From a virus, in the IMG/VR virus record IMGVR_UViG_3300027810_000017, positions 1 through 45,599 of that record: a stretch of 45,599 nt of DNA; one strand, given 5' to 3'. This document shows positions 1 to 45,599 of the stretch, one piece after another. A program made the position numbers and the translations under genes. Within the stretch, counting starts at the first letter, position 1. Each line of letters begins with the position of its first letter. The notes beneath the pieces were generated by a model. It was given only the letters and a program-made list of their open reading frames with translations, did no database searches and was not told the origin of the DNA.

Positions 1-198
1 AAAGGTCAATTTCACAGTCAAAAGACAAATGAAATGGAAAACACTGAAATGTCACTAACAAGATTCAGTGGTGGTAAAGAAGGTATGAAAGTACAATTAA
101 CAATGAGAGACCAAGGAGACTTCTTTACTCACATTACTCTTAATAAAAAAGAAATTAAAAAGCTAATCAAAGAACTTCAAGAAAACTTTGAACTTTAA
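1..198 (+). CDS. Hypothetical phage protein, 5' end cut by window edge
   Basis: The reading frame is open from the first base and stops with TAA at 196-198, leaving 65 codons of the C-terminal part of a protein. The visible part is polar and ends in a lysine-rich helix (KKEIKKLIKELQENFEL). No domain is recognised. Its start lies outside the window. It runs into the next small gene with a 13-base gap, so it probably belongs to the same transcript as the small unknown genes that follow. Confidence 0.6.
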   Translation, partial: KGQFHSQKTNEMENTEMSLTRFSGGKEGMKVQLTMRDQGDFFTHITLNKKEIKKLIKELQENFEL

Positions 199-211
199 AA
201 AATATAAAGAC

Positions 212-499
212 ATGATAACATTTAAAGACCTTATTTTCAAAGATCACCATCACATGATTAATGCACATCATGTATTTGATAACAATTGGGAGATCTCAGT
301 TTCAGCAGGTACTGGAATATACTGTACACCTAAAGAAGATCTTAAAAATCAAGAATCTTTCTCATCTTTTGAGGTTGCAATCTTTAATCAAAACGGAGAC
401 TACGCAACTAGTGAAGTTTTACAAATTGACGATGACGTTGTTGGATGGCAAGGAAGAGAGGATATTAATAACATTATAGAAATGATAATCTCACAATAA
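212..499 (+). CDS. Hypothetical small acidic protein
   Basis: A 95-aa soluble protein of unknown function, acidic in its C-terminal half (QIDDDVVGWQGREDINNIIEM). An in-frame ATG at 188 would overlap the upstream gene by 11 bases. I prefer the ATG at 212, preceded by the A-rich leader TAAAAAATATAAAGAC that resembles other leaders in this genome. The stop codon overlaps the next start (TAATGA at 497-502), so the two genes are probably translationally coupled. No family is recognised; no signal peptide or membrane segment is seen. Confidence 0.65.
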   Translation: MITFKDLIFKDHHHMINAHHVFDNNWEISVSAGTGIYCTPKEDLKNQESFSSFEVAIFNQNGDYATSEVLQIDDDVVGWQGREDINNIIEMIISQ

Positions 500-669
500 T
501 GAAAGAAATACTTAAAACTAGAGTTGCATTTTACGTTGGATTCGGAGTAATGTATGTTATATTATCAGAAATAGTAGGTTTTGAATATACTGTAATATGG
601 TGTTTAGGAACTATAATCGGAGAACAAGCATTTATAGCAACAGAAAAAGATGAAAAAGATAAATTATGA
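499..669 (+). CDS. Small two-helix membrane protein, hypothetical
   Basis: A 56-aa frame starts at ATG 499, overlapping the preceding stop, and ends in TGA at 667-669, overlapping the next ATG at 666. Two hydrophobic stretches are seen, about residues 9-27 (VAFYVGFGVMYVILSEIVG) and 31-46 (YTVIWCLGTIIGEQAF), followed by a charged tail (ATEKDEKDKL). This suggests a small inner-membrane hairpin protein. Overlap on both sides and sensible hydrophobic patterning support a real gene. A holin or superinfection-exclusion role would be typical for phage proteins of this size, but nothing here demonstrates it. Confidence 0.65.
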   Translation: MKEILKTRVAFYVGFGVMYVILSEIVGFEYTVIWCLGTIIGEQAFIATEKDEKDKL

Positions 670-1028
670 TAAAATTAATACCAATTAGACACAGACAGAG
701 AATATCAAGATGGTTATTAGGAGATCAAATGTCAGTCTTCGAACATAAGGTAGTAAATTATCATCCTAAATCAGAAGTATTCCGTTCCGAACATGAATAT
801 GATTTGAGGGTACTTGAAACTAGCTACTCAGAAGAAATTAAAAAAGATATTAAAAAGCAAGTAGTAATGAATTTAGTAGAAGGAATTTTAGAATCTGGTT
901 TTGTTAAGTTAGAAGAAATTGAAAACCCTATGGATAGGGTTGGTACAATTAGAGCAATATTAAGAGTTCATGAGATATTACCTGAGTCTACTAATAGAAT
1001 CTATAGCAACACCCATTTTGGATTTTAA
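666..1028 (+). CDS. Hypothetical phage protein
   Basis: A 120-aa protein whose start overlaps the preceding stop by four bases (ATGA). It is basic at the N-terminus (IPIRHRQRISRWLLG). The middle (VLETSYSEEIKKDIKKQVVMNLVEGILESGFVKLEE) is likely helical. I do not recognise the family; no membrane segment or catalytic motif stands out. It is the last gene before the gene-free structured block that follows. Confidence 0.65.
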   Translation: MIKLIPIRHRQRISRWLLGDQMSVFEHKVVNYHPKSEVFRSEHEYDLRVLETSYSEEIKKDIKKQVVMNLVEGILESGFVKLEEIENPMDRVGTIRAILRVHEILPESTNRIYSNTHFGF

Positions 1029-1256
1029 TAAAACACAAAACTAATTGATTGCCGGTAACAAGTTTCGTACCTTTGCCCCTAAACGTAGGGGGAATACCCA
1101 AAATGGTGAGACCGGAAAGCTTTCGTAAACGTATCCAAACAGGCAGTAGGGGATAACGAAAAGAAACAAATTGTATAATGGTGAAATATGGAATCGGCCG
1201 ATAAACATAGAGTAGCATGAAAAGAATATCCTGAACCATTTAGCGCAAAGCTAATG

Positions 1257-1409
1257 TTACGGGAGAATAACGAAGCCTATGGTATCATTCAAAAGCCTCC
1301 TCGTGGCGATACTGGAAATTGGATTATGCAGTTGCAACTGTCGTTAACCAAGCTAATTTTGAACTGAATAGGTAACTGAAAGAATGTGGTTCGAGTCCAC
1401 ACCCGTAAT
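1257..1409 (+). other. tRNA-like acceptor/T-arm enclosing a long insert
   Basis: TTACGGG (1257-1263) pairs perfectly over 7 bp with CCCGTAA (1402-1408). Immediately 5' of the second strand is a canonical T-arm: TGTGG (1385-1389), loop TTCGAGT (1390-1396), CCACA (1397-1401). This is the exact geometry of a tRNA acceptor plus T-arm, with position 1409 as discriminator. The 121 nt between them is about 80 nt more than a tRNA body, and I could not find a proper anticodon arm. It may be an intron-bearing or expanded tRNA, or a tRNA-like domain of the larger RNA. No CCA is encoded after the discriminator. Confidence 0.45.
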
Positions 1410-1466
1410 AGCCAAAGGGTTGAAGCATTGAGGATGATGCGTAAGTTATAACAGATCTGCAGATCT

Positions 1467-1527
1467 ATGAGTGTTTTGGTTAAAGCCGTCGACGACAGGC
1501 AGGGGGTTCGAATCCCCCCACTCAACT
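1467..1527 (+). other. Compact tRNA-like element without a clear anticodon arm
   Basis: TGAGTG (1468-1473) pairs with CACTCA (1519-1524). Directly upstream of that strand lies a perfect T-arm: GGGGG (1502-1506), loop TTCGAAT (1507-1513), CCCCC (1514-1518). The 28 nt between contains GGTTAAAGCC, which resembles the D-arm of class II (Ser/Leu) tRNAs, then a short GTC-GAC-GAC hairpin where an anticodon arm should be. The unit is therefore too short for a working tRNA. Its layout recalls the tRNA-like domain of tmRNA, but I found no tag reading frame. It is followed at once by the next gene's leader. Confidence 0.4.
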
Positions 1528-1541
1528 AAAAACAAATTACA

Positions 1542-1766
1542 ATGATTAGAAAGAAATTACATAAACACCAGGAAGATCCAATTATAATAGATCTTACAGG
1601 CCCAGATGGCAATGCATTTGCCCTTTTGTCTTATGCAAAAAAGTTTAGTGAGGATCTAGATAAACCATATGAGCAACTATTAATTCATATGCAAAGTGGG
1701 GATTATGAAAATTTAATTAAAGTTTTTGATGAAGCATTTGGTGATTTTGTGATATTAGAAAGATAG
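1542..1766 (+). CDS. Hypothetical small phage protein
   Basis: A 74-aa soluble protein with a basic N-terminus (MIRKKLHKHQEDP) followed by a mixed segment IIIDLTGPDGNAFALLSYAK and an acidic helical end. No family name is available to me. The leader AAAAACAAATTACA before the ATG is A-rich like others here. It stands between the structured RNA block and an AT-rich 64-bp spacer (1767-1830), in which I see no confident promoter or terminator. Confidence 0.6.
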   Translation: MIRKKLHKHQEDPIIIDLTGPDGNAFALLSYAKKFSEDLDKPYEQLLIHMQSGDYENLIKVFDEAFGDFVILER

Positions 1767-1830
1767 TTTCAATATTATCATAATATAACTTGAATATATA
1801 AACTAACTTAAGTTTAACATATATTCGAGA

Positions 1831-3123
1831 ATGAACACATTTAACGATTCAGAGATACTGAAAAATTGCCTTGTTGGGGTAGAATTTGAATTCTATTCTA
1901 ATCTACCAATTGATAAAACTGCAAAAGAACTTGCTGGATTATTAAATAAGAAGATTAGAGTAGAGGATAAAGCACATAGTGATTTTGAAGTTACTTCCAG
2001 TGAGTTTAAAATAGAGCCAGATATGAGTGGTGGTGAAAAGCTAATGGAGCTTGTTACCGGCGCACTGCCATATTATAGTGCTAGATTGATGATTATCAAT
2101 GTATGCAAATGGATCGAAGAGAACGGCTACACAAATGATAGATCTTCAATTCACCTAAATTTATCTTTCGATAAAAATAAAATAGAGGACAAGAACAGAA
2201 TTTCTAAAATGAATGTTCTTAAATTTATACTTGACTTTAAAGAGGAAAAAGTATTTAAATTCTTTCCAAAGAGAGAAGATTCAGCGTATGCTAAATCTGT
2301 AAAATTTGTACTACCAAAAGAAGGTATGAGTTTCTTTAACGGAGAACATATACACTCACAGAACTTCATCTACCCTGATTCTAAATACTATGGAATCAAC
2401 TTTGACAAGAGACATAAAAACTATTTAGAGTTTAGATATATCGGAGGGAAGGACTGGGAAAAGAAAACATCATCAATCCTACACTTGTTAGATCAATTCC
2501 TAATACAACTTTGGAATTCAACAGAAGATAAACATTTCAATCCTTTGAACGCAATAGAGTTAAAGAGGATATTGTCTGACAATAAAAGAATAATTGACGC
2601 TAGGTTAAATTGGAGAACAATTGAAAAGGAATGGAAAAACGTAAAGTTTACTGTTGATTTACAAAATGACTCTCAAATTTTAGATTTACACTGGCCTAAT
2701 ATAAAGGACAAGGTGATAAAATTATTTACACACGGATCTCTAGTAAAAGGACATATTAATTACGATTCAGATACAGGTAAGGTTCAAGTAAATGAAGGTG
2801 AATTAAATTACTGTGTTGAACTTGAAAGATACGATTTTATAGGATGCCATATACAAGGTGAATTATACTACTGCGATATGTTTCAATGTACCGTTGAAGG
2901 ATCTGACATGTATGACTGTAACTTTTACGATAGTTGTGAAATAATTTCTTCAAAGATAAAAAGTAGCTATATTCACCAAAGTGTCAAAATAAAAGATGGT
3001 TATATATATGGTGATGGTATCTTAAAAGGTTCTATGGAAGGTGGAATATTTAGAGAAGGAAGATACGATAAAAAAATAGCAAAGTTTAATGGAACTGAAA
3101 AGATTCTATATACTGAAGTTTAA
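1831..3123 (+). CDS. Putative amidoligase (COOH-NH2 ligase fold) with repetitive C-terminal domain
   Basis: A 430-aa protein. The first ~220 residues match the phage amidoligase pattern: the strand LVGVEFEF (14-21) with paired glutamates, ELVTG (73-77), SIHLNLSF (106-113) and LEFRYIGGKDWEKK near residue 200. Family members have a glutamine-synthetase-like fold and form amide bonds using ATP, with modification of proteins or peptides as the proposed role. The last ~110 residues are a run of short repeats rich in aromatic, Cys and Gly residues (IGCHIQGELYYCDMFQC, SDMYDCNFYDSCEI), likely a beta-helix similar to pentapeptide-repeat proteins. It lies 17 bases upstream of structural genes, so a virion protein is a plausible substrate, but this is inference. 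Family assignment is good; substrate is unknown. Confidence 0.75.
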   Translation: MNTFNDSEILKNCLVGVEFEFYSNLPIDKTAKELAGLLNKKIRVEDKAHSDFEVTSSEFKIEPDMSGGEKLMELVTGALPYYSARLMIINVCKWIEENGYTNDRSSIHLNLSFDKNKIEDKNRISKMNVLKFILDFKEEKVFKFFPKREDSAYAKSVKFVLPKEGMSFFNGEHIHSQNFIYPDSKYYGINFDKRHKNYLEFRYIGGKDWEKKTSSILHLLDQFLIQLWNSTEDKHFNPLNAIELKRILSDNKRIIDARLNWRTIEKEWKNVKFTVDLQNDSQILDLHWPNIKDKVIKLFTHGSLVKGHINYDSDTGKVQVNEGELNYCVELERYDFIGCHIQGELYYCDMFQCTVEGSDMYDCNFYDSCEIISSKIKSSYIHQSVKIKDGYIYGDGILKGSMEGGIFREGRYDKKIAKFNGTEKILYTEV

Positions 3124-3139
3124 AAATAAATAATAAAAA

Positions 3140-3970
3140 ATGAGTAATATTTTTGTAGGCGAAGAGTCATGGTTAGACGCTCCAGAATTTGGAAGCGATT
3201 GTTTTAATGCATTTGTATTAGAATTAGCGGAAGACGTTACAGGGTCGTGTATGATTCCTATGAATTTACCTAAAAAGGAAGTTCAAAACATAGTTAAAAG
3301 AGCAAAGAAATGGTTTTATAAAAATTACGAATACTCTGTTAAAGAAAGTTTTGTAGTATTGCCAGTTGCTCTTTTTGATTCAGCTAAATTTAAAGCAACC
3401 AGGTCTTTTACCTTACCAGGACCAGATGCTACAACGGGTGGTAACGAGATATACTCAGTATATGGATGTTCTACTACCGGTTCAAGATGGGGAGGTTCAA
3501 GCGATATTGATTTTCAAAAAGGAGATTTCAGCATGGAAAGAATGATGATGCAAGGAACTTATGGTGGGGCAAATACGGCTGCAGCTGCAGAAAATTTACA
3601 ATCATATGTAATTAATGAAAGTTTTTATGATCTTGCTAGACAGATTATAGATAACCCAATCAGTTTTAATTATAACCAATTAACACATGAGCTTAAATTC
3701 ACAGGAGAAACACCAGCAAGAGACATTATATTAGAAGTTTATGAAACTATTCCAGAATGTGCGCTGTTTGGCGATGAAGCATTCTTTAGATATTGTGCTG
3801 CCAAGATCAAAGTATCTTTAGGTCAAAAACTAGGAATATTTGGATTTACATTGCCTGGAAATATACAAGTAAATGCAGATCTTATACAGGGATTAGGAGA
3901 AGGAGAATTAGAAGCAGTAATTGAAGAAATAAAGAACGACGAAGGAACGGATTGGATGATGCATTCTTAA
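3140..3970 (+). CDS. Virion structural protein, probably neck or baseplate
   Basis: A 276-aa soluble protein starting the structural run, with a 16-base spacer to the amidoligase and another 16 bases to the gp25-like gene. Visible features are a helix rich in Lys and aromatic residues (VKRAKKWFYKNYEYSVKES, about 52-70), a GPDATTGGNE turn, a low-complexity GANTAAAAE stretch, and a C-terminal acidic tail (GEGELEAVIEEIKNDEG). Its position next to baseplate wedge genes and lack of enzymatic motifs point to a tail or neck component. I recall similar proteins in other T4-like marine phages but cannot name a T4 counterpart. Confidence 0.6.
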   Translation: MSNIFVGEESWLDAPEFGSDCFNAFVLELAEDVTGSCMIPMNLPKKEVQNIVKRAKKWFYKNYEYSVKESFVVLPVALFDSAKFKATRSFTLPGPDATTGGNEIYSVYGCSTTGSRWGGSSDIDFQKGDFSMERMMMQGTYGGANTAAAAENLQSYVINESFYDLARQIIDNPISFNYNQLTHELKFTGETPARDIILEVYETIPECALFGDEAFFRYCAAKIKVSLGQKLGIFGFTLPGNIQVNADLIQGLGEGELEAVIEEIKNDEGTDWMMHS

Positions 3971-3973
3971 ACG

Positions 3974-3983
3974 TATATATAAT
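3974..3983 (+). promoter_or_regulatory. Candidate promoter motif TATATATAAT
   Basis: An AT-rich motif 3 bases upstream of the gp25-like ATG. It resembles GATATATAAT found in other intergenic positions (15803, 29415, 41212). Its closeness to the start codon would give a very short leader, so it may instead be part of the ribosome-entry region. Low confidence. Confidence 0.25.
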
Positions 3984-3986
3984 CAT

Positions 3987-4340
3987 ATGGAGTTTTACGT
4001 AAAAAATATAGGAGAACCAAATTATAAGTCTGATGAAATGCAGATTGATACTGAATTGGAACAATTATTAACACAAATATCAACACTACTTTTCACAAGA
4101 AAGGGAGAGGTATTAGGCGATCCTGATTTTGGAGCTAATTTAGAAGATTATGTATATGAACTAAGATATAATGATTATCAGTTAAAAACAGTTATTGACT
4201 ATCAATTATCAGAATATGTACCATTAGCATCTAAATATAATGTTGATATTAGTATTGAAACAGTAGATGATGTGAGTAATCATATAGTCTTTTTAGATAT
4301 TACAGTAGATTCTAGATTCCAATTAGGAGTCTATATATAA
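3987..4340 (+). CDS. 25: Baseplate wedge protein, T4 gp25-like
   Basis: 117 aa, close to the size of T4 gp25 (132 aa). The family hallmark GEVLGDPDFGANLEDYVYE spans residues 40-58, where T4-like gp25 and type VI secretion TssE/gp25 proteins carry a conserved acidic patch. In T4 gp25 links the inner wedge to the sheath-initiating end of the baseplate. The next gene is gp6-like, consistent with the conserved gp25-gp6 pairing of contractile tails. Start chosen at the only ATG, after ACGTATATATAATCAT. No anomaly seen. Confidence 0.88.
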   Translation: MEFYVKNIGEPNYKSDEMQIDTELEQLLTQISTLLFTRKGEVLGDPDFGANLEDYVYELRYNDYQLKTVIDYQLSEYVPLASKYNVDISIETVDDVSNHIVFLDITVDSRFQLGVYI

Positions 4341-4357
4341 AATTAATAAAATAAACA

Positions 4358-6178
4358 ATGGCTGAATTTAAATTTTTAAATACAACTAGATTAAAAGCAA
4401 ATGAAATGATCGCAGACACTCGATCATATATAGCTCGTTTATATGGAAGGACTGGTGAATTATTCACAACAGCCTCTCCATTCTCACAAATCTTGGATGT
4501 ATTATCTGAAATCACTAAACTGATTTTCTTCTATGTTGAAGATGCAACAGTTGAGCAAAACATATTAACTGCTCAAAACCCTGAATCAATATACGGACTT
4601 GCAAGACTTGCAGGTCACGATGCCTTTAGAGGGGCAAGTGCGTATGGTGAAATTAAAATAAGGTTAAACACAACAGCATCTACTGATATTGCAGGAGACG
4701 CTCTTAATATACCTCAAAATTCTGTTATAAAATGTACGTCTAATGGTTTAGAATATGTTTTAAGAACTAACAACGATCAATTTAGACTTGAAAAGAGCAA
4801 TGCAAATCATATTTATATTCCAGTAGTACAAGGTAAAATTGAATCACAAACAGTTACAGGTACTGGTGAAAAGCTACAGTCATTTAACGTAATTACTAAA
4901 AAAATGACAGATCATCATTCTGTTAGAGTAAGTGTTAATAGTATGCTATGGACCAAGTATGACTCATTGTATGACATGAAAGTTGGAACTAATGGATATT
5001 TAGTTAAAACCGGAATTAACGGTGGATTAGATATTTATTTCGGTAATGGTTCTTTCGGTAATATTCCGCAAACAGGGGCTTCAATTGAAATTGAATATTT
5101 AAATACGGACGGATCAAAGGGTAATTTAACCGGATCAAAAGATCTTACTTTTAAATTTATGTCTGAAGGATCTGATTCATTAGGAGAAACGTATGATTTA
5201 AACGTATTGTTAGAATCTTCTTTTACAAAAGCACCGAAGATGGGAGCAAACTCCGAATCAACTGGATTAACTAAATTAATAGCACCACTACAATCACATT
5301 CATTTGTATTAGCAAACCCGGCATCTTTCGAACATTTCCTTTCAAGATATGGAATGTTTTCTTATTTAGATGCATACAATACAACTGACGATGGATATAT
5401 TGATGATGATAATGTGATTTACTTATTCATGCTGCCAGATACTGCTAAAAAATTAACTAAGAATAAAGACTATTTTAGTTTAGAATTAGATGAGTTCTTT
5501 TTCTCAAGCGAAGAAAAGAATGGATTTTTAGAATTACTTGAAAATAGTGGACAGCAGATGGTTACGACCGAAGTTAAAATAGTTGAACCAGATGTTCAGT
5601 ATTTTAGCATGGATGTTAAAGTTAGATATTTTGAAGGTTATAATAAACCAGCTTTATATTCTGAAATCAGATCTAAAATATCAGACTATTTAATCAATAT
5701 AACAAGAAGAGATCGTTTACCTAAATCAGACATTATAGCCCTATTAGAAGGCGTTGAGGGGATTGATTCAGTAAATATAAGATTTATATCAAAGGTTGAA
5801 GAAGATGCACGTAGACTAGGTTATTACATCCTAGAGAAAGTTACAGTAACACCTTCAACTCCAGTTTTAGAAACTATCGGAAATGGAAAACAAAAATATG
5901 TTTTCTTTAAAAGAACAGTGTCTGAAAGAAAAATTAATTTTGAACCAAATGCAGCTCTACCAGAAGAAGTTATTAATTTAGATTCTTTCGGTGATATCTT
6001 GTTAGGAAAAGAAGAAGTTGCCTTATTTAGAGGAGGTTGGTTAGATCGAGACGGTATTGTAATGCCAGATGATGCTAAGCTAGGAGAACAAGCAGCACTA
6101 TCAATTTACTTTGATGAGCCTGCTGTTCCAAATACAATATTCTCTAAAATACAAGCTAAAAATAGAAGAGCACTATAA
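4358..6178 (+). CDS. 6: Baseplate wedge protein, T4 gp6-like (baseplate J family)
   Basis: 606 aa, similar to T4 gp6 (660 aa). The N-terminal helix region (FLNTTRLKANEMIADTRSYI, LDVLSEITKLIFFYVEDATVEQN) followed by QNPESIYGLARLAGHDAFRG fits gp6/baseplate J proteins, which form the dimeric ring of the baseplate and join neighbouring wedges. The C-terminal half includes a typical SKISDYLINITRRDRLPKSD segment and EGVEGIDSVNIRF. It sits 17 bases after gp25-like and its stop overlaps the next start (TAATG at 6176-6180). Confidence 0.8.
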   Translation: MAEFKFLNTTRLKANEMIADTRSYIARLYGRTGELFTTASPFSQILDVLSEITKLIFFYVEDATVEQNILTAQNPESIYGLARLAGHDAFRGASAYGEIKIRLNTTASTDIAGDALNIPQNSVIKCTSNGLEYVLRTNNDQFRLEKSNANHIYIPVVQGKIESQTVTGTGEKLQSFNVITKKMTDHHSVRVSVNSMLWTKYDSLYDMKVGTNGYLVKTGINGGLDIYFGNGSFGNIPQTGASIEIEYLNTDGSKGNLTGSKDLTFKFMSEGSDSLGETYDLNVLLESSFTKAPKMGANSESTGLTKLIAPLQSHSFVLANPASFEHFLSRYGMFSYLDAYNTTDDGYIDDDNVIYLFMLPDTAKKLTKNKDYFSLELDEFFFSSEEKNGFLELLENSGQQMVTTEVKIVEPDVQYFSMDVKVRYFEGYNKPALYSEIRSKISDYLINITRRDRLPKSDIIALLEGVEGIDSVNIRFISKVEEDARRLGYYILEKVTVTPSTPVLETIGNGKQKYVFFKRTVSERKINFEPNAALPEEVINLDSFGDILLGKEEVALFRGGWLDRDGIVMPDDAKLGEQAALSIYFDEPAVPNTIFSKIQAKNRRAL

Positions 6179-6450
6179 TGGCGTCAATAATACAAAATCT
6201 ATTTAAGAGTAGGCAAAAAAGGAATTACAGCATTCGAGAGAGTGTCATGGATAAGCGTAAGAACTTAGGTAACGATTATACAAATAATATGTTTAGAAAA
6301 TCGTTGTCTTCTTATATTGTTAGAAATAATCGTATGAATGATTTCGTGGTTTTAATCCAAAAGGTATTAGCAGACTTAGTAGGTTCAGTTACATATTTAA
6401 AAGGGTTTAAATCATTTACAACTAAAAAAGACTATAAAAACTTTAGATAA
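6178..6450 (+). CDS. Small basic protein between gp6- and gp7-like genes
   Basis: A 90-aa basic protein (SRQKRNYSIRESVMDKRKN, RNNRMND) overlapping by one base both the gp6-like stop and the gp7-like start. The double TAATG coupling and central place in the wedge block suggest a baseplate component made in step with gp6 and gp7. Most of the chain looks helical. No T4 homologue of this size lies between 6 and 7, so this is an insertion relative to T4. Function is unknown. Confidence 0.65.
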   Translation: MASIIQNLFKSRQKRNYSIRESVMDKRKNLGNDYTNNMFRKSLSSYIVRNNRMNDFVVLIQKVLADLVGSVTYLKGFKSFTTKKDYKNFR

Positions 6451-9400
6451 TGGCACACGTATATGAAAATATAAGATTTTTCGACAGTGAATCCGACGAC
6501 TTAAATTTAATTTGGGATGAAGAATTAAATATATGGAAAGGAGTTACATACCTGCCACTTGTATCAGCCGGATTATATGAGACTTTGACTTTATGTGTTT
6601 TAGAAGAAGTAGTAGGACCTCTAAATGAAATTCTATATATTACTCCAATAGCAGAGGCTTCAGGAAATGTTAAATTTTGCGCTGAATTTATAGATGATTA
6701 CAATACAAGCGAAGACTTGTATTTATACAGTGGCGAAAAAGAAAGTGGGGAATATTGTGTTCAAGTTGATAAAAAACAATTTCAAAACCTACTGCCATAT
6801 GAAACTGCAGGACAAGATGGCCACGCGGACGATCACACACATATTGTTAATACCAATTTAAAAGCCGATCCATTAGTTTGGAGAATCGCTTTAAATTCTG
6901 AAATTGAAGGTTTTCATATTAGGACATTAAGCATATGTGAATGGATTGATGGTGTTAATATAAAAGAAATTGCACAAATAAAAGTATATGGAGAAGTTGA
7001 AGGTGAAGACGAAAGATTAAAAGTATTATTGTCTAACATTGGAATGAACTTAGATGATTTAGATTACTTTATATTTAAAGACTCTAATATCCGAGAACAA
7101 TCTCCAGATTTTACTATCTTAAATCAAAAACGTAAGGAATTACTATTACAAGCTAGCCAAATAAAACCTTTTATTGGAACTTATAAGGCATTGTTAAGCG
7201 CGATTGATTTCTTCGGATACGACAAAATAACATTAAAGGAATATTGGTTAAATATTAATGAACAATCTGAAAACTTTGGAAAACTAAAGGCAGTCGCTGT
7301 TCCAAATCAAGATGCTGTTGGTTTTTTAGCTGATAAAAATAAAGGTGGAGAGTTACCAAGCTCAAATCAAAAGAAAACTTCAAGGTTTTCACTAGTGTAT
7401 AGATTAAATACGCCAACCGGTTTACAAGACGAATGGGATATCCCAACAGTAAAAGAAACTATTGATTATTCGCCAGATGAGGTTTTAATTAAATTATACG
7501 GATTAAAAAAGAAATTACAAAAAGATTACTTACCATTACAGGCAAAGATTGTAGATATTACAGGTGAAGGCGATTACTTTTCTCAATTTAATCAAAATGT
7601 TTGGAACAATCAGCATATGATTCAAAACCAAAATGCTGGAATAGAATTCAATCCGGTTATAAAGCCAGGAGGCAGAAACATTTTTATAGAGGATTTACGT
7701 AAGGTTGATTACAGACTAACAGGATTTAATCAAGACTTTAAAGCTTTAAAAGGTGTATACGAACAAACAGATATTGAATTTACAAATGCCCCAGTTATAA
7801 TTTCAGGGTATTGTAATAATATTTTAACAATTACTGGTGAAGATTTATCGAAAGAATGTACTTTAGATTTTTCATATCTAGAATCAACTACATTAGGATC
7901 TTATGTTGAAATATTAAATGTATCGTTTGATGGATCTAATACAGTAATAAAAACATCTGATGCAATAAGCACAGCATACGTCACACAAGTAGGAACTCAA
8001 ATTATTGCAATATACTCTAATACTTCTGAAATTATACGTGATTCAATTAACACGTTCTATACAGAATATTATAACAGTAATTTAGATACTTTTAATACGA
8101 TTGATGGAATTCCAATTGGAGCACCAATAAATCTAGAGATTGAGGGTATTGAAGATAGTTGGAATTCAGCTAGATTTACATGGATAGATGCACAAGATAC
8201 TGAAGTTTCTAATGTAATTCAATCCTTAGAAACAGATACATCATCCGCCGGATTAAATACATTAAGCAATTATAAAGAAGAACACGATAAAACTCTTAGT
8301 AATTTATTAACATGGAATAACTGGTGGCATCAAGGAGTTTATGAAATTGAATGGGTATTGAGAGGTCCTAGGAATTATCTAAAATCTTTTAGAGGACCTA
8401 TTAAAGAATATATTAATTTTCAAATGACGCTACCTTACTCCGGTTTATATACGGTTGAAGCTAACTTATATGATTTATATAATGTAAAAAGTACTAAGAT
8501 TTTAAAAGACGGAATTGAAGTTAAAAACAAAAATGTTGAAGTTTATGGTTTAACTCAATTAGCTCCTAAAAAATTAGATTGGAAGAATTACAAACATATA
8601 TGGGATATGGCAGGTTCTAGTTGGGATTGGTCACGTGAGAACGTTTTACCGGTTCGTGACGTAATTAGTACTTATTATTTAACAATGGATCGTGCAAATT
8701 ATGTTTATGATGAAAACACAGTTGGTATACCAGCATCAACAGTTAGGAGATATCTAGATAATACACCAGGAGGTACTGGATTTAAAGAAACAGCTGGTCC
8801 ATATCAATGGGCATCTCTTAAGGAACATGTGTGGGATGATGGTCCTGAAGTAACTTGGAAAATGACTAGAATCGGTTCAGATATTAATTCATCATTTCAA
8901 ATATGGGCATTACCTAATAATCAATGGATTAATATTACACAAGAAGATCCAGCAACTGGTATAATCTCAAGGGATAGTTATGAAATAATAAATACAATTC
9001 CAGCAACACCAGAAGCTACATCGCAATGGCAGTTAATTGCAGATGAACTTAGTAGTTTAGATTCTAACGAACATCCGATACTTTCTAAATTCAATTATAA
9101 TCCAATATTTAAAGATAACTTACCCTTTGATGTTGATGTCAATCCAACACCTGCACCCGGTGCTGAGGATCAATTGTTATACATACTAGCAGTCGGTAAA
9201 GAACCTACAAGAACATATGATTTTAAATCTGTTTGGATGAGTAACATAGAAAATAGCTCACCAGGTTCAGGAACAATTCGTGAACAAATAAACTTTATAA
9301 GTTATAACCCTAGTTTCGATGATACATATATAATAAACAATATGGCTGAGTTACACCTTTTAAATCACTTGACATTTTCTTATGATTTAAGTAACATGCC

Positions 9401-9584
9401 GGGAATAATTAGTCAACAATGGAAATTAACTAACAATACATTAAATATCGAAGATATATATTATAGTAATCCAATATTAACTCACGTATTTAAAGATAAA
9501 GGATATTACACAGTATCGTTAGATTTATTGGATTCTAATGGAAATAAAAACACAGTAAATAAAAACATATTAAAAATTATTTAA
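6450..9584 (+). CDS. 7: Baseplate wedge initiator, T4 gp7-like, with PKD-like C-terminus
   Basis: 1044 aa, nearly the size of T4 gp7 (1032 aa), in the same place after gp6. In T4 gp7 starts wedge assembly by binding gp10. The N-terminal third includes IREQSPDFTILNQKRKELLL and KPFIGTYKALLSAIDFFGYD, typical of this protein in T4-like phages. The last ~90 residues look like a PKD/Ig-type domain: SFDDTYIINN, a Trp-centred strand (SQQWKLTNN), and THVFKDKGYYTVSLDLLDSN. A similar segment (LPYSGLYTVEANLYDLYNVK) lies near residue 670. Assignment rests on size, order and N-terminal resemblance; the PKD-like end would be an added surface module. Confidence 0.6.
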   Translation: MAHVYENIRFFDSESDDLNLIWDEELNIWKGVTYLPLVSAGLYETLTLCVLEEVVGPLNEILYITPIAEASGNVKFCAEFIDDYNTSEDLYLYSGEKESGEYCVQVDKKQFQNLLPYETAGQDGHADDHTHIVNTNLKADPLVWRIALNSEIEGFHIRTLSICEWIDGVNIKEIAQIKVYGEVEGEDERLKVLLSNIGMNLDDLDYFIFKDSNIREQSPDFTILNQKRKELLLQASQIKPFIGTYKALLSAIDFFGYDKITLKEYWLNINEQSENFGKLKAVAVPNQDAVGFLADKNKGGELPSSNQKKTSRFSLVYRLNTPTGLQDEWDIPTVKETIDYSPDEVLIKLYGLKKKLQKDYLPLQAKIVDITGEGDYFSQFNQNVWNNQHMIQNQNAGIEFNPVIKPGGRNIFIEDLRKVDYRLTGFNQDFKALKGVYEQTDIEFTNAPVIISGYCNNILTITGEDLSKECTLDFSYLESTTLGSYVEILNVSFDGSNTVIKTSDAISTAYVTQVGTQIIAIYSNTSEIIRDSINTFYTEYYNSNLDTFNTIDGIPIGAPINLEIEGIEDSWNSARFTWIDAQDTEVSNVIQSLETDTSSAGLNTLSNYKEEHDKTLSNLLTWNNWWHQGVYEIEWVLRGPRNYLKSFRGPIKEYINFQMTLPYSGLYTVEANLYDLYNVKSTKILKDGIEVKNKNVEVYGLTQLAPKKLDWKNYKHIWDMAGSSWDWSRENVLPVRDVISTYYLTMDRANYVYDENTVGIPASTVRRYLDNTPGGTGFKETAGPYQWASLKEHVWDDGPEVTWKMTRIGSDINSSFQIWALPNNQWINITQEDPATGIISRDSYEIINTIPATPEATSQWQLIADELSSLDSNEHPILSKFNYNPIFKDNLPFDVDVNPTPAPGAEDQLLYILAVGKEPTRTYDFKSVWMSNIENSSPGSGTIREQINFISYNPSFDDTYIINNMAELHLLNHLTFSYDLSNMPGIISQQWKLTNNTLNIEDIYYSNPILTHVFKDKGYYTVSLDLLDSNGNKNTVNKNILKII

Positions 9585-9585
9585 A

Positions 9586-10131
9586 ATGGCAAGTATCACA
9601 CAAATTTTAGGAACAGACAGTTTATCTTCGTCAAGAATCGTATTAAACGATAATTTTCAACAGATAAATGATGAGCTGACTAGCATCAGTAATTTACTAG
9701 ATGTTAGTACTCAAACATTAACTCTTACAGGATCAATAGGAGGATCTTCGTTAAATATCAATGGTATATTAACAGCGGATTCAACTTCAGTTAATGTATT
9801 AAAACCGATAACAATCACAAGTGTATTGACATTACAAGGTGGTTTAATTTATTCTGTAGCGACAGGTTCAGTTGGTATAATGCCTGCACTGTATACAAAA
9901 TCAACGTATGTATTAGATGGAACAGCCTTAACAACAACCAACGTTGTTGCATTAGGAACGGAAGGACAACATGTAACTTTTATTGCAGCAGGAAACGTTG
10001 ATATCGATGCATCAAACATTGCAGGAGTTTCAGCTAACTTTACAATAACAGATAACGGAACGTTAACATTAAGGCAAGTTGGTAGTTTGTGGTATGTTAT
10101 TTCACATGCTAACACTACATTAACTTTTTAA
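9586..10131 (+). CDS. Small beta-rich tail or fibre protein
   Basis: 181 aa with one base between the gp7-like stop and this ATG. It begins with a helical stretch (SSSRIVLNDNFQQINDELTSISNLLD) and continues as Thr/Ser/Ile-rich alternating strands (LTLTGSIGGSSLNING, VLKPITITSVLTLQGG), typical of trimeric fibre or spike proteins. The motif VLNDNFQQINDEL resembles the N-terminal fibre-attachment segments of the two collagen-like proteins at 20455 and 23461 (KLNFNFSQL, KVNYNFDQL), suggesting the same mode of docking to the baseplate. No enzymatic motif is seen. Confidence 0.55.
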   Translation: MASITQILGTDSLSSSRIVLNDNFQQINDELTSISNLLDVSTQTLTLTGSIGGSSLNINGILTADSTSVNVLKPITITSVLTLQGGLIYSVATGSVGIMPALYTKSTYVLDGTALTTTNVVALGTEGQHVTFIAAGNVDIDASNIAGVSANFTITDNGTLTLRQVGSLWYVISHANTTLTF

Positions 10132-10147
10132 AAAATAAAATAAGTAA

Positions 10148-12100
10148 ATGGCTACACCATTAATTAGAATTCCTCAAGAACAGGGAGGTACTATGTACGC
10201 TTTCTCTAGTGCGGCTAGAGATCTTACTCGTGCTTATTACAATCCAGATATTGTTTTTGAATATTCAAAATTCGCATTATTAGATTTACCAGTGGTTGCG
10301 GCACCCTCAGGTACAAGTAATTATATACAATTCGGTAATTTATTCGAAGGAGGCCAAGTGGCCAGTGGAAGTACAGCAACAAGCTACGACGGCACTGACC
10401 CTGACGATAATGCCAATCGCCATTTTGCACAAACGTTTCAAAATTACGCACTTAACCTAGAGAACTTTATTTTAACAGATGATGACTTTGACAATTCAAT
10501 ATACTCATCGGATTCTGAAAAGATTTTCTTTAAATGGCTGAACGAAATTGGAGCATTTAGAACCAGGCCTGCTAATTCACAAGAAGCAGCTTCAGGATTT
10601 AACAGGAGAGTAGAGGAAGATGATTCGATACAAAGTGGATCAGAATACAGCCAAGTAGTTAAATACTTAGGAAACGTAGACGTAACTAATGATAAAAATT
10701 ATAATGGTGATACTTATAATGAAGTCTTTATTAACGTACCTTCTTCAGTCGGTTACACGCCAACTGTCTTATTTAAGAATTCAAACTATAACACAACAGC
10801 AACATCCTACGAACCAACAACTTATATTAATGGAAGAGACGGACAAGTACACCCTGATTCTAATATTGGAATAAGGTCTTTGGCAGATTCAAATGAAGGT
10901 ACTATTAATATAGATCCTAACTCAACATATAATTACGGAATCGAATGGAGTCCAGTAACATATGCTGCAATTGATGGAGATGCTAAATTAAATAATGTTT
11001 TAGATTATTCAAAAAGAGGTGGAGATTTTAGATTTAATGCGATCTTAGTTTACTATGACGTATATTCTAAATCTAACCCAGGAAACAGAACAACAAACTT
11101 ATACGGGGTTATTTTATTAGATAACTTTAAAAATGATCCAGGAAGTACTGGATGGTATTTACCTGAATTAAGTAAATATAAACCAAATGAAGTAACCGGA
11201 TTAAATGGTAACGCATTTGCATTAAAATTAAATGTTAAATTTAATTCATCTTTAGATAATGTAGGTATTGAAACAAACATCAATGACTTTACTACATTCT
11301 CAATGGATTTATTCTTCGATACTACAAGTTCTTTAGAGAACGCTGCTAAAATATTAGCAGAAGCTAGTCATAGATTTAATAAAATATCTGAAAGATTAGA
11401 TGGATTAGAAAATTTAATGATGACATCGATTGACCAAAGTAATATTGTTAACAAAGTTATAGAGTTAGAAAAATCTATAGAAGATGCTTCACTAAATTAT
11501 GCAAGTGCTGGATCTGTATTAGACATTATATCTAAAACAAATGACAGATTAAACCAAGTTATTAGCGGAAAGATACCAACTGAGGTTCAATATAACACAG
11601 ACGTTATCGCTGCAGGAAATGGAATTGTAATTGATAAGAGTAATCCTAAGAAGATAAAAATACAAAACACGAATAACGGATATAGTCTTAATGAATTACA
11701 CATCTACACTTTAACAGGAGGAGCTATTTCAGGTAAAATTAGTGAATCTCTTAAATGGAATCCAGCTCAGGCAGATATAACAGGTATTTGGACTAGACTT
11801 AAAAGATATGATAATTTAATTAGAGTGTATAATGAAGACGAGGACTTTGTAAGAGACTTAGATATATACTTAGACGATAGTGTTATTCCAGTTAAATTGG
11901 GACAGGTTATTAAATTAACTTTTAAAACTCCAGTTGACCACATGGATGGCAATAAAATTAATATATTCGTAGGTAAAAAAGATAAATGGGAATTAAAAAA
12001 TACGATCAATGAATCTGATCTATTAAGTAATAAACCATATATCGAATTAGTTTGCGTTGATGAAATAAACAAGACATTCGAACTTGAAATGATAAGATAA
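10148..12100 (+). CDS. Virion structural protein, baseplate region
   Basis: 650 aa. The N-terminal half is a globular region (FSSAARDLTRAYYNPDIVF, SEKIFFKWLNEIGAFRTRP). Around residues 390-480 there is a long predicted coiled coil (ILAEASHRFNKISERLDGLE, VNKVIELEKSIEDASLNYAS), then a beta-rich end. This head-stalk-tail layout fits a baseplate or short-fibre component. In T4 the corresponding slot holds gp8, but I see no clear match to gp8. It is two bases upstream of the next structural gene. Role inferred from context. Confidence 0.55.
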   Translation: MATPLIRIPQEQGGTMYAFSSAARDLTRAYYNPDIVFEYSKFALLDLPVVAAPSGTSNYIQFGNLFEGGQVASGSTATSYDGTDPDDNANRHFAQTFQNYALNLENFILTDDDFDNSIYSSDSEKIFFKWLNEIGAFRTRPANSQEAASGFNRRVEEDDSIQSGSEYSQVVKYLGNVDVTNDKNYNGDTYNEVFINVPSSVGYTPTVLFKNSNYNTTATSYEPTTYINGRDGQVHPDSNIGIRSLADSNEGTINIDPNSTYNYGIEWSPVTYAAIDGDAKLNNVLDYSKRGGDFRFNAILVYYDVYSKSNPGNRTTNLYGVILLDNFKNDPGSTGWYLPELSKYKPNEVTGLNGNAFALKLNVKFNSSLDNVGIETNINDFTTFSMDLFFDTTSSLENAAKILAEASHRFNKISERLDGLENLMMTSIDQSNIVNKVIELEKSIEDASLNYASAGSVLDIISKTNDRLNQVISGKIPTEVQYNTDVIAAGNGIVIDKSNPKKIKIQNTNNGYSLNELHIYTLTGGAISGKISESLKWNPAQADITGIWTRLKRYDNLIRVYNEDEDFVRDLDIYLDDSVIPVKLGQVIKLTFKTPVDHMDGNKINIFVGKKDKWELKNTINESDLLSNKPYIELVCVDEINKTFELEMIR

Positions 12101-12102
12101 TT

Positions 12103-15100
12103 ATGAGTGCACAAAATTCAATATCACAATTACTTGAACAGTTTCTAGAATTAAACACTAATTCTCTAGAAACTTTCAATCGTATTAATGAGGCGATCTC
12201 AACAGATAAAGAAACAGTTACTGTAGATTTATGGGACCCTTCTGGCGAAGGAGTTAAATCAGTACAGATACCTGCATTTGGTTACCTAAAGAGAGAAATT
12301 GAAAGACTAAATAAAAATTTAGAGTCTATTTCTGGAGTTGAAGGTAATGGAGCTAGTGTACGATTAAAAGACGGTACTTATAGAAAAGTATATACTTCTA
12401 GACTTAAAGGACCTTCTAAGCCAATCACATCACTAGCATCACCTACTAAATTTAATACAAAATTAAATGAATTCTTTGAGGACTTTTTAAATCCTCTATT
12501 AACAGTTCGATTAGACGTTAGTGGTCAAATTCCAGTAGAAACTGAAAGAGTTTATATTGAAAGATTTATTTTTGATTCAAATGACGGAGCAACATCAGAT
12601 TCTTTTAATGAACTATATAAAGGAGAAAGCGAAATAGTATATAAAGAATTGCAAGACAAAATTACAGAAGATAATCTAAAATATTATTTAGATTCTGAAG
12701 TAATTGAAATGCCAATTAGAACAATACAATATTTTGGAGACTTTGATGTCACTAGAATATCTAATGAACAGAGATCAAAGATTGTTGATGGAACCACTCA
12801 AACTAAAACTATTAAGTTATTTACGCTTGATAAGTTAAGTTACTCAGATTCATCTAAAACACTTCTAGAGACTGAAGTTTTAAAAGTTTCAGATTCATTA
12901 GTAATCAATTCAGGAGAATTAAAGACAAGATATATTGTTAGATCTATTGATAGTTCAACATCACAGGTTGAATTAGAATTAATTGAAGGATTTGAATCTA
13001 TTAAAGTAGGTTCTAATGTTCTTTCAATATACCGAGATATTGATTTAGATTTAGATGTAGAGATTAAAATAGGTTTTAATGAAAAACAAATAGTATTTAT
13101 TAAACCAATTGATCCTAGATCAAACATACCTTCAAACGAATATTCACCAGGTATTGGTTTTTATTCTAATGAATTACAAATTGAAGCAGAGGATGGAACT
13201 ATTAAGAATTTATCATCTTATTATAGAGATGAAGTATCTGACTTTGGTCAGTTTATTAAAGGACTTAGTGTAGATTATATTCCTCCAGCAGCAATCGGTG
13301 TAACACCTGATTCTCCGGCAATATCATCTGAGAATTTAAAGGTTATTCAAATAAACAAACATTTAACGGATAACACTACAACTAAAAAAATTAAACAACT
13401 TAAGTCAGACAAATTATCTGCTGATCAAAGTTTAAAAAATATTAATGAGGCTATTAAAGTTAAAAAGTCTCTATTAAATACTAAGAAATTTGAATCTAAA
13501 GTAGAGAGAGATAAGCAATTCAACGAATTTAAGGCACTTGTAGATGAAAAGTCTTCAGAAGTTAAATTATTCGGATCTATCGTTGCTGAGATTAAAGCAT
13601 CTGCGGATTCTTCTGATATATCTTCAGCATCTCCTAAATTTAGAGTTAGAGGATTTTGGCCAATACCTGCACCTAAGACTTTTGGTGAAGAACTTTCTCA
13701 AGAAGTTGTTCAATTTAAAACTAGATACAGATACGTATCAACTTCAGGTAAAACCTCTAGTATTGATCAGATAGCATTTAATGATACTACTAATAATACT
13801 AAAAAGACAGCAGCCTTTTCAAACTGGGTTGAAGTTGATGGTCCTGTTAGAAAGAGAGAATTAAACGAAGATGGAAAATATAAATGGATAATTGAAAGTG
13901 AAGAAGACTCACAAGCAGTTAACTTTAATTCAATCGACTTACCTATTAGATCAGGAGAGATTGTTGAAATCATGGTTAAATCCGTGTCAGAAGCAGGTTT
14001 CCCAGCAAATCCACTAACAAGTGAATGGTCTGATGTTATTAAGGTAGAATTCCCAGAAGGAGAATTATCAACAGATTCTCTTGCAGGTTTAGTTTCTCAA
14101 AATGAATTAGACAACTTAAAGGTTTCTTTAAAAGAAGATCTTGAATCAATTGGAGTATACGATCACGTTGGAGATTCATTTACAATAAACGAAAAGTATT
14201 ACGCACACAACGCAGCGGCACTTGCATCTGGCTTTTTAACTGGAGAGCAAAACCCTATTTCAGTATATGATAAGCTTTTACAACTTCAAATTGAAGTAGA
14301 AACGTTAAGAGCTCAAATAGATGGAACTATTGGAGAATTATTAGTACAACTAGTAGATGAAGATGGTAATGTAACTCCGGTATCAAATAATAGTACTGTA
14401 AAATTATTTGCAGGATATTATATTGACGAAATTCCTTCAACAAATAGTAAAGGATCTATTGTTACTAAAAACTTTAAAATAAACCTATCCAATACTAAAG
14501 CTTCTAATTTAGAATTAATAGCAAGAATATTAGGAGACACAGATCAACCTGCCTATTCTTCAACAGCATCTTCTAAATGGGGATTACAGTCCGGGACAAT
14601 AGACCCTACCGTGGCGTCTAATGCATATTATACAACTGAAGGAAGATATGATTTAGTGCCAGTGGTTTATCAAAACCTTGAAGACACAGAGTCTGGTGAA
14701 GTTTATTTTAATGATAGCCCTATTCAATCTTCACAGTTAAGAGGTCAATTCATATATTCAAGATTTATGAATCTTGCAAATAGCAATGGATTATATTTAC
14801 AAGAAGCAGAAGGAACTTACGGTGATATAGATGTTGATGATGTATCAGGTTATGATGTGTACGAATACGGTATTAATACTGCGTATTTAATAACGGTATC
14901 AGGCGGTGGAGATATTCCTTTGTTGGGAACAACAGGTTCTAAAAATTTTACAGGTGCAGTTCAAGGAACTTATGCACAAAGCAGTACAACTGGAGATTTT
15001 ATATGGAACGGTAAGAACGGTACTAACCATGGTGTTCTAGGAGTATCTCAGGTAACACCTGCTTTATATGATAATGCAATATTTATACATGAAAATCATC

Positions 15101-15771
15101 CAAAAGCTATAGCAGCCATATCAGCTGCTGGCCTAGACGCATTGCAAATTGCAAGTAATGGTTTAATTGGATTTCCAAAGACAACCCCTAGAAAAGCAGG
15201 AGATTCATTCGGAAAACAACAAACACCTTTTAAATTAACACCAACCAGAGCAGCTGCAGGTACAGGTGGATATGGAACTAGAACAGCTTCAAAAAGTTCA
15301 TTTGAACCAGATGATCAATATTTATTAGGAGGAAAATCATGTGGATCTTTCTTATACATATCCCCTTTAAGTAAGGATTCTTTAGTAGTTGATGCTAGTA
15401 ACAAAAGAGGTAAAAAGATTATAGAGGGAAGCAGTGCTAATTCTATCACGGTAGATTTAGTATTCCAATACAGGATGACTGATTATTATGGAACAGGTAG
15501 TGGAGCTGGATCTGGTAAAATAGGCGGTATAGTTAGTAATACTTTCCAGAATTTAACTTACTCTAAGAAAATTGGAGTAGATATTATAGACTCAAACAGT
15601 AATGATTTTCAGTTTGATGTTGAAGTATACGCAAAATATAGAGCAACCGGTAAAAATATAAATTCAATAACTTCTTCAATGTTAACCAATTATAGAAATA
15701 ATGGTAAATATACACCTTTCGGAGGTAGAGACGTTGATTTTTCAATACCTAGTATACGAGAAAGATATTAG
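12103..15771 (+). CDS. Large virion structural protein (1222 aa) with FN3-like region
   Basis: Starts two bases after the preceding stop. The N-terminal region is helical (ISQLLEQFLELNTNSLETFN, FGYLKREIERLNKNLESISG). A coiled coil lies around residues 425-495 (IKQLKSDKLSADQSLKNINE). The following ~130 residues (RVRGFWPIPAP to the SEWSDVIKVEFPEG strand) look like a fibronectin type III-like module. The C-terminal third is beta-rich and carries the flexible linker YYGTGSGAGSGKIGG near residue 1130. It is probably part of the baseplate periphery or a fibre connector. No T4 gene name can be given. Confidence 0.55.
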   Translation: MSAQNSISQLLEQFLELNTNSLETFNRINEAISTDKETVTVDLWDPSGEGVKSVQIPAFGYLKREIERLNKNLESISGVEGNGASVRLKDGTYRKVYTSRLKGPSKPITSLASPTKFNTKLNEFFEDFLNPLLTVRLDVSGQIPVETERVYIERFIFDSNDGATSDSFNELYKGESEIVYKELQDKITEDNLKYYLDSEVIEMPIRTIQYFGDFDVTRISNEQRSKIVDGTTQTKTIKLFTLDKLSYSDSSKTLLETEVLKVSDSLVINSGELKTRYIVRSIDSSTSQVELELIEGFESIKVGSNVLSIYRDIDLDLDVEIKIGFNEKQIVFIKPIDPRSNIPSNEYSPGIGFYSNELQIEAEDGTIKNLSSYYRDEVSDFGQFIKGLSVDYIPPAAIGVTPDSPAISSENLKVIQINKHLTDNTTTKKIKQLKSDKLSADQSLKNINEAIKVKKSLLNTKKFESKVERDKQFNEFKALVDEKSSEVKLFGSIVAEIKASADSSDISSASPKFRVRGFWPIPAPKTFGEELSQEVVQFKTRYRYVSTSGKTSSIDQIAFNDTTNNTKKTAAFSNWVEVDGPVRKRELNEDGKYKWIIESEEDSQAVNFNSIDLPIRSGEIVEIMVKSVSEAGFPANPLTSEWSDVIKVEFPEGELSTDSLAGLVSQNELDNLKVSLKEDLESIGVYDHVGDSFTINEKYYAHNAAALASGFLTGEQNPISVYDKLLQLQIEVETLRAQIDGTIGELLVQLVDEDGNVTPVSNNSTVKLFAGYYIDEIPSTNSKGSIVTKNFKINLSNTKASNLELIARILGDTDQPAYSSTASSKWGLQSGTIDPTVASNAYYTTEGRYDLVPVVYQNLEDTESGEVYFNDSPIQSSQLRGQFIYSRFMNLANSNGLYLQEAEGTYGDIDVDDVSGYDVYEYGINTAYLITVSGGGDIPLLGTTGSKNFTGAVQGTYAQSSTTGDFIWNGKNGTNHGVLGVSQVTPALYDNAIFIHENHPKAIAAISAAGLDALQIASNGLIGFPKTTPRKAGDSFGKQQTPFKLTPTRAAAGTGGYGTRTASKSSFEPDDQYLLGGKSCGSFLYISPLSKDSLVVDASNKRGKKIIEGSSANSITVDLVFQYRMTDYYGTGSGAGSGKIGGIVSNTFQNLTYSKKIGVDIIDSNSNDFQFDVEVYAKYRATGKNINSITSSMLTNYRNNGKYTPFGGRDVDFSIPSIRERY

Positions 15772-15784
15772 ATATATCTAACAA

Positions 15785-15831
15785 GGGACCTCTTAAAATT
15801 ATGATATATAATTTAAATAAAAAGAGGTCCC
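15785..15831 (+). terminator. 10-bp perfect hairpin before the 1537-aa gene
   Basis: GGGACCTCTT (15785-15794) pairs perfectly with AAGAGGTCCC (15822-15831) across a 27-nt AT-rich loop. The second arm ends 4 bases before the ATG at 15836 and is not followed by a U-run, so a plain intrinsic terminator is doubtful. It may be a processing site, a translation-control stem, or a bidirectional element. The loop holds GATATATAAT (15803-15812). Confidence 0.55.
15803..15812 (+). promoter_or_regulatory. Candidate promoter motif GATATATAAT
   Basis: This decamer is exactly repeated at 29415-29424 and 41212-41221, all in short intergenic spaces ahead of genes. Here it lies 23 bases upstream of the start of the 1537-aa structural gene, inside the loop of a hairpin. 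It could be a late-promoter -10 element divergent from T4's TATAAATA. In AT-rich DNA, chance recurrence is possible. Confidence 0.3.
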
Positions 15832-15835
15832 ATCA

Positions 15836-18800
15836 ATGGCTATAAATTTCAATACAAACAACAAAGAGGAGAAATCTTCATTTGCACTATTAAGAACCAA
15901 TCCAAAATTAACTAGTAATTTAAAGTTGATTGTTGATTCTACGGAACAGATGTTCCTAGGAGCATTTAAGGCTAATAAGGTTCTTTCAAAGGTAGAATAT
16001 CAGAAGTTTGAGGTTTCAGACTCTGGCATTTATTCAAATGATGTTGCCAGATTTTTTAAAGGCACTCCAGTTAACGAGAGATTTCAAACTCTTAAGAAAT
16101 TCTCAGATATTACAGCATACTCAGATTACTCATATCAATATGAGGATCAATATAATTACGGAGCAAATTTTAATTCAACTAAATTATACGACGAGCAATA
16201 CAAGATATTTGCGCCGATATGGTTAGATCGTAAAATTCCTAAGAAGTTTGTAGTTTACAGAGTTTCAGATGTTGACTATAAAAACAAATACGAAGAAGAT
16301 ACACTTGGTCAAAACGGTAGAATCTTAGAGCTTCTAGAATCTGCTACGATAGTTAAGGCTTTTGATCTTACACGAAAAAGCAAAATAGGTAAATACCTAC
16401 ATTCACATATATTTAATGAAGGAATGCCTTCATCTGCTATTGAATTTAACTTTTCAGATAGTGGAGCGGTCTTATATAGAGGGATTGATTCAACTAAGGG
16501 TGGTTTTGTTTCTAAAAAAGATTTTATCGCGGATGATTATATTCAGCAAGATAATTTAGAGATTAATTCAAATGAATTAATTACAAAAGGATTCGAAAGA
16601 CATGCTGTAATTTCAGCTAACTTGATTAATCTTGAGTTTATGTTCGACGACAGATCTGCATCAAACTATGAAATATACAGGTACTTTGGATTATATGTTG
16701 ATGATATCGAAGAAGGTACTTTTACTATTAATTCAGTGTCTTTGGACAATGTTGTAAGTATCGAGCCAAACACAACACAGACCGTGTATGACGTTGTTGG
16801 AGCGGGAATAACTCACGAAGATATGTTACCAAAAACACAGGAGCTATTACTTCCTACACTATCATATATCAACCTAGGCGACAATTCATTTTTACATGTA
16901 AAAAATAACAATAGGGTCGAAAGTTTAAAAATACCTGTTACAAGTAATATAGATATTAGTAACTTAATAAAAACAACAAATTACAGCATTTCAGATAATA
17001 AAGTACAGGCACTTTCTAAAAAGATTTCAAATAAACCTTTTATTAAATTCGAAATAACAAGCAAGCCTATTTTAAATGATAGATTTTATATCAGTGATAA
17101 GACTGAAATTGAAATTTCTAATTATAGTTTATATGATTTCATAGCAATTGCCGATGATTCACTAGCTCCCGGAACTTTTTCTGGTAACAGTTTTTCAACC
17201 GGAGGTACTTTAAATCAAATAGCGATAGCTATTAAAGAATTAATTAAAGATATTACACCATATCAAGTTAAAACGGACGGGCCTTCTGTTATCATAGAAG
17301 ACTATGCAAACGGAGACAATAGAAGTCGAATGTCCTTTGGTATCTATAGTTTAAATATTAGTAATTTTATAAATATAGAAACTGCCAAATTAGATAGTAA
17401 TGTATTTCAGGACTATGCTGGTAACGTGTTTAACGACTGGGCATCATATACAACAAGTGGAGGATCTAAAATAGGAGCAAGCTTCTTGGTTTCATCTGAA
17501 GAATTAGGAGAAGCTAAAGCAGGTCAGTATGTAAAGCATGTAAATTTAACTAGATATTCTAAAATAAAAGAGATAGTCAAAGATCACGAAAACGATGAGA
17601 TGTATCGAGTTATTATTGAAAGAGAATTTAAAAAACCAAGTGATGGCACTATACAATTATACAATAAATTTACACCGTCATTTGGTAAGTTTACAGCATA
17701 TACATTAAAAGATTTTGATTTTGATTTTTATTCAACTAAAAATTCTGAATTAGGAGAACTTGTATATGAATCTTTCGATGATGTTAATACCGAAGGACAG
17801 TCGTCTGGATCAGGTGCAGGTTCTGGTATTGTGTATGATCCTTCGGTAAATTTTACAGGTCTATCTCCAATATTATATGGTGAACGTGTCGAAGATGATT
17901 TAAAGTCTGCTGATATTAAATCAGAATATGACAGGCTTGATGAAAATCAATTAAAGGAAACAGCATTAAAGAGTAGAATAGTACCTACTATTATGAAATA
18001 TTCCCTAAAGGACGGTACTAACGCAAGAAATTTACCTTATCTTTTAAATGTAAACGAAACGTTTGGCCCTAATAACCTTTCTCCTGAAATTAGATTAGAA
18101 TCAGGTAGAAGTTATGACAACTTGAATATGGAACACTTTCATTTCAATAAAATACCAAACAGCTTTTATACTAATAATACACTTACCAATTTATCATCAT
18201 ACACTAGTTTTACAACGACTGATGGAATAAGTATGGACCAATTAAAATCAACAAAGTTTGACTACTTCAGTCTTTATTTTAATTGGAAAGGAGCATTAGA
18301 TGTAGATTCTGGAACATGGACAGATGATAAATCTAGAAAGTTATATACTAAGTTTAACGGAGGTACGTCAGAGTTAGAGCCTAGCACTGTGTTTAGAGGA
18401 TTACGATATATTTACAAGAAAAGAAAAGAGTTTCTTAAAGAAGCCCCAACAGCTTTTGTACAAACGTCTGATGTAAATTCTTATAAGTTTGGAGTAACAT
18501 TAGACTATGTTCAAGGAGGAGAATCTAATTCAGTTAATTATAGTGTTATTAAAAATGATGCATTTAAATTTATTTGTGTTGTAATTAAAATAAACGTAAT
18601 AGAGAATGATGTACTAGCGTTAAATAGAGCTCTTGTTTATGAATTAAACGATATAACTAATGGTGGTAATATAATTGACACAAAAATATCATTTCAAATA
18701 GATTTAAATAAGTCTGAATGGCCACAGGGTGATAGTTCAGATGAAATCATAGTATATGCTAGGGACATGTCAATATCCGGTGGTTTGGCTAATTTTACCA

Positions 18801-20449
18801 AAGAAATAACTGTAAATGATGAGGGAGTGTACTCGTGGATTTATTTTGGATTACCAAATGGAGGCCTTGCCGCAATGAAAGTAGTTTCAATTATCGATGA
18901 CACTCAAATTATAATTAGCGGTAAACCGGTTGAATTTACAATAGCAAATGGTCCTTTAGCAAATCAAATAGACAGCCAGACATTAACTCTAGTACCAAAC
19001 GATACTGAGTTTAATTACTGGAAAACAGGATCCGCTGGTTGGAAAAACATATTAGAAGAAATTATTTCTTATAACTTCGCTAAAAGATTTAATAACTTCG
19101 GAGAAATAGAATACATAAGAGTCGGTGATGATATACTTGGAGAAATATCAAATGATTTTGTATTAGAAATACAAGATGGAGTTGATTTTGTAAAACCATC
19201 CGTATTAGATACAGCGCCTGACGGAGAAAGACCTAGGTCTTATCAATTAAGCTCAAAAGAAATTGGTAAAGTATTAAAAGAAAGAGAAGACGGAGGATAT
19301 TTTACAGTATTGCGAAGAATGAATGGAGAATATAACCCGCTTTTTAGAGATGTTGTTAGTTTTACCGACATCTATACAATACAATCAACATTAATACCTG
19401 AAGTAGGCTCAGATATTATAGGTTCTGGTTCTGGTTCAGGATTCGGAGGAGGATATGAAGGAGTTATCATACCATATCCTGTCAACAGCATTGGCTCAGG
19501 AACAGGGGCTGGTGGATCTTCAACTGGTTCAGGATATGTGTTAGAAGATAGCACTATTGGACATACGGAACAGGAACAGAATGCTAGATGGAGGGAAAGA
19601 CTAATCTATAATAAATTTAAAAATCTAGGAATTGCGTTTGCATCTTATAAAGACGTAGATGTAGACTATGGTTACATAAATAATTATTACTACCATAAGG
19701 TGAATGATGAAAATTCTAAAAACTTATTAAAGTTATCTGAAACAACTGATAAATTACCAATATACCCTGTTATTGGCGAAATTGCAATAGACAAAAAAGA
19801 CTTTAATGTATTTAAATCTAAATATGCTAGTGATTATTTTACAAAAGCATTACCAGGAACCGACAACGTGCTAGTATATGGTACTTTAAGTCCAGTAGAA
19901 TTAAAATCATTCATGGCATCTACTGTTATGAAGGTTAAAGATCAATATGATTTAACTAGTTTTTCACAAACAACAGAAGTATCTCTTGATTCTTTAGACT
20001 ATATTAGATTTAATAAGCTAAATAAAACAGCAATACATTGGATAGAAAACGATTCTGAAATTATTGCAGACTTTTATTTACCTAAAACAATATACAACGA
20101 ATTATTAGAAGATGGCATTCAATCTAAGTTTAGTAAGTATTTGACTCCTGAAAATTCATTTGGAGACAAGTCAACTGTCTTAGATGATTTAGAACAGTAT
20201 GTTTATTCTAACATTGTTTCGAGGTTTATTATAGAAAATACTGAAATATATGGAATCGCAGGTAAGAACATTACAACCGATTTTAAATCAGTAGATTCGC
20301 CAAATGAATTAACAGACGGCAGGTTTATTAAACAAACAAATTTTGACATTCAAGGATATCAGAATGACGGGCTTAGTTTTAGATTAATATATAATAAAAA
20401 ACCAGGTTTTAAATATCATTTAAAACTACACATTAAAATACAAGCATAA
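15836..20449 (+). CDS. Giant virion structural protein (1537 aa)
   Basis: The largest gene in the window. It is Asn/Ser/Asp-rich and beta-rich without enzymatic motifs, as expected for a tail-fibre or baseplate-periphery protein. Two Ser/Gly linkers divide it: SSGSGAGSG near residue 660, and a longer run near residues 1195-1235 (SGSGSGFGGG, GSGTGAGGSSTGSG). They suggest three independently folded parts. The C-terminus (LSFRLIYNKKPGFKYHLKLH) is short and basic. It stands 5 bases upstream of the first collagen-like fibre gene. No T4 counterpart is recognised; a role in the fibre assembly is inferred from position. Confidence 0.55.
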   Translation: MAINFNTNNKEEKSSFALLRTNPKLTSNLKLIVDSTEQMFLGAFKANKVLSKVEYQKFEVSDSGIYSNDVARFFKGTPVNERFQTLKKFSDITAYSDYSYQYEDQYNYGANFNSTKLYDEQYKIFAPIWLDRKIPKKFVVYRVSDVDYKNKYEEDTLGQNGRILELLESATIVKAFDLTRKSKIGKYLHSHIFNEGMPSSAIEFNFSDSGAVLYRGIDSTKGGFVSKKDFIADDYIQQDNLEINSNELITKGFERHAVISANLINLEFMFDDRSASNYEIYRYFGLYVDDIEEGTFTINSVSLDNVVSIEPNTTQTVYDVVGAGITHEDMLPKTQELLLPTLSYINLGDNSFLHVKNNNRVESLKIPVTSNIDISNLIKTTNYSISDNKVQALSKKISNKPFIKFEITSKPILNDRFYISDKTEIEISNYSLYDFIAIADDSLAPGTFSGNSFSTGGTLNQIAIAIKELIKDITPYQVKTDGPSVIIEDYANGDNRSRMSFGIYSLNISNFINIETAKLDSNVFQDYAGNVFNDWASYTTSGGSKIGASFLVSSEELGEAKAGQYVKHVNLTRYSKIKEIVKDHENDEMYRVIIEREFKKPSDGTIQLYNKFTPSFGKFTAYTLKDFDFDFYSTKNSELGELVYESFDDVNTEGQSSGSGAGSGIVYDPSVNFTGLSPILYGERVEDDLKSADIKSEYDRLDENQLKETALKSRIVPTIMKYSLKDGTNARNLPYLLNVNETFGPNNLSPEIRLESGRSYDNLNMEHFHFNKIPNSFYTNNTLTNLSSYTSFTTTDGISMDQLKSTKFDYFSLYFNWKGALDVDSGTWTDDKSRKLYTKFNGGTSELEPSTVFRGLRYIYKKRKEFLKEAPTAFVQTSDVNSYKFGVTLDYVQGGESNSVNYSVIKNDAFKFICVVIKINVIENDVLALNRALVYELNDITNGGNIIDTKISFQIDLNKSEWPQGDSSDEIIVYARDMSISGGLANFTKEITVNDEGVYSWIYFGLPNGGLAAMKVVSIIDDTQIIISGKPVEFTIANGPLANQIDSQTLTLVPNDTEFNYWKTGSAGWKNILEEIISYNFAKRFNNFGEIEYIRVGDDILGEISNDFVLEIQDGVDFVKPSVLDTAPDGERPRSYQLSSKEIGKVLKEREDGGYFTVLRRMNGEYNPLFRDVVSFTDIYTIQSTLIPEVGSDIIGSGSGSGFGGGYEGVIIPYPVNSIGSGTGAGGSSTGSGYVLEDSTIGHTEQEQNARWRERLIYNKFKNLGIAFASYKDVDVDYGYINNYYYHKVNDENSKNLLKLSETTDKLPIYPVIGEIAIDKKDFNVFKSKYASDYFTKALPGTDNVLVYGTLSPVELKSFMASTVMKVKDQYDLTSFSQTTEVSLDSLDYIRFNKLNKTAIHWIENDSEIIADFYLPKTIYNELLEDGIQSKFSKYLTPENSFGDKSTVLDDLEQYVYSNIVSRFIIENTEIYGIAGKNITTDFKSVDSPNELTDGRFIKQTNFDIQGYQNDGLSFRLIYNKKPGFKYHLKLHIKIQA

Positions 20450-20454
20450 CTGAT

Positions 20455-23373
20455 ATGTCAATCAATATTAAAGAAATATTTAAGAGTGATCTAGATCCTA
20501 ACAGCATCAATTGGTGGGCAAAGGATAAAATAGACAAACTTAATTTTAACTTTAGCCAACTAGTAAATGGAGGGGTACCTGGTCCTATTGGATTAGAGGG
20601 AACTGATGGCGTAACAGGGAACAGAGGAGTCCAGGGATTAAATGGGGACCAGGGATCTACTGGGATAGAAGGAACTGCGGGACTACCGGGCCTTGCGACA
20701 TGGGTAATTAATTCCAGCAATGATGCGAACAACATAACGCTACTACCTAATAGAATGCCGAGCCCTGAATTTGCACCAGTTGGTATTATGATTGGTAAAA
20801 ATTACGCAAGTACCACAACAGAACCTAGCAATCCAAGTTCTTTAGGTAATTACAACAATAGATTACCATATGACGATGCAGGATCTACTGTTGCTGTTTT
20901 TTATGGAAATGATGATCGTTCTAATTTTGGATTAGACTCGGATTCAGATTTAGTGTTCGGTGATCACAATTTTAATAATGACGTTTTAAATATTGGTAGA
21001 GCACTTGAAGCTACTGAAGTCGGTAGCCGATGGTTACATACAGTGACTAGTTTAAAAGATACAATACATTCATTACATATAGGAAATCAAGAAAATCAAA
21101 ACACACCTATACTAAGTGCAATTGAATTTAGTACTAGTTTATTTAAGGTAGATAAACCAACCGTATTTGATTTACCTGATTCGGTGAATCCGCTTGAAGT
21201 AGATATGCACACTTTAAAATATGGATTAAACCCAGCGGCTAACCAAGTTATAGTAGCAACTGATGATGTTGGTAGTGTTATTTGGAAAAGTAAGTACGAA
21301 GTATTTGGAGCACTTCCAATAGGTTCTATAATTTCTGTTAGTGAATTAGAATTTAATAATACTAATTTTCATTTAATTGACACATTACAAGTTGATGCTG
21401 ATTCTGGCTTATTACTAAACGTATATGGTAGAGGTAGATTAAATACACAATTTGAAGGTTGGTATTTATGTAATGGACAAACATGGGAAAAAGATGGTAT
21501 TATTTCTTTTGAAGTTTCTAACTTAAACAAGTTTACCTTTACAATAGAGTCTAACGGTGCTGACCAAGAGTCTGTACCATCAGGTACCTCTCCTCTTATA
21601 GTGATAGGGGGTGCTGCTGTGAACTTTGACGCAACGTATAACACTGGTAATAACTCATATAATACAAGTGGAAGTTTACTAGAAGACGCAGGTACAAGCG
21701 TTACACTCGCTACTGGATCTGGAAAAGTTAATTCCATGGTACATTTAGTTAATTTAGGAGAACCATCACTAGATTGGAAAACAGCAGAAGGCGCAGCGGT
21801 TACTGTATATGATATTGTATTATCAGAACCTAGAGATAATTATGAAGCAGCATGTTCGGCACCTTCACAAACATATCAATGGACAGGAGATCAGATAACA
21901 GATTGGGGAGCATCTTATTTACCGACCGGTACTTTATACCTTAACGGAAGTACGGCTCCTATAAATAAATGGTATGCTGATGATGAATTTGCTAGAGAAT
22001 TGTATGGGACGTCATGGGGAGCAACTAACCAAATAGAGGATTGTCCGGTTTCAACTAATCTAGATTATCAAGCAAGTTGTTTGAATTTAAACTGGAATTC
22101 AACGCCACAGGATGGCCAACCGTATTTATTAAACACGACTTCATTAAGTGATGCAACTACTATTAAAGATACAAATGGAAATAATGGAACAGCTGGATGG
22201 TATCGAGAGACTTCACAAACAGGTACTGTATGGTATAGGGTATTTTGGAATGGAACCTCAGTAACATACAGAACTGCTGAAAACTATATTCATTATGGCG
22301 GTCTGTTAGAAACTACAACCATTGTTGGAGGGCTAGCGTGTAAAACACTAGTAAATTTTATTTACAATGAAATATATTATGCAAACAACACTGTACAATC
22401 GTATAACACCAGCTCTTTGCCTCTAGTGGCTTGGTTATACAATAATTCTGAACAACTTTTAGTTAATCAAGGATGGGCTACTACTTCATCAGGAAATCCA
22501 CTGGGTAGGTTTGGATTAATACCAATAGCAGATCAAACAATACCTAATTCAAATTCAACAACATATAAATCTGTAGTTGAGACAGCTACAGGATCAACTA
22601 CAAATAATTCGTTTGCCGGTATTGTTCAAACAAGTTCTATTCTATCTAGTCCAGGCAGTTGCTTACCAGACCCTGTGCCAACATATTCAAATACAGTACA
22701 GAGTGGAACGGCGTTTAGAAATAACTGTTCATCTGGGTATATTGGTAGTTTGGTAAATTATACAGTAAGTGCAGGTACACATACATCTACTATTAGCCAA
22801 GCAGCAGCTGACCAACTAGCAATAAATAATGTAGCTAATAATAAACAAACATATGCAAATACACATGGATCATGTAGTTATTATATAAACGAGTTCGAGC
22901 CTAGTTGTTTTGTATCAGGTAGTAAAGTTAAAGTTTATACTGAAAATGGCTTTGTAGATATCAATATAGAAGACGTGCAAATTGGAGATAAGGTATTAGG
23001 AAGAGATAACGTATTAAACACAGTACTAGAGTATGATAGGCCTTTATTAAGTAATAGAAAACTTTACGACATTAATAAAAATAATGATTATTTTGTTAGT
23101 GAAGAACATCCTATGTTAACTAAAAAAGGTTGGAAGAGTTTAAAACCAGAGTATATACAGAAAAACGAAATAGAAATATGGGAAGAATTATTCGAAGGGC
23201 GTGAAGATATATTGCTTAGTATTGGTGATGAAATGGTCATGTATGACGGTACATTTACAGTTATTAATTCTTTAGATTTAAAAGTAGCAGATCCACTTAC
23301 TCAACTTTATAATTTTAATTTAGATGGAGATAATACGTATATAGTTAATAATTATGTAGTACATAACACATAA
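20455..23373 (+). CDS. Collagen-like tail fibre with DUF5977-like and C-terminal Hint domains
   Basis: 972 aa. The N-terminal docking region (INWWAKDKIDKLNFNFSQLV) precedes a Gly-X-Y run (GVPGPIGLEGTDGVTGNRG onward, about residues 40-80), which forms a triple helix in phage fibres. A tail-collar-like motif GWYLCNG is at 335-341. Residues about 750-812 resemble DUF5977 of Bacteroidota (FRNNCSSGYIGS, VSAGTHTSTISQAAADQLA). The last 155 residues are a Hint domain: Cys818, EEHPMLT with His885, and VVHNT as the final residues 968-972. Only one residue follows the catalytic Asn971, so protein splicing onto a C-extein is impossible. N-terminal cleavage or transfer is expected instead. It is likely a host-binding fibre, paralogous to the next gene. 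Confidence 0.75.
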   Translation: MSINIKEIFKSDLDPNSINWWAKDKIDKLNFNFSQLVNGGVPGPIGLEGTDGVTGNRGVQGLNGDQGSTGIEGTAGLPGLATWVINSSNDANNITLLPNRMPSPEFAPVGIMIGKNYASTTTEPSNPSSLGNYNNRLPYDDAGSTVAVFYGNDDRSNFGLDSDSDLVFGDHNFNNDVLNIGRALEATEVGSRWLHTVTSLKDTIHSLHIGNQENQNTPILSAIEFSTSLFKVDKPTVFDLPDSVNPLEVDMHTLKYGLNPAANQVIVATDDVGSVIWKSKYEVFGALPIGSIISVSELEFNNTNFHLIDTLQVDADSGLLLNVYGRGRLNTQFEGWYLCNGQTWEKDGIISFEVSNLNKFTFTIESNGADQESVPSGTSPLIVIGGAAVNFDATYNTGNNSYNTSGSLLEDAGTSVTLATGSGKVNSMVHLVNLGEPSLDWKTAEGAAVTVYDIVLSEPRDNYEAACSAPSQTYQWTGDQITDWGASYLPTGTLYLNGSTAPINKWYADDEFARELYGTSWGATNQIEDCPVSTNLDYQASCLNLNWNSTPQDGQPYLLNTTSLSDATTIKDTNGNNGTAGWYRETSQTGTVWYRVFWNGTSVTYRTAENYIHYGGLLETTTIVGGLACKTLVNFIYNEIYYANNTVQSYNTSSLPLVAWLYNNSEQLLVNQGWATTSSGNPLGRFGLIPIADQTIPNSNSTTYKSVVETATGSTTNNSFAGIVQTSSILSSPGSCLPDPVPTYSNTVQSGTAFRNNCSSGYIGSLVNYTVSAGTHTSTISQAAADQLAINNVANNKQTYANTHGSCSYYINEFEPSCFVSGSKVKVYTENGFVDINIEDVQIGDKVLGRDNVLNTVLEYDRPLLSNRKLYDINKNNDYFVSEEHPMLTKKGWKSLKPEYIQKNEIEIWEELFEGREDILLSIGDEMVMYDGTFTVINSLDLKVADPLTQLYNFNLDGDNTYIVNNYVVHNT
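22906..23370 (+). other. Hint (intein-like) domain at the C-terminus of the fibre
   Basis: Residues 818-972 of the fibre. Block A begins with the nucleophile Cys818 (CFVSGSKVKVYTENGF) and includes IEDVQIGDKVLG. Block B is YFVSEEHPMLTKKGW with His885. The end LYNFNLDGDNTYIVNNYVVH, then N971 and T972, matches intein block F and G. Its size equals a mini-intein without an endonuclease. Such domains at protein ends are known as bacterial intein-like or toxin-associated Hint domains and self-cleave at the N-terminal Cys. Confidence 0.85.
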
Positions 23374-23460
23374 AATAATAACTAGAGTATATATGTTGCA
23401 TTTAAGTATAGTGACAATAAAAAAGAAATATATAGAATATAAATAAACATAAAGTTAAAA
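23374..23460 (+). promoter_or_regulatory. 87-bp spacer between fibre genes with a T4-late-like TATAAATA
   Basis: Very AT-rich spacer. TATAAATA at 23438-23445 equals the T4 late promoter consensus and lies 15 bases before the ATG at 23461, which would leave a leader of only a few bases. No hairpin terminator was found. Because TATAAATA also occurs where it cannot be a promoter (26792), this call is weak. Confidence 0.3.
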
Positions 23461-25968
23461 ATGGCAATTAATTTAAAACAAATATCGCTATCTGATACGA
23501 ACAACATAAAACTAGACAAGGTTAATTACAACTTTGATCAGTTGGTTGCCAATGGGGGAGGTCCTCAAGGTCCTCCGGGAAACCCTGGAAACACTGGATA
23601 TCAAGGAGTAACAGGGTACCAGGGTAATCAAGGTTCTCTTGGAGATCAAGGAGCTGTTGGTGTTCAAGGAACTAGTGGACAAGGTATTTGGAAACAAAAC
23701 GGAATCTCTCCAAATTCCACAAAAACTTTATTACCAACACACGATACAGCTACTCATGGGCCAAATGCACCTACAGTTGCAATAGGTTATAAATCCGAAT
23801 CAGACTTTTATCAAAATGGCGTAGAAGAAAATGTTTCTTTACTACTTAACAGGGGAACAAATTCACAGAATAACTTAGAATTAAGAACCGAAGGAAGTGA
23901 CAATGCTTTCTATTACAGATTATCATCTTCAGCCAATTTAGCTACTATGATAACTGGTTTTAGATTACCAACTAATGGAAGCTCTGCTGTTTTAAAACAA
24001 TATGCTACGGAATTTCAGTGGATATCTGAAGATCCTAATGCAGTAGTACCTCTTATTTCACTTGACGGTACTAAATTACAAGTAAATGTGGATGCAGATT
24101 TTAATTCCCCAGTTACTATTAATGGTACTTTAAAAATAAGTGGAACAGCTACGGTGGCTGCCGCTGGAAAGATTGCAGTATCGGCTGATGCGTCAGGAAC
24201 TGTAGACTTTAAGACAATTGAAGAAATTGGAGGAGTAGTACCTCTTGGAACTATAGTGTCGGTAGACCCTTCTTTCTTTTCTACAAACTTTATATTAAAT
24301 CAAACAAACGTAGCTTCAGGAGGAGATGCAACATCTGCAAAATTTAAAGTAGGAGCAGGTATAAATAATTTCGCAGGCTGGTATTTATGTAATGGTAAAG
24401 AATGGACAGACGGCGCTGGTATAGATTACCAAACTGAGGATTTAAATAGTTTCTCGTATACCATAGAAGATAATCCTGATTCACTTAACACAAATAGTCA
24501 AGGAGCTGCAACCCAAAGCGATTACAGTTTAACAATAATAGGAGGTTCTAGCGTTACTATGGATGCCAACTATACTTCACCTAACTATAATATAACAGGA
24601 AGCGTGTCTACTACTTCAAGTCCTATCGGAAACAGCCAGGGTGGTACTACGTTTACAATTAAAAAATTGCCACAAATCGTTTATTTAGGAACTGAAGATT
24701 TATACTGGCAAGACAAAGGTATTGATCAAGCACCAACAACAGTAGCGACTTATAGATTTATTGATGGATCTAATGATGCATTAGTTGCAGCTACAATTTC
24801 TGAAGTAGTCTCAGCCCAATCAGGTAATTCAGGTACTTTTAATGTAAGTATTCCTGCACCAGCTGGTCAATACTGGGATAATAATAATTTACCGACAATA
24901 ACTCCAGCTAGTATTATTTACACTATTGATAGCGTAACAACGTCAGGTACTACAGGCTCTCCTGAAAATTTAAATATACAGGTTTCATATACATCCCACC
25001 CTAACGCGGATGTTACTGTTGATTTTCCATATGATTCAAGTGGTTCTATAGTTGTAATACCAATATTGGAAACGATTGTTTTTACATTCACAGATACAAA
25101 CGGTTTCATTCCTATGAAAACAAAGAACCATGTTGACACTAATGGTACAGATGGTAGTTTTAATGTTTCAATAGCGACACCTGCTGGATATTATTGGACT
25201 ACTGCCCCTACAATCCAGCTAGCTGGAGGTACAGAAGGATATAATATTACTAATTCTACTCTAGCTGATTCAGATAATGATACGTATACTGACGAGTGGA
25301 CATTTACAGTTACTTATAGTTCATTCCCTTATAGTGGACCAGCAAACTTTAACTATAGCGGTACACAGAGAACTGCTGCAATACCTATAACAACTATAGC
25401 TAATACATATAACCTAAATCAGCAAATGTACTGGACAGCTGGTAATATTAGCAGAACAGTGACAGCTACTCCTGGAGATACAGCGACTGTTGGTACTTTT
25501 ACGTTAACTGCAGATACTGGAAGATACTTTAATAATGCAATGGCGCCAGTAACATCGTATGTTTACAGAGGATCCAGTACGCAGAGAGGTACCTCAGGAA
25601 ATTGGGATGTTTCTGTAAGTAGTTATACATATAGCGGCAGCGTTGGAGGCGATACAAATAAACCAACATCCCTTTCAATTACTCTAGAAGATATTGATTT
25701 TGCAGATGCAAGTGCTATTTCTGCAGGAACTACCCAAGATACTTATATAAGTATAGGTGGTGCTAGTACCGTTGCAATTTCCACAGCAACATGTGACGCA
25801 TACCTTGTGCAGAACACTACGATGAGTCAGATTTTTTCCGGGTACTCGTTCGAAAATTGCGCTGGTGATCCTACAACCGGATCACCAATTGGAGCAGGAG
25901 TCTCTCGTACAGAAATGGGAGACAATTTTAGTTCATTAAACACTGGAATTAGTATCAATCCAATATAA
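23461..25968 (+). CDS. Collagen-like tail fibre with tandem Ig-like repeats
   Basis: 835 aa and paralogous to the preceding fibre. It has the same kind of start (MAINLKQI..., KVNYNFDQLVANGG), a Gly-X-Y run at about 33-75 (GPQGPPGNPGNTGYQG), and the collar-like motif GWYLCNG at 306-312. The C-terminal half has three repeats of about 110 residues beginning near 458 (GTFNVSIPAPAGQYW), 565 (GSFNVSIATPAGYYW) and 678 (GTFTLTADTGRYF), probably Ig-like beta-sandwiches that often contact cell surfaces. It has no Hint domain. Likely role: host receptor binding with or in place of its neighbour. Confidence 0.72.
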   Translation: MAINLKQISLSDTNNIKLDKVNYNFDQLVANGGGPQGPPGNPGNTGYQGVTGYQGNQGSLGDQGAVGVQGTSGQGIWKQNGISPNSTKTLLPTHDTATHGPNAPTVAIGYKSESDFYQNGVEENVSLLLNRGTNSQNNLELRTEGSDNAFYYRLSSSANLATMITGFRLPTNGSSAVLKQYATEFQWISEDPNAVVPLISLDGTKLQVNVDADFNSPVTINGTLKISGTATVAAAGKIAVSADASGTVDFKTIEEIGGVVPLGTIVSVDPSFFSTNFILNQTNVASGGDATSAKFKVGAGINNFAGWYLCNGKEWTDGAGIDYQTEDLNSFSYTIEDNPDSLNTNSQGAATQSDYSLTIIGGSSVTMDANYTSPNYNITGSVSTTSSPIGNSQGGTTFTIKKLPQIVYLGTEDLYWQDKGIDQAPTTVATYRFIDGSNDALVAATISEVVSAQSGNSGTFNVSIPAPAGQYWDNNNLPTITPASIIYTIDSVTTSGTTGSPENLNIQVSYTSHPNADVTVDFPYDSSGSIVVIPILETIVFTFTDTNGFIPMKTKNHVDTNGTDGSFNVSIATPAGYYWTTAPTIQLAGGTEGYNITNSTLADSDNDTYTDEWTFTVTYSSFPYSGPANFNYSGTQRTAAIPITTIANTYNLNQQMYWTAGNISRTVTATPGDTATVGTFTLTADTGRYFNNAMAPVTSYVYRGSSTQRGTSGNWDVSVSSYTYSGSVGGDTNKPTSLSITLEDIDFADASAISAGTTQDTYISIGGASTVAISTATCDAYLVQNTTMSQIFSGYSFENCAGDPTTGSPIGAGVSRTEMGDNFSSLNTGISINPI

Positions 25969-25991
25969 ACAATCATTTATAAAACTAAAGC

Positions 25992-26789
25992 ATGATAAAA
26001 ACTATATTAAATAATAAGACATTACTGCGATTCATAGGAATCGCTATTGTCGTTTTCTTAGTTTTGAAACAATGTAATCAAATTTCAAATCTAAAGCAAG
26101 ACTTAGAAAATACTGAAAAGGTCGCAGACCGAAACTTTAATAACTATAAGACTGCTCAAGATTCTATTAAGATTGAGTTAAATAAGAATGGCGAATTAGT
26201 TTCTAAAATAGGAACATTTGAATATGATGTTGAAGTATTAAAGTCAGATAAATCTAAATTGTTAAATAGATACGATAAGGTTCTTAAAGAAAAAACCAAA
26301 CTAGAAAACATAAACACATTAATCTCAACTGATTTAACTATTAAAGATTCTATCTTAAATTCAAATGTTATAGTTTCACAAGATAAAGATACTGTTACAT
26401 TTAAGTTTAGTGACAATAAAAATTGGGATAAATATAATTATAGAAAGTTTAGTGGAGAATTGAAACTAGTAAAATTAGATTCAATGTTCAACGTTAAATC
26501 TTCTAGATTTGATTTTAATCAAGGCATTAGTTTAACAACAGCAATCGTTAAGGAAGAAGGAAGAAACATTTTAAGAATTACAACTCCTTATCCTGGTTTA
26601 GATTTTACTTCGATTGAAAATATTAATATTGTTAATGATAAATTAAATCTAAAACAAAAGAAAAAATCAGGTTGGTCTATTGGGGTTGGTTTCGGGTACG
26701 GAATGAACTTAAACAATAATCAAGTAATAAGTACCGGTCCTTCAATTGGGATTGGGGTTTATTATTCACCAAGCTGGTTAAAATTTTAA
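25992..26789 (+). CDS. Membrane-anchored coiled-coil protein, candidate spanin-like
   Basis: 265 aa with an N-terminal membrane segment at about 11-26 (LLRFIGIAIVVFLVLK), a coiled coil at about 33-110 (ISNLKQDLENTEKVAD, YDKVLKEKTKLENIN), and a glycine-rich end (SGWSIGVGFGYGMNLN, GPSIGIGVYYSPSWLKF) that could insert in or touch the outer membrane. This TM/coiled-coil/C-terminal pattern recalls spanins, and similar proteins occur in Bacteroidota prophages (I think of DUF6808). The LKQC sequence does not fit a lipobox well. Lysis function is inferred from architecture and its place after fibre genes; no endolysin lies next to it. Confidence 0.5.
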   Translation: MIKTILNNKTLLRFIGIAIVVFLVLKQCNQISNLKQDLENTEKVADRNFNNYKTAQDSIKIELNKNGELVSKIGTFEYDVEVLKSDKSKLLNRYDKVLKEKTKLENINTLISTDLTIKDSILNSNVIVSQDKDTVTFKFSDNKNWDKYNYRKFSGELKLVKLDSMFNVKSSRFDFNQGISLTTAIVKEEGRNILRITTPYPGLDFTSIENINIVNDKLNLKQKKKSGWSIGVGFGYGMNLNNNQVISTGPSIGIGVYYSPSWLKF

Positions 26790-26804
26790 AATATAAATAA
26801 AAAA

Positions 26805-28862
26805 ATGGCTTTATCATCAAAATTTGCAAGACTTGACGAAGATGTACTATTAGAATTTATCTATCACGATCAGAGTAATGTAGACTCTGTGAAGATTGAG
26901 AATGATGATAATGGTAGTCAATTAAAATATCTAAATACAGTAACGGGTAACAACAGTAAAACTAGAATGTTAATTCATGAACTAGGATCTGACGTTGTCA
27001 ACTTTACAGTTAATGTAGCAAATGGGTATGTGTATATTAACAATTTTGCAGCTAGAGATTTAATATTAAAAAACGGATTAACTTATAAATTCGATCTTAA
27101 TGATTCATCCATCGATAATTTAAATGGATTTTATATTAATGGAGTTGCACAATCACATAATGGTGGAATAGTAACATATTCACCAAACACTGATGGAAAA
27201 TATACATATAGTTATAAAGACTTAAGTGTTACTGAATTTATTGGAGGTAACATATCAGTTGGAGCTAGAGCAAATTCATTATACGCAAAGCCATTACAAG
27301 AAACAGGAAATAGTATTAAAACTGCGCCAGGTGAGGGTGGTAGATATTATGCAGTACCAACAAGTAACGAAGGGACATTTGCCCTATTAGGAAATGATTT
27401 AAGTTATTTAGATTCTGCTGAATGGTTAGGAACAAATAGTTCTTCGCTATCTGTAGTTCCAGTTGGAGAAGTACAAGCAGTATGGTATGACACTATTAGA
27501 TTACACTTAAGAACAGGATATTCATTTAGTGGAAGAGGATATGAAGGTTTTAATTTTAAAGTAAAAGCAAAAAGACAATCTGGCGAATACGGATATTTTA
27601 CGTCTTTAGTATATTTAAACTCTTCAAGCTATGAGGTTCAAAACCCTCAACCATTTACACTAGCAGATAGTTCTTTCTCAAAATATATTGAAATTAAAGT
27701 ACCATCTTTAGTTCATATGAATGACCCTGCAAAAAATGAAGAATTTGCAACAACATTCTTTGGAACTGGCCAAGATAATTTAATAACATCAAGTAACTAC
27801 GAAATTGAATTAGGATTAATTGAAACAGTAAAGACTGTTGATGGTTATGATTATATAGAAATAGCAGATCAAAAATCTTTAACACTATCGCAAGAAGATG
27901 AGTTTGTAGATATTGCAATCAACTTAAGAGAATCAACAAGTGGTGATTTCTTTGAGTTCTTCGGAACAAAGGATGGATCGACTTCAGGATTTGAAAACTA
28001 TATTAACGGAATGATTCAAGAATCTGGAGATGATATTAGTGTATTCTATGATGTTGAAGTAAGCGAACAATTAGGTTTAAATTATCTTAGTACTTATTCA
28101 ACAAGTTTTGTACAAGTTGCAAACTTTGATAATCCATTAATATATAGACCGGTAATTTTAAACTCCGGAGTATCAAGTAACTTTTTGCTAACAGTTGCAA
28201 TGAGAATCTATAATGAAACAGATAACACACAAATAGTAAAGTATGCTTCTTTAGTTTATAATAAACCAAAGAAATACGGAAAGAGAATGTCTAAGATTAA
28301 CTTAAATGGTAATTATGGACCAACCTTAATATACAATAAACTGTCAAACACTGAGGTAAATAGAGAACTTAATCAATTTATAAATTCATCTAAATCAGTA
28401 ACTGGAGAAACAAAATACGTTTCGGTAGCATTAGATACTTATGGCATCTTAGCGGGTTCAACTAATTTGACTTTAGACGCAACTTCTATTTCAGCAACAA
28501 ACGAAATAGATTATAAAGTTGAGGGAGAAACGGAAATTACACTTTCTAAAGTATCAGATAACTTTATTAAATTTAGTATTGCAAAACCTAAAGGAGATAG
28601 TTTAGAAGCTATAAGTTTAGTTAGTGCTGAAGATATTATTTTAATTATTAAAAGTGGAGCAACTGAACAACAAATATATCACGATCCTACTTTCCCAGAT
28701 ATTGATTTAGGAAATGGAGAAGTATTATTTAAAGTAACTAAAGCTATCGCATCTAGATTTGATCAAGCCGATACTAATTTAACACCAGATAAATTCTATA
28801 TTAATTTAAAGAATGGAGCAACGGAATCTATGTTGTATTATGGAAAAGTAAAAATCGTATAA
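26805..28862 (+). CDS. Virion structural protein (685 aa)
   Basis: A beta-rich protein with no enzymatic motif, starting after a TATAAATAAAAAA leader and overlapping the next start by one base (TAATG). The N-terminal region (SSKFARLDEDVLLEFIYHD) is followed by repeated strand-turn sequences. A segment near residue 490 reads YGKRMSKINLNGNYGPTLIY. Overlap with the tail-tube-like gene suggests it belongs to the tail assembly, possibly a tube- or baseplate-hub-associated protein. I do not recognise the family. Confidence 0.55.
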   Translation: MALSSKFARLDEDVLLEFIYHDQSNVDSVKIENDDNGSQLKYLNTVTGNNSKTRMLIHELGSDVVNFTVNVANGYVYINNFAARDLILKNGLTYKFDLNDSSIDNLNGFYINGVAQSHNGGIVTYSPNTDGKYTYSYKDLSVTEFIGGNISVGARANSLYAKPLQETGNSIKTAPGEGGRYYAVPTSNEGTFALLGNDLSYLDSAEWLGTNSSSLSVVPVGEVQAVWYDTIRLHLRTGYSFSGRGYEGFNFKVKAKRQSGEYGYFTSLVYLNSSSYEVQNPQPFTLADSSFSKYIEIKVPSLVHMNDPAKNEEFATTFFGTGQDNLITSSNYEIELGLIETVKTVDGYDYIEIADQKSLTLSQEDEFVDIAINLRESTSGDFFEFFGTKDGSTSGFENYINGMIQESGDDISVFYDVEVSEQLGLNYLSTYSTSFVQVANFDNPLIYRPVILNSGVSSNFLLTVAMRIYNETDNTQIVKYASLVYNKPKKYGKRMSKINLNGNYGPTLIYNKLSNTEVNRELNQFINSSKSVTGETKYVSVALDTYGILAGSTNLTLDATSISATNEIDYKVEGETEITLSKVSDNFIKFSIAKPKGDSLEAISLVSAEDIILIIKSGATEQQIYHDPTFPDIDLGNGEVLFKVTKAIASRFDQADTNLTPDKFYINLKNGATESMLYYGKVKIV

Positions 28863-29413
28863 TGATATTAAATAGTAGAAATAATTTATTTAACTTTAAG
28901 TTTCCTAGGACATTCGTTCCTAAGGAAGTTGCTGACAAATATAGAAAGTATTTAAATAGAATGCCCGGTAATTTAATGACTGAGCCAATAGATTTTATTA
29001 ATTATTCTATACAGGGTGTTGCACTTCCAGGATTATCGTTTGATCCTATTGAACAAGCGCCAAATGATGGAACTATAACATATCACAGAGGTTCTGTGCC
29101 AATTCAAAATACTATTGAAAGACAATTCACAATAGAAATGCAATTGCTAGATGGTTTTATTAACTATTGGATAATGCAAGACACTCTATTATATTATTAC
29201 TCAAAGGATATTAGAAAACCTTTTTTAGATGATTTAAAATTACAGATATTAGATGCTGAAGGAATTCACATTATGAGTGCTGTATTTGAGAAACCAATTA
29301 TGAATTCAATAACTGAACTTGAATTAAATATGAGTTCAAACATTGCAGAATTTAGTACATTCACACTTAACTTCTATTATAATAAATTTAACTTAAAGTT
29401 AGAAATAGATTAA
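28862..29413 (+). CDS. Tail tube-like protein (gp19/gp54 fold candidate)
   Basis: 183 aa, near the length of T4 tail tube gp19 (163 aa). Features resembling the tube fold are a central strand containing SIQGVALPGLSF, then NTIERQFTIEMQLLDGFINYWIMQD and a C-terminal beta segment (STFTLNFYYNKFNLKL). Tube proteins and the tube-initiating baseplate proteins gp48/gp54 share this fold. Since the main tube gene normally lies beside the sheath gene, which is not here, a baseplate-end tube homologue is plausible. Moderate confidence in fold, low in exact role. Confidence 0.45.
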   Translation: MILNSRNNLFNFKFPRTFVPKEVADKYRKYLNRMPGNLMTEPIDFINYSIQGVALPGLSFDPIEQAPNDGTITYHRGSVPIQNTIERQFTIEMQLLDGFINYWIMQDTLLYYYSKDIRKPFLDDLKLQILDAEGIHIMSAVFEKPIMNSITELELNMSSNIAEFSTFTLNFYYNKFNLKLEID

Positions 29414-29414
29414 A

Positions 29415-29424
29415 GATATATAAT
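29415..29424 (+). promoter_or_regulatory. Candidate promoter motif GATATATAAT
   Basis: Exact copy of the decamer at 15803 and 41212, here 3 bases before the ATG at 29428. Its recurrence in intergenic spaces is suggestive, but the position leaves little room for a transcribed leader. Confidence 0.25.
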
Positions 29425-29427
29425 TAT

Positions 29428-29796
29428 ATGAAAACATTTTTAGACTACATGTCAGAAGCAAACGCAACTGACCAAGAACTTACAATATTACAAGAGTCAC
29501 TACAGACTGAATGGACTGTTGAACTAGAAGAAAAGGTAGATGCTGCTTTAGAAGAATTTGTTTCTGAATACAGGAATGAAGATGGAACTTTCGATATGGA
29601 TAGATTTGATGGAGAGATAACTAATGAAGGTTTATTCGGATCTATATTTGGTGGTTTAACTGGTTTTGCTTTAGGTAAAACAATCGGTAAAACAATTGCT
29701 AAAGTATTAGGTATTGAAAAAGGAGTATTTTATAACATGTTAACTTCACGATTAGTTGGTGCCGCTTTAGGTGCTGCGATCGGTAAAGCTTTATAA
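29428..29796 (+). CDS. Small glycine-zipper protein with capsid-targeting-like N-terminus
   Basis: 122 aa. The N-terminus MKTFLDYMSEA closely follows the T4 internal-protein capsid-targeting sequence MKTYQEFIAEA, and the expected prohead-protease cut would fall after Glu10. The rest is acidic (residues 17-65), then a hydrophobic C-terminal third with GxxxG spacing (GSIFGGLTGFALGKTIGKT, LVGAALGAAIGKAL) typical of glycine-zipper membrane-active proteins. This suggests a head-packaged protein that could act at the host membrane after injection. It sits directly before the resolvase gene with no gap. Targeting is inferred from motif similarity. Confidence 0.6.
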   Translation: MKTFLDYMSEANATDQELTILQESLQTEWTVELEEKVDAALEEFVSEYRNEDGTFDMDRFDGEITNEGLFGSIFGGLTGFALGKTIGKTIAKVLGIEKGVFYNMLTSRLVGAALGAAIGKAL

Positions 29797-30456
29797 ATGA
29801 TATACGTAACAATTGACTTTTCTTTAAATTCACCAGGAATCTGTATTTACACAGAGGACAACAAGTATAATTTTATTGGTTATTTAAAACCAAAGACTGG
29901 AACTAAAAAAGAACAAAGAATGCAGGAAGAGCTTAATATGCTTGATGGTGTTCAAATGTCGTATCAGCCTGATTGGACTAACAATGAAGCTTACTCAAAG
30001 AGTGAGATGATCAAAGTTCAACGACACATGAAGACTGCTGATGACATTATTAATTTTATTATTGGAGTAACCAATTCTAAAGAACAATATGTTATAGCGT
30101 TTGAAGGATCTTCTTATGGATCTTCTGCGGGTACTAATAATATAATAGACATGGCGGCTGGAGCTGCTATCTTAAAGATGGAACTAATGTCGAGACTTGA
30201 AGTCTTAGATATCTTAACAGTTGCACCATCTACAATCAAGAAACATGCGGGTAAGGGTAATATGAAGAAAGACCAACTTTGGCTTAAATTCTTAGAGAAC
30301 GTTCTTGATGATCCTTCTTTGGAAAACTCAGAACTCCATAAATACTGTAAAGATAATATTGGGGAAGTTACGAGAGTCCCTAAGCCGTTGGATGATTTGG
30401 TTGATGCTTACTTCTTAAACCACCTAGCTAGAACGCTATTTAACCCGGAGCTTTAA
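29797..30456 (+). CDS. RuvC-like Holliday junction resolvase
   Basis: 219 aa with the RNase H/RuvC pattern: Asp7 in the first strand (YVTIDFSLNSPG), Glu103 (YVIAFEGSSYGSSAG), the lysine-rich PSTIKKHAGKGNMKKDQLW (144-162), and paired acids Asp200 and Asp203 in PLDDLVDAYFLNHLA. These four acids bind the two metal ions. Such enzymes cut four-way junctions, resolving branched DNA before packaging, the job done in T4 by the unrelated gp49. It lies just before gp32-like, primase, UvsY and UvsW genes, consistent with a recombination module. The order D-E-DxxD fits phage/pox-type RuvC rather than transposases. Confidence 0.8.
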   Translation: MIYVTIDFSLNSPGICIYTEDNKYNFIGYLKPKTGTKKEQRMQEELNMLDGVQMSYQPDWTNNEAYSKSEMIKVQRHMKTADDIINFIIGVTNSKEQYVIAFEGSSYGSSAGTNNIIDMAAGAAILKMELMSRLEVLDILTVAPSTIKKHAGKGNMKKDQLWLKFLENVLDDPSLENSELHKYCKDNIGEVTRVPKPLDDLVDAYFLNHLARTLFNPEL

Positions 30457-30531
30457 ATACTTTAATTATACTACGTATTGGGAATAAAGTTTCAAGAATA
30501 GTAAAATAATTTAATAAATAAAAAAGAAAGC

Positions 30532-30714
30532 ATGCAAGCAATACCTACTTCTAGGCTCATGGAGCTTAAAACAACACTACAAATAATGACTGATAAGAAC
30601 TTAATGGAAGAATCAGAGATGGTTAATATATTAAATAAAGCAGGTTTATCCAAAATTACAAACTCTGATAAATGGGTTGACAATATAGGATCAGTCTATA
30701 CCTTCCCAAAATAA
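30532..30714 (+). CDS. Small hypothetical protein
   Basis: 60 aa, preceded by the AATAAATAAAAAAGAAAGC leader typical of this genome. The sequence is mostly helical (SRLMELKTTLQIMTDKNLME, EMVNILNKAGLSKI) and ends GSVYTFPK. No family is recognised. The 75 bp before it (30457-30531) contain no clear promoter or terminator. Its position just ahead of the gp32-like leader could mean a regulatory or replication accessory role, but this is only positional. Confidence 0.5.
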   Translation: MQAIPTSRLMELKTTLQIMTDKNLMEESEMVNILNKAGLSKITNSDKWVDNIGSVYTFPK

Positions 30715-30860
30715 AAAGAATAAATATATTAGTTATAATTGAAACCTTTTAAAGTTTCTCTATATAACTCTTGTAAGTTTATTTAAAGGGCCCTTAAAGA
30801 ACTCAAAGTTTAACAGATAACCAATTTAACGAAAATTAACGAATTAAAAGATTTAAAGAA
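30715..30860 (+). promoter_or_regulatory. 146-nt leader of the gp32-like gene with GGGCCC palindrome
   Basis: A long leader by this genome's standards. It carries the perfect palindrome AAGGGCCCTT (30786-30795), whose core reappears in both arms of the terminator after the gene. The last 65 nt before the ATG are unstructured and A-rich. T4 gp32 represses its own translation by binding such a leader, so autoregulation is a reasonable inference. No clear promoter consensus was identified. Confidence 0.4.
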
Positions 30861-31769
30861 ATGGCAGAATTTGACATTTTCAACTTAAGCGTAAGCGATG
30901 TTGAAACCCACGAAGCAAAAAGCACAAGAACGGATGTATTATACAAGCCAAGTGCAGATCAAGGAAAAGATGGAACCTATAAAGCGCTAGTACGTTTTGT
31001 TCCTAATCCAGAAAACCCAAGAAACTCATTAGTAAAAAAGTACGTACACTGGTTAACAGACGCATCAGGTAACGGTCGATTAGTTGACTCACCTAGTTCT
31101 GTTGGAGAATCATGTCCAATTGCGGAAGTATTTTTCAAGTTACGTAACAGTGACTCAGCAGTTGATCGTAAGATGAGTGAAAAACTAAAAAGACGTGAGC
31201 AATATTACTCACTTATTAAAGTAATTAAAGATCCACAAAATCCAGAATTAGAAGGTACATACCTTATCTACAAGTTTGGATATAAGATCAAAGAGAAAAT
31301 TGATGCAGAATTAAAGCCAAACTTTGGTGAACCAACTCAAGTATTTGACCTATTTGCAGGAAAGAATTTTGAATTAGTAATTACTCGTCAAGGAGAATAT
31401 AACAACTATGATACTTCTAAATTCTCATCATCTAATAGTGCTATCGATTTAAGTGGTACTCCAGCTGAAAGAACTAAGGAAGGTATGGCAGTGATTAAAG
31501 AAGAGTTAGACAATGCTCCATCTTTAGAGCCTTATCAATATAAAGTATGGGATGGTGATGCAAGAGATTTCGTAAATGGAATTCTTAGACAATACTTAAA
31601 CCCAGGAGATTCATTAGACTCAGTGGTTTCGAAACCAGCAGTTAAAGCAGTTCCTAAAAAGACAGCTGCACCTGTTGCTGAAGCAGTAGCTGAAAGTGTA
31701 TCAACTCCTACATCAAGTGTTGATAGCAGTGATGATCTAGATTCTTTTCTAAATGACTTAGATATTTAA
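30861..31769 (+). CDS. 32: Single-stranded DNA-binding protein, T4 gp32-like
   Basis: 302 aa against 301 in T4 gp32. The N-terminal region has a basic Ser/Thr stretch (KSTRTDVLYK, 20-29) like the T4 cooperativity motif. The core includes YKALVRFVPNPENPRNSLVK and VHWLTDASG. The C-terminus is a Pro/Ala linker plus acidic tail (SSDDLDSFLNDLDI), which in T4 binds partner proteins. The zinc site of T4 gp32 (one His, three Cys) is reduced to His63 and the sole cysteine Cys85, so zinc binding is probably lost. It coats single-stranded DNA in replication and recombination and works with the primase, UvsY and UvsW encoded just downstream. Its own terminator follows. Confidence 0.85.
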   Translation: MAEFDIFNLSVSDVETHEAKSTRTDVLYKPSADQGKDGTYKALVRFVPNPENPRNSLVKKYVHWLTDASGNGRLVDSPSSVGESCPIAEVFFKLRNSDSAVDRKMSEKLKRREQYYSLIKVIKDPQNPELEGTYLIYKFGYKIKEKIDAELKPNFGEPTQVFDLFAGKNFELVITRQGEYNNYDTSKFSSSNSAIDLSGTPAERTKEGMAVIKEELDNAPSLEPYQYKVWDGDARDFVNGILRQYLNPGDSLDSVVSKPAVKAVPKKTAAPVAEAVAESVSTPTSSVDSSDDLDSFLNDLDI

Positions 31770-31793
31770 GACAGAATTAATACATTAAAATAC

Positions 31794-31840
31794 AAAGGGC
31801 CCTTATGCATATAACCTGCTCAGGGCCCTTTCTTTGTTTT
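31794..31840 (+). terminator. Strong intrinsic terminator after the gp32-like gene
   Basis: AAAGGGCCCT (31794-31803) pairs with AGGGCCCTTT (31822-31831) over 10 bp across an 18-nt loop, followed by CTTTGTTTT. Each arm is also nearly self-palindromic around GGGCCC. It separates the high-demand gp32-like transcript from the primase gene. Confidence 0.85.
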
Positions 31841-31872
31841 AAATAAGTATAATCATATTAAAAATATAATGA

Positions 31873-33000
31873 ATGGCCGTATCAACTAAGATAGATGAAG
31901 CATTAAAATCAAAAATTAGAAGTCTTGTAAAGCAAGTTGCAACAACACAGCATCGAGATCATAATAAGCAAATGCTTAAGGAAATGCCAGGTAGATTAAC
32001 GTTAGCATGTCCTTATTGTGGAGACTCAACAACAGATACTCATAAAAAGAGAGGGAATATCTATTGGGATAGTTTGCAATTTCATTGTTTTAACTGTTCT
32101 GAACATGGTGATGTTTATTCATTATTAAAAGATCATCATATCGGTTTTAAAGATCGTGAAGATTCTATTGCAGTTATTGATTTTATACAAGATCATAGAG
32201 TTCAATCTAATTCTGTTGAAGTTTTAGAACACGATGTATTTAAAAGAATATATGATTTAGCACCGACCAAGCAAGAACTTACTAAAGCATTCGGTTATGT
32301 TGAAATAGAACCAGGAAGTCCAGGTTATTTTTATTTAAGAGGACGTATGTTATCTCATAAGTTAGATAATTTTATGTATTCTCCTAAAGACAAGAGAATG
32401 GTTGTATTAAATATGGCTCCAAATAATAAAGTAATTGGATTTCAAACCAGAGCTCTATCTAAATATAAAAGTGCAAGATACCTAACATATGATATTGAAA
32501 GAATATATCAAGATCAAGGTAAAGAGTTAAATGTAGTTGAAGATGAGCTAATTAGTTTAAAGAAAATATCTACACTGTTTGGAATATTACAAGTTGATTT
32601 TCAAAGAACAGTTACAATGTTTGAAGGACCTATTGATGCGATGTTTATGCAAAATAGTATAGGACTTGCAACAGCCGGTAGATCAACAGAGGAATTTGAT
32701 GAGATACCAACAATACGTTATATGTTTGATAACGATAAAACTGGTAAAGAAAAGATGATGCAAAAACTACGTAGAAATAAAGAGATCTTTATGTGGGGTA
32801 AATTCTTTAGCGAAACTAAGTTAGATACTAAATGGGAAAAGTATCTTGAAAAGGTTGACAAAAATAATAGGGATAAATATCCTAAGGAAATAGGTGACTT
32901 AAATGATTTGGTTAGGGTTGCATATTATTTAAAAGATGGATGTATAAAACATCTACCTAAATATTTTAGTAATTCAAAACTAGATGCTTATTTCTTATGA
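31873..33000 (+). CDS. 61: DNA primase, T4 gp61-like
   Basis: 375 aa (T4 gp61 is 342). The zinc-binding domain has Cys46 and Cys49 (LACPYCGDST) with Cys72 and Cys75 (FHCFNCSEHGD). The TOPRIM catalytic core shows MFEGPIDAMFMQ with Glu251 and Asp255, then MFDNDKTGKEK (284-294). It makes RNA primers on the lagging strand with the gp41 helicase, which is not in this window. The ATG at 31873 is used; an overlapping ATG at 31869 is out of frame. Its last four bases overlap the next start (ATGA). Placement beside gp32, UvsY and UvsW homologues fits. Confidence 0.88.
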   Translation: MAVSTKIDEALKSKIRSLVKQVATTQHRDHNKQMLKEMPGRLTLACPYCGDSTTDTHKKRGNIYWDSLQFHCFNCSEHGDVYSLLKDHHIGFKDREDSIAVIDFIQDHRVQSNSVEVLEHDVFKRIYDLAPTKQELTKAFGYVEIEPGSPGYFYLRGRMLSHKLDNFMYSPKDKRMVVLNMAPNNKVIGFQTRALSKYKSARYLTYDIERIYQDQGKELNVVEDELISLKKISTLFGILQVDFQRTVTMFEGPIDAMFMQNSIGLATAGRSTEEFDEIPTIRYMFDNDKTGKEKMMQKLRRNKEIFMWGKFFSETKLDTKWEKYLEKVDKNNRDKYPKEIGDLNDLVRVAYYLKDGCIKHLPKYFSNSKLDAYFL

Positions 33001-33224
33001 AAAATATAGATATTAATACAATGATAGATCAGGAGTTTGAAGACTTTGAAAACGATCGAAGGAGTAGAAAGAATATAAAGCTACTATTAAGCTTTAACAG
33101 AAATTCTATTTTAAATTATGATGAAAAGAATATAATAATGTCAGAACCTAAATTTAAAAAGAAGATGGGAACTAGCATTTATATTAAACAAACTAAGAAT
33201 AAGAATAACAATCAACTTTTTTAA
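32997..33224 (+). CDS. Small basic hypothetical protein
   Basis: 75 aa, overlapping the primase stop by four bases, so likely co-translated with it. The sequence is strongly charged: acidic first (MIDQEFEDFENDRRSRKN), then basic (PKFKKKMGTSIYIKQTKNKN). It has no hydrophobic core segment and may be partly disordered. It could be a primase or recombination partner by position only; no family is recognised. Confidence 0.55.
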   Translation: MKNIDINTMIDQEFEDFENDRRSRKNIKLLLSFNRNSILNYDEKNIIMSEPKFKKKMGTSIYIKQTKNKNNNQLF

Positions 33225-33235
33225 TTAAACAACGC

Positions 33236-33664
33236 ATGGCAGACTTAAAAGAAAAGATCCTTAAATTAGATGAGTATCTCGGTAAACAGAGAATAGACTG
33301 GACCGATAAAATAAAAGAACTTACCGTTAATTTAAAGAAGGGTATTGAACTTGAGGAAGTTAGTGCGTATACATTAAGTTATAGGCAAATATTAGTTGAG
33401 CAACTTGCCTCAATGTCTAATAAGATGAGAGCACAAAAAGGAACAGTTGATCAAAAATACAAACAAAAGTGGATAGAATATTATCAGTATGATTATAAAC
33501 TAACCGACAAACAAAGAGAAAGATTTCTAGAAGCAGATCTTGCAGATGATAAACAACTGTATGATTTACTAGAAACACAGAAAAGCTTTATTGAAGCTTC
33601 TGTGAAGACTCTTGATAATATGGGCTTTGCAATAAAGAATCGCCTTGATATGTCAAGAATATAA
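33236..33664 (+). CDS. uvsY: Recombination mediator, T4 UvsY-like
   Basis: 142 aa against 137 in T4 UvsY, all-helical and charged. The C-terminal part (SFIEASVKTLDNMGFAIKN then RLDMSRI) lines up with the T4 ending in which a helix leads to RGFAIKHIQDMRAF. UvsY loads the UvsX recombinase onto gp32-coated single-stranded DNA. The next gene is UvsW-like, the same neighbour as in T4, which supports the call. UvsX is not in the window. Confidence 0.78.
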   Translation: MADLKEKILKLDEYLGKQRIDWTDKIKELTVNLKKGIELEEVSAYTLSYRQILVEQLASMSNKMRAQKGTVDQKYKQKWIEYYQYDYKLTDKQRERFLEADLADDKQLYDLLETQKSFIEASVKTLDNMGFAIKNRLDMSRI

Positions 33665-33682
33665 AAAATAGTTCAATGATAA

Positions 33683-35191
33683 TTGATACTAACATTAACA
33701 GACGATAATCAATTTTTACGAATTGATGATGCTACTGAACTTGAATTAGAACAGATTACAATCTCCCTGACGAAACGTATCGACAGTTGGAGATTTAATC
33801 CGTTAGTAAAGCGAGGAGTATGGGATGGATATGTCTCTTATATTAAAGATGACAAATGGATTCCAGCTGGATTGTGGAGATATGTAATTCAGATTTGTAA
33901 AGATTATAAAATAGAGGTACAAATAAACGGAATTAAACGTTTAATTGATCCAGATATTAACGCAGAAGCCTTTGAGGAGTGGGCTCTTAAGTTCTTCGAT
34001 GGCGCAGAGATAACGCCAAGGGACTATCAGATAGAAACTGCATATAATATACTTAAATTTAGAAAGTGTCTAGCGGAGCTTGCAACATCAGCAGGAAAGA
34101 CGCTTATTAGTTTTTTAACCGTAGCATATATGCTTGAAAAGAAAAAGGCTGAGAAGATACTATTTATAGTACCTAATGTTTCTTTAGTATTACAAGCACA
34201 TGAGGATTTTCATGACTATAATTATATGAATAAGGTTGATTTAAAAATACAACAAATATTTGCAGGTAAAAAGATCAAGAGTAATAAGAATGTTATTATT
34301 GGTACATATCAATCTCTTGTTAAAAAAGACAAGGAATATTTTGAACAATTTGATGCAGTTATAGTTGATGAAACTCACAAAGCAAAAAGTGCTTCAATTA
34401 AAACAATCCTACAAAAATGTACAAATGCTCAATATAAATATGGACTATCAGGTACAATACCCAAGGATGGTACTTTAGATAAACTAACATTAATGAGCCA
34501 AACAGGCCCAGTAATTAGCGAAGTAAAAGCAAGTTTCTTGCAAGAACAAGGACATATTGCACAGTGTTTAGTTAAAGTTATTGAAATGAACTATGCAACA
34601 GATAAACAAAGACAAGCATTTCAAGAGCTTGCACAAAATAAATATGATAGCAAAGATGTATTTTCATTGGAACAGAATTTCGTTATTAACAACGAAGGTC
34701 GTCTCAATTTTATTACAAGCGTTATTTCCAGAATACCCAGGAATAGTCTTGTCCTTTTTCACAGGATTGAACACGGTAAAAAAATATATGAAAAGCTTAG
34801 ACAAGAAAGTAATAAGCGTGTATTTTATGTTGATGGTGGAACTGACAAAGATATTAGGGAAGAATACAAAAAGAAAATGGAAGCAGGAGAAGAAGTTGTT
34901 ATTGTCGCATCGTTTGGTACCTTTTCAACAGGTATCTCAATTAAAAAAATACACAATATCTTCTTTACGGAATCTTTCAAATCGGAAGTAATTATAAGAC
35001 AGTCAATTGGTCGTGGATTAAGACAACATTCCTCAAAAGATAAGGTATTAATAGTAGATTTTGTAGATAATATAAGAACAAGTGAATGGGATAATTACCT
35101 TTATAAACACGGTAAGGCCCGACAAGCTATATATAGACAAGAAAAATTTGATTATAATATTAAAATAGTCAGATTTGAAGGAGATATATAG
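33683..35191 (+). CDS. uvsW: UvsW-like superfamily 2 helicase
   Basis: 502 aa, against 503 in T4. Residues 1-100 match the UvsW N-terminal domain (WRFNPLVKRGVWDGYVSY). Helicase motifs are the Q-like PRDYQIETA (112-120), Walker A ATSAGKT (134-140), DETHK (229-233), SGTIPK (256-261), VIVASFGTFSTGIS (406-419) and SIGRGLRQH (441-449). UvsW unwinds branched DNA and R-loops and helps switch T4 from origin to recombination-dependent replication. The frame is closed by TAA immediately before TTG at 33683, so the start is TTG unless a frameshift joins it to an ATG at 33676 in another frame. Confidence 0.87.
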   Translation: MILTLTDDNQFLRIDDATELELEQITISLTKRIDSWRFNPLVKRGVWDGYVSYIKDDKWIPAGLWRYVIQICKDYKIEVQINGIKRLIDPDINAEAFEEWALKFFDGAEITPRDYQIETAYNILKFRKCLAELATSAGKTLISFLTVAYMLEKKKAEKILFIVPNVSLVLQAHEDFHDYNYMNKVDLKIQQIFAGKKIKSNKNVIIGTYQSLVKKDKEYFEQFDAVIVDETHKAKSASIKTILQKCTNAQYKYGLSGTIPKDGTLDKLTLMSQTGPVISEVKASFLQEQGHIAQCLVKVIEMNYATDKQRQAFQELAQNKYDSKDVFSLEQNFVINNEGRLNFITSVISRIPRNSLVLFHRIEHGKKIYEKLRQESNKRVFYVDGGTDKDIREEYKKKMEAGEEVVIVASFGTFSTGISIKKIHNIFFTESFKSEVIIRQSIGRGLRQHSSKDKVLIVDFVDNIRTSEWDNYLYKHGKARQAIYRQEKFDYNIKIVRFEGDI

Positions 35192-35228
35192 AAGTATAAA
35201 GATAAATTAAATAAAAAAATACATTAAA

Positions 35229-37937
35229 ATGGCAGAAATTAATAGAATAACGTCCTTTAAGACTTTTTCGGAAATCAAAGCAACTCAAGTTGCTACACAA
35301 TTGGCTGAAGAGAATGCTACAAAGCGTTCTGAATTAGCTACAAAAATATCAACATTGCTTGATGAAATGGAAATTACTTCATTCGAAGATTTAGCAGAAG
35401 ATACTAAAAGAGAATTTATAACTAAAGCATTTGGAAACGTTTCTGAAGAAGAAGTTGAAGTTGAAGTATCTGATGAAATTAAAGATGAAGATTCTGAAGA
35501 AGTTACTGAAGGTAAGGAAGCAGATGAGGCTGAAGCAATCTTAAGTGATCTTTTAGGTGAAAGAGATATGGATGAATTACGTGGTATGTCGATGGAAGAT
35601 GCATTAGATACTGTAGGAGCATATGGACATAAAGGTTCTAAAGCAAAGAAAATTGCACAAGAATTAGTTTCAATGACTAATGAATCAGTAATAAATGAAG
35701 CTAAAGAATTATTTCAATTAGATATTGATTCTGAAGAGCACGGTGCTTTAGGTCTTTCAGTTACTATGAAAGAATTAAAAGATGTTTATAAGAAGAACAA
35801 GAAAAACATTAATGATGTTGAAGATTTATTGTTTCAATTCGTATATGCTCAACCTGAAGATTTTGCTGCAATAGATACGGAAGGTATGGAAATCTCTGGT
35901 GCAAACGTTGGAGACGTACAAACTATGTTATCTAAAGAATTTGGTATTAAAGAAAATGTTCAACACGAACTTAACGAAGCTATTATCGTAACAGGTAAAA
36001 GAGGAGCTAAGAAAGTATTTAATCAATTAGTTAAAATATGGAACGAATATCCTGCATTTGGAGCTAATGATCAATCACATAAATTAGGAGTATTAAAACA
36101 ATTATTCTTTGATGCAATGGAAGATGCAAACTTCTCTAGAGAAGCTTACGCTATTCTGAAAACAATCAAAGGTAATATTAAACCAGTAACTATTAAAGTT
36201 GCAGAATTAGGTGGTGTAGAATTAAAGTTACCAATGCCTAAAATTAGACAAGCTATTTCAGAACTTGCATCTAGAATCGCAACTGCTGGAGAATGGGGTG
36301 GAATTACAATCGTTGAAGGAACAGCAATGTTCTTAGACTATTTAAAAGAAACTAAAACAGCTGAAAATTTACTTAATGGATTTAATGCACAATTTGAATC
36401 AGTTCAAATTATGGAATCTAGAGTTTCTGAAGGAAGAGCATTTGTTGCAGCTGCTAGAAAAGCTAAAGATGAAGGTTTAGAAGAATTTGAATATGACGGT
36501 AAAACTTACCCAGTTCTTTTAAAAGAAACTAAAACGGTTTTAAACGAAGGAACAAGAGGTCAATTTGGTAAAATAGATAAAAAAGGAAATATTACTTCTG
36601 TATATATGCATTACGATTCATATCCAGAAAATATTCTACCAATTATCAAACAATCATTTAAAGGTGGTAAAAATGTTGATGTTGTTATTTCTAAAGGAAA
36701 CAACTCAGGATTAGATAAAAATGTTGATGCAATAAACTATTATAACGACGAATCTGCTGGAGAAACAGGAAATGTTAAAAAGATAGACAATTATCTTAAA
36801 ACAGCAAGTAATGATAGTGGTGCAGAATATGTATACCTATGGGACGAAGGTTCTAAAACTTGGATGATGGCAGATATTTACGGAGGTTCTGGATTAGTTC
36901 CAGCCTTTGAATCTGTAGTTACTGAAATAGAAGAAATTGAAGAAGGTAACGCTTTCGGAGATGCAGTTAAAAAAGCTAAAGAAGCTGGAGAAAAAGAATT
37001 TGAATTTGAAGGTGAAACTTTCAAGGTTGAAGAATCAGAAGAAATTCCAGTTATCGAATCATGTGAAACTTGTGGAGAACAAACATGTGAATGTGCATCT
37101 GAAGAAGTTGAAGAAGCTAAAGTAAACGAAAATCCTGCATTAGTAGCATTGGCTGCAGCAGAATTACTTAAGAAGAAAGAAGAAGAAGCTAGACCAGAAG
37201 ACGAAGAAGAAGAGGTTAACGCTGAAGAAGACGAAGTTGAAGAAGATGAATTAGAAGAATCGGCATTAGTTGAAGCTAAATCAATTAAGGTTACTAAGAA
37301 AGAATGGCCCTATGTTGAATTTAAAATAGGTAGTACAAAACATAAAGTTGAATTTGATTACGAAGATATAATTGATGATCATGGTAATGAGGGTCAAGAT
37401 CAATTCTGGTTAGGTAAAGATGATGATGGTAAAGAATGGTCTATCGATGTTTACGCTGATTATAATGGTGATGTTCAAGATGTTCATTATGATACTATCG
37501 TTGCCGAATCAGTAATTGCTGAAGGTAAATCAGGAGTTAATACATTCCTAGCAAATATCGCTAACGACTATCAATTTGATAAAAAGCACGATCATTATTC
37601 AGGATTTCTAAACACAGAACCAAGTGATATGGGTGACGATGCTATTGAATTTATTAATAACGTTGATAAATATAAATCATTAATGAAAAAACACGGACTT
37701 TCATTAGAACCTGGATATAGTGATAAAGAAGCAATATTTGTTAAAGAATCAGTAGTTAACGAAGCAGAAATTAAATCTGACGAAGAGTTTACTGAATACG
37801 CAAATACTGTTTTAAAACAAGCATTCGGAGAAGATTTTGACGAAGCTAAAGCAAAAGAAGTTATTGATGGTATCTTATCTAAAAGCGACGGAGATTACGG
37901 AGCTGCAGTTGGAATGTTAACATCTTCATTAGGATAA
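35229..37937 (+). CDS. Putative head-packaged polyprotein with at least seven prohead-protease-like sites
   Basis: 902 aa. Candidate cut sites of the form [I/L/V]xE before Ala or Gly occur after Glu157 (SVINE), 250 (HELNE), 401 (RVSE), 440 (TVLNE), 572 (IEEIEE), 682 (ALVE), 765 (VIAE) and 845 (VVNE). They fall between distinct segments: a helical domain (251-400); a 39-residue mini-domain (402-440) repeated at 573-605; a domain starting TRGQFGKIDKKGN with YMHYDSYPEN (442-570), which resembles a small family seen in bacteria and phages; a Cys cluster CETCGEQTCEC (612-622); an acidic tract (650-678); and three small C-terminal pieces. The first ~100 residues are a charged leader. Cleavage in the prohead is inferred from T4. 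It ends at a strong terminator. Confidence 0.6.
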   Translation: MAEINRITSFKTFSEIKATQVATQLAEENATKRSELATKISTLLDEMEITSFEDLAEDTKREFITKAFGNVSEEEVEVEVSDEIKDEDSEEVTEGKEADEAEAILSDLLGERDMDELRGMSMEDALDTVGAYGHKGSKAKKIAQELVSMTNESVINEAKELFQLDIDSEEHGALGLSVTMKELKDVYKKNKKNINDVEDLLFQFVYAQPEDFAAIDTEGMEISGANVGDVQTMLSKEFGIKENVQHELNEAIIVTGKRGAKKVFNQLVKIWNEYPAFGANDQSHKLGVLKQLFFDAMEDANFSREAYAILKTIKGNIKPVTIKVAELGGVELKLPMPKIRQAISELASRIATAGEWGGITIVEGTAMFLDYLKETKTAENLLNGFNAQFESVQIMESRVSEGRAFVAAARKAKDEGLEEFEYDGKTYPVLLKETKTVLNEGTRGQFGKIDKKGNITSVYMHYDSYPENILPIIKQSFKGGKNVDVVISKGNNSGLDKNVDAINYYNDESAGETGNVKKIDNYLKTASNDSGAEYVYLWDEGSKTWMMADIYGGSGLVPAFESVVTEIEEIEEGNAFGDAVKKAKEAGEKEFEFEGETFKVEESEEIPVIESCETCGEQTCECASEEVEEAKVNENPALVALAAAELLKKKEEEARPEDEEEEVNAEEDEVEEDELEESALVEAKSIKVTKKEWPYVEFKIGSTKHKVEFDYEDIIDDHGNEGQDQFWLGKDDDGKEWSIDVYADYNGDVQDVHYDTIVAESVIAEGKSGVNTFLANIANDYQFDKKHDHYSGFLNTEPSDMGDDAIEFINNVDKYKSLMKKHGLSLEPGYSDKEAIFVKESVVNEAEIKSDEEFTEYANTVLKQAFGEDFDEAKAKEVIDGILSKSDGDYGAAVGMLTSSLG

Positions 37938-37952
37938 AAAAACAAAAAAAGT

Positions 37953-37990
37953 ATGACCTGGATTTTTCCGGGTCATTTCTTTTTATTATA
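37953..37990 (+). terminator. Intrinsic terminator
   Basis: ATGACCTGG (37953-37961) pairs with CCGGGTCAT (37968-37976), one G-T wobble, loop of 6 nt, followed by the U-rich tail TTCTTTTTATT. It closes the 902-aa gene's transcript, only 24 bases before the next start, so the following gene probably has its own promoter in TATTATATTTACATAT. Confidence 0.85.
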
Positions 37991-37999
37991 TTTACATAT

Positions 38000-39292
38000 A
38001 TGAAAAAACCTATTTTAACATACGAACAGTTTCTTATAGAGAGATCTAATACGAACGTACAAGACTCTCAATTAATATTAGAAGGAGGAGCAGCAGGTCA
38101 CATGAAGCACCCCTTTGATGATCAATCATTAACATTTGGAGATTTTAAAAAGATAGTACATGCTGGTTTACAGGGTGAATTAAACTTTGAAGAAGAAGCA
38201 ACTGAAAAGACAGATGGTCAAAATGTATTTGCAACAGTACAAGATGGTGAAGTTAAATTTGCTAGAAACAAAGGGGATATGAAAAACCCAATGTCTCTAT
38301 CTCAATTTAAAGACAAATTCGATGGACATCCAAGTAAATTAGTTCAAGACACTTTTCAATTTGCTGCAGAAGATTTAGCAGGTTCATTAAATAAATTATC
38401 CCCTAAAGATTTAGAGATATTTGATAATGGTAAGAACTTCATGAACATGGAGCTTATTTACTCTAAGAATCCAAACGTTATATATTATGACAGAGATGTT
38501 ATTCAATTCCACGGAATTAAAGTAACTGATGGTGAAGGTAATATTATTGGAGAAGAAACTAAGTATGCTAATAGTATTGCAAAAGCACTAAAAGATTTAA
38601 AACTTAATATTGGAAAAACATTTACAGTGATTCCACCTCAAGTTATTAAACTAGGTAAAGATATTGACTTTGAAACAAATAAGAATAAATTCATAAAAAA
38701 GGTAGAGGATCTAAAGAATCGTTATAATTTAACAGATGCTGATGAAGTTTCTAGATATCACGAAATGTGGTGGAGAGAATTAATAGAATCAAACTTTCCA
38801 GATTTAACACAAGACCATAAAGAAGGTTTGTTATTAAGATGGGCATATGGAGATAAAAAGACTCTTAACTTAAGATCTTTAGATAAAACACTAGGAAAAG
38901 ACAAAGCATCAGTTATTAAGAAATTCGATAAAGAAGATTTTAAAAAGAAACAAAAGGAAAATATTAGACCATTCGAAGACCTTTTCTTAGAATTAGGTAG
39001 TGTTATTCTTAAAAATGCAAGTAACTTTGTTGCTGCTAATCCTGATAAGGAGATGCAACGATTACATACTCAAATTAGAACTGAAGCTGACAAGATTAAA
39101 AAAGGTGGAGGTGCAGAACAAGTTAATAAAGTAATTGCAGAATTAGACAGATTAGATAGAATCGGAGGTATTGAATCTATAATCCCAACTGAGGGAGTTG
39201 TATTTGTATATAAAGGTAAAGTTTTTAAACTTACTGGAACATTTGCAGCAATTAATCAATTAATGGGAATCATTAAATACGGAGGAAGATAA
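38000..39292 (+). CDS. Polynucleotide-ligase-fold nucleotidyltransferase with capsid-targeting-like N-terminus
   Basis: 430 aa. Motif I is EKTDGQN with Lys70 as the likely AMP-accepting residue. Motif III-like NMELIYSK has Glu151, and FHGI is at 170-173. Motif IV is EGVVF (398-402) and motif V VFKLTG with Lys410. These are the signatures of ATP-dependent RNA/DNA ligases, though no known ligase subfamily is matched and the helical insert (about 230-390) is unusual. The N-terminus MKKPILTYEQFLIE resembles the T4 capsid-targeting peptide, and LILE28|GG is a second [I/L]xE|G site just before the conserved GGAAGHMKHPFDD. This suggests a ligase carried in the head and trimmed to begin GGAAGH. Likely substrate is nicked or broken RNA; unproven. 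Confidence 0.68.
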   Translation: MKKPILTYEQFLIERSNTNVQDSQLILEGGAAGHMKHPFDDQSLTFGDFKKIVHAGLQGELNFEEEATEKTDGQNVFATVQDGEVKFARNKGDMKNPMSLSQFKDKFDGHPSKLVQDTFQFAAEDLAGSLNKLSPKDLEIFDNGKNFMNMELIYSKNPNVIYYDRDVIQFHGIKVTDGEGNIIGEETKYANSIAKALKDLKLNIGKTFTVIPPQVIKLGKDIDFETNKNKFIKKVEDLKNRYNLTDADEVSRYHEMWWRELIESNFPDLTQDHKEGLLLRWAYGDKKTLNLRSLDKTLGKDKASVIKKFDKEDFKKKQKENIRPFEDLFLELGSVILKNASNFVAANPDKEMQRLHTQIRTEADKIKKGGGAEQVNKVIAELDRLDRIGGIESIIPTEGVVFVYKGKVFKLTGTFAAINQLMGIIKYGGR

Positions 39293-39307
39293 ACAATAAA
39301 ATAGAAT

Positions 39308-41191
39308 ATGGCACTTACAAAACTAAGAGAACATTTTCAAGGAACTAACTCAAACGAGTTCCAGAGATTATTAAATAATAAAGTGATGGTTGTTGAAAAG
39401 ATTTCAGCTCCTTCATTTTATGTTAGAAGAACTAATGAAAAGTTTGAATTCTATAAGTCTTCAAACTCTAAACCACTTACAATTATTGATAGGACTATAA
39501 TGTCCTTATATGAAGTTGGTATTAAACACATTCAAAGTTTAAGTCCAAGTTCTAAGGAACAATTACCTACTGATTATAGATTTGGATTTGAATATTTACC
39601 AGAAACTAATGTATCTTCATATTCGTATGATTCTACACCAACTAGTAATTTAATCTTAACAAACATTCAGCAAATGACTGAAGGCGGTAAGGTTAAGAAA
39701 ACAATAATTGATCCATCTATTTTAGAAAAGTGGTCAAATGTATTAGAAGTGCAAAAGCAAGATGTTATTTTTTATGGTGTCTTAGATTCAATGCAGAAAG
39801 AACAATTAGTAAAATTGTTAGAAATGAATGATAAAGAATTCTCACAGTCATTTGATTATGATATAGTAACTGAGACTGAAACTTCATTTACAAAAGAAAT
39901 TTACAAACTTTTTAATCCAAACTCAACTAAATCAGTATTACAAGAAGATTTAGAACAAGAAATTGACGGTTTAATCTTAAACTTCGCAGAAGGAAAAAAG
40001 ATAAAATCATTTAAGTTAGAAGATTTTATAAGAGAATCAATTAATGAAAGTCGCGAAAGTTCTCACATGTATCAAATAGCAATTGCAGATATATTAGAAT
40101 ACTTTACTAGTTATGACTTTAGTAAAATACAATTAGTTGAGGAAAGTGCTGATCATAGGTATATTGAATTAATGTCAGTTGTATTTAATGAATATATTGG
40201 TAAAAATGCTTCAAGATATATTGGAGTTAATTTTGAAAATGCAGAATTCTCTAAAGGAAACTCATTTAACCTAAACACTAACTTTATAAAGAACGAGAAG
40301 ACACTCAGACATGTATCTAACGACGTATTATCAAGTTTATTCAAAATTACACTAGGAACATTTAGAAAGCAAAAGAACAAGTCCTCTGACATTTTAAATG
40401 ATGACATGATAGTTCAATTAAATAATGTAGTAGATAAAATAAATGAAGTTGTATTCGTAGAAAACACTGATGAAAACTCTATTTACGATTATAGTAACTT
40501 TATACTTCACGATAAAATTAAAACTAAGATGAGTGTTAATGAGGCATTAACAGTAACATACGGAGAACAAGGAAAACAGCCAGTCAATATATTTGTTGGT
40601 AGATTTCAACCGTTTACTCTTGGTCATGCTAAAGTATTAGAAACAATGCATAAGGAAAATGGATTTCCTGTAGTTGTATTTTTAATTAAAGCAAAAAAGA
40701 TAAAGAAAGGTGAAGAATTTAAAAGACCTTATAGCGAAGAGTTACAAATTGAAATGTTTAAAAATGTTCAAAAGCAATATAAATTCCTAAAGGATATTAT
40801 AGTACTTCCATCAGCAGCGATAGATAAAATGTTTAATGAACTAAGACCTAATTATGAACCAGTATTATGGGGAACAGGATCTGATAGAATGAAATCTTAC
40901 GGATATCAAGTAAACAATGATTCTTATAGAGATCAATTAAATGCTAGAGCTGATTTTGGTCTTTTTGAAATTCCAAGAACAGATGATAATATTTCAGCAA
41001 CTCAAGTTAGAAATGCATTATTAGATGGTGATGAAAAGACATTTAAGAAAATGACACCTAAGGCAATCCATAAAATGTATGGTGTTTTAAAGTCAGAATT
41101 AGAGAACGTTATGGAGTTAGTTCCAGAATCAAAAGAGACAACTGGATCATTCATGACATTCGAACAATATATGAATAAATTAACTAATTAA
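39308..41191 (+). CDS. Ligase-like / NMN adenylyltransferase fusion with inter-domain cut sites
   Basis: 627 aa. Residues 25-240 resemble a second ligase-type nucleotidyltransferase: VVEKISAPSFYVRR (Lys31), FGFEYLP (92-98), EIDGLILNF (218-226), and SFKLED (234-239). Residues 425-590 are a cytidylyltransferase-like domain of the NadM/NMNAT kind: NIFVGRFQPFTLGH with the TxGH motif ending at His440, WGTGSDR (521-527), and ISATQVR (562-568). Such enzymes make NAD from NMN and ATP. Candidate prohead sites SINE247|S and SVNE412|A lie between the domains, and the C-terminus SFMTFEQYMNKL also resembles a targeting peptide. The protein may therefore be delivered as separate enzymes. The starting ATG follows the 15-base gap after the ligase gene. 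Confidence 0.7.
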   Translation: MALTKLREHFQGTNSNEFQRLLNNKVMVVEKISAPSFYVRRTNEKFEFYKSSNSKPLTIIDRTIMSLYEVGIKHIQSLSPSSKEQLPTDYRFGFEYLPETNVSSYSYDSTPTSNLILTNIQQMTEGGKVKKTIIDPSILEKWSNVLEVQKQDVIFYGVLDSMQKEQLVKLLEMNDKEFSQSFDYDIVTETETSFTKEIYKLFNPNSTKSVLQEDLEQEIDGLILNFAEGKKIKSFKLEDFIRESINESRESSHMYQIAIADILEYFTSYDFSKIQLVEESADHRYIELMSVVFNEYIGKNASRYIGVNFENAEFSKGNSFNLNTNFIKNEKTLRHVSNDVLSSLFKITLGTFRKQKNKSSDILNDDMIVQLNNVVDKINEVVFVENTDENSIYDYSNFILHDKIKTKMSVNEALTVTYGEQGKQPVNIFVGRFQPFTLGHAKVLETMHKENGFPVVVFLIKAKKIKKGEEFKRPYSEELQIEMFKNVQKQYKFLKDIIVLPSAAIDKMFNELRPNYEPVLWGTGSDRMKSYGYQVNNDSYRDQLNARADFGLFEIPRTDDNISATQVRNALLDGDEKTFKKMTPKAIHKMYGVLKSELENVMELVPESKETTGSFMTFEQYMNKLTN

Positions 41192-41250
41192 TTTTAGTAC
41201 TATAAATAATAGATATATAATCTAATAATATAAAATAAAAGTAATAATAA
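41192..41250 (+). promoter_or_regulatory. Spacer with TATAAATA and GATATATAAT motifs
   Basis: This 59-bp spacer has TATAAATA (41201-41208), identical to the T4 late consensus, and GATATATAAT (41212-41221), identical to copies at 15803 and 29415. With 29-42 bases to the ATG at 41251, this is the best-placed candidate promoter of the window for late expression of the polyprotein genes. Confidence 0.4.
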
Positions 41251-42972
41251 ATGGAAAATCAACATAGCGATCAACCAGGTAAATTGAACGAGAAAAAGCT
41301 AGTAACAAAAAGAGCTTATACTGAATCACACCCTGCAAAAACGGTTGGAATGACAGCTAAGATCAGAAATAAAATGTTAGAAGCTATCAAGGATGGTAAA
41401 GTAGCAACTGGTGAATTTGATAGAATTTTAAAGGAACTTTCATCTAACTCTAAGAGATGGATGAATAGAAATGGTAAATTATTTAATGTTTCTGAGGAAG
41501 GAATTTCATTATCAACTTTAGGAAAAAGAATTCTTAAAGGAATTACAGTAAACGAAGCTACCGAAGAGAATCCGGAAGTATGGGTTCCTAGTGGATTTGA
41601 TAAAGCAATTTCAAAATTGCCAAACAGTCAAGTAACATTAGATGTAGTTAAAAAACTAGCAAAAAAACATAAAGTATTTATTGAAGATGCTATAAAATAC
41701 GTTGAGTATGGATGGGCACTGGATTTACAAGAGAACAAAAACACGCAAATTATGAAAACTAAATTAGTAACGGAATCTTTTCAAGAATTTATTAGTGTAA
41801 ACGAAGCAACCGTTGTTATGGATGCAACACAACCTGATGATAAAGCCTTTTTAAAATTCTTAAAAAAGAACAAAGTATCAATCGAAGTTATTGATCAAAA
41901 CGGTCCTTCAGGATTTCCAGAAGTTGAACTAACAGGAAAAAGAGAAGATCTTGAAAAAGTTTTAGCATCTCCAGACGGATGGGATGATGCTGATTTAGCA
42001 GAATACATTGAAGAATCAGTAGTTAACGAAGCATTTAAATCTTCTAAGTTAAGAAACTTATTAACAATGACAGATTCAATGACATACGGCGATAAAGCAG
42101 ATGCTGCATTACCTAAAGCATTTTATCAATTAACTAAAATGAAATTAGATCAAATCGGAGACGAAGATTTAATCGACATGACACCTAAAGAAGCTTATAA
42201 AGCATATGCTAACGATAGAGACACTGTAGTATTTTATATAGTTGATAATGACAAAGCAAATCCATTCGGAACAGGACAAGTTGCTCCTGGTGTTTTAGCA
42301 TTAACAAGAGGAAAAGATTTCTTAGGAGTTCAATATGAATCAACAGGATATAGAAGAAAGAAGAACACTAAAACTTTAAAAGGTGGAGATGATAGAATGG
42401 CAGTTGGTGGTAACAAAGCATATAAAGGATACGATGCAACAGGAATAGCTTCAATTAAAAGAGCGGCTGATTTAGCAGATAGAGCAGTAGCATTTAGTTT
42501 AGTAAATACTGCAAAATCTTCTAAGGAAGATATAGCAATGAGAGTAGATCAAAAATCTGGAGCTACTGCATTTATGAATGATAAAGACTTTAAAGATGCA
42601 AACTCATCAAGATACAAAGAAATATTAGCAACTAAAGCTTCTAAATTACCATTAGATAAAATGGTTAATGACGCAATAGACGATTTATCATCGCAAATCA
42701 AAAATGGTTTAGCTAAAGGTGAAAAAGGAAGATATGGAGATATCCTTATTGGAAGAACATCTAAGGATAGAGAGGTTAAAATGAGAGACGCATCTAATCA
42801 TATGTCTAGTATATTAGACGATTATTCAAGATACGTTGATTATACTAAACAAGCTGAAGAAGCTAAAGCAGATAAATACTCATCTAGCTACTACGAAAAG
42901 GAAGTTAAAAACTACGCCAAAGAAATTAAAGATAAATGCGCTAAAATCAAGAAATTTGATTACGCTTGGTAA
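41251..42972 (+). CDS. Putative head-packaged polyprotein with three sites and an internal targeting sequence
   Basis: 573 aa. Candidate cut sites follow Glu102 (TVNE|A), Glu185 (SVNE|A) and Glu260 (VVNE|A). Residues 168-186 (MKTKLVTESFQEFISVNEA) look like a complete T4-type targeting N-terminus (MKTYQEFIAEA) placed inside the chain. Predicted pieces are a basic helical domain (30-102, MTAKIRNKMLEAIKDGK), a short helical piece (103-185), a small alpha/beta piece (186-260, FLKFLKKNKVSIEVIDQNG), and a 313-residue C-terminal protein, basic and helical, with no recognised family. It could be DNA-binding inside the head. The stop is one base before the ATG of the next gene. Confidence 0.6.
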   Translation: MENQHSDQPGKLNEKKLVTKRAYTESHPAKTVGMTAKIRNKMLEAIKDGKVATGEFDRILKELSSNSKRWMNRNGKLFNVSEEGISLSTLGKRILKGITVNEATEENPEVWVPSGFDKAISKLPNSQVTLDVVKKLAKKHKVFIEDAIKYVEYGWALDLQENKNTQIMKTKLVTESFQEFISVNEATVVMDATQPDDKAFLKFLKKNKVSIEVIDQNGPSGFPEVELTGKREDLEKVLASPDGWDDADLAEYIEESVVNEAFKSSKLRNLLTMTDSMTYGDKADAALPKAFYQLTKMKLDQIGDEDLIDMTPKEAYKAYANDRDTVVFYIVDNDKANPFGTGQVAPGVLALTRGKDFLGVQYESTGYRRKKNTKTLKGGDDRMAVGGNKAYKGYDATGIASIKRAADLADRAVAFSLVNTAKSSKEDIAMRVDQKSGATAFMNDKDFKDANSSRYKEILATKASKLPLDKMVNDAIDDLSSQIKNGLAKGEKGRYGDILIGRTSKDREVKMRDASNHMSSILDDYSRYVDYTKQAEEAKADKYSSSYYEKEVKNYAKEIKDKCAKIKKFDYAW

Positions 42973-42973
42973 T

Positions 42974-44725
42974 ATGAAAGAATTAGAAGAAAATATAACA
43001 ACAAGTTCTATTACAGGAATGGGGGAGGTTACCCTACCAACAGCAACGCAAAATGGATCAGGGGATGTTCCTGCTAATTCAGGAGACGCTGAAAAAGAAT
43101 ATAAAAAGAAAAAGAAGAAAATGAAAAAATTACTAACATTTGAATCATATGTTAACGAAGCTAAATTTGACAAAAAGAAGTTAATGAAAGCGATGAAAAT
43201 GGATGATGGTATTATTCAATTAGCAAATGGTGATGAATTTATCATATACAACCCAGATAATGGAAATGACGAAAACACTGCAATGTGGAATGACAAAGTT
43301 ATATTTGCATTAGATCAAGACGGTGAAGAACACGAAGTTAAATATTCTGACATTGTAAGTTATAATGAATCAGAAGTTAACGAAGCATTTTCTAGAATGT
43401 CTAAGGATACGATAGAAAATGAATTATACGCTGCTTCACAAGCACTAACAACTTATTATGATTGGCTCAAAGCTGGAAATGATTCAGGTAAAGGCGAATC
43501 AATAGATCATGTTATATCTCTATTGAAAAAATGTAAAAGTAATATTAAAAGGTTTAATAAACCAGAAGAAGTTAAAGATACTGCATACGAATCATTAGTA
43601 AACGAAGCAGTTTCAAAGACTACTAAGATATATCAAATTGCAACACCAGCTCCTAAGAAGATGTTGGTTGAAGAGTTAGAAAACTTATTTGGTGATGATT
43701 ACAGACATATTGTTACTGAATTTGATGACAACGAAGGATATGAATCTGTACTAGTATTTAATCTTACAAATAAAGATATTCAGAGAATACAAAATGAAAT
43801 TGCAGATGTTTTAATTTGGGAATACTCAATTAAAAAAGGCAAAGAAATTACAGAATCATTAGTTACTGAAAAATTTAAATTTAGTAAAAAAGAAGTAGAA
43901 GCTGCTGCTAACTTAATAGCATCTGCAATTTCTCAAGCTGATATGGTTAAAGCAAAGGTACATGACTTAGAATATGTTAAAGGTAAAGGAGCTGGTTTTG
44001 AAATTTCAATTGACGGTGAAAAATATGATGGTGGAAGCTATGTAGTAAAAGATAACGGAGATGTTGTTAATGCTGCAATCGGTAACTCACATCCAAATGC
44101 AGTATACAATACAATAGGTAATAAAGATATTGCAGATGTTTTCATCAATATGGAAAAGTATGAATCATTAGTTTCTGAAGCTAAATTTGTAAAAGAATTT
44201 AACAAAGAAGTTTTAGATGCAAAAACAAAAGAAGAAGTTACAAAAATTTATCCAAATGCAAAATTCTATGTTGGTAAGTCAGATCATTTCTTCGGAGAAC
44301 TAGATGCTAATTTATTCTTTAAAGCATATTATACTAAAGCACAAAAAGAATTTGAAATCAAATCAGTTTACTCTGGTAAAGGAAGTACATACGTTCATTT
44401 ATACAATGAATCAATAGTTAATGAAGCAGCTACAAAATCTGCAGGTCTTGTACAATTTGCAGCAGATGAAAAAGCTGAAGGTAAAAATGCAGAAATTCAT
44501 TTAGCAACCTTTGATGGTTCTGGAATGGAAGCTCAATCAACTAATAAAACATGGGATGATGGTGTTCCAGTAACAAAGAACTTTACAAGAGGAGGTTACA
44601 AGAGAGTAGCACCTAAAGGAGAAGTTTATATTATAGAATCAGACAATTGGTGGTATTTCACATATAAAGCAGTATGGTATGCCGTTAAGAGAAAGGATTA
44701 TGGAACTCCTCCATTTGAATATTAA
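42974..44725 (+). CDS. Putative head-packaged polyprotein with six repeated ES-x-V-x-E sites
   Basis: 583 aa from ATG 42974, one base after the preceding stop; an upstream in-frame ATG at 42836 lies inside the previous gene and is rejected. Sites follow Glu62 (ESYVNE|A), 137 (ESEVNE|A), 211 (ESLVNE|A), 299 (ESLVTE|K), 402 (ESLVSE|A) and 484 (ESIVNE|A). They split the chain into small unrelated pieces of about 75 to 100 residues, such as KFDKKKLMKAMKMDDGIIQL and KTTKIYQIATPAPKKMLVEE. The N-terminus is a Gly/Ser/Thr region and a poly-lysine stretch (42-52). Met50 starts MKKLLTFESYVNEA, itself like a targeting N-terminus, so an internal start at 43121 is possible. No enzymatic motif is recognised. 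Confidence 0.62.
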   Translation: MKELEENITTSSITGMGEVTLPTATQNGSGDVPANSGDAEKEYKKKKKKMKKLLTFESYVNEAKFDKKKLMKAMKMDDGIIQLANGDEFIIYNPDNGNDENTAMWNDKVIFALDQDGEEHEVKYSDIVSYNESEVNEAFSRMSKDTIENELYAASQALTTYYDWLKAGNDSGKGESIDHVISLLKKCKSNIKRFNKPEEVKDTAYESLVNEAVSKTTKIYQIATPAPKKMLVEELENLFGDDYRHIVTEFDDNEGYESVLVFNLTNKDIQRIQNEIADVLIWEYSIKKGKEITESLVTEKFKFSKKEVEAAANLIASAISQADMVKAKVHDLEYVKGKGAGFEISIDGEKYDGGSYVVKDNGDVVNAAIGNSHPNAVYNTIGNKDIADVFINMEKYESLVSEAKFVKEFNKEVLDAKTKEEVTKIYPNAKFYVGKSDHFFGELDANLFFKAYYTKAQKEFEIKSVYSGKGSTYVHLYNESIVNEAATKSAGLVQFAADEKAEGKNAEIHLATFDGSGMEAQSTNKTWDDGVPVTKNFTRGGYKRVAPKGEVYIIESDNWWYFTYKAVWYAVKRKDYGTPPFEY

Positions 44726-44744
44726 AATAAATAAATAAACAATT

Positions 44745-44783
44745 ATGAAACACGTACAATTATTTGAACAATTTATAAACGAA
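44745..44783 (+). repeat. 39-bp direct repeat, copy 1 (targeting-peptide codons)
   Basis: Identical to 45201-45239 at every base, covering codons 1-13 of the gene here. Identity stops exactly where the predicted mature protein begins. Confidence 0.9.
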
Positions 44784-45188
44784 GCAACTTGGGACCAAGG
44801 AGTCTATGGTACAGAATCATATCCTATAACTGATGGAGATTTAGGTACAGCGGCTTTTAACGGAAGACAGCTTGGTAGATATAAGTCAAGTGAAGCTAAG
44901 GAAATATGGAAAAAGCAAGGTACTGTAGTTTCTAATAAGAACGAGTATTCAACTCAAAAATTAACAGATGCTGCGTATGCTTTATCGGAACAAGGTGTTC
45001 AAGTTAAAGAAAAACAAATCCAGAAAGGTATCTTAGTTTGTAAAGAATTTAAGTATCAATTCACAGGAGGACAATGGCTTGCAACTTTCGGTAATAGAGA
45101 ACAGGCAATGAATATTTATGAATTTATCGAAGCAACTGTTGCATCGAAGTATATCTGGGAGGGTGATAAGACTTACGGAACAAAATAA
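44745..45188 (+). CDS. Predicted head-packaged protein with capsid-targeting-like N-terminus
   Basis: 147 aa. The N-terminus MKHVQLFEQFINEA matches the T4 capsid-targeting pattern (basic start, aromatic-x-x-Phe-Ile, then IxE|A), with the expected cut after Glu13. The mature part would be a 134-residue alpha/beta protein (WDQGVYGTESYPITDGDLGT, LVCKEFKYQFTGGQWLATFG) of unknown function. Its first 39 bases are identical to the start of the next gene. It follows the polyprotein gene with a 19-base AT-rich spacer (TAAATAAATAAAC). Confidence 0.68.
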   Translation: MKHVQLFEQFINEATWDQGVYGTESYPITDGDLGTAAFNGRQLGRYKSSEAKEIWKKQGTVVSNKNEYSTQKLTDAAYALSEQGVQVKEKQIQKGILVCKEFKYQFTGGQWLATFGNREQAMNIYEFIEATVASKYIWEGDKTYGTK

Positions 45189-45200
45189 TAAAATAATAAA

Positions 45201-45239
45201 ATGAAACACGTACAATTATTTGAACAATTTATAAACGAA
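45201..45239 (+). repeat. 39-bp direct repeat, copy 2 (targeting-peptide codons)
   Basis: Second copy of the repeat at 44745-44783, covering codons 1-13 of this gene. Identical synonymous codons imply recent duplication or gene conversion of the leader alone. Confidence 0.9.
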
Positions 45240-45599
45240 AAAGTATACAGAATGACTGGAATCTATAGTTCTAAAGGATTAGTAGGTAAGGTAATGCAGG
45301 CATTTAAGAAAACTATAGAAAAAGTTTCTTATGAAGGAGATCAAAAAGCAACATTAGCCGAGGTTAATAAAGCATGGTCAAGTTTTAAATCAACCGGAGA
45401 AAAGATTATCTTAGATGTTGTTGAAAAAGGGGCAAAGAGTATGGATTCAGTATTATTCGTAACAGCTAATCTAGATAAAGGATTTCATATTGACGAAATT
45501 AATAAATTAAACAGCGAAGATTCTAACCAATTATTCGTTGGATATGAATTAGTAATTAACGTTGGATTTATGGATGATGTTAACGGTAGCAAATTGTAT
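45201..45599 (+). CDS. Predicted head-packaged protein, 3' end cut by window edge
   Basis: At least 133 codons, open at the window end. The N-terminus MKHVQLFEQFINE is identical to that of the preceding gene, but is followed by Lys rather than Ala and then an unrelated mature sequence (VYRMTGIYSSKGLVGKVMQA, VLFVTANLDKGFHIDEINKL). The shared leader with different bodies is what one expects for a targeting peptide moved between cargo genes. No family is recognised. The spacer to the previous gene is 12 bases. Confidence 0.65.
   Translation, partial: MKHVQLFEQFINEKVYRMTGIYSSKGLVGKVMQAFKKTIEKVSYEGDQKATLAEVNKAWSSFKSTGEKIILDVVEKGAKSMDSVLFVTANLDKGFHIDEINKLNSEDSNQLFVGYELVINVGFMDDVNGSKLY

Follow-up and report, generated by a model that had tools for sequence, protein, structure and literature searches.

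The 45,599-nt stretch of viral DNA analysed here (the window) ends in seven consecutive genes (nt 35,229–45,599, + strand) whose products carry short Glu-containing motifs resembling the cut site of the T4 prohead protease. This raises the question of whether the genes specify proteins that are packaged in the phage head, some of them made as polyproteins and cut apart during maturation. Such a role was proposed in the initial annotation, which gave the motif as [ILV]xE↓[AGS] (arrow, predicted cut). Inspection of the open reading frames confirmed all seven, each with at least one site, although the residue after the cut is sometimes K, R, N or I. Three chains in the window have between three and seven sites, and 118 chains with an internal site were found in the window and its relatives together. 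No close relative of the window was present among 50,697 phage records, and head genes are absent from its own contig. On the evidence set out below, the module (Table 1) is likely to be head cargo of a T4-like marine phage, with T4-type targeting and release by the prohead protease, and is probably injected.

Table 1. Features of the module, all on the + strand; cut positions are predicted.
Feature	Position (nt)	Details
Polyprotein A	35229–37937	902 aa; several predicted prohead-protease sites
NESVINE↓A site	35679–35699	cut after aa 157; score 21.5
HELNE↓A site (weaker)	35958–35978	cut after aa 250
MESRVSE↓G site (weaker)	36411–36431	cut after aa 401; score 8.3
TVLNE↓G site (weaker)	36528–36548	cut after aa 440; borders phrog_1987 domain
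phrog_1987 domain	36549–36875	aa 441–549; E 1.9e-13
FESVVTE↓I site	36906–36926	cut after aa 566; score 17.1
AESVIAE↓G site	37503–37523	cut after aa 765
Module F14	37524–37763	80 aa including its site; cassette common to L009, L010, L011 and L051
KESVVNE↓A site	37743–37763	cut after aa 845
Module F3	37764–37934	57 aa; often the C-terminal module of polyprotein A
Ligase-like nucleotidyltransferase	38000–39292	430 aa; EKTDG, MELIY, EGIVF and KLTG-type motifs invariant
Targeting-like N-terminal peptide MKKPILTYEQFLIE↓R of ligase-like protein	38000–38041	
LILE↓GGAAGHM, second site of ligase-like protein	38063–38083	cut after aa 28
627-aa protein	39308–41191	degenerate ligase-like N-terminal domain and NMN-adenylyltransferase (NMNAT) domain
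MSVNE↓AL site	40523–40543	directly precedes NMNAT domain
NMNAT domain and C-terminal tail	40544–41188	predicted product of MSVNE↓AL site; PF01467, E 1.4e-7
C-terminal targeting-like tail FEQYMNK of 627-aa protein	41159–41179	no cleavable Glu
Polyprotein B	41251–42972	573 aa; modules s1, s2, F5, F2
ITVNE↓A site	41536–41556	cut after aa 102; AF2 low-confidence segment 101–106
Internal Met and CTS-like peptide MKTKLVTESFQEF of polyprotein B	41752–41790	
ISVNE↓A site	41785–41805	cut after aa 185; AF2 low-confidence segment 161–183
Module F5 (phrog_5922)	41806–42030	
EESVVNE↓AF site	42010–42030	cut after aa 260; AF2 low-confidence segment 255–260
Module F2	42031–42969	313 aa; conserved C-terminal predicted product of polyprotein B
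Polyprotein C	42974–44725	583 aa from ATG at 42974; seven segments, six sites
FESYVNE↓A site within CTS-like MKKLLTFESYVNE	43139–43159	
Module F18	43160–43384	
NESEVNE↓A site	43364–43384	
YESLVNE↓A site	43586–43606	
TESLVTE↓K site	43850–43870	
YESLVSE↓A site	44159–44179	
NESIVNE↓A site	44405–44425	
Module F6	44426–44722	
147-aa protein	44745–45188	
N-terminal CTS MKHVQLFEQFINE↓A of 147-aa protein	44745–44783	
CTS protein, truncated by contig end	45201–45599	
CTS MKHVQLFEQFINE↓K of truncated protein	45201–45239	

Predicted cleavage sites and targeting-like peptides

The loose pattern [ILVMF]xE[AGS] occurs about 12.7 times per 1000 aa in the module and 3.8 times in the other window genes, but was dropped as sole evidence because it is too common. 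A strict form, E[SQ]hhxE[AGSKN], gave 12 matches in the window ORFs against 0.15 expected after shuffling, and all fall within the module. Two large relatives of 176 and 212 kb (counts covering about 190–250 ORFs) returned seven matches each, where 0.6 and 0.55 were expected, almost exclusively in module-type genes. Within the module the N-terminal peptide has the form M-K-H-[IV]-K-L-F-E-Q-F-[IV]-N-E↓, and the repeat between domains the form x-E-S-V-V-[NT]-E↓A. A DNA pattern of the N-terminal peptide had about 90 matches, spread over 10 of 13 phage records, with no match for its reversed control; the matches lie on a single strand within each of nine IMG/VR records.

In the T4 capsid-targeting peptide (CTS), residues 4 and 7 serve targeting and residues 8 and 10 processing, and the protease gp21 cuts at L/I-X-E (PMC9026906). 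The module's N-terminal peptide matches both sets, with Y4 and F7 for targeting and I8 and E10 for cutting. The two kinds of site differ in the first set: both aromatics are present in 94% of N-terminal sites (n = 95; a value biased somewhat upwards, as the site-finding matrix includes the aromatic positions) versus 10% of internal sites (n = 281). A hydrophobic P3 is seen in 97% and 94%, respectively, and P1 is Glu in every N-terminal site. Internal sites retain the cutting residues, whereas the targeting residues are mostly gone. The canonical N-terminal targeting peptide is absent from polyproteins A and B, and a looser, general targeting pattern was rejected for the polyproteins, since its density was the same as in other long ORFs, a control that included copies of the NMNAT protein.

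Predicted enzymes and exchangeable modules

Of 46 distinct homologues of the ligase-like protein, 45 have a CTS-like N-terminus, and the protein's second site is retained in Mel-JY01 (IIAE↓GG) and LR756500 (LILE↓GG). Residues E55-K56-D58-G59, E137, E384-G385 and K396 are invariant in 27 sequences, and correspond to motifs I (KxDG), III, IV (EGxV) and V (K) of the nucleotidyltransferase superfamily. The protein is weakly similar to predicted viral RNA ligases; it returned no significant sequence match in the PDB, and the closest fold, that of a tRNA ligase adenylyltransferase domain, was not a significant match (E 0.18). The NMNAT domain of the 627-aa protein matches PDB entries 1f9a and 2qjo, and its motifs GRFQPFTLGH and ISATxVR (NadM/NadR type) are present and conserved. 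Of the RNA- and NAD-directed enzymes proposed, the NAD-directed one is supported by these matches to NMN adenylyltransferases; for an RNA-directed enzyme the evidence consists of the ligase motifs, as neither sequence nor PDB fold searches gave a significant match. The motif was also reported for the 627-aa protein, where a single clear site is found, the C-terminal MTFEQYMNK being targeting-like but lacking the Glu. That site varies in sequence, yet conforms to [ILV]xE↓[AG]L in 44 of 44 distinct homologues. Among the standalone tagged proteins of relatives is an Acb1-like anti-CBASS enzyme with both HxT motifs, and PNK3P and GNAT matches were returned within a set of 47 such proteins. Most modules have no recognisable function.

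Modules of 60–100 aa reappear in other polyproteins, in other orders and in other phages, or stand alone after a targeting peptide. Polyprotein A keeps its place upstream of the ligase gene in relatives and varies in module content; in L009, a close relative, one additional module is inserted exactly at the KESVVNE↓A site. The F18 cassette, part of polyprotein C here, lies in polyprotein A of L009 as 97% identical DNA. F5 is also a polyprotein A module and lies, in one lineage, within the scaffold protein, and the L009 homologue of the truncated CTS protein belongs to family F9. Of the module ends, 42% lie no more than 8 aa from a site (8% expected), and more than half are away from any recognised site; this stricter test replaced an earlier one based on gapped, low-identity HSPs, which gave a weaker result (12% versus 4% within 5 aa). 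The sites mark module boundaries, and modules are shuffled there as cassettes. In polyprotein B, E260 and the ESFxxF of the internal CTS-like peptide are each invariant across 23 homologues, and AF2 confidence drops at all three predicted cuts. PDB fold searches with both models gave no significant match.

Head genes of relatives and alternative readings

It had been suggested that a gp21-like protease be located and the motif compared with sites on the major capsid protein (MCP). Head genes are available in the large relatives, where an S77 T4-type prohead protease shares a contig with the module in eight of ten, and a gp23-type MCP, detected by profile search, in seven of ten. Scaffold and protease form one fused protein, encoded beside the gp23-type capsid protein. 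All seven profile-found MCPs begin with a similar site, MANLINE↓[AS]EI. A T4 late promoter, TATAAATA, was discarded as a marker, being specific neither to MCP nor to module genes.

The opening MKTYQEFIAE↓A, given in the initial annotation for T4 internal proteins, was read for IPII and IPIII in AF158101. The residue spacing [YF]xxF[IV]xE↓A is common to the module and T4 IPI–III and Alt, and the likeness to T4 extends to the protease and MCP of relatives and to the many small, variable proteins. There are also differences. T4 internal proteins are single (Alt is cut at both ends), one per gene, whereas the module's multi-site chains join many domains with a site between each; most of these internal sites are without the targeting residues. 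At the C-terminus of one module enzyme is a conserved targeting-like tail with no cleavable Glu, and the protease of relatives, unlike that of T4, is fused to scaffold.

The T4 comparison also admits a structural role, in which the polyproteins, like T4 gp22, gp67 and gp68, are parts of the prohead core (scaffold); the protease would cut them up, most fragments would leave the head, and the single-domain enzymes would be the only true cargo. In T4, cutting at several sites of this kind removes most of the core protein (PMC9026906), the F5 module occurs inside a scaffold protein, and in the head loci of relatives a small gene between portal and protease, the interval occupied in T4 by gp67 and gp68, opens with the same targeting peptide. 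This role is nevertheless rather unlikely, as the predicted cuts separate distinct modules and lie in low-confidence linkers, and as module content is hypervariable among close relatives, unlike an assembly scaffold. Furthermore, F6 is a standalone tagged protein in L019, L024 and L064, and the phrog_1987 domain is a gene on its own in Synechococcus phages.

Codon usage raises another explanation. Synonymous codons are biased at the linkers: P4 Val is GTA in 85% (background 38%), P3 Val is GTT in 86% (55%) and P2 Thr is ACT in 86% (49%), so conservation of the motif may stem partly from DNA-level recombination and not from selection for cutting. The motif could then be mainly a recombination joint, and the multidomain proteins, packaged or not, would remain uncut and act whole, like polyvalent proteins, which are known multidomain phage effectors, for example P1 DarA and DdrB (PMC5512222). 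This is distinctly improbable, given that internal sites keep the processing residues P3 and P1 while losing the targeting residues, that the NMNAT-protein site maintains its consensus in divergent relatives of differing sequence, and that a similar peptide opens the MCP and the core-position proteins. The roles of joint and cut site are also compatible, so cutting may occur despite the codon bias. Scarcely credible is another origin of the separate proteins, in which translation starts within the gene, or a host protease, would take the place of the prohead protease: s2-bearing homologues of polyprotein B keep an internal Met before a CTS-like MKTKFIYESF, with A-rich surroundings resembling those of the phage's gene starts, and T4 gene 21 has an internal start, but the arrangement is found only in polyprotein B (MKKLLTFESYVNE of polyprotein C being the sole other candidate noted), the sites fit the gp21 motif and a similar site is present on the MCP.

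Proposed head cargo delivered as polyprotein arrays

The view of the module as polyprotein head cargo is sustained in part, by the T4-type peptides, the protease and MCP of relatives, the sites at module boundaries, the conserved NMNAT-protein site and the AF2 dips. We infer that the module products are targeted, cleaved, packaged and injected, and that they have an anti-defence role. An N-terminal or near-terminal peptide, F/Y-x-x-F-I/V-x-E, would anchor the precursors to the prohead core in the manner of the T4 CTS. During maturation, the S77 prohead protease would cleave the linkers after [I/L/V]-x-E, yielding small domains, the ligase-like enzyme and the NMNAT enzyme. The released pieces would stay associated with the DNA and, upon infection, probably pass into the host, where they may counter host defences and repair damage prior to phage gene expression. 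If the linker DNA is also a recombination joint, modules could therefore be gained, lost, duplicated and moved. A broader proposal, to which an even chance is given, is that a whole group of marine T4-like phages keeps its virion-delivered effectors in polyprotein arrays whose linkers each double as protease site and recombination joint, allowing cassette exchange and fast turnover of ready-made anti-defence proteins that arrive with the genome.

Two known systems are comparable. SPN3US and phiKZ carry many ejection (inner body) proteins within their virions, and a related prohead protease cleaves some of them; in SPN3US, however, cutting at 13 of the 14 mapped sites takes off an N-terminal propeptide, the motif is A-X-E, and multi-domain release from a single chain was not reported (PMC10052503). 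Polyvalent proteins are large, mosaic multidomain phage proteins, some of them packaged, that exchange domains, and the module polyproteins share this mosaic build and domain exchange. They differ in domain content and in their proposed release, by embedded peptidase domains as opposed to prohead-protease sites, and a Pfam scan of 81 module representatives detected none of the polyvalent-type domains (ART, MPTase, PBECR, Toprim and others). The arrangement had been called under-described, and no published description of modular cargo polyproteins was found; going by that literature, a single targeted chain that releases many proteins would be novel for tailed phages.

A large marine T4-like phage group apparently loads dozens of small proteins into its heads, many of them produced as strings of beads, and the beads move from string to string and from phage to phage, a cargo kit that changes rapidly. 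The peptides suggest a sequence rule for virion cargo, MKxxxxFExFhxE↓ at the start and [ILV]xE↓A between domains, by which numerous functionally unassigned proteins become probable injected effectors. The tagged Acb1-like enzyme suggests that some phages may bring pre-made defence inhibitors into the cell. Because targeting and cutting depend on separate residues, laboratory T4 offers a direct test of the idea. One phage yielded as many as 18 tagged genes, with further modules in the polyproteins, and the exchange envisaged for the arrays spans the arrays themselves, standalone tagged genes and even a scaffold protein.

The predicted cleavage sites and their conservation

The seven motif-bearing ORFs named in the initial annotation are all present at their positions in the window, and their products are probably both packaged as head cargo and cleaved by the prohead protease. 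By analogy with T4, the cargo is likely to be injected, and its content makes a counter-defence role likely. The loose motif pattern is weak evidence by itself. The strict form, E[SQ]hhxE[AGSKN], has 12 matches in window ORFs against 0.15 expected, all 12 inside the module, and seven in each of two relatives, one of 176 kb with 188 ORFs (0.6 expected) and one of 212 kb with 249 ORFs (0.55 expected). In these relatives most matches lie at residue 8 or within long multidomain ORFs. A position-weight matrix derived from these sites found 4.3 per 1000 aa in proteins that bear the motif, a value circular by selection, against 0.01 after shuffling; at the strictest threshold, no site was found in the other genes.

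Two site types were distinguished (arrows mark predicted cuts): N-terminal, M-K-H-[IV]-K-L-F-E-Q-F-[IV]-N-E↓ (n = 55), and internal, x-E-S-V-V-[NT]-E↓A (n = 188). In the T4 record, IPII and IPIII begin MKTYQEFIAE↓A. The gp21 motif is L/I-X-E, and reviewed experiments assign targeting to IPIII residues 4 and 7 and processing to residues 8 and 10, where Asp at position 10 blocks processing and leaves targeting unaffected (PMC9026906). The N-terminal sites keep the four equivalent positions: 94% of the 95 have both aromatics. Only 10% of the 281 internal sites do, although the hydrophobic P3 (94%) and the Glu before the cut (P1) are kept there. Such a pattern would be expected of N-terminal peptides that serve for both targeting and cutting and of internal sites that serve for cutting only. 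The 627-aa NMNAT protein has a conserved C-terminal MTFEQFINK-like tail that, because it has both targeting aromatics and lacks the Glu, is predicted to target without being cut.

The site preceding the NMNAT domain occurs in 11 variants (LNEAL, ITEAL, IMEGL, ILEAL and others) among 44 distinct sequences, yet [ILV]xE↓[AG]L is kept in 44/44 within an otherwise variable stretch. The ligase-like protein has a targeting-like peptide of variable sequence (45/46), followed by [ILV][LM]E↓GGAAGHM, and related sites are retained in the distant phages Mel-JY01 and LR756500. All 23 polyproteins B compared have the Glu preceding module family F2, despite differing modules before it. The AF2 model obtained for polyprotein B has a mean pLDDT of 70 and is thus only moderately reliable; of its ten low-confidence segments, 101-106, 161-183 and 255-260 lie at or adjoin predicted cuts 102↓103, 185↓186 and 260↓261.

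Module shuffling and linker DNA

Splitting 223 non-redundant motif-bearing proteins at their sites gave segments typically of 60-100 aa, many of which group into families. One family can occur in different polyproteins and positions, in tandem (F12 in locus L071, F5 in L016) or as a single module that follows a targeting peptide (F6 in L019, L024 and L064). The positions of the polyproteins recur in many relatives, A being encoded upstream of the ligase gene and both B and C downstream of the NMNAT gene, with contents that vary. The window and its close relative L009 are 97% identical across much of the region; F18 lies in polyprotein C of the window and polyprotein A of L009, and L009 has one additional module exactly between F14 and F3. 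Blocks shared among 118 polyproteins have 891 ends, and 42% of these fall no more than 8 aa from a site (8% expected); because the ends depend on one another, the nominal p value is unusable. In Synechococcus phages, the phrog_1987 segment of polyprotein A has a gene of its own, which lacks the peptide.

Synonymous codons of the internal linkers are far more biased than those of surrounding genes (P4 Val, GTA 85% vs 38%; P3 Val, GTT 86% vs 55%), and the linkers therefore look related at the DNA level. Our reading is that they serve as joints for recombination and at the same time encode the predicted cutting sites. The bias weakens arguments from motif identity alone, not points based on divergent sequences.

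Probable cargo proteins

The ligase-like protein has invariant nucleotidyltransferase motifs and weakly resembles viral RNA ligases; no significant match was found in the PDB. The NMNAT domain matches PF01467 and PDB NMN adenylyltransferases. Known counter-defence themes include RNA-end repair and NAD enzymes (PMC9503650, PMC7824862). Standalone tagged proteins number at most 18 per phage (17 in the 462-kb LR756500) by a DNA pattern that had no match in PTm1, Lak-B5 or Mel-JY01. A Pfam scan of 47 tagged proteins recognised Acb1 (anti-CBASS) above cut-off, with both HxT motifs present, as well as PNK3P, GNAT, DUF2201 metallopeptidase and leucine-rich repeats, the last in 5/47, those seen coming from LR756500. 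Two Acb1-like proteins have MKKIKLFEEF[LM]NE as their N-terminal targeting peptide and are predicted to be virion-delivered anti-CBASS enzymes. For most modules, no function was recognised.

No account of cargo polyproteins that are modular and processed by a prohead protease was found in the open-access literature, a scope outside which preprints and most subscription papers fall; the closest systems found there were T4 internal proteins, the SPN3US/phiKZ ejection proteins, which have propeptides with the motif A-X-E, and polyvalent proteins.

Features of the window and its relatives
Feature	Location	Observation
Terminator-like hairpin	window ~37955-37995	GACCTGGATTTTTCCGGGTC, then T-rich DNA; between polyprotein A and ligase gene
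Second, degenerate ligase-type nucleotidyltransferase-like domain	window 39308-40507	N-terminal 400 aa of NMNAT protein; EKISAP replaces KxDG; several huge phages (LR7565xx) carry homologues
Internal Met and CTS-like peptide	window 41752-41790	polyprotein B; conserved; A-rich context
Module F18	window 43151-43385	
Fused nucleotidyltransferase (GRFQP) and ligase-like domains	L128:8308-10227	Mel-JY01 (Microcystis phage); 639-aa ORF; IIAE↓GG separates the domains
Acb1-like protein	L224:1479-2018 (G003:C1:2478-3017)	Pfam match; HCT and HMT motifs
Acb1-like protein	L229:2185-2724 (G005)	HCT and HMT motifs; close homologue of L224 protein, judged by eye
Tagged leucine-rich repeat protein	L237:2447-3280	LR756500; similar in L238, L239, L241, L243

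Head genes, expression signals and possible host

In IMG/VR, 241 stretches encode relatives of the ligase-like protein, and 80 were kept. Among ten large records, an S77 prohead protease occurs in 8/10 and a gp23-type MCP in 7/10, on the same contig as the module; G001 and G006, which have neither on the contig, are probably incomplete; the metagenome of G001 also yielded a head-gene contig (L178). The protease makes up the N-terminal part of an ORF of 640-830 aa, the rest of which resembles a coiled-coil scaffold; head loci L104-L107 have this single-ORF arrangement. In one lineage (six contigs, probably one phage group), module F5 is inserted in the scaffold part. The MCP starts MANLINE↓[AS]EI in 7/7 MCPs detected by profile; 64 more, retrieved with a search pattern that itself contained the motif, have MANL[IL]NE (62) or MATLINE (two). 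In head loci of relatives, the small gene that separates portal from protease, in the place taken by gp67/gp68 in T4, opens with the targeting peptide.

The internal Met and CTS-like peptide of polyprotein B are possibly an internal start or a relic of an old gene fusion. A Shine-Dalgarno-like sequence precedes only 1/28 gene starts in the window, and the nearest named MCP relatives include Bacteroidota phages (Prevotella Lak phages, Tenacibaculum PTm1), so the host may be a marine member of the Bacteroidota.

Follow-up and report, generated by a model that had tools for sequence, protein, structure and literature searches.

A 902-residue protein of a T4-like phage with candidate prohead-protease sites at the borders of exchangeable cassettes

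The window, by which we mean the whole stretch of 45,599 nucleotides (45.6 kb) analyzed here, is a fragment of a T4-like phage genome according to its virus record. It carries a real ORF for a protein of 902 aa on the plus strand (35229..37937), located 3' of the genes for gp32, primase, and a UvsW-like helicase, and genes for a baseplate wedge protein, a tail tube protein, and a RuvC-like resolvase are also found upstream. The baseplate gene has its nearest annotated relatives in uncultured huge phages (LR756500 and others, 462-735 kb) and Prevotella Lak phages, with 28-41% identity among the matches listed, and a Bacteroidota host is therefore likely. Two large proteins encoded at 20455-23373 and 23461-25968 (tail fibre or baseplate proteins) have collagen-like Gly-x-x runs near their N-termini. 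A small protein with a leader-like start, MKTFLDYMSE|ANATD (29428-29796), adjoins the tail tube gene, and at the homologous position LR756500 has a protein with SFVNENINE.

Downstream of the 902-aa gene, six further genes follow on the same strand. The first (38000..39292, +) encodes a leader-led protein of 430 aa, whose leader-like start reads MKKPILTYEQFLIER...LILE|GG; a KTDGQN stretch in it recalls motif I of nucleotidyltransferases and ligases, and the Pfam profile gave no support to its being an RNA ligase. The next (39308..41191, +) has a cytidylyltransferase-like domain (residues 428-569) which starts just past a candidate cut after E412 (MSVNE|A), so that the units released may include an enzyme. 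Two additional putative polyproteins were found, the second of 573 aa (41251..42972, +), with candidate cuts after about residues 102, 185, and 260 and an internal Met-bearing leader, MKTKLVTESFQEFISVNE, at residue 168, and the third of 583 aa (42974..44725, +), with candidate cuts after residues 62, 137, 211, about 299 (E|K), 402, and 484. These are followed by a single-unit protein with the capsid-targeting-like leader MKHVQLFEQFINE|A (44745..45188, +) and by a second one with the same leader (MKHVQLFEQFINE|K), which is clipped by the window end (45201..45599, +).

The 902-aa chain can be divided into a series of cassettes, all on the plus strand. A fixed N-terminal helical unit (residues 1-94; 35229..35510) has a start, MAEINRITSFKTFSEI, that resembles a capsid-targeting leader (SFKTFSEI); no cut is seen in the first 90 residues, the first candidate being after E94, and the relatives begin this unit with, e.g., MKKLSTFEEF or MEKLKSFEQF. 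Cassette B (158-250, AKELF...; 35700..35978) is followed by cassette C (251-401, AIIVTGKR...; 35979..36431), the most constant unit (pLDDT about 85), which is encoded by 142 viral stretches and for which bacterial and archaeal genomes gave no match. Mini-cassette D (402-440, GRAFVAAARKAK...; 36432..36548) has a related copy starting from residue 573 (GNAFGDAVKKAK...). Cassette E (441-566, GTRGQFG...FESVVTE; 36549..36926) corresponds to phrog_1987. Residues 573-682 (36945..37274) comprise mini-cassette D2, a Cys cluster, and an acidic low-confidence tract, with candidate cuts after E629 and E682; in the closest relative the acidic tract contains a long in-frame EETEEV repeat (L001:10720-10910, approximate), the window counterpart of which is the Cys cluster plus acidic tract. 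Cassettes F (683-765; 37275..37523), G (766-845; 37524..37763), and H (846-902; 37764..37937) complete the chain, H being usually the C-terminal helical unit and lacking any counterpart among annotated phages.

Sequence searches with the whole chain and with its cassettes against Pfam, PADLOC, and PDB were uninformative; no hit to a Pfam or PADLOC domain scored meaningfully, and no enzymatic or anti-defence domain was recognised. The only PHROG/Pfam match was phrog_1987, and no homology to core or scaffold proteins was found. An embedded peptidase was not found by sequence, and the fold searches gave no significant match. The PDB fold search returned no match for the chain; in a viral fold search, small uncharacterised proteins from Campylobacter phage PC5 and Cronobacter phage GAP32 came up as two borderline matches of high probability, on which we do not rely, as the aligned region is unreported and the cassette C profile misses both by sequence.

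A preliminary description of this DNA had proposed cleavage after E157, 250, 401, 440, 572, 682, 765, and 845. All eight sites are present in the ORF; in each, A or G follows the Glu (xE|A or xE|G) and P3 is hydrophobic. In the protein, the T4 motif in its bare form, [LI]xE, is about as frequent as chance predicts (19 vs 16 expected in the shuffle test) and was rejected as evidence for cut sites. A moderate enrichment was found for [VILM]xE[AG] (11 vs 4.5 expected), reached by 5 of 1000 shuffles, while the extended motif ESx[VIL]xE[AG] occurs five times against 0.03 expected in shuffles and 0.05 in dipeptide-preserving surrogates, a count reached by 0/1000 of either. None was found in 17 other window proteins (10,245 aa), and the third polyprotein (42974-44725) also has five. 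From 235 sites in 35 related proteins, the consensus is E-S-V-[V/I]-[N/T]-E|[A/G]-K, in which P6-P5 had been part of the selection of the proteins, unlike P4, P2, and the preference for Ala. The preliminary description had missed one junction, FESVVTE566|I, in place of which relatives usually have VVTE|A; it was right in omitting two matches, IVE|G at 363 and FDE|A at 872, which are probably unused decoys since both lie in helices that AlphaFold2 folds with confidence. The single sites at 94 and 629 may be chance matches. That the whole set consists of chance matches in a Glu-rich protein, as the frequency of the bare motif could imply, is refuted by the extended motif and by the breakpoint and cassette tests described below, and has practically no probability left.

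We then compared the chain with its relatives, i.e., fifteen IMG/VR contigs encoding homologues of the 902-aa protein and more for the neighbouring genes (cited by label, e.g., L008). In a breakpoint test, BLAST was run among 46 related proteins with seven residues per motif masked, and 1053 internal ends of similarity were collected. Fifty-one percent of these ends fell within 10 aa of a site, against 17% (maximum 18.8%) for random masks of the same size, and 36% against 8.5% fell within 3 aa; the relatives are non-independent samples, and the random-mask control uses the identical sequences. In the 902-aa protein itself, a similarity block begins exactly behind all eight sites (at 159, 252, 404, 442, 574, 684, 767, and 847). 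Among 88 cassette occurrences, [VILMF]xE directly precedes 78, and a site or the C-terminus ends 84. The earlier claim that the sites coincide with transitions between segments is thus supported. The sites are supported as module borders beyond the visual character of the segments, because the modules between them change position, gene, and genome as intact units.

In our comparisons, the segments between sites were found as whole cassettes at other positions, in two neighbouring genes, and as stand-alone proteins of metagenomic relatives. Cassette B, always site-flanked, is located mid-protein in L029 and second from last, near the C-terminus, in both L008 and L037; G is followed by B, not H, in L008 and L029. 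Cassette E lies ahead of the 251-401 unit in L012, L013, and L015 and in another gene in L004 and L014. L006, L008, L023, and L041 carry copies of cassette F that are 88-100% identical (query core 683-757) and are placed in another polyprotein gene. The third polyprotein has cassettes in common with relatives of the 902-aa gene, its units being located inside such relatives in six contigs (L001, L003, L004, L007, L008, and L037). Cassette E matches phrog_1987 from the second profile position, and its homologue in Synechococcus phage S-T4, MGTRSLIGK..., makes up a whole protein, residue 2 of which aligns to residue 441; the free-standing protein hence begins where the candidate cut at 440 would leave cassette E. 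In Streptococcus phages, the stand-alone homologue lies between the terminase and portal genes (L050:5028-5372), and this location suggests a head- or packaging-related role for the phrog_1987 family.

The preliminary description had also predicted that the sites should be in exposed linkers and not buried in folded domains. We examined an AlphaFold2 model of the 902-aa chain (30-row alignment, mean pLDDT 59.6); a first alignment, A1, in which free cassettes were misaligned, was discarded. The confident units span residues 257-391, 442-562, and 847-901, and low-confidence stretches (430-441, 563-573, 744-767, and 839-846) coincide with four sites, those after 440, 572, 765, and 845, which lie in tight linkers of 8-24 residues between predicted domains. 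The prediction held for seven of the eight sites, which are in stretches of pLDDT below 50, and was ambiguous for site 401, located in a predicted helix with pLDDT of about 50-61. In the model of the third polyprotein, all five extended sites are in stretches of pLDDT below 50. The linker placement is supportive, not decisive, and modestly significant (P about 0.01-0.02 by binomial arithmetic), because about 40-46% of each chain is of low confidence (pLDDT below 50 for 41% of residues in the 902-aa chain and 46% in the third polyprotein).

The 45.6-kb fragment itself has no protease gene, and the S77 protease expected of a T4-type system was found only through the relatives. Peptidase_S77 scored above the Pfam cut-off in three of them (G003, G005, and G006), which also carry homologues of the 902-aa gene (L010, L013, and L004). 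In L018, L020, and L022, an S77 protease gene lies 3' of the portal gene and of a gene for a small protein starting MKRVRLYEDFIAE, MKKVRLYEDFIAE, or MKYVKLFEQFIKE. The complete protease of L020 runs into a scaffold-like part, which is followed by a gp23 homologue whose start, MANLINE|AEIR, fits the junction consensus at MANLINE|A. The protease and the scaffold-like C-terminal part seem to be one ORF (L020:1459-3459, L018:1468-3168, and L022:5836-7077); in T4, genes 21 and 22 are separate. Dozens of small ORFs in relatives have a T4-IP-like leader, MKHIKLFEQFVNE|A, of the general form MKH[IV]xLFEQF[VI]NE|[A/G/K], similar to the starts of T4 IPIII (MKTYQEFIAE|A) and IPI (MKTFKEFTSTTTPVSTITE|A). 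Leaders ending [L/I]xE|A/G are clear in the single-unit neighbours and inside the second and third polyproteins. The first ten residues of T4 IPIII suffice for packaging and are removed by gp21, which cleaves with L/I-x-E specificity (PMC9026906). The junction consensus ES[V][VI][NT]E|[AG] matches this specificity (L/I-x-E then A). Since no protease is encoded in the window, and since a metallopeptidase is built into some polyvalent proteins (PMC5512222), a host enzyme or another phage enzyme could conceivably cut the chain, e.g., after entry into a new host. We consider this very improbable, as the site fits both the gp21 specificity and the head proteins of the same phages and no peptidase domain was found in the 902-aa chain.

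The junctions themselves appear to have a common history at the DNA level. Over 12 junctions in the window, codon identity is 0.80 against 0.535 predicted by genome usage (0 of 2000), and since this sharing exceeds genome usage, it suggests that the junctions are related by descent or recombination. At these 12 ESx[VIL]xE[AGK] junctions (35682-44428), codon choice is more uniform (GAA TCA GTA GTT AAC GAA GCA) than expected. Such real homology would also be expected if ESVVNEA were a linker or recombination scar for domain shuffling in a protein that is never cut, and polyvalent proteins do hold many domains in one injected chain (PMC5512222). Nevertheless, the same residues end single-unit leaders and start the capsid protein (MANLINE|A), for which only a cleavage role fits, P1' is A or G at the junctions of otherwise unrelated cassettes, and the mature start GTR... 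matches the free-standing protein that begins there; an uncut chain is therefore improbable, if somewhat less so than cutting by another enzyme.

A probable origin of such chains is apparent in the second polyprotein, whose 313-aa C-terminal unit, M3, is a separate leader-led gene in L035 (MKHIKLFEEYIETRFPSLNE|A) and L104 and is fused in-frame, with the leader Met internal, in at least 14 relatives. The two genes of L035 align to residues 15-184 and 251-572 of the window's second polyprotein. This is the pattern that fusion of leader-led genes would be expected to leave. Met-bearing leaders are present inside the second polyprotein in the window (41752) and in nine relatives (L010, L023, L026, L027, L031, L033, L034, L036, and L046), and they may double as internal starts.

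We consider it quite probable that the 902-aa gene encodes a capsid-targeted polyprotein from which the prohead protease releases internal head proteins, and that these are probably injected along with the DNA. The N-terminus would carry the chain into the prohead core, as the leaders would for the single-unit neighbours, and a T4 gp21-type (S77) protease would cut after Glu in the E-S-x-[V/I]-[N/T]-E|[A/G] linkers, freeing some eight or more folded mini-proteins, each 40-150 aa long (also put at about 60-150 aa). From the likeness to T4, we infer entry into the core, S77 cutting, and retention in the head; passage into the host with the DNA, as for T4 internal proteins, and a role in early infection are suggested more weakly, by analogy with Alt and IPI. 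The chains would have arisen when leader-led genes fused in-frame, and recombination at common junctions would swap cassettes among the three neighbouring polyprotein genes as well as between phages. In the main rival explanation, the chain is a core or scaffold protein of the prohead, like T4 gp22, gp67, and gp68, whose peptides mostly leave the head, so that the cassettes have no function after maturation. T4 core proteins are indeed cut by gp21 to multiple fragments (PMC9026906), and the chain recalls core proteins in being acidic and in having helical units at its N- and C-termini. However, the cassettes are folded, conserved, mutually unlike, and also found as stand-alone genes, the relatives already have a gp22-like scaffold fused to the protease, and cassette swapping with enzyme-sized neighbours is not expected of core proteins; we regard this rival as unlikely, though the least so of the alternatives.

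We give an even chance to the broader proposal that this lineage of tailed phages uses a polyprotein strategy, in which three adjacent genes draw on one horizontally exchanged pool of small head-delivered proteins and each junction serves both as protease site and as recombination homology; a single crossover could then add an injected protein, with promoter, start site, and targeting leader already in place. Polyproteins processed by a protease of the virus are characteristic of some eukaryotic viruses, e.g., animal RNA viruses. In the open-access literature searched, we found no description of a tailed-phage polyprotein cut by the prohead protease; here, a head-maturing protease appears to have been recruited to cut an entire set of head-packaged proteins out of a single chain. 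The motif ESxVNE|A provides a simple rule by which dozens of uncharacterised genes of aquatic T4-like phages could be read as head-targeted units, yielding a catalogue of candidate injected proteins and suggesting how such sets evolve quickly.

Among known systems, the phrog_1987 proteins (e.g., S-T4 AXQ70409.1 and Streptococcus phage Javan638 QBX31443.1) are homologous to near-full-length cassette E (28-29% identity), although they are stand-alone genes without leader or cut sites. The ejection proteins of SPN3US/phiKZ-type giant phages are likewise head-packaged and cut after Glu by a prohead protease, gp245, some propeptides being cut several times; in the parts of that account available to us, the pieces are removed propeptide, and no chain of conserved, exchanged units is reported (PMC10052503). 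Polyvalent proteins of phages and conjugative elements are the nearest concept, as they combine several unrelated units per chain, with proposed host entry with the DNA and processing, and their authors draw the comparison with RNA-virus polyproteins (PMC5512222). They are, however, multidomain effectors, some with an embedded peptidase, whereas the chains described here consist of small units without a recognisable peptidase and have one uniform external site for a separate, putative prohead protease. A close likeness is to IPI, IPII, IPIII, and Alt of T4 with gp21 (PMC9026906), in the short Lys/aromatic/Glu leaders ending [I/L]xE|A of the single-unit proteins, the S77 protease of relatives, the expected head location, and a unit set that varies between relatives. 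T4 has one leader per protein and basic internal proteins, whereas here many units are joined in one ORF, eight or more in the 902-aa chain, with a site at each join, units are swapped between genes, and most cassettes are acidic. In essence, the chain appears to be a variant of the T4 internal-protein system in a T4-like phage of an aquatic bacterium.

Follow-up and report, generated by a model that had tools for sequence, protein, structure and literature searches.

We report that the 902-aa ORF of the window, that is, the whole 45,599-nucleotide stretch of viral DNA analysed here, consists of successive cassettes with predicted prohead-protease sites like those of T4 gp21 at their borders, and that, as judged from sequence comparison, related viruses swap these cassettes at the predicted cut sites, both between polyproteins and between phages. 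Probably, the ORF is from a T4-like phage and encodes the polyprotein from which proteins of the capsid interior are made, with cleavage, packaging and ejection being inferred and no cleavage or virion data being available. The features are collected in the table, where a vertical bar marks a predicted cut.

Table. Features of the 902-aa ORF and of its neighbours in the window
Feature	Position (nt)	Strand	Basis or remark
Predicted capsid-cargo polyprotein ORF, 902 aa	35229..37937	+	homologues L001-L015
N-terminal cassette, residues 1-94, MAEINRITSFKTFSEI..., candidate targeting domain	35229..35510	+	nearly always first
Cassette 95-157	35511..35699	+	follows a site in several other polyproteins
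Cassette 158-250 (AKELFQLD...)	35700..35978	+	[ILV]xE precedes start in 4/4 contexts
Cassette 251-396 (AIIVTGKR...), predicted fold mainly helical	35979..36416	+	23 contexts, AF2
Predicted prohead-protease site VSE401|G402	36423..36434	+	motif
Mini-domain copy 1, residues 402-429, helix + beta-hairpin	36432..36515	+	profile, AF2 model, alignment score
Predicted site LNE440|G441	36540..36551	+	edge of linker with pLDDT <50
phrog_1987 cassette, residues 441-572 (GTRGQFGKID...)	36549..36944	+	PHROG E 1.9e-13
Predicted site IEE572|G573	36936..36947	+	motif, AF2 model
Mini-domain copy 2, residues 573-600	36945..37028	+	profile, AF2 model, alignment score
Cassette 683-760	37275..37508	+	92% identical to L005 303-380, a different polyprotein
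Cassette 766-840	37524..37748	+	contexts in other polyproteins
C-terminal cassette 846-902, usually last	37764..37934	+	P1 Glu 100%, P3 hydrophobic 95%
Neighbour with leader MKKPILTYEQFLIE...LILE|GGAAGHM	38000..39292	+	leader pattern
Second polyprotein-like ORF, site-bounded cassettes	41251..42972	+	homologue L010
Third polyprotein-like ORF	42977..44725	+	homologue L005 begins MKELEEN
Small protein, capsid-targeting-like leader MKHVQLFEQFINE|A	44745..45188	+	leader pattern

Cassettes and predicted cut sites

The 902-aa ORF contains 11 [ILV]xE|[AG] sites, compared with 4.0 ± 1.9 in shuffled sequences, and the motif was observed at the starts of cassettes. In the homologous contexts of cassettes 251-396, 441-572, 766-840 and 846-902, P1 was Glu in 100% and P3 was hydrophobic in 95-100% (both 100% over the 23 contexts of cassette 251-396), with P2, P4 and P5 varying more than P1 and P3. 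Hydrophobic residues made up 85-100% of P3 at cassette starts versus 21% in the background, and P1′ varied among G, A and S, with R or K at some boundaries. Cassette 683-760 has a lowered boundary score because its start follows E|K in three of the contexts read.

Shuffling of cassettes was observed. Among 114 non-redundant polyproteins, the ends of alignments with at least 50% identity fell at sites 3.2-3.6 times as often as at random, while the values for three decoy motifs were 0.4-1.9. The same set contained 644 sites versus 201 in shuffles, but part of this enrichment is built in, as the polyproteins had been selected by their number of sites; the breakpoint test suffers less from that circularity. 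A counterpart of residues 441-566, 61% identical, lies in L010, the homologue of the neighbouring polyprotein. The N-terminal cassette kept its place, 60 of 63 homologous matches beginning within 10 residues of the N terminus, and so did the C-terminal cassette, with 47 of 61 complete matches ending within 5 residues of the C terminus. The content of the middle was very variable, and coarse clustering, which merges some types, gave 36 cassette orders among 53 complete polyproteins.

It is very improbable, in our estimate, that the protein remains unprocessed and that xxE|G/A merely marks linkers or caps the helix of the mini-domain described below, being kept by recombination at these places. 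Such a protein would be compatible with the absence of cleavage data and with the retention of Glu-Gly without a hydrophobic P3 (KNE|G); however, a hydrophobic P3 beside freer P2, P4 and P5 resembles a protease signature, and the decoy motifs mark the boundaries less well.

A natural comparison is offered by the cassette of phrog_1987, a family of unknown function that matches this one cassette only (residues 441-549 against profile positions 2-116 of 128). Its start (GTR) follows [ILV]xE|G in nearly all polyprotein contexts. Cyanophage S-T4 encodes it as a protein of its own, M-GTRSLIGK, and at two other loci (L173/L179) it stands behind a 19-residue capsid-targeting-like leader, MNNIKNFNDFINESQEINE|GTRSQFGK, an arrangement like that of T4 internal proteins. 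Since both forms begin with GTR, the predicted cut would leave the cassette with the same N terminus as the free-standing protein, except for the Met of the latter.

No Pfam domain scored above the cut-off in the 902-aa ORF or in nine other polyproteins, and no known function was found for any cassette of the ORF. Many linkers are acidic. In one linker of the homologue L001 (4001-6673), EEVEET-type hexamers follow one another and may represent a repeat-expansion tract.

In the AlphaFold2 model of residues 402-602, each mini-domain is a helix plus a hairpin (block pLDDT about 69-83), the central domain is confident, and stretches of pLDDT <50 lie at 440|441 and 572|573 (model residues 31-38 and 162-172), between the predicted domains. 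The model of residues 251-440 (mean pLDDT 88) has one helix that continues across 401|402, and this site may therefore need local unfolding or be cut less well. A full-length alignment in which cassette fragments were misaligned was left out of folding. A PDB fold search with both models returned no match at E ≤ 0.001 (best Z 4.0), so no fold-based function is offered, and profile searches of PDB sequences gave chance-level matches only. The tblastn matches to gh-1 gp16 and SPFM1 were discarded, the motif being absent when the sequences were read.

A repeated mini-domain at the predicted boundaries

The first-pass annotation had described a repeated mini-domain of 35-39 residues, each copy beginning right after a predicted cut. 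The repeat is real and lies where it was placed (residue 402 at nt 36432 and residue 573 at nt 36945), but the conserved core of the two copies, 402-429 and 573-600, is 28 residues long. The local BLOSUM62 score of copy 1 against copy 2 is 75, reached by none of 20000 shuffles (maximum 55), and either copy against the rest of the ORF scores only 25-27 at best. Each copy indeed starts at the P1′ position of a site, VSE401|G and IEE572|G; the chance of two given positions of the 902-aa ORF both being at a site is about 1.5e-4. The next site follows after 39 residues in copy 1 and after 30 in copy 2, where it is VEE|S with Ser at P1′.

Copies of the mini-domain were sought across 181 related loci. 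An IMG/VR protein search gave 15 loci, a search with eight copies added 80 and one with the phrog_1987 cassette a further 80, some contigs being shared. A profile built from the eight copies was run at E < 1e-6 over 2659 ORFs, which came from the loci, from the window and from a small number of named phage records. P1 was Glu in 107 of the 111 distinct copies and P3 was I, L or V in 92, while P1′ was Gly in 99 and Arg in 11. The full [ILV]xE[AG] motif occurs in 83, and those without it mostly have Arg at P1′ (11) or another P3 residue (Lys in five). Because P1′ varies and P3 is K or T in some copies, some may escape cutting. The 111 copies are mutually related and thus are not independent events. 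In the relatives, the commonest spacing from the mini-domain start to the next site is 29-30 residues, and some proteins carry 30-residue copies head to tail, such as L060 at residues 127 and 157. One genome from each of 84,980 bacterial and archaeal species yielded a single relative, on a contig labelled Prochlorococcus (VDE|G...VEE|S).

These data support the proposal that the repeat unit is tied to the predicted protease boundary, as the neighbouring cassettes are likewise. A mini-domain found mostly without adjacent sites in homologues would have refuted it; this is not the case in close homologues, since sites adjoin most of the 111 copies. Distant look-alikes differ: in podoviruses, crAss-like phages and a microvirus, unrelated proteins carry a similar motif internally or at their ends, but without the protease site. 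The tie to the site therefore belongs to the T4-like group and not to the fold, and the lack of Glu-Gly in these look-alikes also argues against its being a helix cap in an unprocessed protein. The look-alike query was composed by ourselves, so the look-alikes are only a lead: the Rhizobium phage copy of the wider phage motif [ST]FxxAFxxARxxGxxxFxWxGKxYxT scored 11 bits, and the BFVD matches, including A0A6S4PCI0, were short (25-43 columns).

The mini-domain is the most recurrent cassette, 28-30 residues forming a helix plus hairpin between predicted cuts. A second short unit, GLTxAQEKLPEPLKKAILKKQ, was seen directly after [LVF]xE|G at four loci (L084, L087, L098 and L072) and is repeated in some proteins.

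Protease, capsid genes and leader-bearing neighbours

The window is a fragment and contains no protease gene. Of 14 related contigs bearing such genes or cassettes, 10 encode a PF03420 (gp21 family) protease, that of L004 among them, and 8 encode a capsid protein of the gp23 family. In four of the five proteases read, the protease comes first in the chain and is joined to a scaffold-like region, with sites along the whole protein (635-638 aa in L190, at 1429-3342, L182 and L186; 414 aa in L183), and the fifth, from the contig of L025, has 197 aa. In most capsid proteins of these phages, the motif stands close to the N terminus (LINE|A). The nearest named relative by UvsW (56%) is LR756500, a 462-kb uncultured phage with a shorter protein of 287 aa at the place of the 902-aa ORF.

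The mini-domain also occurs within the protease-scaffold protein of L190 and, in another phage (L181), in the gene just upstream of the protease gene. Given its presence in the protease-scaffold protein, the mini-domain is most likely a prohead-core-binding or spacing element, a role that is inferred without binding data. The same placement, together with the acidic linkers and the propeptides of SPN3US, which undergo several cuts and are for the most part cleared (PMC10052503), would also fit a disposable, scaffold-like prohead-core protein whose sites serve to chop it for exit, the mini-domain being a core-assembly element and not cargo. We consider this unlikely, as the conserved cassettes have a confident predicted fold and free-standing relatives, the sites lie between domains, and the middle is very variable in content, unlike that of a structural core protein.

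Short capsid-targeting-like leaders are clear in neighbouring genes and in other polyproteins. On the 902-aa ORF, which begins MAEINRITSFKTFSEI, a short T4-type leader is not evident because the first canonical site is residue 94. Besides the ORFs at 38000 and 44745, those at 29428-29793 and 45201-45599 in the window bear leaders. Over all loci, leaders like those of T4 internal proteins (e.g., MKHVKLFEQFINE|x) were found on 152 of 1092 ORFs of at least 90 aa, by a loose pattern with no chance rate. As far as such patterns can tell, the leader-bearing small proteins suggest a large set of putative capsid-internal proteins. The product of 38000..39292 has a KTDG motif reminiscent of nucleotidyltransferase ligases and no family match. 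The likely start of the third polyprotein-like ORF is ATG 42977 (MKELEEN), the listed TTG 42836 overlapping the previous gene.

Proposed mechanism and comparison with known systems

In the mechanism that we propose for the cargo precursor, the fixed N-terminal cassette probably brings the precursor into the prohead core, where the gp21-family prohead protease of the phage would cut the [ILV]xE|x sites between cassettes. The cutting would free separate small proteins, which would stay in the head and probably be ejected along with the DNA. Our data suggest that a single precursor gives rise to many of the internal head proteins. More tentatively, and with some doubt on our part, a large group of environmental T4-like phages may carry their head cargo as polyproteins of about 5-15 protease-released, exchangeable cassettes, with a 30-residue mini-protein for core binding or spacing and with injected proteins gained by swaps.

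To our knowledge, cargo polyproteins are not known from tailed phages, and no report of a T4-like cargo polyprotein was found in an open-licence library of papers. If the chain is cut in the prohead, a single gene could supply the capsid with many proteins at a fixed ratio, and the cut sites would be evolutionary joints for gaining new injected proteins. The capsid cargo of uncultured phages could then be listed directly from sequence, and a number of uncharacterised small proteins would become available for study.

Polyvalent proteins (Iyer et al., 2017, PMC5512222) are likewise multidomain phage proteins that are thought to be packaged and injected. However, they carry known enzyme domains, and some have their own peptidase; Pfam revealed no effector enzyme domain of this type in the 902-aa ORF and nine other polyproteins, and the sites here match the prohead protease. 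Head and ejection proteins of SPN3US/phiKZ are cut after Glu by a gp21-related protease, with several cuts per chain, but in those phages the additional cuts serve to degrade long propeptides, whereas here the sites separate folded cassettes that recur elsewhere.

The closest likeness is to T4, in which IPI, IPII, IPIII and Alt have capsid-targeting sequences that are cut by gp21, and which provides the precedent for a mechanism of targeting, cutting, retention and ejection (PMC9026906). Positions 8 and 10 of the 10-residue T4 leader set its processing (PMC9026906); they correspond to P3 and P1 here. Shared with the T4 internal head proteins are the Glu-directed cut with a hydrophobic P3 (predicted here), the protease family PF03420, short leaders of the same type on neighbouring genes, and fast-evolving cargo behind a conserved leader, although no short leader is evident on the 902-aa ORF itself. 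As far as sequence can show, membership of the T4 type is supported by the predicted sites at cassette boundaries and by the gp21-family protease on related contigs. The difference is one of number: each T4 protein has one leader and one mature product, whereas here about ten cassettes and many sites lie in one ORF.
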